Origin: Trogon surrucura
Lineage: Eukaryota > Chordata > Aves > Trogoniformes > Trogonidae
Direction of reading: 5' to 3'
Assembly: GCA_020746105.1 (NCBI GenBank)
Contig: CM036621.1
Span: forward strand, 48,394,264-48,458,263
DNA: 64,000 bases
The notes under the pieces were generated by a model. The model worked only from the letters and a program-made list of their open reading frames with translations. It did no database searches and had not been told where the DNA came from. Numbering within the stretch: the first letter of the stretch is position 1; the number at the start of each line of letters is the position of its first letter. The position numbers were made by a program, and so were the translations under genes. Positions 1 through 64,000 of this stretch are shown here, piece after piece.

Positions 1-3000
1 AATTATTTGGAAAACCTTTAGATCTAGAATCAAAACAAACAAAAAAACCCCAAAGGAAATAGATTATTTTTTAATTTTTTTTTTTTTTTCAATGGCAGCT
101 AATTGATAATCTGGCTGCTTTGGAGAAAAGCAAGTCTTAATGTGAAAATATATATTTTGATCAGAATAAACATTTTCCACTGGAGTAAAGACAGATGGAA
201 CATTTTGACCCATTCCTGCAGCAATGTCTCACTCTTGACTGCATGTAGTTAGTTTGGAAGAATAAGCTTATTTAAGGGTTTGGACTATTAAAAACATCTG
301 CTTTCCCATGTATCCTGAAACATAGCAATATTTGAAAATGGAGAACATGTATCATGCTTGTCCTAGCCACCATAAAATATTGTCTCCACAGTTTAAATTG
401 TGGTATTTTAATTATAGTGCGGATATATTATTCAGTCCTATGAAATGCACTTTTGGTTGTGGTGTTGTGATCTCTTTTCCTTGGTTGGAAATGGGCCAGC
501 TCACCAGATTTGCAGTGTGTGGCCAAACATCAAATGCATCTGAATAAGCAACGTAATCACTTCCAGACTAAACACTTCAATTTTGTTTAAAATATTGAAC
601 AAGCTTCATCACTGAGAGTTGTCTGTGGCATCAAACTACACTGATGTGCCACTGCCGATGCCTATCTTTTTCTCATGTTTAGGTCTAAAATCACTGAGTC
701 CCTGAACTGAAATTTTCCTTTGACTGTGGTAACTCTTGACTGTGGGCCAATCTCTCTTACGTCTGAGCATCTCTAAGTACTAATAGCTATGTCTTCAGTG
801 GCCCCTGTGGAGCAAAAAGTTACGACAGTTATCCTCCTCTTTCAGATGGGAGAACTGGATCATGAACAGACAATAATCTTCATCTGTTTAGCTTGGAATG
901 ACTTGCGGGAAGCTGGTGACAGCGCCAGAGGAAAATAGATTTGGCATAAGTTGAGTTCACAACAAGACCCATGATTTTTTAGCAAAAATCGGTGGTTGGG
1001 AAGAAAGAGGAGCAAAGATGCTTCAGATCTCAGCTGTGCTGGAAGAGCAAGTAGAGCCTCTATACGTGTGTGATTTTATCCCTTCCTACTGATACGCAGT
1101 TTCACGGTTATGATTTGGTTTATGCTTTTTTCTCTTTTGATGATTAGTCCTGATGTTATGCTGACAGCACGCTCTTCGCATCTTGTTTCATTTGCCAGTT
1201 TATTTGATTCTCCAAAGCACTGAGGTAGGAGCCTTTACATTTACATTGTTATTTGGAGGCAGAGAAGTGAGTGGCGAGAGCTTCAGCTGGGCAGAATGTG
1301 TTCTGCGTCCGTTCAGGTGCTGATCTGACGGTGTCTCACAGTGCTAATTAGGCTATGAGAATGTCCAGTGGTTGTAGAGTCTCTTGTAAGTGGTCGTACA
1401 GCAAGAGGGCAGCAGTGCCACTGTATATGCTGGCCAGAAGATGTGATGCTTGGCTGAAACTCTGCTCACATGACAGAACAAGGGTACAACCCTCTCGCCT
1501 ACATATATGATCTTTTGCTAATTTGGCTGTCTTCTTGCTGGCTCCATTTCTGCGGTCGTGGAAAGAGTTTATAATGCATCTGTCCTTAAAGATTCTCTGG
1601 CTCCCTGTCTCTCTGGAGTGAAGGGTGCTATTAAATATAGCCTCCCACCAAATTCCAGTGACTAATCACACACAGACCGTAGTCTCAAACCAGCCATGAC
1701 TCAGATACCAGCGACCCTCTGAGTAACGCTGCAGGAAGAGCTAACGCACTTCTTCCCTGGCCTTGTGCAGGCAGCAGGGATGCTGAATAAGAGCAGACCA
1801 AATAACAAGGCTGGTTTCTGAGCCAAAAAAAAAAAAAGGCGCCTGCAGTCACTAGTCCAGTGTTAGTGCTGAGCTTTTACATGGCCACAGCTGAAACACA
1901 ACGAAGGCACTGAACATGTATGCTGTAAAGGTATGAGGCAGAGTCAGCTGGCTGGCAGGGTAAGAGGGGAATTCCCATCCCTGAAGCTTTCCTTTGAGTT
2001 TAACAAGACATTTAAACACATACCTCAGGGAAGAGAGGAGGTCTTGGGCCCAATGACACTGTTTGTGTTTAAGGTTAGTGTAAGTTTGGGCATCCTGATG
2101 GAGGGTTTGATGAGGGTTGGTGGATGAGCTCCTGATCAAGCTCTTTCCCATCCAATGATAGTTTTCATCTTAGACTCCTTAAGCTTTTTACAACTGAACT
2201 GTGCCTTCTCCTTACCTTGAAGTGCAATGTAGTTGGTTGTTTCAACCTGTTTCTGTAGTATTTGTGCTTGCTGCAATTATATTTATTCACTTAAGTGTCT
2301 TTTTTTTTTTTTCCTATGATTGTACCTAAATAGTAAAGGACACATTGAAGTGGATGAGGCATGATTTTTTCAAAATCATTTGAATACAAGAATGAAGATG
2401 GAGACTTTGTGGCAAGGTGCTGTGTTCATGAACAAATGTCCTGAAAAGAATTAGTGTCCCAAAGCAACTGCAGCTATTAAGAAGTCCTTCTAAACTTTTC
2501 TGGCTTTTCTGAACACATTCTTATCAGTATGTTTAGTTAAAAAAACACTTTTTTTATCTACTGAGAAATGCCTGTTCTGTCTTCTCAGAACCTGTAGTTT
2601 TGAAATCTAAACTCAAAAAAAGCCTCCATTTATATTCTAAGAGCAATCAAAGATTTTAAGTAGGTACTTTTGTCAAAGTTTTTATTTTGTTAAGAACAAG
2701 GCATTCAGAGCTGAAGCTGAATACATAATTTAGTCATGTTTGTGAAGTCATGAAGCATCTGGATGCAGTACAGAAACCCTCAACTAAAAACCTTTTAAAG
2801 TCTCTTTTTGATATAATCATCCAGGCTTACTCATCTAAGCTATCTATTATTTGATTTGGATGGAAGGGAAGGTAAGAATCAAACTAATATTGTTGAATTG
2901 TGTGTTAAGATTGAATCACTTTAGGGATATTAAATTGTTTCCACTTTTTCAGTACCTAATTGCTACTTCTACAACTGATTCACAACTGTCATGTATCAAG

Positions 3001-6000
3001 CAAATCAGCTGTTCAATGTGCTCTTAAAAAACATTTTGACATGCCCTTTTCCTTTCTTAAGTATCAGGGATACTTAAGAGAAAGCTGTGTGCATGCCCCT
3101 GAGTTTGCAATGCGTGAGTCATGCTTGACTTCATTGGCATCGGTCCTTAAATTACCAAGTGGAAATATGTTTGTAAAATGAAGTATAAAAGTTTTTTTTT
3201 CTGTTAACTTTTTTTCTCAGAAATTTCTAGTGCTCCCAAATACCCTCATCTTTAACCCTCCTTTATCTTGTTATGGTCTTCAAATTTGGAAAAATTTCAG
3301 CCACTTGAGAGTTAATTTCAAGAAAAAGTTCCCCAGAATCTTTGCAAAGGCACTGGAGAACACATCTGTACATAGTTCGTCACTAACTTTTGCAGTGTTT
3401 AGATTACTTCTAAATAGCAAAAGGAAAAAATAATAGTGGCAAAACCTGAGGTGCTACTTCCTGTGCTTTGCTCCTCACTCCGTTGCTGTGTATCTCGCTT
3501 GCTGCTAAACACCGGCGTGTGGAATAACGCGACATAGGGTGTATCAGCGACCCGTCCCTATTGTCATTTACCTTTCCCCAGTCTTTGTCTCCTGTAGAAT
3601 TATCAATAGTGTTCGTAACTGTTCTTAGGGTCTGATATGAGTCTGTTACTGGCAGATGTGATGATGCCCACTCTGATATGCTATTTTAGATGGTCCCAAG
3701 GGACTGTCTTTCCCAGTGTCATGTCTACAGCTGTGGCCATGAGTGGATGCCTCGGGGAAAGATGAAGCTCCAGGTTGGTGTATGTGGTATTTCCTCCTTA
3801 GACTCTCCTGCCCTCTAGCAGTTTTCAACCCAGGAACTGCTTGAGTCTATCTCCACGTTCTTACACACTTTTTTACTACTGTGTCTCTGCCTTAGTTTTT
3901 TTTTAGATATCACAGTATACCTGGGAGAGTGTATATCTCCAGGTTGAAGAGTTCAGTTAAGCTTCTGATTAGTGTTACTTTCATTCAGTTCTCCCACATA
4001 GCAGAATCACAGCAGCTTAGCCTGTAATGGAAATTACACTTCTAAGTATTTCCACCAAAGCTCTCGAAGTAAACTGCTTGAAATGATACAGTGAAAAAAA
4101 CAATGTGATAGCTACACCGTTTATTTCTTTCTGCTTGCAAAGCCAAAAGAAGCTGGAAAAGAAATGAAGAATGCGAACGGAAATACATGGGAGTGTGACC
4201 ATCGTTGATCGTGACTTTGCTCTTTGTGTTGGGAAGTTTTCTGCTCTCAGCTCACTTCAGGACAGCTGGTGATACCTCGTGCTCCCTGCATACACAAGCA
4301 TTTGGCTGGATTCAACACAATGAGTGAGACCCTCACTAATCAGAGGAGAAAGACTGATAGCAGTGAAATGGTGCCAGTTTACACCAACTTGTTGCGGTTT
4401 CTAGGGTTTGCCTCTGCTTTTGTTTCTTCTGAGCCAGTGCTGAAGTTGTGGGTCACTGAAGGAGCTAATTAGTAGGACAAAACGCTTTCATGGAACCATC
4501 ATTTCCCTGCTTTCTAACACTGCAGGTAGTGTTGGAGAAGGCCATGTTTTCTGCATGTTATACAGGCAGCACACAGGTTTGAAGTGTTTCAGTTTCTTGC
4601 AACCCAGACATGCAGTGTAGTAACTGTCTTCAGTTGTGCTCTGCAGGGAAGAGAGATGGTCAAAGAGTAAAGTGCATTCCTTACTACAGGATGGGAAGTA
4701 ACCTGGAATGCTTTCCAGCGATCTGTACCTGAAACTGAAGCTGGCCAACGACTGGAGGAGAGTTCCCAGTCTCTTGAAATCCTGTCTTAATCTAGGCCTG
4801 GGAGGTTACTGGACTGTAACAGGTAAGGGAGACCAGAACAAAGGTAAGTGCTGCCTGCAAAGCTGTTCTGGGAAAATGGCTTGTATCTGAACTGAAAATG
4901 AGTTAGAAGCTGGAGGATGAGTCCTCAGCAGCAGCCTTGGGGAAGGTCTGGAGGAAGCAGCTGAAAGCAAACAGACACTGGTTTTGTGTTGTTTCGAAGA
5001 GCTGGCTAGGTCACCTCCTTGTCTGTGATTTGTGTATCAGTTTGTGAATAGGCTGCTCAGCTATGTTGATGAGAGAACTCGGCACCTTGGAATTACATCT
5101 GGGAAATGCTTTTGGAAAAATAGAAGATGTGCTGGATGAGGATAGTGTTGTCCTTCTGGCCTGGCAGGTTCACATAGTAGTTGGTTGGGTTTTTTTCCCA
5201 TCACGATCGGAAATTGATTATATTATTTTCAGAGAAGTATTCCTTGGAAAAATCATGATTTACTTACATGCCATGTACTTGATGTCCTGTTGCTATGATC
5301 TCAAAAGAAACAAACAGTTTCTCTGTCAGAAATCTCCAATGCTCTTCAGCAGGCTCTGTGCCCCAAAAGCTCTGTCCTCTTACTTATTCAGGCATGCCTT
5401 CCGCTTCTTCCTTTAGGCTTTCTCCTTTGCTTCGGTACATGAAAGACCTTTTTTTGCCTTTATTTAGGTCTGTGATTGTGGATATCAGAGTGAGTTGTTA
5501 CCAGCTTCCAAAGTAATTGTGTGTTTATAATGTGCTGGAAGGACAGAGATTTAGCTCTGGAGTAAAGGAGACATTTCTACTGACTTCCTGTGTTTTGACT
5601 CTTTAGACTGAATACTTTCTTTTCACCAAATGGTGGATTCCTCACCCTTTGTGCATTTTAGAGTAAGATCGAAAGATAGGCAGGACAATTGCCTATCAGT
5701 GTTTGATTGAGGTAGTGCTGTGCTTCCTTCTGCCTGTAGTCCCTGGATTTATAACTGAAGGACATGCAGTGCCTGGTGTCAAGACTGAGGTGGAAAGTAA
5801 CGAAAGTGTGGAAGACAACAGGAGTGTAGCACTGAATTGCAGGAGAGACTATCCTGTAGCAAGGTGAGATAATCTGGCCCAGGTGGGAGCAGGTGTGCTC
5901 ACCACAGAGTCTCAGAGCACAATTACTGCGCAAAAAATGCTACGTTACATTATTGTGTGAGCAGACTATGCTCATGTATTTCATACCTCTGGTCTTAGGG

Positions 6001-6278
6001 CTGACAATAGCGAGGAATTTTCTGCCAGCCACACCTCCCTGGGGATTTCTTGGCTGTTTGTATAATCCCTTATGTGCCGGACCAGATGATTTCCAGTAAT
6101 GTGGGGCCTCCCCTTCCTAGGGTGGCTGGGATGCTTGCTGTTTGCTTTGGGATTTCCCAGCACATGCAGGCAACAGTGAGTCTGTTTCTTGCATGGAAGG
6201 CTCAGATCTACTCTGGATGCACAGTGCGGATTGTAGAGTGCAGCCCTCTGAGAGCGGGATTTCACTGAGCTGTCATTT
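1..6278. other. intergenic, no gene seen
   Basis: AT-rich unique sequence with short A and T runs. The open frames are short, overlap on both strands and match no family I know. Confidence 0.7.
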
Positions 6279-7870
6279 CATAGAATCATAGAATCATAGA
6301 ATGTTAGGGATTGGAAGGGACCTCGAAAGATCATCAAGTCCAATCCCCCTGCCAGAGCAGGAATGCCTAGACTATGGCCCACAGGAACGTGTCCAGGCAG
6401 GTCTTGAATGTCTCCAGAGAAGGAGACTCCACAACCTCTCTGGGCAGCCTGTTCCAGGGCTCCGTCACCCTCACTGAGAAGAAGTTTCTTCTCGAGTTTA
6501 AGCGGAACCTCTTATGTTCCAGTTTCAGCCCATTACCCCTTGTCCTATCAGTGGTTGTCACCGAGAAGAGCCTGGTTTCATCCTCATGACACTCCCCCTT
6601 GATATATTTGTAAACATTAATGAGGTCACCCCTCAGCCTCCTCTTCTCCAAACTAAAGAGCCCCAGCTCCCTCAGCCTTTTCTCATAAGGGAGATGCTCC
6701 ACTCCCTTAATCATCCTAGTTGCCCTGTGCTGGACTCTCTCCAGCAGTTCCCTGTCTTTCTTGAACTGAGGGGCCCAGAACTGGACACAGTATTCCAGAT
6801 GGGGTCTCACCAGGGCAGAGTAGAGGGGAAGGAGAACCTCTCTCGACCTACTAACCACCCCCCTTCTAATACACCCCAGGATGCCATTGGCCTTCCTGGC
6901 CACAAGGGCACAGTGCTGGCTCATGGTCATCCTGCTGTCCACCAAGACTCCCAGGTCCCTTTCCCCTGTGCTGCTCTCTAATAAGTCATTCCCCAACTTA
7001 TACTGGAACCTGGGGTTGTTCCTACCCAGATGCAAGACCCTACATTTACCCTTGTTGTATTTCATTAAATTTTTCCCCGCCCAACGCTCCAGCCTGTCCA
7101 GGTCTCGCTGGATGGCAGCACAGCCTGCTGGTGTGTCAGCCACTCCTCCCAGCTTGGTGTCATCAGCAAACTTGCTGATAGTACTCTCTAGTCCCTCATC
7201 CAAGTCATCGATGAATATATTGAATAATACTGGTCCCAGTACCGACCCTTGAGGCACTCCACTGGATACAGGTCTCCAAACAGACTCCGCCCCATTGACC
7301 ACAACTCTTTGGCTTCTTCCCCTTAGCCAGTTCGCAGTCCACCTCACTACCCGAGAGTCTAGACCACACTTCCTCAGTTTAGCAGCAAGGATGCTGTGGG
7401 AGACTGTGTCAAATGCTTTACTGAAGTCAAGGCAGACCACATCCACCGCTCTGCCATCATCTATCCACCTTGTTATATCCTCATAAAAGGCTATGAGGTT
7501 AGTCAAGCACGACTTCCCTTTGGTGAAGCCATGTTGACTGTCTCTAATGACCCTCTTATCCCTGATATGCCTTGAGATGGCACCAAGGATAAGTCGTTCC
7601 ATCACTTTCCCAGGGATGGAGGTGAGGCTGACCGGTCTATAGTTACCCGGGTCCTCCTTCTTGCCCTTTTTGAAGACTGGAGTGACATTTGCTTCCCTCC
7701 AGTCCTCAGGCACCTCTCCCGTCTCCCAAGACTTGGCAAAGATGATGGAGAGTGGTCTAGCAATGACATCAGCCAGCTCCCTCAGCACCCGTGGGTGCAT
7801 CCCGTCTGGACCCATGGATTTATGGATGTCCAGATTTACCATTGTTCCAAGTCTGTCAGGTACTTGCTGA
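6279..7870 (-). mobile_element. CR1 LINE, 5'-truncated, with open reverse-transcriptase frame
   Basis: The minus-strand frame from 7842 to 6367 gives 491 codons without a stop. It carries CR1 reverse-transcriptase motifs: [17 protein letters not shown] near residues 7-23, NYRPVSLTS near 67-75, DFSKAFD near 139-145, [11 protein letters not shown] near 194-204 and the catalytic FADD near 225-228. It ends with the family C-terminus [18 protein letters not shown]. The 3' end carries three copies of the ATTCTATG-type terminal repeat (6279-6302, seen as CATAGAAT on the plus strand). The endonuclease domain and ORF1 are missing. The exact 5' border (about 7842-7910) is uncertain. An intact frame suggests a fairly young copy. 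Confidence 0.95.
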
Positions 7871-8767
7871 AATTGTTGACTAAAGAAAATCTTAAACGCC
7901 TTTCAGACTCAGCCTGCGGGCAAGAAAAAAGCACAAACGTAAAGAAATATCTGACAGACTGTAAATTGCAGCTGATTTATATTCTGTGGCCCCACCTGAG
8001 CTGCAATAGAAAGAATTGTGTCTTGCAATCAGGCAGTTGCTATATGTGTATTTGATTCTGCTAAACCAAATGGAAAAACCTTTGAATCCCCTTCAGCAGG
8101 TTGAGAGATGACTCGGTCACCAAACTTAGACTCCCAGCCTCAGTACATGCAGTGTTATACAAGCAGCACATGCGTTTGAAGTGTATTTGACACAAAGATT
8201 GATTTGTGCTGGCTCACTTACTGGACATTTATTTGTTGCATGTTGCAAAATCACATCCCGTTAATCTCCTGACAGCTGCTCTTCTCTGCTGTGCGCTGTG
8301 GTGTGAGCTACACCTGCATTACTCTCACCCTGTGATGAGGAATGGGCAGTTTCTAACCTAACTGCGTGGTCTCAGTTTCCTCTATATCGTCATTCCCAGG
8401 TTCTGTGGGATGTTTTTCCAGATATCTCATATATGGTTTGCAGTGGGGGAGACAAGATGTTCATAAACACTTAGCAGCCGGGAGACATAAGATGGGATTT
8501 TTCCAGAGCACTTACCCTGTGAACTCCACTTCTCTTGAAACAAGGAGGGAATGATCTCAATTTCCATGGGTCAGGGTTAGAGCAACAACAGGAGTTTTGT
8601 AAAACCCCACAGATGAAGCCAAGATTTCAGCATTCACCATTCTGAATTCTCTTTGAAGACAGGAAGGAAAATGCCTACAAAAGACCCTAAATGAACGTAA
8701 AATTTTCCCCGTTCATTTCAGCATACAAAGTGGGAGCAGAGAGCTCTTGCCTAAATGGTCCTGCCTC

Positions 8768-8832
8768 TGTAAAACAGATAGCCTTTTACCCTGTAAACAG
8801 GATATCCTTTTACACTGTAAAACAGATATAAA
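8768..8832. repeat. 24-bp tandem repeat, 2.7 copies
   Basis: Units TGTAAAACAGATAGCC-TTTTACCC (8768-8791), TGTAAACAGGATATCC-TTTTACAC (8792-8815) and a partial TGTAAAACAGATATAAA (8816-8832). Confidence 0.8.
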
Positions 8833-9528
8833 AACTAATCTGAACAAGCGTTGATGAACTCTTTAGAATGTGTGATTTTGAGTTAAATGAAACTTGGCAT
8901 TGGGCTGTCAGGACTTCTTGCAAATGGCCTCTGCTCTGAAGTAGAGAGAGTGACATTAGTCTTAGGGGAAACAGGTTTCTCCTAAAATTATCACCATTAG
9001 CAACCCTGGCACTAACGTCTCTCATTAGGCTGTAGAGTTAGGTCCAGAATTCAGGTCACGGGTGGGTGTAGTATTTGGTGGATACATTCACCAGTTCAGT
9101 GGGTGTAGTATCTATGGCCTCTGGTTGAGACTCCCACTAGCGTTCAGCCCAGGTTCACTCAGCTGCCTCTGGTTGTCTTCTCCCTTGGCCTGAGGAGTGA
9201 CAGCCAGCAGAGGATGATGCTGTATGACTTCCTTACTGCTAGCTGGCCCACAGGGCCTTGGGGCTTGTTTGACTAGGTCCAGTTCTTGAAGGAAGACTGA
9301 ACTTCTGTTTCACTGTTTCTGGGGCCTGTTTCTTGAGTCTCAACTAGAAAATGTTGTGTCACCTCAAAAAGAGGTAATACAATTTTTTTTTTCCTATAGC
9401 TGATTAAAATAATTCAGTACCCTTAGTGTCACCTGGCTTGGCAAAACACTGAAGTTTGAGTGAAAACTCCATTAAAGACAACTTTTTATTTAAGTTCTCC
9501 ATCTCCTAGATATACCATTGTAAGACTG

Positions 9529-9944
9529 CAGCTGTTTAAGCAGAGAGAAGAGAGTTGCTGCTCCCTGTCTGTGTGCGGTGTGTGTTCCTGGCTCTGCATG
9601 TCGGTGTGGTAAAAATAGCCTTATTTTTAATCTATTGGAGATATTAAGGGCTTAATTATCATCTGCTCTGGAACTTTGTTTATCCGAGACTAAGGAGATA
9701 TGAAGAATTTGGCTGCGGTTTTCTGCTCCTGCACCACCCAGCCATAATGAGAGCTAAAGAAACTCAATGGCTACTGTATTTTTAGTTGCCCCTCTGGCAG
9801 GAAGAGATTTGAGGGAATGGAGCTACTTCAATACCCCCTGGTTCCAGGCGTGAGTCTGTCTGTCCCCAACAGACCCCTTGGCTGTGTGTAGCTATTGTAG
9901 GAGCTGACTTTATGTGAAAGAGGGAAAGTAAAATCTATTTATAG
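9529..9944. promoter_or_regulatory. candidate muscle/mesenchyme-type enhancer (MEF2-like sites and E-box)
   Basis: An E-box CAGCTG at 9529-9534, TAAAAATAG at 9610-9618, TATTTTTAG at 9777-9785 and a perfect MEF2 consensus CTATTTATAG at 9935-9944. Such short motifs occur by chance in AT-rich DNA, so this is only a candidate. Confidence 0.25.
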
Positions 9945-11329
9945 GCAGTCTGAGCAGCACATTATTCAAGACTAGGTTGTTGACTCATGCCCATCTGATA
10001 TCATTTAAAGGGTTAGAAATTGCCAGGGAACAGAAATAAGTGCTATTACTCCCTTCTAGTCAATAGAATTAACTGTTCTTAAGCTGACATTTGCTTTTAC
10101 AGTGGAAGAAGCATTGAGTCTCAAGGGTCCTGTTATACATATATAAATTGCTGAAAAGGTGTTAATCTGGATTTCCTTGGAATTATAGTGATGGAAACTG
10201 AGGGGAGCAAAACCAGCAGAGAGCCTTCAGCACTGATCTCTGCCATTTATGTTCATCTCTATTAAAGGAAGAAGGAGAAAAAAGGCACCTCTGTTAACAC
10301 CAAGGGTTCCTCCTTTTCCACGGTAGAGTCTTGGAAAGGCCCTTCACTCCTCCTCCTCCTCATCCCAGCCTGTCCCAGGAGTGTTGTCTTTGTTAAATAG
10401 AAACTGCTCTGTTTCCTGTCTGCCTCGAGCCGTTGGCTTTTGGCGTCAGTTTTCAAACCCTGAATCACTCTCTGGGGATATGTGCTGGAAAGCTGATGGG
10501 AACCTATTGCCTATCAGCAGCTCAGATGCAATTCTTGGCTTCACTCTTCTTGGGAATCACAGTGTGCAGACCTGGACAGCACAATGTGCGTAACGTAAGA
10601 GACCAAGCACCTCTTGTGGGCTGAGTCCGTGAAATCCTGAGGCAAATACTTGTTGCAAACTTCACAAGGGAGGTGGGAGGGAAAAATATCAGCTCATAAA
10701 GCTTTGCCTTCTGGCTCAGGAGCAGGGAAAGAAAGACAAGCAAAATGAATGTAGTTACTTTTCTTTTTTAGGTCACAGCTGAAAACCATGAGATATTTAA
10801 CACTGAAGTGGAGGAGAAAGCTGAAAAAGTAGGAGAGCAACTGCTTGAAAACTGGTGAGCCAAATGTCTCTCTCCAAAGAGAAAGATGGAGAATTTATTT
10901 GCTCTAATGTCAAACCAATGAGATCCTTGTCTTTCCTTCCCACAGCTGGGATAAACAAACTGAGGCCAAAGCTCCAGGCACCCCGCTTGAAATGTAATGT
11001 AAAGGGGAAGTGCAACAGGCAGGTGGGGAAAACTGGCCGTGAAACAGCCCTCCCATATACACCTTATGCTGTGACTGCTCTGGGCCAGATTGGCTCAGTG
11101 AAACCACAGCAGCAGCCATAGATGGGAGAATGAGAAGACGGAGCTGAACTCCTACTCACAGCTGCTCTTGTTCCCTTTGCTGCCTAAATCCAAGCATGAT
11201 GGCCATCATTGCCCATTGAGGGAATGCCAATAGATGTTCTGCAGCTCAGAATAGTGACAACAGCACCTTGATTGCCCAGATGTTGTTTTGCCTTTGGAAC
11301 AGTATCGTGATAACATACCCGCCCTAGAT

Positions 11330-11406
11330 TCTGTGGCCCTGCTCTGGCTGGGAGGTTGGACTCGATGATCTCCAGAGGTCCGTTCCAACCCCTAACATTG
11401 TGATAA
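11330..11406 (+). mobile_element. CR1 LINE 3' end, short
   Basis: GGTTGGACTCGATGATCTCC followed by AGAGGTCCGTTCCAACCCCT and a decayed terminal repeat (ACATTGTGATAAT). The 5' border is approximate. Confidence 0.85.
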
Positions 11407-12570
11407 TAGCCATCTGAGAAATATTCCTGGAAGGGTTTGTTTTTCTCCCAAATAAGGATGGAGTTAGAGAGAGTGGCACCCATGAGTTACTACCCTAGTT
11501 CATCCCGACACTTTGTGGGGTTTGGAAAGGCTTCTTTAAAGTGCTACTCTGTCCCATTAGATGCACTGATCAAAATATAGTCTGCTGCTCCTCAGGTTAT
11601 CACTGCGTATGCTGTGTTGTGCTCTTTCTCTCTAACTAGAAAACTTATCCTGGGCCTGATAAAAACCCTTCCCTAAAGTAGATAAATTCCTTTCTAATTA
11701 AAATTCATTTTCATTTTTTGGCAAAACAAGATTTTTGATGAAGTGAATGGAAGAAAACTACATTCAACAACATGCAGCAAGAAAGCACATCACAAGAATA
11801 TGAGGAAAGTAGTCATCAACAATTAAAATAGTCTCTTGGAGTGGGGTCTGAAATATCAAAAAAGCTGCTGTATTTGTGATAAATGATGAGCTAATAGCTG
11901 AGATGTCTGTCATAACTAGTTGGTTTGAAAAAAAACTCAAACAGCTAAGCAGAGCCAGGATCCTCTTTGGGCTGAAAGGGCATTTACAGTTTTCCAGCAA
12001 GGCAGACATTAGGATCGTACCCAGCAGATCTGGGAAATCACAGCCATGGTTCCGCAAAGCCCAGAAAGCACATGCCTAGCCCTACCCTTTATCCAGAAAA
12101 ACTTGTGATATATATAGACAAGACAGAGCAAAAGAAATCTTGCTGCCATTGGACAAAGGGGAAAAGATTAAGTGAGTTGGCCAAGTCAGGCAGGAGGCCT
12201 GTGTCAGAGCCAGGAGCTGAAATCACCTCCCCTGAGGACAGTCTTTAATGTCATTTCCACAGGCAGGCTTTCCCTCTAATCAAGAGCTCACCTCCCTGCG
12301 ACTCCTTTTGCAAGATCCCCCTGCCCCAACAGGACCTGCCACTTGAATCCAGCTTCTTATTTTTATCTTTTTGGCTTTTCTGCATTTGGTGGGGTTTTCA
12401 AGTGGACTATGCTAAGAGTATGCATCACCAGTGAAAGAAAGGCTCTGAGAGGCCTCTTTGTATTGGAAAAAACAAACAGACAAAAAACTCTTCTCATTTT
12501 TTTAACCCACACACCTGGAAAAGTTTACTGCCATGGTAAAGGACTAGGCAGTACAGTGTGGTCCAAAAGG

Positions 12571-12601
12571 TAGGGGAGGAGGAGAGAGAGGGAGAGAGAG
12601 C
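12571..12601. repeat. purine-rich GGAGAGA microsatellite
   Basis: An imperfect GGGGAGGAGGAGAGAGAGGG-type run of G/A only. Confidence 0.75.
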
Positions 12602-15600
12602 AGGAATTCACCCTGTGGCACATAGCGAGCAGAGACCTCAACACAGGGCAGGGACTGCCAGGATCTACTCTGCAAAGCCTGGGAGAAGTGGGTGAAAGCT
12701 GAGCCCTGCCTGCAGCAGGAGGAGTGGAGTCAACTAAAGAAGTTTCACTTCTTTGCTTTTCTGCTCCTCTATTCTAGGAAATCTCCAAGGAAAGGAGCTG
12801 GTTTTCCAGTAACAGCCCTAGGAGTTTGAGGAGTTGCTAGAACAGCCTGCCTGCCTGCTGCTGGAAGCTCTGCACCAGAGGCAGAGACTGTTCCCTTGAG
12901 TAAAGGAGGTAAGAGACCCCGTTCACTGAGTGGCAAAAGCAAGAGGTGGCAGATGAAGGAGCATGAGAGGGACTAGTTTAAAAGGGAACTTTTTCAGAGA
13001 AGCTAGTCTGGTCCATCCAAGCCCAAGACGTTCACCTTGCAGACAGATGCTTTTCAGTAGGGATGCAGTCCCTGCCTAGTTGTATTTGCCCAATCCCTGA
13101 TCTCTTAGGTCAGTGGGAAGAGTTCCAGGCAGTCAGCAGACTTGGGAAGAAGCCCCAAAATGACAAAGAAAATTTGACTTGAGATCTTTGAACTCTTATT
13201 GCTGTTTGACTCATGGCTGTGGGTATTTTCCTCTCTGTGCAGCTGTTGGGAGAACTGGGGGTGGCTACTGGGAGATGATTGAATACATGTGACATCCCTG
13301 AGGTAAAAACTCTGTGGTGAGGCCTTACAGTATTGTGGCAACCCTAACAACCAGCAACTCTTGACTTCCTGCTGTATTACAGGACTATATATGGGGGAGC
13401 AGACACTGGCTCACTCGTGAAATTCCTTGAGTTATTTGCGCAGTGATAGCACCCACCATCCTGTGTTACGTGAGCAAGGTTCAAGGGATGGTGAGTTGCT
13501 CCCGAGAAACTTACTGCTTACAAAAGAAATGAGAAACAGAAATAAAGAGGCTGTTGCAAGCTTGAAATTCTGAAAGGAACAGGAGGATTGATCAAATGTG
13601 ATTGCTGAAGGCCAGGCTCCTCTATCCACTTTTATGTGCTTTCTCATATGGAGCCACCTCTCTAAGAAGGATTTTCATGAGGTGAGAAGGAACTTGTCTG
13701 CTCTAGAACTTAGGACGGAGGATGACCGCATCCTTGTCAACCAGGTCCTCTATCAGTCATATAGAGAGAGGCACTTAGCCTCTGACTGCTATCAGGCTGC
13801 AGCTAAGGAAGCTGCAGGACTGTCCTGCTCACAGCTGCTGGCTCCTCTCTCTTCCCAACTCTGCTTCTAAGAGGGGTCAGAGTCAGGGCAACAGTCAAAG
13901 TGCCAGGGAAAACTTTCAGTGGTGATAGCTGTAGCTTCTCCTCCATCTGCAAAACTGAAAATGGAGAGAGACCAAAAAAAAGTCTGAAGCCCTGCAATGA
14001 TGATAATAATCCCCAATTCCCTTGTAGTCAGTCTCATCTCACCCCACCCTTTATTTTCTTCTCCAACAGGAAAACGTTTCCCCAGCTTTGCTGGCACCCT
14101 TAACAGGACAGATCCGGTGCTGGGGGTCAGGCAGAGTGATAGCGTGAGGGGCTGGGATGGGATACTGGGTTTCTTTCAGGACAGTGAGTTCAGATTGTTG
14201 CTCTGCCAGAGGTTTTTTCCACGTGACTTTAAGCCGATCTTTTAAACCCCTGTCTGCCTCAGTTCACCAGCAGTTAAATAGGATAGTACCTTTCTTTCTA
14301 GCGGTTTCAATTGTAAGCTCTCTAAAGCAGAAGCTGTTCCTTCTTATGCTGGTCTACATCTCCTGGCATGCTGGATTCTGCTCCTGTGATAACCTTTTTA
14401 GTGAGAGAGAACAAGCACACAGTCTTCTCTCTGCGCAGGATCAGCCAGTTTTTCCCCTCTAGGTTTCCTATCACTTCAGTTACGCCACGGTCAGGAAAAC
14501 AGGATTTGACTCCAAACTGTCCAAGTGTGAAAGCACAGCGTGTGTTGTACCAGACAAAGTGTTAAACAACCCTGAAATTCACACAAATCTATTGCCTGAG
14601 CTGGAGAGGAGCACAGCAGTTTCTCCCATCTAAAGTGGCTAAACAGTGCTGCTGCATGGCACTAATTGGGTGCATTTGCAAAAAAAAAAAAAACCCAAAC
14701 AACCCATGGGGCAGTTTCTGCTTGGAGAGAGAGGTCCCCAAAGTTACATCTCAGCCCACAGCATGCCTTGGGACAGACTGTGTGTATGCTGAGCAGCTGG
14801 GTCCCTCTGGACCACTGGGCTCTTGCTAGCAGAGCTGGCCTCTGAACAGGTGTTGCAAATTTTGCTGCTTTTTGGTTTTTTTTACAAGAAGGGCAAGACC
14901 ATCTGTTATGCTCTGAGGTCATTAATGACTTGCAGGATTACCAGGAAATAGAAAATACTTCTGCAGCATACAATGTGTAAGGCAAACAAATAATACACAT
15001 ACATATGCAAGAAAACAGACTGGAGTGTAGTATTTTATGAAATATTACAGTGGAGTGGCTTCCAGTGGTTTTGCCTTAGGAAGCTGCACAGCTGTTTCAA
15101 GCTGTTGAGCACTTGGGGAGATGATCAGTATTTGCATGACAAAGGCAAAAACAACTACGTTGTCTACATTACCTCTTTCTTGGTGTGCCACGCAGGGGTG
15201 CCTTCCAGCTCCCTGCTCAGAAAGGGGATAGGACAGCCTCCGCCTGCAGCCAAGAATCTCCAAGGTGTTAGCTTGTCACTCAAATCCACCTCTTCTCTGG
15301 AGCACTTGGTGCTTTGGGCTGTAGCCCAAAAAATCCAAATGAAAGTGTGCTAAAGGCAGTGGGAGTTATTCCATGAAATGCTCAAGGGTTTGCCTTGGAT
15401 TTCATTTGCTTTCTGCAAATCTGACCCAAAGCCAGTGGAATGACTCTGTTTTGGGATACTTGTGCTGTCCCTTTGAGGAGTGTTTCAGAGGTTACGAGGA
15501 GCTCGCCTCCAGATGGAAAGCAGGGCCCTACCAGGAGCACGTGGGGTCCCTTGGACCTCATCACCCCTGAAGCTTTACTGAAGCCCTTGTATGACACAAG

Positions 15601-15619
15601 GCCACTGCTGTCAGGCACA

Positions 15620-15802
15620 AACCTTCAGATATTGGAATGCACTGCCCAGGGAAGTGGTGGAGTCACCGTCTCTGGAAGTGTTTAAGGTAAGGCTGGATGT
15701 GGCACTTAGTGCCATGGTCTAGCCTTTGTGATGCTGTTGAGCCATAGGCTGGACTTGATGATCTCAGAGGTCGTTTCCAGCCTCAACAATTCTGTGATTC
15801 TG
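15620..15802 (+). mobile_element. CR1 LINE 3' fragment
   Basis: Runs from ATTGGAATGCACTGCCCAGG, with the GTGGTGGAGTCACCGTCTCT segment (decayed C-terminal coding part), to GGACTTGATGATCTCAGAGG and a terminal CAATTCTGTGATTCTG. Confidence 0.88.
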
Positions 15803-18800
15803 CAGCCCGCGAGGCAGTTCAGCATGCTGAGGCAGGCTGCGACACATGCTGCTTGCCTGGTTTTCAACTGGCCATCGACACCTGCCTCAAGGAAGCTGTT
15901 GACTTCTCTGGGCCAGTCAGAATCAGGCTGTACTCCTGAACTGGTGACTCAAGTGAGAGACAAAATGACTTGTGATAAAAAGATCTGGGTGTTTCATTTG
16001 CAGCCAAGAAAGGGCACTTAGTTTTCCTAGGCTGGCGTAGATTCCTATGCGTTGACACTACCAACACTTCATTTTTATGTGCTGCTTTGCCTTTTTGATG
16101 GTGATCCTTCTGTTAGAATATGACTGGAGTATGCTATTTCTACATCATTGAAAAGGAGAGGTTTTATGTAATCAGAAGAAAAGTCAGCATTACTAAAGCA
16201 AACTACTCTGATATTTCTAGATTTTTTTTAAGCAATTCACTTCCAGTTTTTTCCTTGGTACAATTTTTATTTAATTTGCCTTATTTCATCTAGGAGCTTA
16301 TGTAAGAATATTGAGGCTTTCCAGAGAAGAAAAATTATGCATGCCAGCCCAACCGAGTGTGATTCTTTCTGTGGAGATAAGGATGCATTCATTTCACTGA
16401 TGCTGGGAGTACCTTTATAAACCTATTTCACGATCCGTGTGGTCTGGCAGTAAGAGCTTGCAGCAGTTTAACTTTACCACTTCTGTATTGGTTATTAAAT
16501 GTACCTGAATTACAACAGCACCCAGGGGCTGTAACTGACCCTGGTGTTGGACACCATACAGACAGTCTGCAGAATGGCATGAAATAACCAAGAGAGACAT
16601 TATTAATCCTCCTATTTTACACTCGGGGAATTTGGGTATGGAGAGAGGAATTATTTTGCGAGGGTAGTGCAGGGAATCAGGAGATGAAACCATGAACGCT
16701 GGTCTCGGAACTACTACACAGCAACAGGACCTCCAGTGGGTGCTGCCCGTGCTTCCCTTTCTGTCTTGCTGATGGTTTCTCCAGATCCCAGCCTTCTGCA
16801 GTGGGAGATTTTGTAAAGCTCTTTCAGGAGCAACTGCTCTTGTTGTTTAAAACTTTGCTGTGTCCTTGAGGCCACAGAGTTTTTCCTCCTCCTCTTGAAA
16901 CTTCAGGTATCTTCAGGTATTTCCAGCTGTCTTCAGCTGAATCATCACAGGAAATCAGTTGATACGGTCCTACATAAAATTGTTTTCTCAGCAGCTTCAT
17001 CCCATCCAAAATTCTTACTTTCTGCAGGTTATCGCAAGAGTGGTGATTAATACGTATGTGTTTTTGAATTTACTTAGAGTTGGCGGCTTACTAGGATTAT
17101 TGCAAACGTAAATGCCAGATTTGGGACTAATCAAAGTTTTTGAACAGATTATTATGACTTGATGTTTCTACTCAGGTAGATAAGTACATCTTTGCACCAT
17201 ATGTATGGCCTCTACTCCAGTTCATCCACAGGCTGGCCTGATTTCACTGCCAGCAAGCTTTTATACTCCAGCTGGGAGAAACTGGATGAAATGGCAAGGT
17301 CTGGCCAGTCAGACTGCAGCACAAGGGTAGGGGTTGCAGTGTTTGTGGTATGCCGAAGTAGAAATCTGGTGCAGTTGGAGTCTGGCTTGAAGTGGAGACT
17401 GCAACTCCCACCTGCTCTGGACACACCGTGGGAAGAATTAGAGGGTGCTTTACTGAGTAGATGCACAACACTCGTGCTTTAGGACAGATTTACACATAAG
17501 GCGATTGGAGACAGACTAGCCTGCAGCGTGATTTGTTTGGGTTTACAGATTTCGAAGTGTTCTAATTGTCTTTTAAAGAGCTACTTTGTTATTTCAGAAA
17601 ATCTGCTTCAGGCTTTCCTAGTTTAAGTTCCACATTCACATAGAAATCCAGGAGTCTGGGAATGTTTCAGGCTGATATTTATGCTTTGTGATGTCTTGCC
17701 CTTGTTCACAAGCGTTAGATGCTACATATAAAGCAAAACCTAAAGTAAAAGATCTTAGGAAAGGGTTCACCTTTAATTTTGTTTATAAGATGAGAAATGT
17801 CATCCAGCCCCAGAATTTATCACGTTGCATTTATCCAGGCTTAGGATAAACAGTCTATTAAGACAGCATGAGAGCATGCAGCTTGCCAGGGCATGCAGCT
17901 TGCTTCATTCAAGTCTCACCTAGCAAATGTTTGGGCCCGGCCACCTCCATTCTTTATTTTGGGGTTTTTTTTTAGCATTCTGTGAGCTTTCTAGGAAAAA
18001 AAATGTTTCCTGTTACAAGGTCCTGCTACCAAATATAGTTCTAACTCCTACACTAATAGGACTTTTGATCTGCTGTTCAAAGCAAATCCATTGAAGCAGG
18101 ATACTGTTAATAAAACTCAGGAGAAAAAAGAGGTCGAGTGACGTGAGTAAATAGACCTTTTGGTCTCTTTGGAGCTCTTACTCAAAGCCAAGAGGAATCT
18201 ATCCTGACAAAAACACTAGTTTTAACTTTGGAGATTGATCTTTGAACTGGAAAGAACTACTTCATACTAGTGGATTGCCTAAAGACACTTAACCACATCT
18301 TTCCAGTGTTCCCAGATGTATCCAGGGATGACAACTGGGTTTTTTACATACTTTCCCATCAAAAGAAATGAACTCCAAGCCAGTATATTAAAGCTTTTGG
18401 TGTCCTCTGGATTTGTGACAGTGTTTTAGTATGTTGGTAGCAGAATCATTTGTAGTGTGAGATAAATTGTCATTGTTTATATTTATCATGTAATGAAAAA
18501 CTTACATGGGGCAGTTCTTGTGGCAATGCAGGCTCTCTCATTTGGACAGTAGGAAAATTCAGTGAATTTAAAGGAACTTCAGCTGGAAAAAAAACCTGAT
18601 TCTTCCTGAAGTCTCTTGAATTTCACCTGACAGCTTTTAAAGAATATGCAGGTATCCTGTGTGGCACCTGTGGCTTAATGGAAAGGTGAATGTCTGTGAA
18701 TACATAAATCCTAGACCTTTTTTGTTATTTCTTAGATTCATAGATCACTTCTGAATAGAATCTGAGGTACTTAATCTGAGGAAGAGGCACTGGTGACATA

Positions 18801-21800
18801 TAAGGGTTTACATGGGATGGCAACTGGCCAGGGCTATCTTTATCTAAGAAACCTCCGTTTCTAAAATCTGCTGGAGTTTTATTGTTTGGTTTGTGTTCTC
18901 CACCCGCCCCCCCCTACCCTGGAGAGAAATCAATGATATCACTTTCTTTTGCACATGGCCTAATGCTTTTAGCTGACTTTCCACCCTCCCTTTCACATAA
19001 CTGAGATAATGCCAGCATGCAAAATACCATACATCTTGCAGAAAACTTATGCACCAGATATTTTATGTGGGAATCACGTATGTGGGGTCTTATCTTGAGT
19101 TGCTTGCTGCCTGCCTTTGGGATGCCTGCCCTGTGTATTGAGTAGTAAGACTTGACCCACTGGGCTGGCTTCTGCTCTTCTGTGATGTTTTCACCAGCTA
19201 TATCTCTGTCCTAGTTTCAGAGCAGTGCAACGAAGATGCGTGTCTGCCTTTGAGGAGAGCCCAACAGCAATGATCCGTCTTAACGCAACACGTTGTGGGA
19301 AGCCGTTTACTGGAACTGGATGGGAAACCAGAGGTAAGGAAGATGACTGTCACTGAAAACTTCATTTCACATGGCCCACCCAGCCCTGTGGTTTGTCTCT
19401 CTGCCTCTTGTCATTCAATAGCCTTGAGCTGCTTCTCAGTGCGGGGGCCACCAACGGTGATGGGGAGGTGTGCTCATCTCTTGGAAAAGATATTTTTCAC
19501 GTAACTACAAACCCAGAGCCCTCCTGTAGTTTTCCCTGCTCCCTTCCACTTCCTGCCTGCTCTCAATGTCCAGAAGTGACCTTGCAGAGGCCGCTTGTGG
19601 GTTTTTCAGGCCTCCAGCAAAGTTATCCAGATGTAGGAGAACTTCAGCAAAAAAAAGCACGCCTGACCAAATGTGGCTTTCTCTCAAAGTCTTGTATCTA
19701 ATTGAAATACCTCAGTGTGGGCACTGTGTCAGCCATGTGGGCTGTCAGCCTGGCGAAACACATATTGTGTGCAAACTTCTGTGTGCCCTGAAACCTCAGT
19801 CCCACTATTTCCGTGTAACCTGAGCTTATAATTTTTGCAAAGAGAGACTTAATTAAGAGAAGCCTGTGGTATTCTCCAGGGATGAAAAGGAGCATATTGG
19901 AAAACCTGAGCTGGCTGCATCCTGTTGAATGTCCAGTGAATACTTTGCTGATGGGAAGACAGTATGTGGGCTATACTCTGTGGGGACTCTCTCCCTTCCT
20001 TCCATTCCTTTGGCTCTGTGCCTTTTGTTAGCAGTTTCCATGGCTGTCATCCTGGTGAAGCTCTTGTCAGATTTCTCCTTTGGCTAACGGACGTGGTCAT
20101 CAGACTAACTGAGCAAAAATCTTGCCCTGGTTTGGCTCAGGGTCTAAGTGGTCACCATTCCCAGCCCTCTCCCAGGCCCTACATGAATTTCCATGCCTGT
20201 GGACGCCTACAGCTCTTTCAGACTTAGGAGCAGCCCTGTGAAGGAGTTCCATCCTCGGGTCCAAGGGGCTTCCCTTTCCTCTGGATGAGTCATGCCCTGT
20301 GTGGATAGAGGCCCTTTCTTCCAGAAGGCTTCCAAAGACATTAAAGATGTTGCAAAAAAGGGCGAAAGTCATTTGGAAATTACTGTATTGTTGGGATAAA
20401 AATGTAAAAAATTGCAAAGTGGGGTTTGCCTTCCCAAAGGGAATGGAAAGCTGGCTCAAAAATACATCCCTCCCACCTATTTTGGGACAGATTGACTTAT
20501 CCTGTGTGGCTGCTTCTCTCTTTCCATCAACTACTGAGTCCTGCATGCCTAGCTTAGGTGAGCTTTTAACTTCTAGGATCTTTGCAGGGTGCTATATTAC
20601 CTTATTTTCTCCTTTCAAAGGCGTTTGGTATGTTTTCTTAACAAGTCACTAGATAGCCTGTCAAATGAGTATTCAGAAATACTAAACCATAGTCTGTCTA
20701 GCACAATGCACTGAGAAGTAAAGAGCATTAGGAGCTTGCCCAGGCTATTTTTAGGCATTTTAGTGGGTGAGGATGGAAAGGAAACAGCCACTGCTGAGGT
20801 GAATGCACAGAAAATGAGCCTGCAGGGACACTGGACATCCCTAGTGCCGCTCTGGGGGTGAAGCACAGGTAGAGGCTGCCCTGGTTCATGAGACTCTAGG
20901 CTTAGAAGTCTTCAGTTATGACACAGTTTTTGCAGTCTGTCAGTGAGAAGTCTCAGAAGTGCAAATATATGCACCTTTTAGGGGTCTCTTCACTGTCAAG
21001 GCAGGATAAAGTGACTCTGCTTCCCTGGTACTTCAGAGGGTTGGTAGTACCCAGCTCAGCTGCTGAGCAGCTGGCTTGTGCTTTAATGCAATACAATAAT
21101 ACAGTAAAACATATAAAACTCATTATCTTAAGCTAGGCACAATAATCTGGGCACCTATGAATGATGCTTGCAAATTTTGGTTGCTGTTGTGTGTATCTGA
21201 AGGCAGAGTTTGAATTTCAAGAACAATTCTCTACTATGTTGAGAGAAAGGAGGCTAATTTTAACAAAGATCCTTTTCCCATAATTTTTCATATTTCTGTG
21301 ACTACACATCCCTATTTACTTAGAGTACAGCCCTCACCACAGTTATTACATCATGAACTTAATATCTCTCTCTGGGAAAAGAAGCACTTTTTAGGAAAAT
21401 AAGAAAAGGGAGAGGAAAAAAAAAAGAGGAAGCGTTCGAAGAAGTTCATAAAGCCTCAGATTCCTCCAGGGTCCCCAGCTGTGCTGTATGTTGTCCCAGC
21501 TGAACGCCAGATATTTCCGCTCTGCACATTAATGCATTCAAGGAGAAATCAAAGCGGCTGTCTTAAGTGTGCTTTGGGCTAGATGTGTATGTCCTACCTC
21601 GAAACAGCCCTGATCCCTAAGGTTACAGCTCTTTAATTCTTCCCTCCTTCCAGGCCTGGGGCTGAACATGAGCCCTCTGGACCTCATCGTGGCTACCTGC
21701 CCATCAGTGCTTAAAGTGATGGGCAAGTCTTCAGGTACTTCATGGTCCCAGTGGCCTGGAAGCCACATCCTCTGCCAAACCATTTCTGGTGGTGCAGCAA

Positions 21801-24800
21801 TCTTTTCTTCCCCACTGAGGAAAAGAAGAGCAGTACTTCTCTGATAATCTCATTGCATCACGTGTCCTGTTGCTGCTGCTCTTTGTGGAGGTGCCCCGGT
21901 GGAGGGCTGGAGGCTCTGCAAGATGACAAGTTCTGCCCAGCCCCATAGTAGCATCGCTGCAGAAGCATTGCAAAGCGGAAGTGAAGTAAATTGAATATCT
22001 GGCAAAAATTTATCTGTTTGCCTGCTTGATGAAGTGAAGATGCAGGGGCCTGGGCTGATCTTGTCTGACCGTGCACGTGGTTTACCTGGTTCATGTATCT
22101 TTGAGTTCGGAGCTGCCGCAGCTTCATTCAAACAGCCGTTGTGTTGTTTACTGTCCCTCAGGCTTCAGTGGGATCGGTGGGAGGTTTGTGTCTTTGTTGA
22201 GGGACAGTTGCTCTGTACACTGTAGTTGCTTCCTTAGATATGTTATGCAACTCACATCAAAGCCATGTCACTTAACAACTCATGAATGATTTAGAGCAGT
22301 ATTTCACATCTTCACAATAATTGTTGACTCTAACTATGAAGAAGATTGTTTCAAAATTATTCCTTGCATCTGCTTTTCTGTTTGTAACCACTCTGAGCAA
22401 CCGACAGTGAGTGCAAAGGAGACGGGGTGATCTGCTGAAAATTGAAAGTACTGTAGACAGTAGAGTGTGTTGTGCAAGGCCTCTGTCCCTCATCAGTGTC
22501 GAATTGCATAAATCAATGTTGGCCAGAAGAAGTGAAATAACTCGCTTCCTAAAATGGAAATATCCCCATATGTTGTTCCTGGCCAAGGATGCTCTCGGGG
22601 GCTAGATCAGCAAGCAGGCGGTGGTGACTGCAGCATGCCCCTCCCCACCACTGGCCCCCATGGTGCTCAAGGGAGGGGGAAAAAGCACTGTGTGCTGTAG
22701 ATCTGACATATAGTGGGATACTTTGCACCCCTAAAATCCCCTTAATTTAATAGTAACTGCCAATAAATAGATTTTAACCTAACTAGTGTAACTATCTTGA
22801 AAAGAAGCTACTGTTCTCTGGATTCTCCATGGGTTAGTGTGTTCCTGCCCATGCTCTTCTGATAGTCCCTAGGGCTTAAATGTTTCAGACATGTTGTTAG
22901 CACAACGAATTAAAATGGGGACTTGAAAAATCCTATAGTGGGAGTTTGCACAGTTTAGTGGCAAAAGACTGTTCTTTGATGATAGAGAGCAGTCAAGGGT
23001 CCATCGATGCAGTGTGGGGAAAATGAGTGGTAGGTGACAGTGGAAGAAACCCAAACATGCAGTGGGACTCCTCACCCTGGAAACAATTCGTCAAGGCCAG
23101 AGAAGCAGCTAGCCTGTCTCTCTGCTTGGGATCCCAAGGTCATCTTTGATTTTAGTTTTAATTGCTCTCACCATTTCTAGACCTGCCTCGAAGCTTTGGG
23201 CAACCTGACCTACCTAAAGCCCAAGGTGCTGGTCATGTTCTGCTATCAAGTTTTTACCTCTTGTCTTTTGCTTAGATGTCTGCAGCAGGATTGTATCTGT
23301 ATTGACAGATAAGATACTTAGCCAAATAGCCCCTTTGTTTAGCAGTAGCTCCAGACACTAGTTCCTTCCAGAAGCTGGCAGAATGTCTTGTCCACAACTA
23401 TCTGTCAATTGTGCAGTCTCTGTCTTGCCAGAGCTTGTGAATGGCATTTGTCCTGATACTGCTTTCAATGTATCTGAGCATTTTTATCGATTTAAGGACT
23501 ACAGACTTGAATTGCTCGTCCCTCCATCTGAAGTTCTCCATAATTTTACCATCTGACCAATGCAAGCTCTTATTTTGCAGTTAGCTTCAGTCCACATTCA
23601 TTCCCCCATTATGACTTTGCCCAGCCACTCATCTCTCAAGAATTTTCTCTTTCCCATGCGTTTTCTTCCCAAAAGCTCCTTGGCAGTGTCTGCAGACCCA
23701 TTATCTTGGCTTTCTGGAGCCCATTGGCAAAACTCATCTCTTCTGTGATGCATCGTATGGAGTTTCACTGGTTGCCCCTGCAGTCTAGCTCAGCTTGGCA
23801 TTTCATATGTGTTTGTCACCCCAGCTCTCAGATCTGCTGTGACCTGCTTTGTATCACCCATCTCTTACATCTCCTAGAGTCTGACCTTCTATGTGACTAG
23901 GTGGAGATCTTGAAGACCTTCAGAGAAGGTCTGCAAAAATCACTTTTTCCACTGGGTTGATGCAAATTGCATCCAGTCCGCAGCTTCCTTCCATAGCTTA
24001 ACTTCAGAACAAAATCTGGCAGTAGCACAGCCAAAACTACGTGTCACACTTCCGCACAGATGTTCCCACTGGGGTGTGAAGCATGGCTGTGCAGTTAAAC
24101 TAGAGCTAGTTAGCTTCGTCGTTCTTTTGCAGAGCTCACGGTTGTCGCTGCTGTCCTGAGTGTGTGAGCAAAATAAGAGCAAATCCAGGTTGGACTGCTG
24201 GTAACAGGGTGCAGGCAAGCAGCAAGGGTGTTCAGATCGATAGGGAGCATGTGGCTGCTTTCACATGATTGTTCCACTTATTTTAAGATTAGGAAGCAGG
24301 ATCAGGGATATTTGTTCCAGAAGAAAACTCAGTGGAGACACGTATGTACATCTGACCCTGATTACTGAAGTTAGCCTCTGGATTAACACGTTATGTGTCT
24401 CTAGATATAGATATCTACGCACACGTGATATAAAGTCAACATGGTTCTTCAGTAGAAAAAAAAGGGGCAAAGTCTTGCCCTGATCCATGCAATGGATATT
24501 TACAGCTGTGTCTTCCAGCACAATGACCTGGCCCAGCTGGGCATGGAGGTGGAGTGTGGAGGAGTGGGATTTAGCATTGGGAGGCCTGAATTTTGGCTGC
24601 CCTTGCTCCATGCCAGATTTCACTTCAACATCCTCTGAGCCCTAGCCGCAACAAAGACTGGTTCAGATAGTGTCAGCAGTCAAACTAAGACTTTTTGCTT
24701 TAAGAACAAGTGAAGCATTTAATGAGGTTTTCCTTTGCTTTGTCTTTTTCTTTCAGAAATAGGAAAAAGGAGAGTGAAAACTGTAGCAGTCACTAGGATG

Positions 24801-27800
24801 GTGAAGCTGCCCATTTTTAATATACAGTTCACAGGTCGGGAGTCTGCCCTGAAATCCCAGCTCCTGGGGTTTCTAGTCTTCCTAGTGAAGGTTTTGCAGG
24901 TAAGCTTAAATAAGAAACCCTTAAAAACCATGGGAATAAGTGAAACAAAAATGATGCCAATTTTCCTTAAAAACACCTGACTTTTAAGGTAGCATCAGGA
25001 TTTTCCCGAAATCGGACTCATTTTTTGGGGAGAGGGCTACAGCCAGACGTGGAAGTGCACCTACCCAAGGGGTGGTGGCAAAATTGGGGCGGGAGAGCAG
25101 AGAGAGACAAGGTCTCCAGTATCGGCTGCTGTGGGGAAGGAGGATCATTTCCATTTCGTTAAGGCAGAGCTCAACTCTTGCGTGCTTGAGAAATCCATGA
25201 TAATACAAACTTCTTTTCAAAATCCTCACCTTGTGGGTTGTTCCTCTTTAGTCGTTGGCCTGAAAGCTTAAGTTTTTTGGAATCTGAGGTTCATTTATTT
25301 AACTGAGGAGGTGGCTGTGTGGCTAATGCTATCTTGCCTAGGGTAAATTCCTAGGGTAAATATCTTTCTAGTTCATTAGCTCTGGGTTGGGATTCAGTCC
25401 ATCGACTGGCTTCAAATGTGGCTGTTTTCATTTCTGTCCTCCTTGGCACAGGAGGGACATAGGCTATGACTAAACTTTTCTGGCTTCAGTGCCAGTGCAA
25501 TTGTGTGAGAGGCTCAGGGGCTGGAGAAAATGCTGAAGAATCACATCTGAAATAGGAGAGCTTTTTGCATGTCAGGCTGCAGATGAAAATGAACAACCTC
25601 AGACAAAATTCAGGTGAAAGCTCTTTCTCTTCAGCAGGCCAAAAGCCATCCAGCACTTTCCAGTACTAGTCAGAAGTAGCCGCAAGAGCAAAGGGCAAAT
25701 GCAAAAGGGCATTTGCAGCCTTTCTACTGGGCTGCCCCAGAAGCCTCTGCCCTGATCCACCAGCACTGGCTGGCCCATCTCTGAAGGGTGAGAGCCCCAG
25801 GAGATGCAGACAGGTGGTTGTTTTAAGGGCTGATGCAGTGAAGGATGTGTAGGATCGGGGAAATGTTTGTTACTCTTAAGCTGCCCAGGTCAGCTGGATG
25901 TTATCTCAGAGCTACTTGGTCAACAAATGCTCTGAGCTGGGGTCCAGCACAAACTGCTAGTCTGGGAAGTCCCACCTGGTGCCCAGCACAGTGCGGGCTT
26001 GGGAGACTTCAGCAGCAACCTGAAAATCAAGAACAGGCTGATATTGGTAGTGGAATCATGGAGGTAAAGTAGATGCCTCACTTCTGCATTACTTGGTCAG
26101 ATACCTCTAGAGTTACTAAGACACTGTATGTGTGTGTATATATATGTAAAATACAGCACTTGGACACATTCTTTTCAGAAACTGCAGTGCCTGCTAGGGA
26201 CATTGGCAGCAGTGACTCTCCCTCACAGTTATTAGTGAAGACATGTCTCAAAGCTGTCAGTGAAGTTGTTTTCTTCTTTGTGCTTCTTCTAGTGAGGCTG
26301 AGTTTGGCCTTGGGTATAATTTTGCTAACTGTATGTGGTTTCCTTTTCTGTCCCATGAGGAAAGTGAGGAGTTGCTGTTTGGTGGGAAGCACTGGAGCAC
26401 CCCAAACCCAGTGCAGAAGCCCACTTGCAGGACAAAGACAGTCTTGCTCCAAAAACCTGCTGCAAAATACAGAAAATGAAAAATTAAAAATACCCTGCTG
26501 TCTTTTCTCCCTGGTGATGCACACATACAGGTTAGGTTAGAGAAGCAGAGTGGTTGTCCTTTCTGTGCCTTGAGAAGGATGCTGGAGAATGCCAAAGCCT
26601 TGAGATAAGCTTGTCCTTCCTTACCTGTACCAGCCTAATGGCCTCAGATGACTGAGTTTCCCTGAGCTCCTCCAGAGTCCTTTTGGAAAAGGCTGGAGGA
26701 ACATGTGGTGCATGCTAGCAGTCCTTGACACAGGACCTGCTGTCACTCCTCTCTGCCTTTTCTTCATGTTTTCCTACAAACCAATGGAAGGTTTGTAAGA
26801 ACACTGTCCCAGGACTTTCATGTTAAACCAGGTTACACCTCTGCTCCTTCCAGAGGCTTGGCTGTAGCTGAGCTCAGCTCAGACTATGGCAAATGCTCCA
26901 GAAAGCTCCCCAGCTTTTCTGAAAGAAAAGGCAAAACGAGTCAGTGTAGGGCCAAGTGTCTTAGTCCGGCAAGGTGGTCCCAAAAATAGGGGCCCAGAAA
27001 ATCCATGCTATTCTACTCCTAGCTTGTGTCCTGCCTCACTGGACAGCTTACTTTCTGCTACAAGTCTCTTAGACTGTGGAGTCTGAACTGGGGGAAGGTT
27101 TCTTCCTCTGCTTAGATGGTCATTGCACCATCAGTGGCACCATGCCCCTGCTCTGGACACAGACAAATCGTGCCTCTTGCCACCCACCTCCTACACTTTG
27201 GGTTTCACTTTTGGTATCTACCTGGCTGTCATCCATCTGAAGGAGTTATGTAGCTGTCTGATATTGCCTGGTCCTCACCATGATCAAACTATGTGTTACA
27301 CCTCATTGACAGAGGGCAGGTCCTGTGGCCCTGGCCACCAGGCAGGACATCCCTGTGTGCACTTGGGGTTGCACAAAGCTGTAACAGCAAATAGGCCTCA
27401 CTCAAATTGTCTGAAACTGGTCGTTTGCAAGACTGGAAACATCTGGCCAAAAAATAAATGTATAAATGAAGCAGCTTATTTTTTTTTCTTTCTCTGAATG
27501 TTTTGTACCAAACAAATAAAACACTTAATTAAATCATTAATCTTAAAGGATAAGGAAGTGAAGATTGCAGATGAATCATAAGGTGCAATAAACGCAGATA
27601 ATATGTAAGATACTAATGCTTTAAATAAAGACTTGACATTGCTGCTGAGCTCTGGGCTGACGAAACACAAGGCAGGAATTTTTACATTTCTCCAAAAGCC
27701 TCATGACAGATGAGGAGAGAGGAGCATCCTCTTCTGAGAGTGCAGAGGGTCTAAGCGGAGGTACAGAGCCGTGTGGAGGAGATGTTGTGTGCTTAGATCA

Positions 27801-30800
27801 GTCTGGACTTAGAAATGCTGCTTTTTGCTCTTTTCCCTCTCTTTTTGTCTCCTTTCTGAGCACAAGGCACTGATCTTCCACCACCAGCAGGCGTTGTGGT
27901 GTCCTGTGCCAGCAGGAGGGCAAAGGGAAACACGAGAACTCCAGCACGTGAGCACTATCGTCTTCACTCAGTGAGACAAACTGTTAAAGCTTTAAATGAA
28001 AGGCATTTCCAGGGAGGGGCTTTCAGCCAGCGGAGAAATCAAAAAAGTTCACCTGACTTTTTCTCTCCTGTTTGAACCAGTGTTTTAATTCTGTTTGGTT
28101 TGGCAGCCCCTGATACTTTTCAGAATGTACGAAAATCGAATTAAATAAGTGAATCTTTTCCTCTGCAAACTTTGTTCCCTGGCTCATTGCCAGGTTCATA
28201 TCAGGATGGGGACCTCTTTCATACGAAGAGCAGCCAGTTTGATGTCACACCCCTCTCCTTGGGGTTTGCGCTTTTTCCTGCCCCTGTAAGCAGTAAGTGC
28301 GGTATTTAGGCTTTCGCTAAATTTGTTTTGCTTCTAAGCTGTTTCATAGGAAAACTTGTTTTCTCCCATCTGGAGGGTTAAGAGAGGGAGGATTAAGGTT
28401 TTCAGCTTTGAATCAGTTCAGAAGTGGGACAGGGACGTTTTTTCCAGCGCAACCCAGCAGCATGCGGTTACCTGCCAGCTTCACACCCCAAGCGGCTGCC
28501 AGGAAAGTCGGGCTCTCACGCCTGGCTTTTAGTTGCTGTGAAATATTGCCTGGACATTTCTTCTGAAAAAAATGGAAGGGAAAACAGCCAAATAACAAAG
28601 CTTTTGAGGACACGTTTTCAGCCCAGCAGTCAACCCTATGCTGCTGGGAGGAGGAGGAGGGATTTGGGAAGATAGCTCTTACGTGTCTCTCCATACAGCA
28701 TAGTTCCCAGGAAATCATAGGGGACAAAGTTAAAGTAAAGCTTGAAGTTTTTCCCATATTAAGGTATTACTAGATTAAGGCGTTACTAGAAAGTGCTGAG
28801 TTTCTTTAAGTCCAGCTTGGGCAGTCAGTCTCTATTTCAAGGTGTTTGGCTGTCCCTGTAAAACACGAGAAACTGCAGGGTGCGGTAAAGCTTTCTGCAG
28901 AAAATTGTGTAAATTAAGTAATGGAAAAAAGATACTAATTGGAGGAAATTACTAGAAATTTTGCCTTAGATCAGCCAGTAGCAGCCCCTGACTTTCTGGA
29001 AAATGGCATAGCCAAGGGCTCAGAGTGCTGGATGGGTTATTGGCTTATTTTGAGCATTTCCTGAGGGTTAGCCACGTTGGTAGGGCTGCAAGGGACAGCC
29101 AGTTTTGGACTCAAAGCTCATTTAGCGGCTTGGTTAACAACTGGGATGGTATTGGCTCGCTGGGAGTTTAAAAAAGCAGCAAAAAAAAAAAAAAAGCAAT
29201 GTATCAATTTTGCAAATAGCTTCCCGAAAGCAGCTTGTGGCCAGGAAAACAACACTACTGGCTAAGATGTGGTAGCCATCTGAATTGTTCAGAGTCCAAC
29301 CTAATGTACTTTTTGCTTTTCAGAGAGAAGCAACCTGGAGCTGTCCTGTAAAAGGTGCATCTCCTGGGTGTTCTTGGGGTGCTGGCCAGGGAGAGTCTTG
29401 CTGCTTGTGATTTATGGGCCCTGAAAATGTGCTACCACCAACTGAGTCTATTAGCAAAAGGTTTCCCTCCTAAAGAAGCACCCCTTTTTACAGCTCTTCC
29501 TCCCCTTCCCTTGCAGATGGGTCTGAAATCAGAGCAACCAATATCATCCTCTCCTGCCAGGAGGATGAAGACCACCAACCATCACGAGTACTATTTCCTT
29601 AAGGCAAGTGCTGGCTGGACTCGGTGGACAACTCTGCCATGGAGACAGGTGAGGTGACCTCAGCAAAGGAGGGATTAATGTATAGACAATACTATATGAT
29701 CTCTAGTGTCAGCAGGTGGCACTCCTACTGCTTGGCCTCTGCACATATATGGCTGTGTGGGAGCTGAAACCTGCAGGATTTCTGACCCCAGAGCAGGGCA
29801 GGTGTCTGGCCATGGGAAGACTCCAAAGCTGCTGCACTCACTGGAACTTGAACTGTTTCTGCCTTCTGATTCCTAGCAAGGTTGTTAAAATTAGACTAAA
29901 AAAAGAAAAAATTTCCCCTGGGTCTAGGATAGTGTCAGTAAGAGTTGGATGAGTTTTGCTCTCCAACTTTTCAACAGCAATTTATAATCCGAAACAGTCA
30001 AATAATTATTTTTCAAAGCTCTCTCAACCCCAGGATGTCTGAGCACAAAAACAAACCAGCAGCAGAGGGGAGCTGAGGAAGGGCAGCTGGCCCCATCATT
30101 GGAGTGGTGCAGCTGGTACGGTGACTTTCAGTGCAAATGCCCTGCCACCAGCTCGCGGGAGCCAGCCAGTTCCCAAAGGGATGTGCCTAAGCCCTTCAGC
30201 AGCAGGGGAAGGAAGGGCTAATTACTGCTAATTGCTTTGCAGAGCAACTGGTTTGTCAGGGAGAGGACTCTTCACCAAGGACAGGGGGCTCCTCATCTAC
30301 TGTGGACAGTGCAAGAGGTTGCTCTTCTCCCACTGCGTACTGTCAGATAGTGAAACAGATTATTTTAGGCTCACAGGCTGGTTTCATCCTGGTGGATACT
30401 GAAGCTCAATGTATAAAATTGCAGCCAGCTTGCACGTCTTTCACTGCATCCAAAGCCCGCGTCCCTCTCGGGGCTATGAAAGGTTCAGGAGATACTAGTG
30501 CAGCCCTTGGCATCGCCTGGACCTGTGGTTTGGCTTGCTCCTTATTTCCATCAAGCCCAGTCCTGGTATGTGAACGCAGCTCAGCAGAGAGATGAGTCCT
30601 AGGTTTCTCTTATATATCTATAGGTGTCACGCGTGGTCCCAAGGAGGGAAACACTGCGATTGTGGAGCCTGACAGTGTAATGTGGGGCCATGCTGTATGA
30701 CAGCAGAGCCGCAGCCTCTGCTCATACGTAACCTAAAACTTTGCCGCTGTGATTTAATTGCAGTCTAATTAATCTCTACTCGTGTGCGGTGAGTAATTTA

Positions 30801-32697
30801 CTGGTTTCACAAACAGACGGAGAATACACAGGAGGAAAGGCATCAGGGCTCTGTCGTGCATCTCTCTTCTGTGGTAGCTGGCCGGTGTGCTCACGTTATG
30901 CTTCTCATTGCTCCTTTTTGCGCTTCCAAATTATCTCTGCTCCACTCCCTTCTCTGTCTCCCCACCCTCCCATGTCTTCTGTGAGTGTCCTGCCCTGACC
31001 CTTTGCCGCACACAGGGTTTGGCTTTTCCCAGCCCTGGCGCTGGCACACTGGAGGGGCTTCAGGCAGTGATGACAAACTGCATGCGAGTCTGATTTTTTT
31101 TTAACCTTTGGCCCTGGGTGATGAGCTGTGAGGCTGGGGTGTCCCTGCTGGATCTGCCAGCACGGAGAGAAAGCTACAAGGAGAAGGGTTGCTGCTGCAG
31201 AAGGATGGAAAGCCCCATCCCAGCAAGGCTGGGTGCACCAGTCACCCCATTTTAAGTTAGGATAGCATCTCTGTGGGTGATGCACAGAGAAGCAACCACC
31301 CCTGCTCCACCCCAAGCTCCCTGCGGTGTGCCTCTGGTTCCCACGCTAATGAGAAACAGCTTAAAACGTGCTTGTTCGCTTTTCACACATTTTCAAGAGA
31401 TTAACGGGGCTGAGTTTGTCGTCAGGAGGGAAGTCTCATTATCCATATTGTCTCACTAATAAAATCACTTCCAGAAAATTGCAGTGCAGGTGGGATGGCT
31501 GTAGCTGCACAAGGGTTGGCTTTTTCTCAGTCCCTCTGTGTTGGCATCATCAGTTTTTCTTGCGTGGTTTCCTGGGTCTGGGTTTACAACCTGCCTCCAC
31601 CATTGTGCTCTGCCCGGTGCTGAGGATGAACTGGCTTGCGCAGGGAAGTTACAACTAAAATCCTGTCTTGTAGATGATTTTACATTTCCCAGAGGATGGT
31701 TAAGAGGCTTTGTCAGTGGTTTATCTCAAGGTGAGGTGTACTGGAGTATCCAAGTTACATGTGATGTATCAAAATAAATGATGCTTCTCCCATTGGGCCA
31801 CATCGTAGCTGACCTGAGGAAGTGGCTGACAAGTGAGGGCCATGGTAAAAGATGACTGGAGGAATAGGTGTTGTGCACAAATAGAGCAAAGAGGAGTACG
31901 CAAGGTTTTGGTAATAGACTTCATCTGTGGCTGAAGCAGAATTCGCAAGGTTTTTCTAGAAAAATGTAGCGGTATTTTTCACAGGATGGCCCAGCTGTGA
32001 TGTGGAGAGGTAGGGATCGAGCCACCTTGCAGGCTCTCCCATGAGATCTTGTCTCCATGACACGATCCCAGTTGTGTGGGAGCCAAAGGAGACGACGGTG
32101 ATTGCACAAGTATTAAAGTTGTTTGGGCTGTTAACTGAATTCTCCTTTTTTTTTTTTTTTTTTTTCACTAGCCTGGCCCTTAGAGCAAGAGACAGAAGCC
32201 ATAACGTCAACAAGGGACCCCTTCCAAATCTTACATGAGGATTTGTGGCCACAAATCATTCTCCTGTCTTAACCAACTCAGAGAGGAAACCAGCCAAGCA
32301 GGGTCTTTAAAAACACTTGCTTCTCCAAGCAGCGGGTTATGTACTTGCATCCCTCGCTGTCAGAGTGTGTGCTGGTGTTGTTCCCCAACAGGAGCCTCAC
32401 GGTTAGCAGAGAGGTCCTTGAAATCCAAAAGATGACCGCCAGCCCCTTCGCCCGCATTTTGGACAGAGAGGCAGAGTTACCCATTCATGCATGTATTAAG
32501 TACATGCAGGGCTCAAAGCACTTCATACAGGCTCAAAAGGTGGTGAAGCTAATGTGATTTTCCTCACATTAATTCTGAGTTTGACTGGGAGGCTGTTTTC
32601 AGCAACAAGGGGGTCCCTTGGCTCAGTGGCTTGCCCTGGTCCCCATCCCACTCCGTGCCCCTTCTGTGAGTTACTGTAGACCTATGTGGACTTGACC
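15803..32697. other. intergenic, no gene seen
   Basis: Unique sequence. The longest open frames (about 120-155 codons near 20.1-20.6, 24.3-24.6, 26.1-26.5, 27.1-27.5 and 30.9-31.3 kb) overlap on opposite strands or look like random composition. A 13-bp direct repeat GCATGCAGCTTGC occurs at 17874-17886 and 17891-17903. Confidence 0.65.
26128..26147. repeat. short TG/TA dinucleotide repeat
   Basis: GTATGTGTGTGTATATATAT run. Confidence 0.7.
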
Positions 32698-32888
32698 TCA
32701 ATTTTTTTCTTTTTTTTTGGGGGGGTGTTTAATTTTTTCCCTATTTTTTCTTTTATTTTTTATACACATTACATTTTTTTCTCTTCCTTTTTAACTTTTC
32801 TTTTAGTCCTTTTTTTTTCCTGTTCTTTTTTCTTTTTAATCCTCCTTTTCCTTGTGCTGCCTTCTCTCTCTTTCCTTTCCCTCCTCTG
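32698..32888 (+). repeat. long pyrimidine (T-rich) tract
   Basis: About 190 bp almost entirely T and C on the plus strand with a few TATA-like interruptions, ending in TCTCTCTTTCCTTTCCCTCC. It lies directly before a CpG-rich islet. Confidence 0.85.
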
Positions 32889-32927
32889 TTAGGCTGGCAG
32901 CACCCCAGCAATGAGCTCATGTGGCTC

Positions 32928-33042
32928 ACCGCTGGGTCCCGGATCTGCGTGGGAGGCGGTGAGACGACGCTCAGCCGCGACTCAGCCCGGTGCCGGCCGC
33001 GGTCGGGGTCCGGCTCCAGCCCAGCAAGCATGGGGCTACCGT
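32928..33042. promoter_or_regulatory. CpG-rich islet, candidate promoter or enhancer
   Basis: About 13 CpG in 115 bp (for example GCCGGCCGCGGTCGGGGTCC), where the flanks have very few. No coding similarity is seen. It may be an unannotated transcript start, or a GC-rich regulatory element. Confidence 0.4.
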
Positions 33043-36000
33043 GTGCCCTCAGATGCAGTCAAGGGGCAGATCCAGACAGCTCAGTGCTTGTTTTGCTTGT
33101 GGGGCTGGGAAGAAATTGCAAAAGTCAGACAGGGTCTGAGCTTGGAGTCGGTCCCAGCTGCTGGATGGAGGAGCACAAGGGAAAAACATCACTGCACCCC
33201 ATGGCAGAAGGGGCAGGCTGCCCTGATGCCCCATTGCAAGGAGGTAAAGCCTGTGTGAGATGTAACCCCCCTCACAATTCCTGCCTGGCTGACAGCAACA
33301 GGATGGCAGAAAATCACCAGCCTGGGGAAGCGATGGTAGCTGCTGGAGAGGGGGACCTGTGGGATGACAGCAGAGCAAGCAGGGGGACACTGGGGAAGTA
33401 AATGGCTCTGGTGTGTCAGGACTGATCTGGCTGTTTGGAAAAATCCTCTATAAGCTGCCTTTTAACTTTGCAAGCATCCCTTTGCAAAGACCAAAAATTA
33501 AAAAAAAAAAAATCAAACCGGGAAGGAATTGGGCAGCTTCTTAGATTTAAGGAGGGCCTCCTGGCCACCAAGGTCTGCGGTGGCCAAGCCACCAAGGCTT
33601 CCAGGGGTGGCAGCAGGCAATGAGGGATCCCGGTGGTTCGTAAGAGGTACAGAACATCTCACAGGAGGAGAAGGGTTAGGCAGCAGTGTAGTGGCTGGTA
33701 GGGTGATATGATGTGCACTGTAAAAACTGGACACCCTTTGGGGTCCAAGCTTTTTGTTTCTTGGCTGATTGTGTTCTCCTTTTCCCATCCTGTTGTTCAT
33801 GCCCATAGTGTATCTGTCATCTTCCAGCTTCTCAGTGGGCTGGACAAACCTTTCTTGTACAGTTTAATGTTAGATTTCTTTTTTCCCCGTTTCCAGCTTC
33901 TAAAATGGGGCAGTTGGGTGTTATTCCTACAGTATGCGATCAGTGCTAAGTTTAGGGTTGCACCGTCTCCCTTGGAATTAACCATCTCAATCCATTTGCA
34001 GGTGGTTTTCCAACATATCCGTAAACTTCCAACAATGCTGCTTGGAATCAGTGCATGTTTGTTTTAAAAAACGCAAATATTTATCTTCTTAAACCAGCCT
34101 CATGTCTTGCCTGTCGTCAGGTGTCCCGAGGTGCCGGTTATATCTTGCAGCAAAAGCTCCTGCCAGGGTCTCTGCTGAGGCCAAGGGTGGTTGAAGTTGC
34201 AGTGCAGGGTGCTGTGTATTGGCCTCTGCTCCAGCCGGTGGCAATTACCAGATTTCCTTGCAAAGGCATTTTCTTGCAACGTATCCCCTTTGCACAGCTT
34301 TGAGCAAGAGGGGTGTTGCCTCAGGCTCAGATATAGCCGTACGCAGAAATGTACATGAAAAAGGCAGAGAGAACACCTTCTCAGCTCCTGTTCTGCTTGA
34401 CCCTCTCTCTCCTGCATCTCTTGCTCCACATCTGTGTGACCTGTCTCCTACCCTTGTCTCTGTGCAATACAAACCTGCTCTGATTTTATTTCAAAATACT
34501 CTAAGAAGTGATATTCCCTGTTGTTCCCAAGCACTGGGAACTCTTTAAAGCAAAGACATGGCCAGAAGGAGACCTGGAAGGTGCCCTCTCCTCTGTCCAG
34601 CCCTCTGCATGTTCAACTTGAGGTGTTGGACCCTCAGAGCAAATTAATGGGCAATGGAGAATTATTTGTGTTTCGTGTTCCCAATACTGAGCTGCCGGAG
34701 TCTTGCAATGGGGTTCAATGGGAAACCCACTGCAAGACGCTCTTTGGACACTGCAGCATCATCTTTCCAGCTCTTCCAAAGTCCACCATGGGCCACTAGA
34801 GATGTTCCCAGGGCTTTACAGCTGGGAAAGAGCATTGACCTCCTGAGAGAGCCTGATGTCACAAGATTTTTCAGCTTGATTTCCAGAGCAGTGGTCTGGA
34901 TGCACTTCAAACTTCTGACTGCTTTTTCCAAGTGGAGTCGTTGCTTAGGATTTTTGTCTTTTTTCCGTTTTTCTGGACTCTCCCTTCCCCAGCATTCGGA
35001 TCATCTTGTGCAATCGGTGTCCCTTCGAGACACATCTGTGAAAAATGCAGAGATTTCCTGAGAACGGTGCAGTGGAAATTCCTGAGATTTCTGTTGCAGA
35101 CAGACAAGTATGGAACTGAGACTAGGAATGAGGAGGTGGCAGTTTAGGAGGTGGCTTTTCTGCAGAAGCAAAGCTGTTCTATTCATCCTCTCCCACCTGC
35201 ACTTGCAAGAGGGTTATTCAACCTGTGGTAAACCAGAACTGTGGGTGGACTCAAGCATTTGCTGCTGTGCTGAGTTTTCTTAGCTGCTTCTGTGTCTCTG
35301 GCGGTCTGGAGGTTTGCAAACAGGTCTTGGACCTCTCTCTGTCATGCACAGTGCAGTTGGTTCAAGCCAGCCCTGGCCATGGACGCTGCTCCCTGCCACG
35401 CAGGAGGTGTGCTGCCCTAGCTTCCAGACATCCAGGTGATTTTCATGTGTGGCTGAAAAAGGGAGCAAAGGAGTGATGAAAGCTCATTGGGATGTAGTGG
35501 GTTTTGGCGGTGCGCGGGAGGCACAGCTGCCATCCCCACCCTCTGTGCCAGCTCCTCCCATGCTGCTGCTGAGCCTGGGAAACTCATCACATGTGGCTTT
35601 TTGTATACCTGGACAAGCTCAGTGGGACACACAATTGCAGCACCTCAGGGCAGCAAGGAAGACTTTGCAAACTGAGTCAGGATGAGGGCCTGACTCATGA
35701 GCTGCCCCTGCATAGGGAGATCCATCTGGCAAAAGGTTTGAGCCAGTGTCTGCAAGGAGGGGAGCTGGGGGCACTGACACCCCAGGATCAGCCCAGCATG
35801 GGTTCATTACATCCTCGAGCAACGTGGAAAAGAGCTGTGCTTACCACTTATAGGGACAAGCTGTCAGAGAAGATTTGCAAGAGGTTATGTTCTCCTCCCC
35901 ATCTTTACGTGACCACCAGCATTAGACGGCCCCAGAATGGAACACAGCTGTAGGGACAATGCACAGGGGTGACCAGAGTACAGCCTGCTCTTTTGCAATG

Positions 36001-39000
36001 AGTTTGGCTCTGGACTACAAACAGAAATGCGTTTTTATTCCCAAAAACAAAATTTAAAAAAGGAAGGAAGAAAGGAGACAGCGTTCCAGCAGCTGCCTGT
36101 TGCAGCGGCAGAAGAGGAGGGGTGGAAACAAGGTGCCTTTTTCAGCGTGCTGTTTCCTAAATAAGCAATGCTCACATTTGCCTGTGGCCAAAACTAAGGT
36201 CTCAAATGTGGGGCTTCAGATGGAGCAGGTCAAATGGACCAGGGATGCCTTAGAGGGATTAAAAAAACTATTGAATGGCACCGAACTGGGGGGAAAAAAA
36301 ACACCTTCTGGGGTGTTAAGTGCAGGTGATGGTTACTGGTTCCCGAAGCTGTGGGGTGCTGCAAGCCTGGTGTGGGAAGGGTCACAATCCATTTCCCTGT
36401 GCTCGTGCCCCTTCCTGAGGCAGCTGGGCCTGGGCTGTGTTGGAGACAGAAAATTGGGCTTTGGTCAGATTGGGGGGAAAAGTACTAAAACTGGGAGGTA
36501 ACCCTCAAGTCAGGCTCATTAATCTGGGCTTAGCCCCATCCCTGAGGCCACGCAGGCATGATGCCTGGCTTCTTTGCTCACCTCCCACTTTCGGGATTAA
36601 GCTGGCTTCAATACCAAGCACTTCAGAACTTGTTAAGCCCTTTCCAACAGCAGATATTTTTTCCGGCACTAACAAGGCTTTTGCATTTGGCTGCTAAACC
36701 CAGCTATCTGCCCTGTCCTGCTGGGAAGTGGGTGAAAAAGGGCTCTTTGGGCTGCATTGTGAGGATACTCTGACTTGGCCTATTTCGTAGAAATAGTCTC
36801 CCTTAGGAGGAGAAATACAATCCTCCTTGGTAGGAAAATTAAGGACACGTGATTTAAGATTACGGGCAATGTGCAGATATCACTTAATGCAGCATCCACA
36901 AGATCTGGAGTTCCCAAGCTGCACATAGTCTGTGTTACACAACAGTGTAATGAGCTGTCACTGTTCTCAGAGACCTTGTGGGCTTGTGCACTGAAGTTTG
37001 TGAGGGTAACATTTGCGTTTTTAGGTTTTCTGTTGGACGGCTTGCTGCTTTAGATTGACACCTACAACTTTCTGTGCATTCACAGGCTTTTAGATGTGGA
37101 GTGCAGCTTCCAGGCTGCTCCTGGAGGTGCTCCTCTGCCTTTCTCTCATGGCTACTTCCAGAGAAATAGCATTAAGTAAAATGGTTAAACTCAGTACGGA
37201 GCCAATCTGGGACCACCTGCATCCATTGCTGGGGTGACACTGCAGAGCTTTTGCCCGTGGTCTCAGGGAAGAGGGATGAGGGACAACAGAGCAAGAAAGC
37301 ACAGAGAAAATGAAGGAGTCTTAAAACAGAGCCAGGCTTGGTGGGGATTTTGAGTAATGATTTTGGAAATAGTTTCGGGATCTGGCAACTTTTTGCTGTG
37401 TGTCAAGCTGTCAGCCCGTCCATCCAAAATCCACCCCTGCGTAACTCTGCACACCGCCAGCCGGGGAGTTCAGGGAGCTGGGGGTTTCACCTTGCGGGGA
37501 CCCTAGCACCCAGGGCAGCGGCGAGGAGTTGATCTCGCTGTTTTTTCCAAAATCATTTCCCCCTTCTAGCAGTCTTAAAAAAATGGATTGGGGCAAAATG
37601 CAATGTCACGAGGGCAGCAGAGCTGCGGGTTAATGGGATATCAGGCTCACTGTATTTAATCCTCCTGCTGCAAAACACCTCTTTTAAACCATCGATCATC
37701 TTTTACTTAGAAAACCAATAGTGCCACAAAAATTGCCAGATTTCCGGGGAAGAAATGTGAGCGGTGAGTGAGTGCGTTTGCTTCTCTTTCTGAATGGCAC
37801 TTGTTGAAACTTTTAGTTGCTAGACAGTAAGTGGTAATGCTGTCAGCGGAGATTTATGTGCGCTGCAGTTAAACCATCAGTTAATATGAGGATACTCTAA
37901 GGGCTGGAGTAGGGAAGCAGCAGTGGGCTGGGCAGGGGAGCCTGAAGCACATACGCCATAAAAGAGTGGCTGCAGTGGTCTGGTTATTTCCAAAGCAGAC
38001 TGTGTCATGCTCTCTGCAATATTCCAGTCGATCTAATGCAATGCTCATTTTTTTTCATTAACTTCCAACGCAATCTCCCCATCTGCAGAATTAATCATTG
38101 CTGGAAAACTAGACAAGTATTTTAGAAATAACAAACTATTGCTTTCATCCCTAGCAAATTTTTTTTCAGGCCTCTCAGTTCCACATCATTGACCATGCTC
38201 TCAGTCTTGCGGATTTCATTTATAAACTATATATATTAATTGCATACCTGCTTAAATAAGTTTTACCTTTTCTTCAAGAGTGACAGCCCTTTGCCAGCTA
38301 GAATATCCTAAAATTGAGACACTACACTCGCACCTCAGATGAGATTCCCAGCAGCACAGTGGGGTGCTTCCACCACAGCTTTGGAAGTGGGTTTTGATGG
38401 GTTTGAGAGCTGGATGTTATTGCTGTGGTATTTTCCTGCCTCTCTAGGCACTGGGTTGGGACAGTGAATGCCTCAGCCTCTTGCCTGGGAAATGCCCATT
38501 GATTGCACCAGGAGGTGAAACCATGCGACTTGATTTCCCCTCGGCACAGCTGTCCCAAAAACTTTTCATCACAGGTGTCCAAAAGTCACCCCTTCCCTGG
38601 AACAGAAGGCAGAGCCTGTCTCTCCCTGTGTCTCTCTCCCACTCATCTGAGCTGTGCCCTGGGTGGGAAAAATCCCCAAAGATGGGTGCCTTGACCTCCT
38701 GCTCTCATTCCCCCTGTACTTGCTCTTCCCTAGCCCCACTTTCCTGGAGACCAGAGCCATGCCTCTGTGCAAATCTTCAGTCATCTGCCTAGCTTAAATC
38801 TTTATAATATCAAATTTTAATAGAGTAATACGGTGAAGTCATCGCAGCCGGCTGCACTTTTATTTCCGCATGGTTGCTGTAGCAGCGAAGGTCGAAACAA
38901 AACATATAGTTCACCAAAGCAAAGTTTCCTGGCTGATGGTGTTCATTTTTCTTTATGAGCTGACTTTGGAAGACAGCAGAGCGGCAGCTAATGGAAACTC

Positions 39001-41619
39001 GAATGTCTTTCTCTCTCCCCTGTCTGCTCCTCTGTCTCCGCAGCAATCGAGATAAAGGTTAGACATCTGGTTTGGATGTGCTCTGTTTAACCGAAGAAAA
39101 GACCCGCTCCTGCCGTCTCATAAATCATCCCACAGCTGGAGCACAGTCCCAGCTATTTGCTGGGGCTGTTTACCCCGCCACGTCCAATTCATCCGGGGGT
39201 TTTGCTTTCGGAAAGACCGCGCTTCCAGCGAGCTGCCTGCTGCCATTTTATGAGCAGTCCCTGGCTGCTGAGCCAGTGACAAGGGCTGAGAAATTATCAT
39301 GGGTTTAAAATTGTCTCGTGATTTGAAGGCATTCCAGGATGCTGGTCTTGGTGACATGCAGCTCCCTGAGAGCGACCACCCTGCCCCAAAGAGCTTATGG
39401 GGGGGCAGGGACTGTAACAGCCCCCTTATTTCAGCTTGTCATCTCCTTGTTACTCCAAGGCTTGGTGATTTTACGGTTAGGAGATGTATTATTTCTACCT
39501 CACAAGCAGGAGGCTGAAGCAAAAAGGGACGGAGGGTAGGGTGGTGGCCACACAGAAGATCTGTGGTCGAGGAAATGCCCTCACTTATGTCTCAATTATC
39601 TGAAGATCCTTCTCTCCAGGCTGAGCTGCTTCAAGTTGATCTACATCTATGCTGAAGCACTTGGGTATAGTCCTGATTTCCAGGAATGCCCAGTGTGGAA
39701 GACATCCTTTTCTTTAAACTCTTAACCTTGCAGTGTCAACACATGTATTGTAGGACATCGCTTTGGTGTGGCACGGCTGGAAAACCTACTTTAACTGAAA
39801 TGAGCTAGGCTGGTACTTGGGTACATCTGTGTACTTTTAAACAGGCTTCTTTTACTGATGCAATAAATTTAATACTAGCTAATAAAATGTGTCAGAGCCA
39901 CTTTGCCTCTCCTTTTAAAGGTTTCCCAAGAACGCTATGATTAATGTAAAGCTACAGCATTAAGAGAATCTAACCAAGCATTAAATGCCAGGACTATCCT
40001 AAATTTAAGCATCTGGCTGCAGTGCTTAACTCTGCTAGATGTCCTTCTCCTAATTTTTATGATTGCATCAGTATCCTGAAAGGTTATGTCTTTGCTTTGG
40101 TGTTGAACCCGATGATTTTCACTAACCGATTTGTAGCTCACTTGCATAAGGGCAGCATGTTCATCCAAAAGAGTTTCAATTAGAGCAAGTGGGATTTGAG
40201 ACTGGCTATTGCAAAAGTCAGGGAATAGTTTGTCCCAGGGACTGTTCACTATCACCCCTTAGAGCAATTATAGAATTGCCCTAAATCTCTGCATTTTTTG
40301 GAGAACAGGTTAGAGAAACCTTTGCAGAGCTGACATACGTTGGGTTGACCTGGACACCGCAGTAAAGTCTGAGTGAGTCTTGGATTTAATGCTTTGTCTT
40401 CAAGTCCTAATGCTAATTCTGTCCCAGTCAGCAGAGCCACCAGCCCTTCTTTTACCAGTGACCCTCCTCATGGAGTGTTTCACAGTAAGGTTGTCCACAT
40501 GGTTTTACATCTCCTCCTGCATCCACCTCCATTTAGGAGTGGGTCTTGGCTGCCCAAGTGTGAGCCCCTCCTGTGAGTCAAGGTTCTCAGTGATGGCCAA
40601 CAATATCTGCATGGGGGGTGGAAGATGTGGTTAAGGAGATCCCACATGCACCATGTAACTGGTGCCTGAAGATTTCTGAAATGACACATCACAACTAGAT
40701 GTGGGCAACCATATCTCACCTGTACTGTGTAGTGATGATCATACCTACCTAGCATCACTTCAGGGTGCCTCAGGGCATGAGTCCCATGGGTGAGTTATGC
40801 TAAAACATGTGGGCCAAGCCTATCCAAAAGATGATGTAACCAGGTCAGAGTAGGAGGAGGATGCCAGGTTACCTTCTCCACTGACACTGAACTTTTTTAC
40901 AAGATATCTTGGCCATTAGTAGAAATGATGTAGCTGTTGTGGTCTGGCAATGAGAGATGCAGTTTATAGAGGGTGATAGTATCTTTTATTAGGCTGATGG
41001 GCCTCAAGAAAGTAGGCCTTTAGGCATGAAAGTCCTTTTCAAGCCACAGCCCAAAGGTTTGGGAGCATCAGCACAACTATGAGACATGTTCTCCAAAAGC
41101 GTGCTCAGGTCTCGCCCTGCAAGATGGAGAGAGTTTCTAAACCATGTTATGCCACAGAGCAGGTCTTCACCAGGAGACTTTGCTTCCAGGGAAGATTTTT
41201 TATTTTGCAGTGTGCCCTCAGCTTAGGGAAAATGCTAGGTTTGTGCTTTCATGTCTTTGCTGTCTCGTTTTTCAGGCAGAGGTGGAAGACCTGTACCCAT
41301 CAAGGCAAAGTCGCAGGCATTTTTGATGCTGGATGGGATGTCTACACAAAGAAGTCCTACGTCCTCTGGATTACAGCACGTCCATCCATTGCATCTGTCT
41401 TGAGTTCATCAACATGGTATCTATATTTCTTTTGGGATGCTGCTAAGAAATGGTTTCACAAGGGGGTGTGAACTGTTTAGCCAGAGCTAATTTATCTGAA
41501 ATTTTAAAAATGGGAACAGTCCTCTCCCCTAACACAAGGGGGGCTTGGTGACCAGGGGAATGCTAGCTGGGTCCGCAGCATAGGGCTGCTTGTAAATGAT
41601 GGTGGGAGATAGCAAAGGC
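33043..41619. other. intergenic, no gene seen
   Basis: No coding exon was recognised. It includes the candidate non-coding element near 38.8-39.3 kb and a repeat-free AT-rich stretch at about 37.6-38.3 kb that could also be constrained. Confidence 0.6.
38810..39305. promoter_or_regulatory. candidate conserved non-coding element
   Basis: A repeat-free block that keeps scattered CpG (TTCCGCATGG, AAGGTCGAAAC, CCGCCACGTCC, GACCGCGCTTCCAGCGAG) and homeodomain-like TAAT words amid CpG-poor flanks. This texture is typical of constrained non-coding DNA, but no comparison could be run. Confidence 0.25.
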
Positions 41620-41872
41620 CACCCCGAGAGCAGCGAGGTGCGGACGTCGGGGCTAACGGTCGGCAGCTGGGAGCGGAGTGCAGTGCGCTGCTCAGGGCTC
41701 AGCCGGGCTGGGCTGAGCTATTTTTACTCCTGGTCTGGTCCCGCAGCCACGCTGGCAGATAGATGCGCTCCCAGCTGCAGATGACTTCCATGTGTAACCC
41801 TGAGCGGCCGCTGGCTGGGGGCCCGGGGCGTAGCGTGCTTCCTTAAAAGGCTCGAGAGAGGCAACTGCAACG
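41620..41872. promoter_or_regulatory. CpG-rich islet downstream of COL6A3, with a NotI-type GCGGCCGC
   Basis: About 18 CpG in 250 bp, including GCGGACGTCGGGGCTAACGG and GCGGCCGC. It lies about 1.7 kb beyond the COL6A3 3' end. Open frames across it show no recognisable protein. Confidence 0.4.
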
Positions 41873-43269
41873 CCCCATGGCCCTGGGGATGGAAGGGGAT
41901 GGGGAGGGCCCCTTCCCAAGCTGACTGCTCCCCCCAACACGCTGTCAAGGCCTGAGCTGTACCTTTGTGTCATGCAATGCTGCACAGTCCATGGAAAGCA
42001 GCTTTCCCAGGAAACGGAGGTGGCGTTGGGAAGACCTCTTCCATGCTGCGGCAGAGTGGGAGGCCGGAGGGAAGGATGATTTGTGGGTCGCTTTAACCTA
42101 GCTGCAACTTTTATACCCCATGAGAAAAAACAGGGGATCTTGGGCATACCCCCGTGCACGGTGAAATACAGGGCAGGCTGCTCTGTCCTCTGGAGTGGTC
42201 CCTGCTGGGTGCAGCTATTGCAAGAGGAAATTATAATAATAAATTTGTTAAAAGTTCCCCTCTTTTTTAATGAAGCCCTTGTGATGTGCTCAGAGAGGGT
42301 GCCAAATAAACAGTGCAGCTTCCCAAGCACAGCTGCCAGGGCTCAGCTCATCCCGTTGAGCAGCATCCCTGCTTTCCCCTACCCCTGCACAAGTACTGAC
42401 AGGAAATTTTGGGATGTGGGCTGTTCCGTGTGCCGGGTATGGGACAAAAGCTGTGACACCTAAAATTGTAAACCCCCATGGGCACAAAGCCCAGAGTAGC
42501 CCTTGCCCCTTTATGCTCCTATTGCGGTGATGAGCCCGCACGTGGACAAGTCAAGGTTAACTTCCTTGGAACCCTGTGCATCAATTGAACAGGGAAGCTG
42601 AGGTGTCTGGCCAGTTTAGTTTAGTCTTGTAAATGGTGTTATGGAAGGCAAATCGTTCTGTTGAGAGGGCTGCTTTCAAAGGCAGAGTGTACCACATGTT
42701 TCATGTCGTAGTCCTTGAAGACCCAGTTGAAGTGTTTCAGAAAGTTAGCATCCAGAAGTCTGGGGCAGGTGAGCACCAGGTTGCCTTCACCTTGTGACAG
42801 TCCTCCTGGCCCATGGAGGAAGACACTGGACAAACCCTGGATTGTAAGCTTGGTCTCTTTTCCAAGACGGGTCTAACCAATGCAAACCTGTTCTCCCCGC
42901 TATGGACCTGCTCTGGTTTTGGCATTCAACTCTTCCTTCCACACCTTCCTTCTGAGCACTTCTACCAGGCCACGGGAGGTGTTATCAACCCCTCTCTGCA
43001 GATCACAGGTGAAGCTGGGTGAAATTTAGAACCTCAGTCCCACAGCCCAGGACTGCCCTGTGTGCTGGGGAGGAAAGGTTCAAGGAAGCAGATGAACCTA
43101 CTTTGTGCTTTTAGGGGGGGATTTTTGGAGGGGCAGGGAATTGTGCATTGTTTCTGTGAAGTTTAGCTTCCTTGAGTGAACTCAAATAAGGACAGGAATA
43201 CCCTGGGGTAAAAATCCTTGTGGCTATATATAGTGATGGAGACACCCAAAAATGCCCATGGGGTTGTTG
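41873..43269. other. intergenic 3' flank of COL6A3
   Basis: Moderately GC-rich unique sequence beyond the COL6A3 3' end. No gene or repeat was recognised. Confidence 0.6.
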
Positions 43270-43510
43270 AGCCATGCAGGTTGGAAGGGACCTCCAGATG
43301 CTTCTGGTCCAACACCCTGCTGAAAGCAAGGCCAGCTAAGGTCTGGGTTGCTCAGGACCATGTCCAGTTGAGTTTAAATTCCTCTAGGATGGAGAATTCA
43401 CAACTGAGACATCTCAGTTCCCACCTTTTTCCAGGCTGGAAAACTCCAAGTTACCAGCAGCACCTCATTAATGTTCTCCTGAATATCCATACTATATCCA
43501 TCTTTCCTTT
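43270..43510 (-). mobile_element. CR1-like 3' remnant, divergent
   Basis: Plus strand GCCATGCAGGTTGGAAGGGA then CTCCAGATGCTTCTGGTCCA and a TTGCTCAGGACCATGTCCAG segment match old inverted CR1 tails. There is no terminal repeat. It lies just downstream of the COL6A3 3' end. Confidence 0.7.
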
Positions 43511-43611
43511 AAGGACCACTGGGATTTCCCTCCAACTAAATGATTTCCAGACCATGGAAAATTATTCCACCAATGTTCGCCATGGCTTTTACAAAAACAA
43601 AAACAGAAGCT

Positions 43612-46600
43612 TCTCAAAATCTCCATTAGACTTTATTTAAAAGTTCTTTGTATAGACTTCCTGACACAGAATCCACAATAAAAATAAAATCCCCCCTCCC
43701 ACCCGCCACCTCCCCTCCCCAAATTGCTTTGCTTTTTATTTTATAAAACACATAACATTAAAAGAATGCCAGAGGCATCCTACACCACAATTTAAAAATT
43801 TTGTTAACTGAGGCCTTGGTCCCAGCAGTGCATTTGCATTCGGAAACCTTGCTTCCTTTTTCTTGCTAGTTCGGTTGGCCACATGTTACAAATGCATACA
43901 AGAGATCTAGTTTGAAATCTAATGCAGCAAAAGGAGAAAAAAAAAAAAAAAACAAAAAAGGAAGAATGGAAAATTGAACTGCTTGTTCATCAGAATTAGC
44001 TATGCTCTTACATGAAGGCTTCTCCTGTAAAGTTATGCTCAGTTATGAAAATGATAAAAGCAAGCATGTAACAGTTGCAGTGAAATTATTATGATTTTTT
44101 TTGTCTCGTTTTTACGGTGCCTTAGACAGGCGGACTGCCAGAACCTGAAAGAAAGGGTAATTTAGAGATGTGTCGAGAGACAATAACAATCTGCAATTAG
44201 GTAAATATTTGGCAATGTTGAAGCTATACAATATAACCTGGACACTTGTAGCACTCAGTCCACAAACAGTTTAGCACCATATTGATAGGTCATGCAGCAA
44301 AACGCTTTCTTCAAGGTTTGCTTGGAAGTTAAAAGCAGGAAATAGTGCAGTGCAAGGTAGTCTATACCCTTAGCTTCTACAGGGGTAAGGTGGCAATGGC
44401 TGATGCTCCTGGTTGTCTCAGAGGTATGTGTTGGCAGGTCGCTGGCTCTATGTTCCTATCGTCGCCACCATACCGGGGTTGATGTTACCTGAAAAGGTTT
44501 GATGGAGAGAGAGAAAATAAAGGAGGTTATTCCATGCATGGAAGGATAAATGGAGGTCATTGCCAGGACCTGCTGTGGAGTCTGGAGCACTACAGCCATG
44601 ACTGGAAATACACTGGACCGGGCTGGCCCTCTCTCCAGCCACGTGTATGCTGCTTACCAGGCACACAAACTTTTTCACATTCTTTCTGTGTGTCAAATCT
44701 GTTCTCGTTGCCTCCGCAGCCGCCGTACCAGAAGCGGGCGCAGCTCTTGGTCTCAGGATCATAGTACCATTTCAGCTTAAAGTTCCTGCAGGTCCCCTCG
44801 TCTTTTTGCAGCTGGCAGATATCTGTGACTGCAGACAAAAGCAGGAGCAAGAAGAGTCAGTAACACCACCCCTGGGTGAAACAGAGTCTCTCTGAATCTA
44901 TCTGTATGGCAGAGAAATGCCTGTGAGCAGGGCTGGAGTGCAAGCTCAGAAAGAGCAACCACGGCATAGGCTTTGTACATCTCTTGTGACTATATCCCAT
45001 CCCTTAATTTGCAAAGGTCTTTCTTTGGAGGTCACCAGCCCTGATGCACAGGCCCTTGGCTGTGTTGCTCTCACGCATCCAAGGAGTGATGCTAAGATGA
45101 GGGAAGGGTGCTGCACGGCACCGGTTGTCTGCAGATCCCCTGGATTTGCAGGAAATGAGTTGGCAGGTCTCAGAACTGGGAGAGATCTGGGTGGGCTGCA
45201 GGGGAAAAAAGTATTTGCACCATCATTTTCCCATTAAAAATACTTGCTTCCTTCAAAAAGAGACATCTTCTATGTGAAGATGCTTCTGGACCTACTATGC
45301 ATTGGCCCATGGCATTCTGCATCTCTCGCTGGGTGAGAGGAGAACAAAATAACAAAGTCCTTGGATGTATTAAAATGAAATTGGCACATAAATTTTAAAA
45401 AAGATAGAAATCTGGTATTAGCCACTAATCTGTCATCAAGTCACAAACAAGGCATCCCTTGCACACAGGGATGCAGCAGCAATCAGTGACACCTCTGTGC
45501 AGCATAGAGTAACCATCAGCCATCACAGTTTGCCCTGGAAAAGCCTTGTTACCATAGAATCATAGAATGGTTTGGGTTGGAAGGAACCTTACAGACCATC
45601 TAGTTCCAACCCCTCAGCCTTGGGCAGGGATCATAGCCCTAAGTTAGGCAGATCCCAAAATTTCTGGTGTTGTGCTCATCACTGCCACTTATCAGTGGTT
45701 TGGCTTCAAGCTGCTGGTGCATGAGTGAAAACCCTAAGTCATCAGTCAAACGAGTAAATCAGTAAAGCAACCAGCACTGGGAAATCAATGTGAGGGAAAC
45801 AAGGAGTCAGACGAGCAAAGTGTAGAGTTCCTTTTACTAAAGGAGTGCTTGCAACCAGGATTCCTTTTTTAATTAAGAAAAAAAAAAAAAAAAGTCATTT
45901 GCTTTCTTTTATTTCCAAAAGCAGAGCTAAGTCCAGCAATGGCTGCTGGGGAAACTCAGGACTGGAAGTTATCTTCTGATAATCTTGCCTTAGGATCAAT
46001 CATGCCTTTTGTAAACTAGGTGCCATAAATCAAGCTACTGTCTGAAATGGTGGGTAACAGCCCAGAGCCTCCTGCAGTCTTCTAGTAATCGCGCAGGGCC
46101 CCAGAAATAGCTCTCTGGTAAACAGCAAAGGTGCCTGAAGTAGCTGTGATCCTCAGACCGCTCACTTGAAGGCAGGATTTGGTGAGATTGAGAGCTCAGT
46201 GCTCATGAAAAATAATTTCATACTCGTTTTTCTATGATTCTGCCTATTCCAAGCAATAAGAAAAAGCAATCAGCCACTAATGACAAGGTGCTGAAAGATC
46301 TTACCAGGTCTCTGCCCTACCAGAAAGAGAGTGAACAGAGGAAAGAATATTTAGATAGAGGATGAATACGCAAAAAGGTGCATTTGCCAACAAGTTTCTC
46401 TGGGTTCTGATGAAAGCAATTCATGCTAAACCCTTCTAAAGTTTTCATGGGAAAAAGGACGGCAGAGGGTTATCCCTGAAATACCAACTAGAAAGTAGGT
46501 CTGGCAACAGACCGTGGGCACTAAGAAAGTTCCAGCGGTGGGTTTACTTTACAGGAAATTGCGGCTGGTGCTGGCAGCCGCCCAGAGCCCAGGAACGCCG

Positions 46601-49600
46601 TGGTGAGGCCGGGATGCACCGGGGATAGGCACGGAAATACCCAGACCAGCGTCACGGACATCCCAGCCACAGGTATGCTTCTTGGTAGACCCTGCCAAAC
46701 GTCTCAACCCTTCCTGCTTACTCTTTTTAAGTGCATTTTTTCCCCCTCTTCCTCTGCAGGCAGGAGTCCCTCTGTGTCGTGAGTGACTGAACAGATCACT
46801 GCCAGAACACCACTGTGGTCGCAGGAGTCAGGCTCGAGTGGTCTGTGCTGCGGTCTTGGTGGAGGTTGGGTGGTTTGTTTGAGCAGTGGTTTACTGCTTA
46901 GAGAGGAGAGGCTGGGAATATTTCTTATCTGAGAGAGGAGACATGTCTGAAGAGACGCTCCTGCCTGTTATCCTGTTCTAAATGCAGCTTTTTGAAGTAG
47001 GATTTCTTTTGTTAATATCCATTTTTTCCTTCAGATTTGAAATCAATATTGACCCTCCAATTTAGTTGGTCATGGTAAAATATATACACACATATATATA
47101 TATATATGTAAGTTAAAAATTAAATATTATCACAATATTTAAAAGGCTCCTAATGGGAGGTGGGTCCGGTGCATGTTTTTGGACCCAAAGTGCCCTAGGA
47201 TTTGGGAAACGAGCTCATTTCTCAGAGTTGCACCTTGCTCTGGTATGGGCTGAACTGAGAGCCCGACCCAACGCCCAGCTGCATGTGAACTCCCATGTCT
47301 CTTTTTCCATGGTGGATTCAAGCTCTGGTTTTGCAGAAAATGAAAAGAGAATAACGTATTGAATAGAGCAGGGCAGGCAGAGACGCAAGCGTCCCTCCAG
47401 GGCCCCTCAGTTGCTTTTCTTGACTATCTGCCCACAGCAGAACAGTGCCAAGTTCATGAAATATCACTTTATCCTGAACAACAGTTGCTGGAAACATCAT
47501 CAAGGCACATGACGATGATCTGAAGGGGCCGGTCTAACAGAAACACGCTCTCTCTGGAGAAAAACACATCAGGGAGGCTTCCCTGCACGGTGAGGATGAA
47601 ATCCTGCTCTAGATGAAACTACAGGTTTCTGCACAAGCCATATGCTGCTTCCTCTGGCTGAAAAGTCCTCAGACTGCAACCAATGGATCTTTGTCCATGA
47701 TGCCCCTTTGCAGCCCAGAAGCAACTTGCAATCCCCTTTTGCAAGCAGCTGCCACCCCAGGCATCTCCATGGCTGGTGGTGGTCTCCTCCTCACTTGCCT
47801 GCATGCTTCTGCTGGGGCACCAACAGCTGGACTTAAGCTGCCAGTGACAAAAAAAGGTCTGAGGTTTCCCTCCCATCTCTGCCAAAGGGTCTGAGGCTGC
47901 TATGATAGCAAGGCTTTGCTGGGGTCAGTTTCCCATCCCAACTCCTTGCTGTACCAACACAGGTGATAACAATTCTCTACTTCATTCCTGGGTCTTGAAG
48001 AGGTTTGCAAACCCAACCCCTTAATCACAGAAACTCTTTGAGGAGAGGAGATTGTTGCTGTTTTCTAGTGTGGCCTTCCCTCAAGTTCAATTTTTATCTT
48101 TTTGATGCAAAAGGAAAACATCTACACACAAGACCTGAGCCTTGTGGAGTAATTTTCCATCCTGTGTTTTTGTTACAGGCAGAGCAACATTTGCAATCCT
48201 CTGCATCTCAGCAAAGGCACACCACTGAATGGTGGCGTCGGTTGGTCATGCAGTGATAACATGAATTGCTCTGGGACCGCGCCACGCTCCAGCTCAGCAA
48301 ACCCATGCTTCTGACGAAATCCAGTGCCCGATTTTGCTGTATAGCTGTGGTCTGCACTCATGTTGTGCAAACACAACACGTCCTGGTCTGACAACACACA
48401 TGCAAAAGGTGAGTTGCTCATGCAAAGCAGATGGTAGGGCATGGTCATGTCAAGGAATGAATGAAACCCACGTCTATGCTACTGGTGATCTTGTATCGGA
48501 CAAGCTTGGATGCATGCTGTGAAAAGGTCGAGATGAAATAATGGATTTGCTTTGATTTGTGATTATTCAAATTTTTGGAGGTGTTACCTGATGATAATCT
48601 TTTTTCAGGGGGTGGCTGCTGCATGGCTTTCTCAGCTGCTGCTGGAGGAAAAAGTGCGTGGGTTTGGATTTTAAATTATGTTTTCTCTCTGATCCAAACA
48701 TTATTAGAATATGATAAAATAAAAATGGATTAATCCGCATGTGGTACTTACATGGTTTTAAGCATTTGCTAATGCACTCAGCTTCGGCCTCAAATCTATT
48801 GGCATTACCACCACAGCCACCATACCAACCCTGGCTGCAGATCTTGTTTTTGTAGTCAAAGAACCACACAATCTGATAGTCCTTGCACTGCATGCCCATG
48901 TCAAAGTCCAGCAAGCAAGGGTCTGGCCCATCTGCATGTCAAAAGGTGCAAAGGTTAAGCGACTCTGAAAGGGTTAAAGGCTGAAAAAGCAAAGAGAATT
49001 TAAAAAAAAAAAAAGCCCGGTAAAGGACTGGTGGCATTTCTTTGTCTTGTGATTTCTCTTGCTGAGTGCAAACCTTCCCCAGGCTCCAGCTTGCTTCTCT
49101 CTGCTCTTGATTTCATGATGCTTCCAAGCCCCAACTCCCCAGACCAAGGTGGTGGAAGCACTTTACTCCTTGCTGGTGGGGTCAGGATCAGCCCCTCACA
49201 CAACTCCCTTCATCTATATTCAAAGCTATTTTTCTTGGCAATAACTTTTAATCCTTAAGTGTGTTTATGTTAGCTCTAAAGGCAAGCTGCACCTGGTTGA
49301 TTTTAAGGCTTGATGAGGATTTAAACATATGTTTCTTTCCTGCCCAGAAATGATAATTTAGGTCCAAATCCCAGAGTTTTTTATTAGCAAAGATAGGCTG
49401 TCTGTGTGAGCAGCTGCTTTGCCTTAATGAAGAGGGTAGATAGAATTCGGGGCTTTCTCTAATGTCTTTTGAAAGATGTACGCATGGATCTCCCCCATCG
49501 CACAGAGAACTAGAGAAGACTCACCTAAACAAACCATTCCAAATCCTTGGCCCTGTTTAATGAATTTAGCATGTTGAAAAACTTCAAATTAGCATTCTGG

Positions 49601-52600
49601 GGGAACATTGCCCCCAAATTGCTGTCTGCCATGAGTCCTTGGGCAGAGACTTTTGCTGCAAGTGGGTCAACAAGAGGAGATGAGATACAGAGGTCTGCGC
49701 TGAAGTGCAGAGTGAGCACACAGCACATCCATTTTCCTTTGGGCAGACCTACACTAGTCTACAACACTTTGTTTCCGAAAGGCTGGCACACAAGAGGTTA
49801 GAAAAAGCCATGGGAGTTTGTGTAGCCCAGTGGGGACAAGCCAGATGAAGGATTCAGAAGGGATGACAGTGCCAGGGAGAGAAACCAAATAACTGGGAAC
49901 ACATGGAAAGGTGAAGGTTGGGATGATGGGACACGCAGCAAGGCAGAAATGAGACAATTCTTGCCTGGCACAAGTCCTCAGCCCCTCCATTGCGGCAAGC
50001 TCCACTGGTACCACCAGCCAGGCATGACATCCATGCTCATCCTTTTCAATGTGAGCAGCCAGACCCCAGCAGCAGCTTTGCAGCTCTTATTGGCTGAACA
50101 CACTGAGCAGCAGCATCTCCCTATGCTCTCAAGTCACCTCAGGGAGAAAATGAGCCACAGTGCAAGCAAAATGCTTAAAGAAAAGCATAAGAGTGATGAT
50201 TCATGGGTGAGTTTGGATGCCAGATCCATAGCTGATGCCTGTGATAGGGCTGTGCTGCTTTATGAAGGTTGAAAACCCTTCCAGACCCTTGAAGGAAGGG
50301 CTGCAGCCTGACATTTATGGTGTAGTAGCACCAATATAATGAGCTTGATGTCAACAAAAGCAATGAGATGATGTATTAACAATTATGGTGGTTACAGGTT
50401 ATTAACACAGGTTAATGGGATTAACAGCAGAGTAGGGGCTGACAGGATGCTCATTGAGCAGTTCACTACATACACCACTGGTGGCAGAAAAACGGGATGG
50501 GCAGATGGAGGGAGGTTACAAATTAGCCAAATTTATGCAAACGTTTGACAGTAACTCCCCTGCGATCCCTGGCTGTTGGCCAAGCCCTTGTGGAGAGCTG
50601 TGGCCAAGACCTATTCTTCGCCCCAGATGGGAAAAGAGGGAATGAGTAAGCATCAGGCAATGTTCTCCTTCTATAGATGTTGAGGAGGCCATGGGGCACA
50701 GCTTGTACCTGGAGAGTGGCCTGTGCTTGGGCCCTGGCTCATGTCCCATCATTGCAACGGAAACAGGACCTGGTTTGAGTTCCCCATGAAGGTTGTGGCA
50801 ACTTCAGGGGGCTCTGGATCCAGCATGGGTCAGAGACCCCAATACAGGTCTCAGACCCACATGGCCAAGGATGTCATCTAGGTCATGATCTGTTGGTTCT
50901 GCAAAGCAAAGGACTTGTGGATCCTTTGGTGAGGCTCTGAGAAAGGATGGGTTTATGAGTGAGCAAACAGAAGACTGGTGCAAATGGCTGGGCTCTCCGT
51001 AGGGATCCTGGCAGAGCTCAACACTCCCACCACTGCCCGTACTCACCACTCTCAGGCCCTTCCAGTGGCTCAGTGTTGAGCATCATGTTGGCCAGGGACA
51101 CCTTGGCCTGTGCCGTGGTCTCTGGAGGGAGAAGAAGCAAAGGAGTCAGCCAAGGGGCAGGGGATCTGCAGCAGCGCCCTCGGCGCAGTCATAAACAAAC
51201 TCATTGGCCCCAGCTCCAGCATGAGGGACGCACACAAATATGCAGGAGTCAGGTCTGGATCTATTTACCCCAGTACATATGTTGCAGAAATGTTTATTTG
51301 ATGCAGCTGATGGGATGAGTAATCCACAACTGCCCCGCCGTGCTGGGATGGGTTCACCTTGCTCTCCCCAGCCAGAGGTTCTGCTGAGCAGTTGGGCTCT
51401 TCCTTAGGGATGACTGTGAAGGAGCATCCCCAGGACCCCACAGAACTCTTTTGGGTGGCCCCTGCTTGTCCCACAGCGTGCAACTGGGGGGCTCTGAAGG
51501 AGCAGATGTGGCCTCTCTGTAGCCAGTTTAGCTTTGCTCCTCTGGTCTTAGAAATGACGGAAAACAAATGGCATCCTCCAGGGGAGCAAGTAGTCCATGA
51601 TGGATCTTCTCTTGTTCCCCCATAGCCCTGGAGGACTATCCATATATTGCACACCTCTCCCTGACCACGCTTCTCCCATCATGGCCTCACATTCCTCCAA
51701 GAACTGTGTTGTTGAGGACCATCACAGGGAGAAGAAATTCCTTGTGATGGGAAGGAGAACATGGTTCATATTGCAGCATGCCCCTTTCCAGAGCAACCTG
51801 TGGATCATTTTCCATGGGGCTGGAGGGCAGGAGGGTGCTGCAGCCACAGGAAGGATTGGATTTGTTTTTCTCTGGTGGAAGGTATGGGTGTGGGTAAGGG
51901 GAACAGTCCTACACAGAATCACAGAATCACAGAATGTTAAAGGTTGGAAGGGACCTTAAAGATCATCCAGTCCAACCCCCCTGCCAGAGCAGGATCACCT
52001 ACAGTAGAGCGCACAGGAACGCGTCCAGGCGGGTTTTGAATGTCTCAAGAGAAGGAGATTCCACAACCTCCCTGGGCAGCCTGTTCCAGTGCTCGGTCAC
52101 CCTTACAGTAAAAAAGTTTTTCCTCATATTTTTCTGGAACCTCCTGTGTTCCAGTTTCCACCCATTGCCCCTTGTCCTGTCAGTGGATGCCGCTGAAAAG
52201 AGCCTGGCTCCATCCTCCTGACATTCCCCCTTGACATATTTATAAACATTGATGAGGTCACCCCTCAGCCTCCTCTTCTCCAAGCTAAAGAGATCCAGCT
52301 CCTTCAGCCTTTCCTCATAAGGGAGATGTTCCACTCCCTTCACCATCTTTGTGGCTCTACGCTGGACTCTCTCAAGCAGCTCCCTGTCCTTCCCCTTTGA
52401 GATTTGCTCTGAGGGAAATGCAGCTTCCCCAGGCATTGAGAGCATCAACCCAGTGTGTGCAAACGTTACTTCTACACACTGATGTCTTTTCTCAACATTT
52501 TTGTGGGCATGTTTATTGCTTGTGAAGGTAAGAGACTTCAGACCTGATCCAAAACCACTGAAGCCAATGGAAAGGCTCTCCGCAGGCACTGAAAGTGGCT

Positions 52601-55600
52601 CTAAAGTGCCAGAAGCAGCCAAATGTAGCACTGGCAGGACCAGTGCAAAGTTCTTCACACTGCCAAGGCAAGTCACCTCTATGCCAAAGTATATATAAAG
52701 AAAATTGGCTGTGCCTTACATACTTTCGCCATGCCAAAGAGTTTGGTGAGGTTTACATGTGATCTGTAAACATGGAGCTTGAGTCCCCAAAGAACTAAAT
52801 CCTCCATTTAACTTTTTTTTCTTGGGGTTTTTTTGATGATTTTTTTTTTTAGATAATGTAGTATACAGAGCACATAGGTGGCTATGGAAATGGCGATTGG
52901 AAAAGATTTTCTTGCTTATTTTGAAATCAGGCTAGACTGAATTTACTCTGTGTTAACACAGTTTAACTCGTATTATTAATTACAGCAATGTTGGCTGGAC
53001 CCCACCAAGACCCCCTGTACAAACCCTGCTATGGGACTGGTGTTAATTCTCCCACAGTCCATGTCCATTTAACACCCACAAAGTTACATTTGCCAAAAAA
53101 CCACATTTGCAGCGTTTCATAACCAGGTCCTGCTGCTTGTTCAAAGAATGGCAGACATGCAGCAACACAGCTGGACATTACCAGAGCTGGGATCGCTGGT
53201 ACCAACTGATTCCCCATCCCTTATGTGTGTTTTCTCTCCTACTTTTTGTGCCCATTTTATGAAAAAAAAAAAAAAAGTTTTTGTGTTTTCCTCAACAGGT
53301 ACTTACTTGTGCTGAACGTCCCTGCGTAGGTTACTTTGGGTTGGGATTTCTGGTAGCCGGTGATGACGACAAGGTATTTCTGTCCACTTTGGAGTCCTCG
53401 GATGATGTGCTCAGTGCCGGTGAGGTTTTGCTTTTGCACTAGAGAGTGGTCGTGTGCTAAGGTGACGGTGATATCAAAAGCGTAGGCGCTGTGTTGCTCG
53501 GGGCTGGCCCAGCGCAGCCTGGCACTGTTCTCAGTGACGTCGGTGATCTGGATGTCGTGGGTCTTTGCTGCAATGCAAAAGCAGAAAAGAAAGACGATGT
53601 GAGGGCTTGAGCAGGAAAGGTCTTAAGGAAAATGTATCTCAGTGCTGTCATTCCCAGGCTGAAGCAAACAAACTTTTCCACAGCCATTTGTGACTTTGTT
53701 ACCTCCAACACCTGACCCAGCACAGTGCATGGAGGCACTTTTTTCATAGCCTAGATGATTTACCAAGGGGTTTATTTATTATTTTAAAAATCTGCTGCAA
53801 TCTAGCAAATGAAAGCAATTTTTTTTACGAGATTTACACAGCCTGAAATGTGATTCCCAGCACAACTTTCCCAACAACTGTAAACATGTCCAGTCAGATC
53901 CCTCCCTAGGGTGCAATGAACTGCCAAAGACCTTCAAGCAAATCCTGCTTAAGGTCGAACATAACCTTAGACAGATCAAAGAAGCTATTAGGGAAAGGTT
54001 TTCCTGCTATGGCAGAATATTGAATAATACCTTTATAAATGTTGCTCAGAAGCAACAGTGGAGCAAGATATACCCAGCAATGTTTGTTCCCCACAAGCCA
54101 ATGAAAGCCTTAACCTTGCAAGAACTGATTGCTCTTATTTATTTTTATTTATTATTTATATTGGGACATGCACTCATTGACTGCTTAAGCATCCTTGTGC
54201 TTCAAACATATTACAAAAACATCAGTTCTGGGCCCCACAGTTCAAGAAGGACAAGGGACTACTGGAGAGAGCCCAGCACAGGGCCACTGAGATGGTGAGG
54301 GGACTGGAGCACCTCCCGTACAAGTAAAGGCTGAGGAAGCTGGGTCTGTTTAGATTGGAGAAGAGGAGAGGGAGGATCTCATCAATGCTTATAAATATCT
54401 AAAGCATGGATGTCAGGAGGATGAGGACAGACTTTTCTCAGTTGTGTCCAGTGACAAGGCAATTGGCAATGGTCATAAACTGGAAAACAGGAAGTTCAAC
54501 CTAAACACAATGAGATACTTCTTTAATATGAGGGTGACAGAGCAGTGAAACAGGCTACCCAGGAGAAGCTGTGGAGTCTCTGCCTCCGGAGACCTTCAAA
54601 ACCTGCCTGGACATGTGCCTGTGGTCCAGGGGATCCTCCTGTGGCAGCGAGGTTAACTAGACAATCTTTAGACGTCTCTTCCAACCCCTACCATTCTGTG
54701 ATTTTGTGATTCTGTGAAAAATCCTTTGGGAAAACTCCTTGTAAAAGCCCATGGGAAAAGATAAACTTGCTTCCATGAAAGAGCTTTAGCACTCCCAAAT
54801 AAGGCTCCACACTGATAGTGTGATGTACTAAATGAACTATTTGTATTAGCTGAATTCAAACAAGACTGCAAGGAAAACATAGAAAGCAAATGGGCCACAC
54901 TAGAAAGAGCATGTGTCACTGAACTACTGAACTGGGCAGCAGATGGATTGTGCCATGTTTAGGTGTCCTGCTTTTGTTTTGTCTAGAGGCAGCCTGTCCC
55001 CCCACCCGCTTTTGCATAAAATTCTCGACCCAAACTGACAAAGCCTTAAACCCTCGGCACAGATTTCCAGTTTTGCACCTAAAAACTTGTTTCTGCAAGC
55101 ACAGAACTTGGCCTCTTAATAGCGTTTCCCATAGGAATAACCCCCTTGCAGGGGAAGAAAACCCACAACCCACCAGGAAGCAAGAGGCACTGCTTGCTAG
55201 TGGAGAACCTTTCACGTACCGCCTTGTCTTCTCCTGCCACCTGTCGCGGTGGCCGTGGTGTTTGTGGTGCTGCGGCTCATGGCTTTGGTGTGGGCAGCAG
55301 TGTTTGATGAGCTCTGCGCGGTGAGGTTCACCTGGACCACCGTGGTGGTTGTGGTCTGGTCGGTGGCTCTGGTCTGGGCTGTGGTACTGGCAGTGGTGGT
55401 TCTGGGACTGGTGTTGGTGGTCGCAACAAGCTTGGTGCTGGCAGTGGTGGTTCTAGCACGAGTGTTGGTGCTCACAACAGGCTTGATGGTCCCACTGACT
55501 GTGGTGCTGGCATCAAGGGTCTGGCTTATGGTTGCATCAGCCATGTACCTGTCAAACAAAGCAGCTGATATGGCTTCATTTCCCTCACCTATTTAAGAAG

Positions 55601-58600
55601 AATTTTGGAAGTGGAGAGGAGTTGAGAGAGAATCCATGGGCAAGAACCTCCTTGAGGTCAATAGTCTTTATCGGCTTTAGATACACCCACAGTCAAGCAG
55701 TGAAAAATGCTGCCCGTGACTCAGGGCACAGGTCTGCCTATACACTGAGTTTACACACGTATGAGTGAATTGCAGAATCATAGAATAGTTTGAGTTGGAA
55801 AAGACCTTAAAGATCATCTAATTCCAACCCCCCTGTCATGGGCAAGGACACCTCCTTCTAGACCAGGTTGCTCAAAGTCCTGTCCAGATCAGCAGACAGA
55901 TGTGTAGCATGCCTGATTTCAAGGGGCTCAGCCTTCTAAAGCCAGAACAGCTTTGTGCCAGCGATGAGTGAGTCTTGGTGACACAAGCTTTTGTTTCTGA
56001 TCAGAAAATATTGGGATATGTTCTATGTTGCATCCTGAATATCAGATAGTCCAGGGCAGCGCGGCCTCTGAACATAGTTTGTTGCGTGGAAACCTCAAAT
56101 TGTTATTTCTGGAATTCCTGACCTGCATGATGACAGTATCATGTACCTCCATCATATCCATTATACATATAAAAATATGAAATTTAACCCAAATCTAAAA
56201 TGATACGTGTACCTGTTTACCCTTCTTTAGTAGATATATCTGTTGCCTTTTTAACACAGCACTAAAAGAACTTGTAAAATGCTGATAATCCTGATCATTA
56301 GCATTGAAGTTGCTTATTTTTCCTTTTTCCAGACAGAGATTGGGAGGTGAAGGCTTCTCCCCCAGACAGGTTGTTAGCAAAGCTTATCCTCTCATAGACA
56401 AACCAGTACTTACACTGCTTTCTGCCCGGTGTGCACAGGGACCTGGCTCTTGGCTTGCTGATTGCTCTGGGACCGCTCGCACTGTTTCCTCATCTCTGGA
56501 GACAGGTGGAAAGCAAAGTCACCTAGAGACAGAGAGAACCTGGTATTAAGCACTGGTATTGAGGATATTGGTTTGCTACCAACAACACATTACATATATT
56601 TATTCTTGACTGGAAGTAAAACAAAACCCAAAACTCTTCTTTTCTTGCTTTCTCTGATAAAAGCTATGGAATATCTCTTGACATTTGGTGTGGTTACTGC
56701 AGGATCCTGGCCTGGGAGATTTGTTATTCCAATTCACAAACATGAGAGCAGCAACTAAGATATCCAAGGGCTCTGTGTCTTAGTCTGTCACATGTAAACA
56801 GCCTTCATATAGCAAAGCACTTCCAACCACACTGTTAATATTTTTTCAAGAACTAGAAGTTTCTAGGACCTCTGTAAGTGGTAAATGGAAAAAGCAAACT
56901 GAGAAAAACTAAATATTTACTTCCAGGGAAAGATGTGCTCATGTTTTCTTACTATTTAATGCAAGACATTCCTGAATCAGTGGTTTACTAGTCCAGTAGA
57001 CTGATTTTCAGGACTTTTTGGATAAACGCCCATTTCTTGTCTTTGCTGGCCTAGTCTATTTAGGATGTTTGGCAGCTGGGTCTAGCTGGAGACCCAGCCT
57101 GGAGTCTTTAGCTAAGCTGAGATGCAGAATTTCAAGACATAATCTGCACATCCCAAACACAGAAGCATTATTTATCCCTGAGCAAAGAATCCTGTTCATC
57201 TGGTCCTTAAATCTGCTTATAGCAACTCCAGCTGTCAGCCTGAGTGGTCCAAATGCCTCCTAAGCATGATGTTTATGCTGAAGTCAGGAAGGAAGTTTTT
57301 CTGGGTGTTCAGGGAGCTCAGAGGGAATGCTAGCAGGCTGCTGGGCTGCAGAGGAGCAAGAGCCCCAGTAGGACCGGATTCTATGGAGCATGTGGAAGAT
57401 GTCCTTACCCATGGCGGGGGGGATGAAACTAGATGATATTTAAGGTCCCTTCCAACCCAAACCGTTCTATGATTCTGTGTTGCAGATATGGCCATCAAGC
57501 CAGGCAGGATTACGCTACATCCCACAGATGAGGCCATGGAGACCAAGTCAAACCAGATGGAAGTGCAAAGCATGGAAAATGTAAAGTATGGTGGACCAAC
57601 AGTCTGCATGGAGTAGACTGGGGAGGCCAAAGTGAACAAAACCCAGACATATTTAACTACGTAGACCTGTGAGCAGTGACAGACAGACCAAACAGTCCAG
57701 AACATATAAGAAGAGACTAACTTCAGTGGGCTCCACTGCCCAAAGAGGTGGTCAGCCTAGAGCCCACCCAACCAACAGGCAAGTAGACCAAACTTGACAT
57801 ATTAACCCCTCTGAGTCACATGTTGCCCCTTCCATAATACTTTGGCTGCAGGATGTTTTACTTACTTCTGATAAACGATGGCAGCAGTCTCCCAAAGCGT
57901 AGTAAGGGCTCTTCATGAAGCTCTCCTGGTTTATCGACCAGTTTGAAGAACACATCATACGGCTCACTAGCTAGGCTATAGATATTCTTGGCATTCACCT
58001 TCCTGCCAATCCCCAGGACAACAAAGAAGTACCCCTTGCATTTTGCATTGATGACAACCTTCTGCAGGTCCTCAAGTTCTTGCTTATTCAGTTGTCCGGT
58101 CATCATCAGAACTATGACTTTCAGATCCCGAGGGTTTGGTACACTTTCAAAAATATGAGAAATTGTGTGTTCAATTGCATTTCCCATAGCCCTTGTGCCA
58201 TGGAGCTGGGTCATTTGATTGTGAAGGTAATTAATGATCTTCTCTTTAGATCCATAATCAGTTAGTGAAAACTCAGTTTTTGCTGGCGGGAAGCTTGGGT
58301 TGATTTCATGTTCATAAGGTGCTTGCTGGAGAACTGCCACTCTTGCATGATGCTCAGATACTTTTGGCTCAGAGCTGATTTCCAGGTTACTTACGAGGTG
58401 GGAAATGTACTTCTTCATCTCACTGAACTGCAGGGGGGTAGTGGACTCCGAACTATCCATGATGAAGGCTATGTCAGTGTCTACATCTGTTGGAGCTGCC
58501 CTCTTGTCTCGGAATACAGGTCTCTGACTACCAAAACCACAGATAGGGTCAGGGTCGCACACATCTAGGGAAGAAATACAGTAGGTTTCATGTGGAGGAA

Positions 58601-61600
58601 TGGAAGATGACCCTCCCTCGTCATTATAAAAATCTTTTGTGTTATATGAAATATTAGCAAGCCATGGACTTTCATGGGTCCATTACTTGATACCAAAATC
58701 ATTTCATCCCAAAACACATTTAGTTATGTGTTTAGTGTTTTTATGTGCTACTTCAACCGAAGGGATCCCTGAAGTGCTCTGTCATAAATGGCAGAAGGCC
58801 ACATTTTAGAATGCTTAGATATCGGTATTTGAGCTGTAAAAATGGGAACCAGCCAAAAAAGGAGCTTCTCTTTATAAACTGGAGAACGCCCAGAGAGCCT
58901 CATTCACAATGCCAATGTTTTCTGCTCAACCTAAGAATATGGAACCCTTGTCTTCAGCAGCAAAAGGGCTGACTCCCAACTGGGCTTCCTTTCTGCACTG
59001 CTGACAGCCAACTGCTGCGCGACCAGAAGGATTTGGCAATGTCTAGAGCCGAAATCAGATGCTTTACCCAGACAAATGTGACAAGTCAAGAGCCTCTGGA
59101 TAGTTGTATTCAGCTGACTGGCGCTGGCTGGAAGAAGAATGGCGTGTCCAACCGCTGTGTTGTTGATCTGTTTAGATGCAAACAGAAAAATGTGGTGTTG
59201 ATAATATTGCCTATTTTCAGCTCAAAGTAGGGGAAGGCAATCCACAACTCTAAGAGATGCTTTACTCAGCATACTGCTTTTGGTGGGTCCAATTCCAAGG
59301 AGCCCAGTGGCCTTGATATCAAGTTAGTGGAACTAGTTTAGAAACATAAGATCCAAGAAAAGAGTCAAGCACTTGAACCACTGCTCAGTGTGCTGGTCTG
59401 GGGCTTTTTTGTTGATTTAAATCTCTCTACATCTACTCTGCCTCTGCCAACAAAGCTACTGTACTTCCACCTACCCACCCTTTGCCTTTCTGTCAGACCT
59501 TTCTTGTTATGAGGACTCTCTTTTCTTGTGTTTCATACCACACCTGGCACCCCAGAGCCATGGTTTGGGAAACAAATGACTCATCGTAACCTCAGTAGCA
59601 TTTCACAGCACGTGCCATGTTTTGGATTTCTTTCCTGATAGACATGCTGAATTAGTTTGGCCAGCAACGCTTTCTCGGTGCTAAGCACTTGAAAGGCCTG
59701 TGGAAGCCAACCACTGCTTGGAGAAGCAAACATCGTCAATCTCCACAGCAAACCAGATTGAACTCATGAGCAGAAAATGAAAGAAATGAAAGAAACTAAA
59801 GAAATGAAAGAAAAGTGTGAATGACCCAAACCTCCAGAGCCCTGCTGAGAACTGCGTCCTGTGTCCTGGTCAGGAACACAGGCATGACCCCAGCATCATA
59901 GAGTTTCAGCACGGCGTCGTTGAGCTGTGGGGAGGCTCTTGTTTCCCCATTGCTGAAAAAGACAGCCACCTTCCTCATGAGGAAGCCGCTTCGGGCACGT
60001 TTGAAGGTATTCCTGGCCACAAAAGACATAGCGGTCTCCAGGCTGCGTGGCTTCGTGGTCAGGGTCGCCTGGAAGTTTTGAATCTGCTGGAGGAGGCTTG
60101 ATTTCTTCCTGGAGTCAGCAAAGCGGATCTCTGTGGTGACCTCGTTGTTGTAGGTGACCAGAGCCACCCGGGCACCCCGAGGACAGTTGCTTTCAGCAAT
60201 GGTTAAGTTGTTGACTACTCTGAGCACGGTTTGCTTCATCCTGTTGAAAACTTCCCTCACGACACCCGAGGACGTGTCAATAGCAAAGGCCAGCTCAGTT
60301 GGGAAGACAGGGCACTCCTTGGGACCTGTCAGAAATTGGAACAAGTAGTGACCCACATAGTTGTCAGGGTGCAAGAACCTTGTCCTTGGCAGGGGTAAAT
60401 CATTCATACCACATATGTGGGGAGAGCAACAATTCTGGCACGCAGTCACACTGGAGTTTAAACGACTGAAGGTGACTTACCGTAGCAGCAAGCTGTGGAA
60501 AAGATGGGAGAAAAAAGCAGTTTGGTCAGTGCCATTTGTGTAACACGATGGGCATATAAGGGTAGAGACAGGGTGTTAGCAAAGCGCTGATGTACTCACG
60601 GCATTTGTCTTTGATGTTCCGTACAAGTGCACATTGCTTTAGAAAATAAAACAAAAGAGGGAGGAAGGGATGGGGGAAAAAAAGAGATATGTGACACAGC
60701 CAACAAAAGAGTATTTCAAGAGAAAAGAGAAATGATGCCACACTTACATCTCTGGATTCTCCTTTATCACCTTTAAGTCCCTGTTTAAAAAATAAAGAAA
60801 AAATGAGCACAGTGTGTGTTTTCAGGGTGCCCCATGAATTGAGTTAGAATAATTATTTAACCACAGATCGTGCAGAAGCTAAGAGAAAACCTGCCTGTTT
60901 TCAGCTGTGTTTCCAGCAACAGGGGAAAATGTTTCCCTATGCGAGGGTTAAACCTAGCTGAAGCCAAGGTCAAAAGGGACATTTACAATGCTTTAGATTT
61001 GTATACAAAGCAAGCCAAGCCACCTTGGCCTTTCAGGGGTACTTTGTTCTAGTCAAATTTGGTCATGGATCATATTCTGTGTGGGGTGATAAATGAGAAT
61101 GAGCTGAGAACTTTCTAGAAGCAGCTTTAAGTGGCCTGTTGCCATGGGGAAATCCTAGTGCTTGGTAAGAGCCTGTCTCTTGACTTTTTAGTTCTGCTGT
61201 GCATTGCCATTTGGGGATGCGTGAATTCCTGTCAATGATAAACAGTTAGTTAGGAATGTATAGAGACACATCCAAGATGTATAAAGAAGAATTCACCCAA
61301 CTTGAAATCAGCAGAAGATGGTAACAGGCAAATTTTTTCAACACCTGGCACTGACAGGGACCACCACATTTCTCAGAGAAGCAATCGGGTCTCTCTCCAC
61401 GGGGGAAGCCAGAGGCTCCATTAGCAATGCAATGAACACTTACAGCTGGTCCAGGGTATCCAACCTCTCCTTTCTGACCAGGTGTCCCAGGATCTCCTGC
61501 ATTTCCCTAGAGAGAGAGGGAGAAGACAAGTCTTCTTCATGAACATCTGCAGGAGGACTCTCAGGAGCGTGGGTCCACACTTGGAGGAAAAGATATGTAC

Positions 61601-63743
61601 ATCTTTCAGGCCGTTCATGCAGAAGGTAAAAAATGCATCATCATCCAACTTACTCTGCGGCCTCTGTTTCCTTTAGGGCCGGGGCCTCCAGCAATACCGC
61701 GATCACCAGGTCCCCCCTGGTTGGGGAAAAACACAGAAGTGAGCTCTAAACCTGCACACGTAACAGCTACAATGCTTGGAAAATGAATGCATAATTCATG
61801 AGCTGCACCATACCTTGGCCCCTGGGTAGCCTACGAAGCCGCGTTCTCCCTGAAACAACATAAAGGTCTATTTGAATATGTTTTGGAAAATGAACCTGAT
61901 TCTGCAGGCAGATCTGTATCAGCTGAAGGAACTGAATGATGGAGAGAAAAGAGAGTAAGACTGCAAATTCATTTTGCAATTTCTTTCCTCATATGATGAA
62001 CAAAAAGCAAATAGCCTCTCTTTTTAAGGTCTGGTTGCTCCTCTAAGGCTAAGTTCAACTGTAGAGAAGCTGTCAGAGATGCTGGTGCACTGTTTTCCAA
62101 GCCCCACAGACATTCTGGCTAAAAGCATGCTGAGCATACGCCTACCTTTCTGCCTTTAGGACCTGGGCCACCAATTCCGTCTCGTCCATCATCACCCTGA
62201 AATTGGAAAGCCAAAGTCATTAATGTGCAGTCATATGAAAATAGCTTCAACCTCACAGATCCACTGGCATCAATAGAAAGAACCGACTGATGCCGCAGGC
62301 AGTTTGAGAAGCCCTTCTATAGATGAAAATCTTGCAAGAAAAAAAGCACAAAAAAGTGGTGCCAAAACTACAAATCTGAATTCAAACCTGCTTAGTATAC
62401 ACATATAATATGTAAAACCCAGGTGAAAGTCAGCAATGGGTAGCAGGTTAGGAGGTCAGTCAATGCTAGGTGTGTACTTAAAGCTCTGTCTGACTGAAGC
62501 TTGTCCTTCCTTGCTTTGCACAAAGCATTTTTTACTCATCTGGCTTCTCGTTATACAAAGTAATGAGAATCAGGCCCCATGAAAGCACTTACTTAGTCCA
62601 TACAGCCCTTTTATAGGTTACTTTGGACTAGCACACAGGGTCATCTCATGGTGTCTATCCATGCCTCATGCAATGAGCTGAGATGAGGCCCAGCTACACT
62701 GGATGGCCTCTGGTCTACAGAATGATCTCTTGAGATATTAAAAGTCACTTTTCAAGGGAGTATAATTCATCTCCTTGAAGGGACTACTGTTACCAACTAT
62801 ACTGAACACATAAAGCCGATTTCCCTCTTTCCTACTCTCTTGTGGAGGATACAAAGGCAGCTACACCCTCTGCTGCAAAGAGCCATGGCCCCTTTGCCAC
62901 AGGAGAAGGTTCAGCCCAGTGTCCGTAAAGGTGTGAGCGTGTGGCCACACTTACCATCTCTCCTCGTGGGCCCTGTTGTCCATCTGGCCCTTTGGGTCCA
63001 GGATTTCCAGGCTCACCCTGAAAACAGGAGCATCTGTTCAAGCATGTGCTGAAACCCCAAGCAGTTCTGAGCTTTTCCCACCCCCTCAGCACTTCTTTAC
63101 ATAGACCAATTGGCAGTGGTCCTTGCAGCAGAAAGTCGTTACCAGACTTAACACAGCCATAAATGCCACAAAATACTTGCTCTTTAGTGGGACTTCTAGT
63201 GATTTCAGGAGCTAAGCAATGGGACTTGGGAGACCAGCCAGCTCCAGCCACAGGATGGTGTTTGTTCTTTATACACACTACAGAAATAAAAGATCCCAAG
63301 CTCTGGGGATTTTGTCAGTGCAAATGGACAGTGGAGCAGCCATGGAAATGCAGTAGTCAGTCTGGAGAGAGAAAACTATACGGAGGGTCTGGAGAGATCC
63401 AGCGCAACCACCTTCACCTGTGGGCATCAGCTGAGAACTTGCCCTGGAAAATTCCTTGGGAATCCCAGTTACTCACTTACTTCTGCCTCTCTGTTCAGTG
63501 AAACGGGAGCCTCATGAAACAACCAGAGTGCAGACTCTACTCCACAGTGTGCATGCCATTGAAAATGAGCTAATGGCACTCCAAGAGGTTCATATCAAGT
63601 ATTCTTTTCTAAGCTCACTCTTATCCAAAACTTTTCATTTCTCTTTTAGACATTGATGCCCAGTGCTCTTGAAGACATACCTTTAGTCCCAGGGGACCGA
63701 TCCTGCCCCGCTCTCCTGGAGGCCCTGGTGGTCCAAAGCCAGC
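43612..63743 (-). CDS. COL6A3: COL6A3 3' part: collagen VI alpha-3 chain, 20 exons, partial at 5' end
   Basis: The protein is the alpha-3 chain of collagen VI, an extracellular-matrix protein that assembles with alpha-1 and alpha-2 chains into beaded microfibrils. Twenty exons on the minus strand have canonical AG/GT borders and consistent phases, and join into 975 codons plus a TAG stop at 44448-44450. Domain order is Gly-X-Y helix end, Cys-rich junction, VWA C1, VWA C2, Thr-rich C3, FN3 C4, linker, Kunitz, linker, Kunitz, tail. This is the alpha-3(VI) order known from human and chicken, with one extra Kunitz module. Diagnostic strings include KDKCPCCYG at the helix/C1 junction, [20 protein letters not shown] in C1, TDYGSKEKI in C2 and [16 protein letters not shown] in the last Kunitz. 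The span given includes the 3' UTR. The N-terminal VWA domains and most of the triple helix lie outside the window. I assign the gene with very high confidence; individual exon borders were read by eye. Confidence 0.97.
43632..43637 (-). terminator. COL6A3: distal poly(A) signal AATAAA of COL6A3
   Basis: AATAAA on the minus strand within TTTTAAATAAAGTCT. Its setting resembles the terminal human COL6A3 signal, so it is the likely main 3' end. Confidence 0.8.
43691..43720 (-). promoter_or_regulatory. G-rich tract in 3' UTR, possible G-quadruplex
   Basis: The minus-strand RNA would have at least four runs of three or more G within 30 nt (plus strand CCCCCCTCCCACCCGCCACC and onwards). It lies between the two poly(A) signals. 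Quadruplex formation is an inference. Confidence 0.45.
43735..43740 (-). terminator. COL6A3: proximal poly(A) signal AATAAA of COL6A3
   Basis: A second AATAAA lies about 100 nt upstream of the distal one on the minus strand (TTTTATAAAATAAAAAGC). It is followed by a G-rich tract (43691-43720) that could act as a downstream element. Confidence 0.5.
43936..43953. repeat. A17-class homopolymer in COL6A3 3' UTR
   Basis: A long A run on the plus strand, which is a U run in COL6A3 mRNA. Similar long A or T runs occur at about 29179-29194, 32147-32165, 45880-45894, 49001-49015 and 53262-53276. Confidence 0.8.
44448..44488 (-). CDS. COL6A3: COL6A3 terminal coding exon and stop
   Basis: Completes Gly (phase 1) and reads [12 protein letters not shown], then TAG. 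The human chain ends in a similar PGVISVMGT tail. Acceptor CCTTTTCAG. The same exon continues into the 3' UTR. Confidence 0.94.
44658..44822 (-). CDS. COL6A3: COL6A3 C5 Kunitz domain exon (second Kunitz, 165 bp)
   Basis: Phase 1-1. Encodes [20 protein letters not shown], then [22 protein letters not shown] and ends at CEKVCVP. Cys spacing is the canonical 8-15-7-12-3. It is the orthologue of the human C5 Kunitz, which is cleaved off as endotrophin. The reactive loop is C-R-N-F, with Asn where human has Asp after the P1 Arg. Acceptor CTGCAGTCACAG, donor GTAAGC. Confidence 0.96.
45553..45640 (-). mobile_element. CR1 LINE 3' end, short
   Basis: Plus strand CATAGAATCATAGAATGGTT, followed by GGTTGGAAGGAACCTTACAG and CATCTAGTTCCAACCCC: an inverted CR1 tail in the intron between the inter-Kunitz linker and the C5 exon. 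Confidence 0.9.
47080..47108. repeat. TA/CA dinucleotide microsatellite
   Basis: ATATATACACACATATATAT and further TA units, in a COL6A3 intron. Confidence 0.85.
48588..48641 (-). CDS. COL6A3: COL6A3 inter-Kunitz linker exon (54 bp)
   Basis: Phase 1-1. Reads [17 protein letters not shown] after a Ser completed from the preceding exon, then joins the C5 Kunitz in frame. Acceptor TTTTCCTCCAG, followed by two more CAG trinucleotides (NAGNAG-type, so one or two residues could be trimmed), donor GTAACA. There is no domain homology; the call rests on phase, splice sites and position. Confidence 0.72.
48752..48931 (-). CDS. COL6A3: COL6A3 additional (first) Kunitz/BPTI domain exon (180 bp)
   Basis: Phase 1-1. 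Encodes [20 protein letters not shown] and continues through a full Kunitz fold with six Cys. Cys spacing is 9-15-7-12-3, against 8-15-7-12-3 in the canonical family, so one residue is inserted just before the reactive-loop Cys. The core [13 protein letters not shown] is canonical. P1 is Lys, P1' Asp, P2' Tyr. It shares about 40% identity with the downstream C5 Kunitz by hand alignment, so the duplication is old. Acceptor GACATGCAG, donor GTAAGT. The human chain lacks this domain. Confidence 0.9.
48932..51046 (-). other. COL6A3: COL6A3 intron before the extra Kunitz exon
   Basis: About 2.1 kb with no recognised exon or CR1; one A run near 49001. The other large introns (44823-48587, 51122-53306, 53568-55219, 55549-56413 and 56523-57865) each hold a CR1 fragment. 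Introns 58565-59067, 59168-59831 and 62197-62954 hold nothing that I recognise apart from the GAAATGAAA repeat. Confidence 0.75.
51047..51121 (-). CDS. COL6A3: COL6A3 C4-Kunitz linker exon with TEPL motif (75 bp)
   Basis: Phase 1-1. Reads [20 protein letters not shown] followed by EGPES. The NTEPL motif corresponds to the TEPL at the N-terminus of the human endotrophin (C5) fragment, so a cleavage at the same place would release everything downstream. Acceptor TCCCTCCAG, donor GTGAGTA. Confidence 0.88.
51913..52396 (-). mobile_element. CR1 LINE 3' fragment in COL6A3 intron
   Basis: Starts at the terminal repeat (ACAGAATCACAGAATCACAG on the plus strand). The minus-strand frame reads [20 protein letters not shown], then [19 protein letters not shown] and [18 protein letters not shown]. 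About 480 bp remain and the frame is open. It is in the same orientation as COL6A3, in the intron between the FN3 and TEPL-linker exons. Confidence 0.93.
53307..53567 (-). CDS. COL6A3: COL6A3 fibronectin type III domain C4 exon (261 bp)
   Basis: Phase 1-1. Encodes one FN3 module: [17 protein letters not shown] at the A/B strands, [20 protein letters not shown] in the middle (with an NLT sequon just after) and [10 protein letters not shown] at the end. It has the Trp and the two conserved Tyr (SGQKYLVV and VTYAG) expected of FN3. Acceptor GCATTGCAG, donor GTAAGT. Only its 3' half shows as a long open frame because the intron border interrupts it. Confidence 0.95.
54225..54716 (+). mobile_element. 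CR1 LINE 3' fragment, divergent
   Basis: The plus strand runs from TTCTGGGCCCCACAGTTCAA, through the CR1 C-terminal region, to CCAACCCCTACCATTCTGTG and the terminal ATTCTGTG repeat. The frame is broken by stops and small indels. It is antisense to COL6A3, in the intron between the C3 and FN3 exons. Confidence 0.92.
55220..55548 (-). CDS. COL6A3: COL6A3 Thr-rich C3 domain exon (329 bp)
   Basis: Phase 2 in, phase 1 out. Encodes about 110 residues very rich in Thr, Ser and Ala (for example [16 protein letters not shown]) and ends in a basic GGRRRQG segment. It occupies the place of the human Lys/Pro/Thr-rich C3 region but has little Lys or Pro. Heavy mucin-type O-glycosylation is likely (inference). 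A 51-bp unit (17 codons) is tandemly duplicated at 55387-55437 and 55438-55488. Acceptor TTTGACAG, donor GTACGTG. Confidence 0.9.
55387..55488 (-). repeat. COL6A3: tandem 51-bp coding repeat in the Thr-rich domain
   Basis: Two adjacent 51-bp units begin CTGGCAGTGGTGGTTCT on the plus strand. They encode two 17-residue units of the [13 protein letters not shown] / [13 protein letters not shown] type, so the frame is kept. Confidence 0.85.
55772..55890 (-). mobile_element. CR1 LINE 3' end, short
   Basis: Plus strand begins CAGAATCATAGAATAGTTTG and continues with the inverted CR1 tail (CTTAAAGATCATCTAATTCC). About 120 bp remain, in a COL6A3 intron, same orientation as the gene. The far border is approximate. 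Confidence 0.88.
56414..56522 (-). CDS. COL6A3: COL6A3 C2-C3 linker exon (109 bp)
   Basis: Completes Ser from the C2 exon (phase 1) and reads [20 protein letters not shown], then a Gln/Lys-rich tail, ending phase 2 at GTAAGT. The [11 protein letters not shown] segment corresponds to the conserved FYLSP-RKQC segment after C2 in other vertebrates. Acceptor CTGTCTCTAG. Confidence 0.9.
57405..57479 (+). mobile_element. CR1 LINE 3' end, short
   Basis: Contains GATGATATTTAAGGTCCCTT, CCAACCCAAACCGTTCTATG and a terminal ATTCTGTG. It is antisense to COL6A3, in the intron after the C2 exon. The sequence back to about 57290 may also belong to it. Confidence 0.85.
57866..58564 (-). CDS. COL6A3: COL6A3 VWA domain C2 exon (699 bp)
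   Basis: Encodes about 233 residues from [17 protein letters not shown] to GRLLPSFIR, phase 1-1, acceptor TTCCCTAG and donor GTAAGT. It is a complete VWA domain with an intact DxSxS metal site (IMDSSES). The conserved stretches [20 protein letters not shown] and [16 protein letters not shown] match the C2 domain of alpha-3(VI). Confidence 0.96.
59068..59167 (-). CDS. COL6A3: COL6A3 VWA C1 end / C1-C2 connector exon (100 bp)
   Basis: Encodes 33 residues starting [14 protein letters not shown] and ending LLTCHICL plus one base (phase 0 in, phase 1 out). Acceptor CTAAACAG, donor GTAAAGC. It completes the last strand and helix of C1 and begins the CxxC hinge (TCHICLDVC) leading to C2. Confidence 0.92.
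59773..59815. repeat. GAAATGAAA-type tandem repeat
   Basis: Repeats of AAATGAAAG with one variant AAACTAAAG. It sits just downstream (on the minus strand) of the C1-exon donor. Confidence 0.8.
59832..60325 (-). CDS. COL6A3: COL6A3 VWA domain C1, main exon (494 bp)
   Basis: Encodes about 164 residues from [20 protein letters not shown] to DAVLSRALE. The start completes Gly from the microexon (phase 1) and the end is phase 0 at a GTTTGGG donor, weaker than the others. It is a von Willebrand A fold. The metal-site start is DTSSG instead of DxSxS, so metal binding may be degenerate. An NLT N-glycosylation sequon precedes the conserved [16 protein letters not shown] segment. The C1 domain helps chain assembly and secretion in the collagen VI family. 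Confidence 0.95.
60481..60492 (-). CDS. COL6A3: COL6A3 12-bp microexon encoding the CPCCYG centre
   Basis: The 12 bases CTTGCTGCTACG are flanked by a strong pyrimidine-rich acceptor (CATCTTTTCCACAG) and a GTAAGTC donor. Phase 1 in and phase 1 out: the leading C from the preceding exon completes CCT, giving P-C-C-Y and the first base of Gly. Without it the frame would be preserved, but PCCY, with two cysteines, would be lost. The flanking introns are 107 and 155 bp. Confidence 0.88.
60600..60636 (-). CDS. COL6A3: COL6A3 helix/C1 junction exon (37 bp)
   Basis: Encodes [12 protein letters not shown] plus one base, so it ends in phase 1. Acceptor TTTCTAAAG, donor GTGAGTA. With the next microexon it makes the Cys-rich junction KDKCPCCYG, known in alpha-3(VI) between the helix and the first C-terminal VWA domain. 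The cysteines there are likely to take part in chain or dimer disulphides. Confidence 0.92.
60748..60780 (-). CDS. COL6A3: COL6A3 last helix exon (33 bp)
   Basis: Encodes [11 protein letters not shown], the end of the triple helix, phase 0-0, acceptor TTTAAACAG and donor GTAAGTG. It leads directly into the Cys-containing junction exon. Confidence 0.93.
61444..61506 (-). CDS. COL6A3: COL6A3 collagen-helix exon (63 bp)
   Basis: Encodes seven perfect Gly-X-Y triplets beginning [10 protein letters not shown] and ending GYPGPA. Phase 0-0, acceptor CTCTCTAG and donor GTAAGTG. Confidence 0.94.
61654..61716 (-). CDS. COL6A3: COL6A3 collagen-helix exon (63 bp)
   Basis: Encodes seven Gly-X-Y triplets beginning [11 protein letters not shown] and ending GNRGRR. 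Phase 0-0, acceptor CAACCAG and donor GTAAGT. It is separated from the 36-bp exon by an intron of only about 97 bp. Confidence 0.94.
61814..61849 (-). CDS. COL6A3: COL6A3 collagen-helix exon (36 bp)
   Basis: Encodes [12 protein letters not shown], four Gly-X-Y triplets, phase 0-0, acceptor TGTTTCAG and donor GTATGG. It is short but has clear splice sites and keeps the frame between the neighbouring helix exons. Confidence 0.92.
62146..62196 (-). CDS. COL6A3: COL6A3 collagen-helix exon (51 bp)
   Basis: Encodes [17 protein letters not shown], 17 residues, phase 0-0, acceptor AATTTCAG and donor GTAGGC. The segment contains a break in strict triplet spacing (GIGG), of the kind known near the C-terminal end of collagen VI helices. 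The following exon resumes with Gly. Confidence 0.93.
62955..63017 (-). CDS. COL6A3: COL6A3 collagen-helix exon (63 bp)
   Basis: Encodes seven perfect Gly-X-Y triplets, starting [10 protein letters not shown] and ending GPRGEM. Phase 0-0, acceptor TTTTCAG and donor GTAAGTG. It follows the previous helix exon in frame (…LGLK then GEPG). Confidence 0.95.
63681..63743 (-). CDS. COL6A3: COL6A3 collagen-helix exon (63 bp)
   Basis: Encodes 21 residues, [20 protein letters not shown] plus K, phase 0-0, with acceptor CCATTCCAG and donor GTATGTC. The size is a multiple of nine, as expected for collagen exons. Six triplets begin with Gly, but the first begins with Ala (codon GCT), so the Gly-X-Y pattern is broken at the exon start. 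This is the most 5' COL6A3 exon I find in the window. Confidence 0.9.
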
Positions 63744-64000
63744 CTGGAATGGAAACAGGGATAGGTATGTTGGCAATGTGTCAATGCCAGAAACTAGGGG
63801 ATGGAGTGAAATCGTGTGTTGACTACTAGGGTTGGTGCGTCTCAAAGCACTTTAGGAAATTCATGGTTGGGAAGAGCTGAAGGACCGGATCAGTTCGATG
63901 CAAATGTCAGCAGCAATTTGTATTGCCACTAGAGAACCCCACTGGGAAAGGTGTAAGCAGGAGGGGCAAAGTCCTGCTCTGGGTGGGGAGATGCAAGATG

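Follow-up and report, generated by a model that had tools for sequence, protein, structure and literature searches.

Endotrophin is a fragment from the tail of the collagen VI α3 chain (COL6A3), and work on it concerns fibrosis, insulin resistance, tumour growth and coronary disease. The six cysteines of BPTI have the spacing 8-15-7-12-3, and Kunitz units placed in a row, as in the COL6A3 tail described below, are found in SmCI, boophilin, bikunin and TFPI, none of which is known to be the tail of a collagen. For the chicken chain, a 1989 study by Bonaldo and Colombatti speaks in its title of "Kunitz modules." No description of a tandem Kunitz pair in COL6A3 was found in open-licence PMC papers; the pair is already present in the databases as automatic annotation, Gallus included.

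Among the closest described systems is the human C5 domain with the endotrophin that carries it (structures 1KNT, 2KNT and 13bf). Serine proteases are not inhibited by human C5; when several of its residues were changed, the P1′ Asp among them, it became an inhibitor of trypsin (PMC6436896; PMC13049179). The human Kunitz target is given as residues 3108–3165 in one further report (PMC11821532), and a double change at LM3097 in human constructs abolished the release of endotrophin (PMC13049179).

The 3′ End of COL6A3 in Trogon surrucura

The window, a stretch of 64,000 nucleotides from the genome of T. surrucura, includes the 3′ part of the bird's COL6A3 gene, which encodes two tandem Kunitz domains, here called K1 and K2. 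Residues 2276–3204 of a gull COL6A3 protein (P0021) map to the window in order, with gaps (tblastn), as far as K2; the end of this alignment runs through FN3, K1, linker and K2 in the same order as the window, where the VWA, FN3 and C-terminal Kunitz order of COL6A3 is found. All of the exons lie on the minus strand. The FN3 (C4) exon has the approximate limits 53308..53571 (tblastn with gull P0021 residues 2956–3043, 88.6% identity), and downstream of it is an exon of 75 bp (51047..51121), placed by its AG/GT splice sites, its frame and its alignment to the chains 13bf and 9han; the human counterpart of this segment holds the endotrophin release site. The K1 exon (48752..48931) has 180 bp and phase 1-1, and is followed by a linker exon of either 54 bp (48588..48641) or 51 bp (48588..48638), because the CAG of its acceptor is repeated. 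The K2 exon, of 171 bp and again phase 1-1, is found at 44658..44828, and the last coding exon, with the tail and a TAG stop, at 44448..44488 (splice sites and frame). From the 75-bp exon onward, the five exons are bounded by AG acceptors and GT donors and join in one frame, with phase 1 at these junctions and no stop before the terminal TAG.

Both Kunitz exons match the Pfam profile PF00014 well above its cut-off of 21 bits (K1, 56.6 bits, E 3e-15; K2, 79.6 bits, E 1.9e-22). The cysteines of K2 fit the BPTI spacing, and K1 has all six cysteines with a first loop of nine residues instead of eight. The best COL6A3 match of K2 is 1KNT (E 1e-32); with the same gene, the same C-terminal place and the same tail as human C5, K2 corresponds to the one Kunitz domain of the human chain, and K1 is the extra one. 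Across the whole genome (1,165,559,148 bases in 164 contigs) there are 24 Kunitz matches above the cut-off, K1 and K2 included.

An earlier sequence-only reading of this DNA had assigned the gene to COL6A3 and described two complete six-Cys Kunitz exons sharing the same gene and frame, and the minus-strand exons, splice sites, joined frame, PF00014 matches and gull alignment bear this out. Its limits for K1 were exact. For K2 it gave 44658–44822, of which 44658 is right, whereas the acceptor lies 6 bp beyond 44822. Between the two domains there is indeed a linker exon, and its length, read then as 54 bp, is 54 or 51 bp.

Other Features of the Window

Elsewhere in the window, an open frame of 511 codons on the minus strand (6367–7902) matches the reverse transcriptase profile PF00078 (E 1.4e-33) and belongs to a retroelement, possibly CR1. 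A second minus-strand frame, at 51999–52715 within a COL6A3 intron, gave no Pfam match and has by eye a long string in common with the final part of the 6367–7902 frame. At 55382–55485 a 51-bp unit occurs twice (84% matches) inside a Thr-rich open frame, likewise on the minus strand. A scan of Rfam returned no match.

Distribution of K1

Searching with K1 as the query identified 11 proteins in the single-exon size range, including those of the burrowing owl, a mudskipper, a coral snake and a giant tortoise, and 291 proteins in the full-length range, the best 120 of which were listed. These 120 comprise 118 bird chains, Gallus included, and two papilins. Every one of the 118 bird chains among the matches listed has exactly two Kunitz domains, K1 with a first loop of nine residues and K2 with one of eight; the set was selected by the K1 query and is no survey of prevalence. 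The annotated COL6A3 of other birds (for example Gallus gallus, Falco, Columba) has the same two-Kunitz tail with loops of nine and eight, and differs from the window at the level of residues only.

Outside the birds, a single chain of the coral snake Micrurus (P0004) holds K1 (its start absent), a linker with the length of the 51-bp form, K2 and the tail, and K1, linker and K2 are likewise joined in Periophthalmus P0003. A query alignment of fish, snake and window sequences gave 2353 matches, 120 of them listed; among those listed, Larimichthys P0133 and P0135 have an FN3-like stretch followed by K1, linker and K2, and four teleost tails (P0143, P0144, P0146, P0159) have K1, with its nine-residue loop, followed by K2. 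Many of the remaining matches among these 120 are papilins, SmCI-like or multi-Kunitz proteins. Two public records of COL6A3 chains carry other names: P0069 (Pezoporus wallicus) is entered as collagen alpha-1(XI), and P0135 (Larimichthys crocea) as a papilin precursor.

Origin and Conservation of K1

The relationship of the Kunitz domains was addressed with a tree of 53 rows: 16 of K1, 16 of K2 and 21 other Kunitz domains from the same genome, one of the 22 other genomic matches (C1:106.9 Mb) having been missed by the pattern and left out. The K1 rows, which come from birds, snake and fish, group in a single clade (support 98/98) apart from K2, and all 21 of the other genomic domains fall outside it. 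The K2 rows are split by a long-branch pair in this tree; when the run was repeated with the rows in a different order, a branch (81/75) set them off on one side. The best tree places K1 with four Kunitz exons of the genome (C8:60.68 Mb, C9:2.41 Mb, C13:9.79 Mb and C1:220.3 Mb; 85/79), a position that is not firm, and lacks a joint clade of K1 and K2, which is nevertheless not rejected (p-AU 0.194). Derivation of K1 from K2 through tandem duplication is one possible origin. In two multi-Kunitz proteins of fish, P0187 (Seriola lalandi) and P0246 (Myripristis murdjan), one domain has a first loop of nine residues and is 56–60% identical to K1; judged by this resemblance, such a protein is a possible paralog source of K1.

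Conservation within birds was counted on 57 of the 118 bird rows, one per species and with both papilins excluded. Compared in pairs, the K1 rows are on average 95.9% identical, with 88.5% as the lowest value, and the K2 rows 90.5%, with 74.5% as the lowest; the invariant columns number 43/52 and 32/51, respectively. Measured by identity, constraint on the K1 protein sequence is no weaker than that on K2.

Two solved COL6A3 tails were compared, of which human 13bf is the only one from an identified mammal. In this endotrophin chain, as in chain 9han (3061 residues, with one Kunitz match only), the counterpart of the 75-bp exon joins K2 directly, without K1. In human one Kunitz domain follows this segment, whereas in the trogon K1 and the linker are inserted between them. 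With K1 found in the teleosts, snake and birds of the sample but not in 13bf or 9han, the simplest explanation is that it disappeared on the lineage leading to mammals. The K1–K2 pair would then be older than the split of fishes and tetrapods, and such a loss of K1 is, on this sample, the most likely course of events. The sequence-only reading had put the identity of the two domains at about 40% by hand alignment, and the measured value is 45%. Its statement that human alpha-3(VI) has only the second Kunitz domain (C5) agrees with 13bf. It had regarded the duplication as old, and had suggested a tree of both domains and a search of other vertebrates; the single K1 clade and the presence of K1 in birds, snake and teleosts speak for an old split. 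Of the two outcomes it offered, retention of an old pair or loss of the first copy in mammals, the latter fits best, with K1 present in fish and missing from 13bf and 9han, of which only the human 13bf is identified.

Is K1 a Regular Part of the Chain, and Does It Inhibit?

The annotated chains of other birds and the joined snake protein suggest that in the trogon, too, a single secreted alpha-3(VI) chain would contain both K1 and K2 after splicing. A chance match or pseudo-exon is ruled out by the Pfam scores, splice sites and orthologs, and a recent duplication by the 45% identity, the fish orthologs and the K1 clade. With K2 also present in all 118 listed bird chains, and the K1-linker-K2 order in coral snake and teleosts, K1 is no pseudo-exon; that it should be a functionless one, or have been copied locally from K2 in recent times, is barely conceivable given the open frame, intact splice sites, six cysteines, divergence from K2 and strong conservation, and is already contradicted by the snake and fish orthologs. 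A better case can be made for K1 and the linker as an optional cassette, with most chains carrying K2 alone and K1 being used in some tissues or at some stages. Both exons are in phase 1-1 (180 bp and 51 or 54 bp), so skipping keeps the frame, and annotated chains without the linker exist: three of the 118 bird rows among the matches listed (P0046, P0049, P0088), as well as P0132 and P0217. The greater conservation of K1 than of K2 in birds speaks for regular use, and on balance we consider the cassette unlikely. None of the COL6A3 chains among the matches skips K1, but the searches selected for K1, and this is therefore no evidence against a cassette. Isoform X2 of Gallus has 3214 residues, and K1 with the 54-bp linker accounts for 78; an older chicken COL6A3 database entry has, we presume, about 3137 residues, a shortfall near that length but not exactly equal to it. 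The linker acceptor with its repeated CAG is found at 48636–48650 (minus strand) of the window; in Harpia, and also in Caloenas, annotated isoforms differ only by the one alanine that this repeat provides.

Another reading is that K1 actively inhibits a serine protease and that, through the tandem, collagen VI carries a protease inhibitor. The P1 residue of K1 is Lys in 57/57 bird species, which suits a trypsin inhibitor, and the modelled structure of the P0132 tail, from a sandgrouse, with two Kunitz-like units after FN3 (mean pLDDT 72.4), has among its top structural matches the multi-Kunitz inhibitors SmCI, boophilin and bikunin, besides human C5 (2KNT); the fold search was made with the P0132 model only, the model of K1 alone from the window being weak (mean pLDDT 60.5). 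Against inhibition stand the first loop, nine and not eight residues long in all 118 bird rows among the matches listed, and the P1′ residue, which is Asp in 55/57 bird species (Asn in two, both cormorants) and acidic in 13 of the 14 other K1 rows, Takifugu having Gly. In PMC6436896, P1′ Asp is among the residues changed to make human C5 inhibitory. From the acidic P1′ and the longer loop K1 is predicted not to inhibit trypsin, and we hold an active inhibitor to be improbable. K1 is predicted instead to be a non-inhibitory binding module, giving the released fragment a second contact beside K2 (C5).

Endotrophin Release and the Two-Kunitz Tail

Counting back on the alignment, with the start of 1KNT taken as residue 3108, the human L3097-M3098 pair falls four and three residues before TEPL. 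By the same count from the Kunitz domain, this position in the window would be occupied by Met-Met (51081..51086, minus strand, read from 51086 to 51081), upstream of K1; the placement is one of alignment. Since the human release site maps upstream of K1, bird endotrophin is predicted to have two Kunitz heads: with a cut within the 75-bp-exon segment, as in human, the freed fragment would consist of K1, the short linker and K2, with 157 residues and a computed mass of 17.6 kDa. Instead of Leu-Met, the site reads Met-Met in the window and Leu-Val in 9han, and the cut may therefore not be conserved. The linker contains a dibasic pair in 50/57 birds, so a cut between K1 and K2 is also possible.

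Taken jointly, we lean towards a reading in which K1 is ancient and was likely lost in an ancestor of mammals, bird endotrophin is two-headed, and K1 acts as a non-inhibitory binding module. A bolder proposal, which we put forward tentatively and think somewhat less probable than its opposite, is that the ancestral endotrophin of bony vertebrates was a two-headed, non-inhibitory tandem-Kunitz signal still made by birds, reptiles and fish, the human form being a mammalian truncation without the more conserved head. If non-mammals do release a two-Kunitz form, the human fragment would be a reduced version of it, and results obtained in chicken or fish would not be directly transferable; K1, as the better conserved of the two domains, would offer a natural comparison for finding the binding partners of C5.
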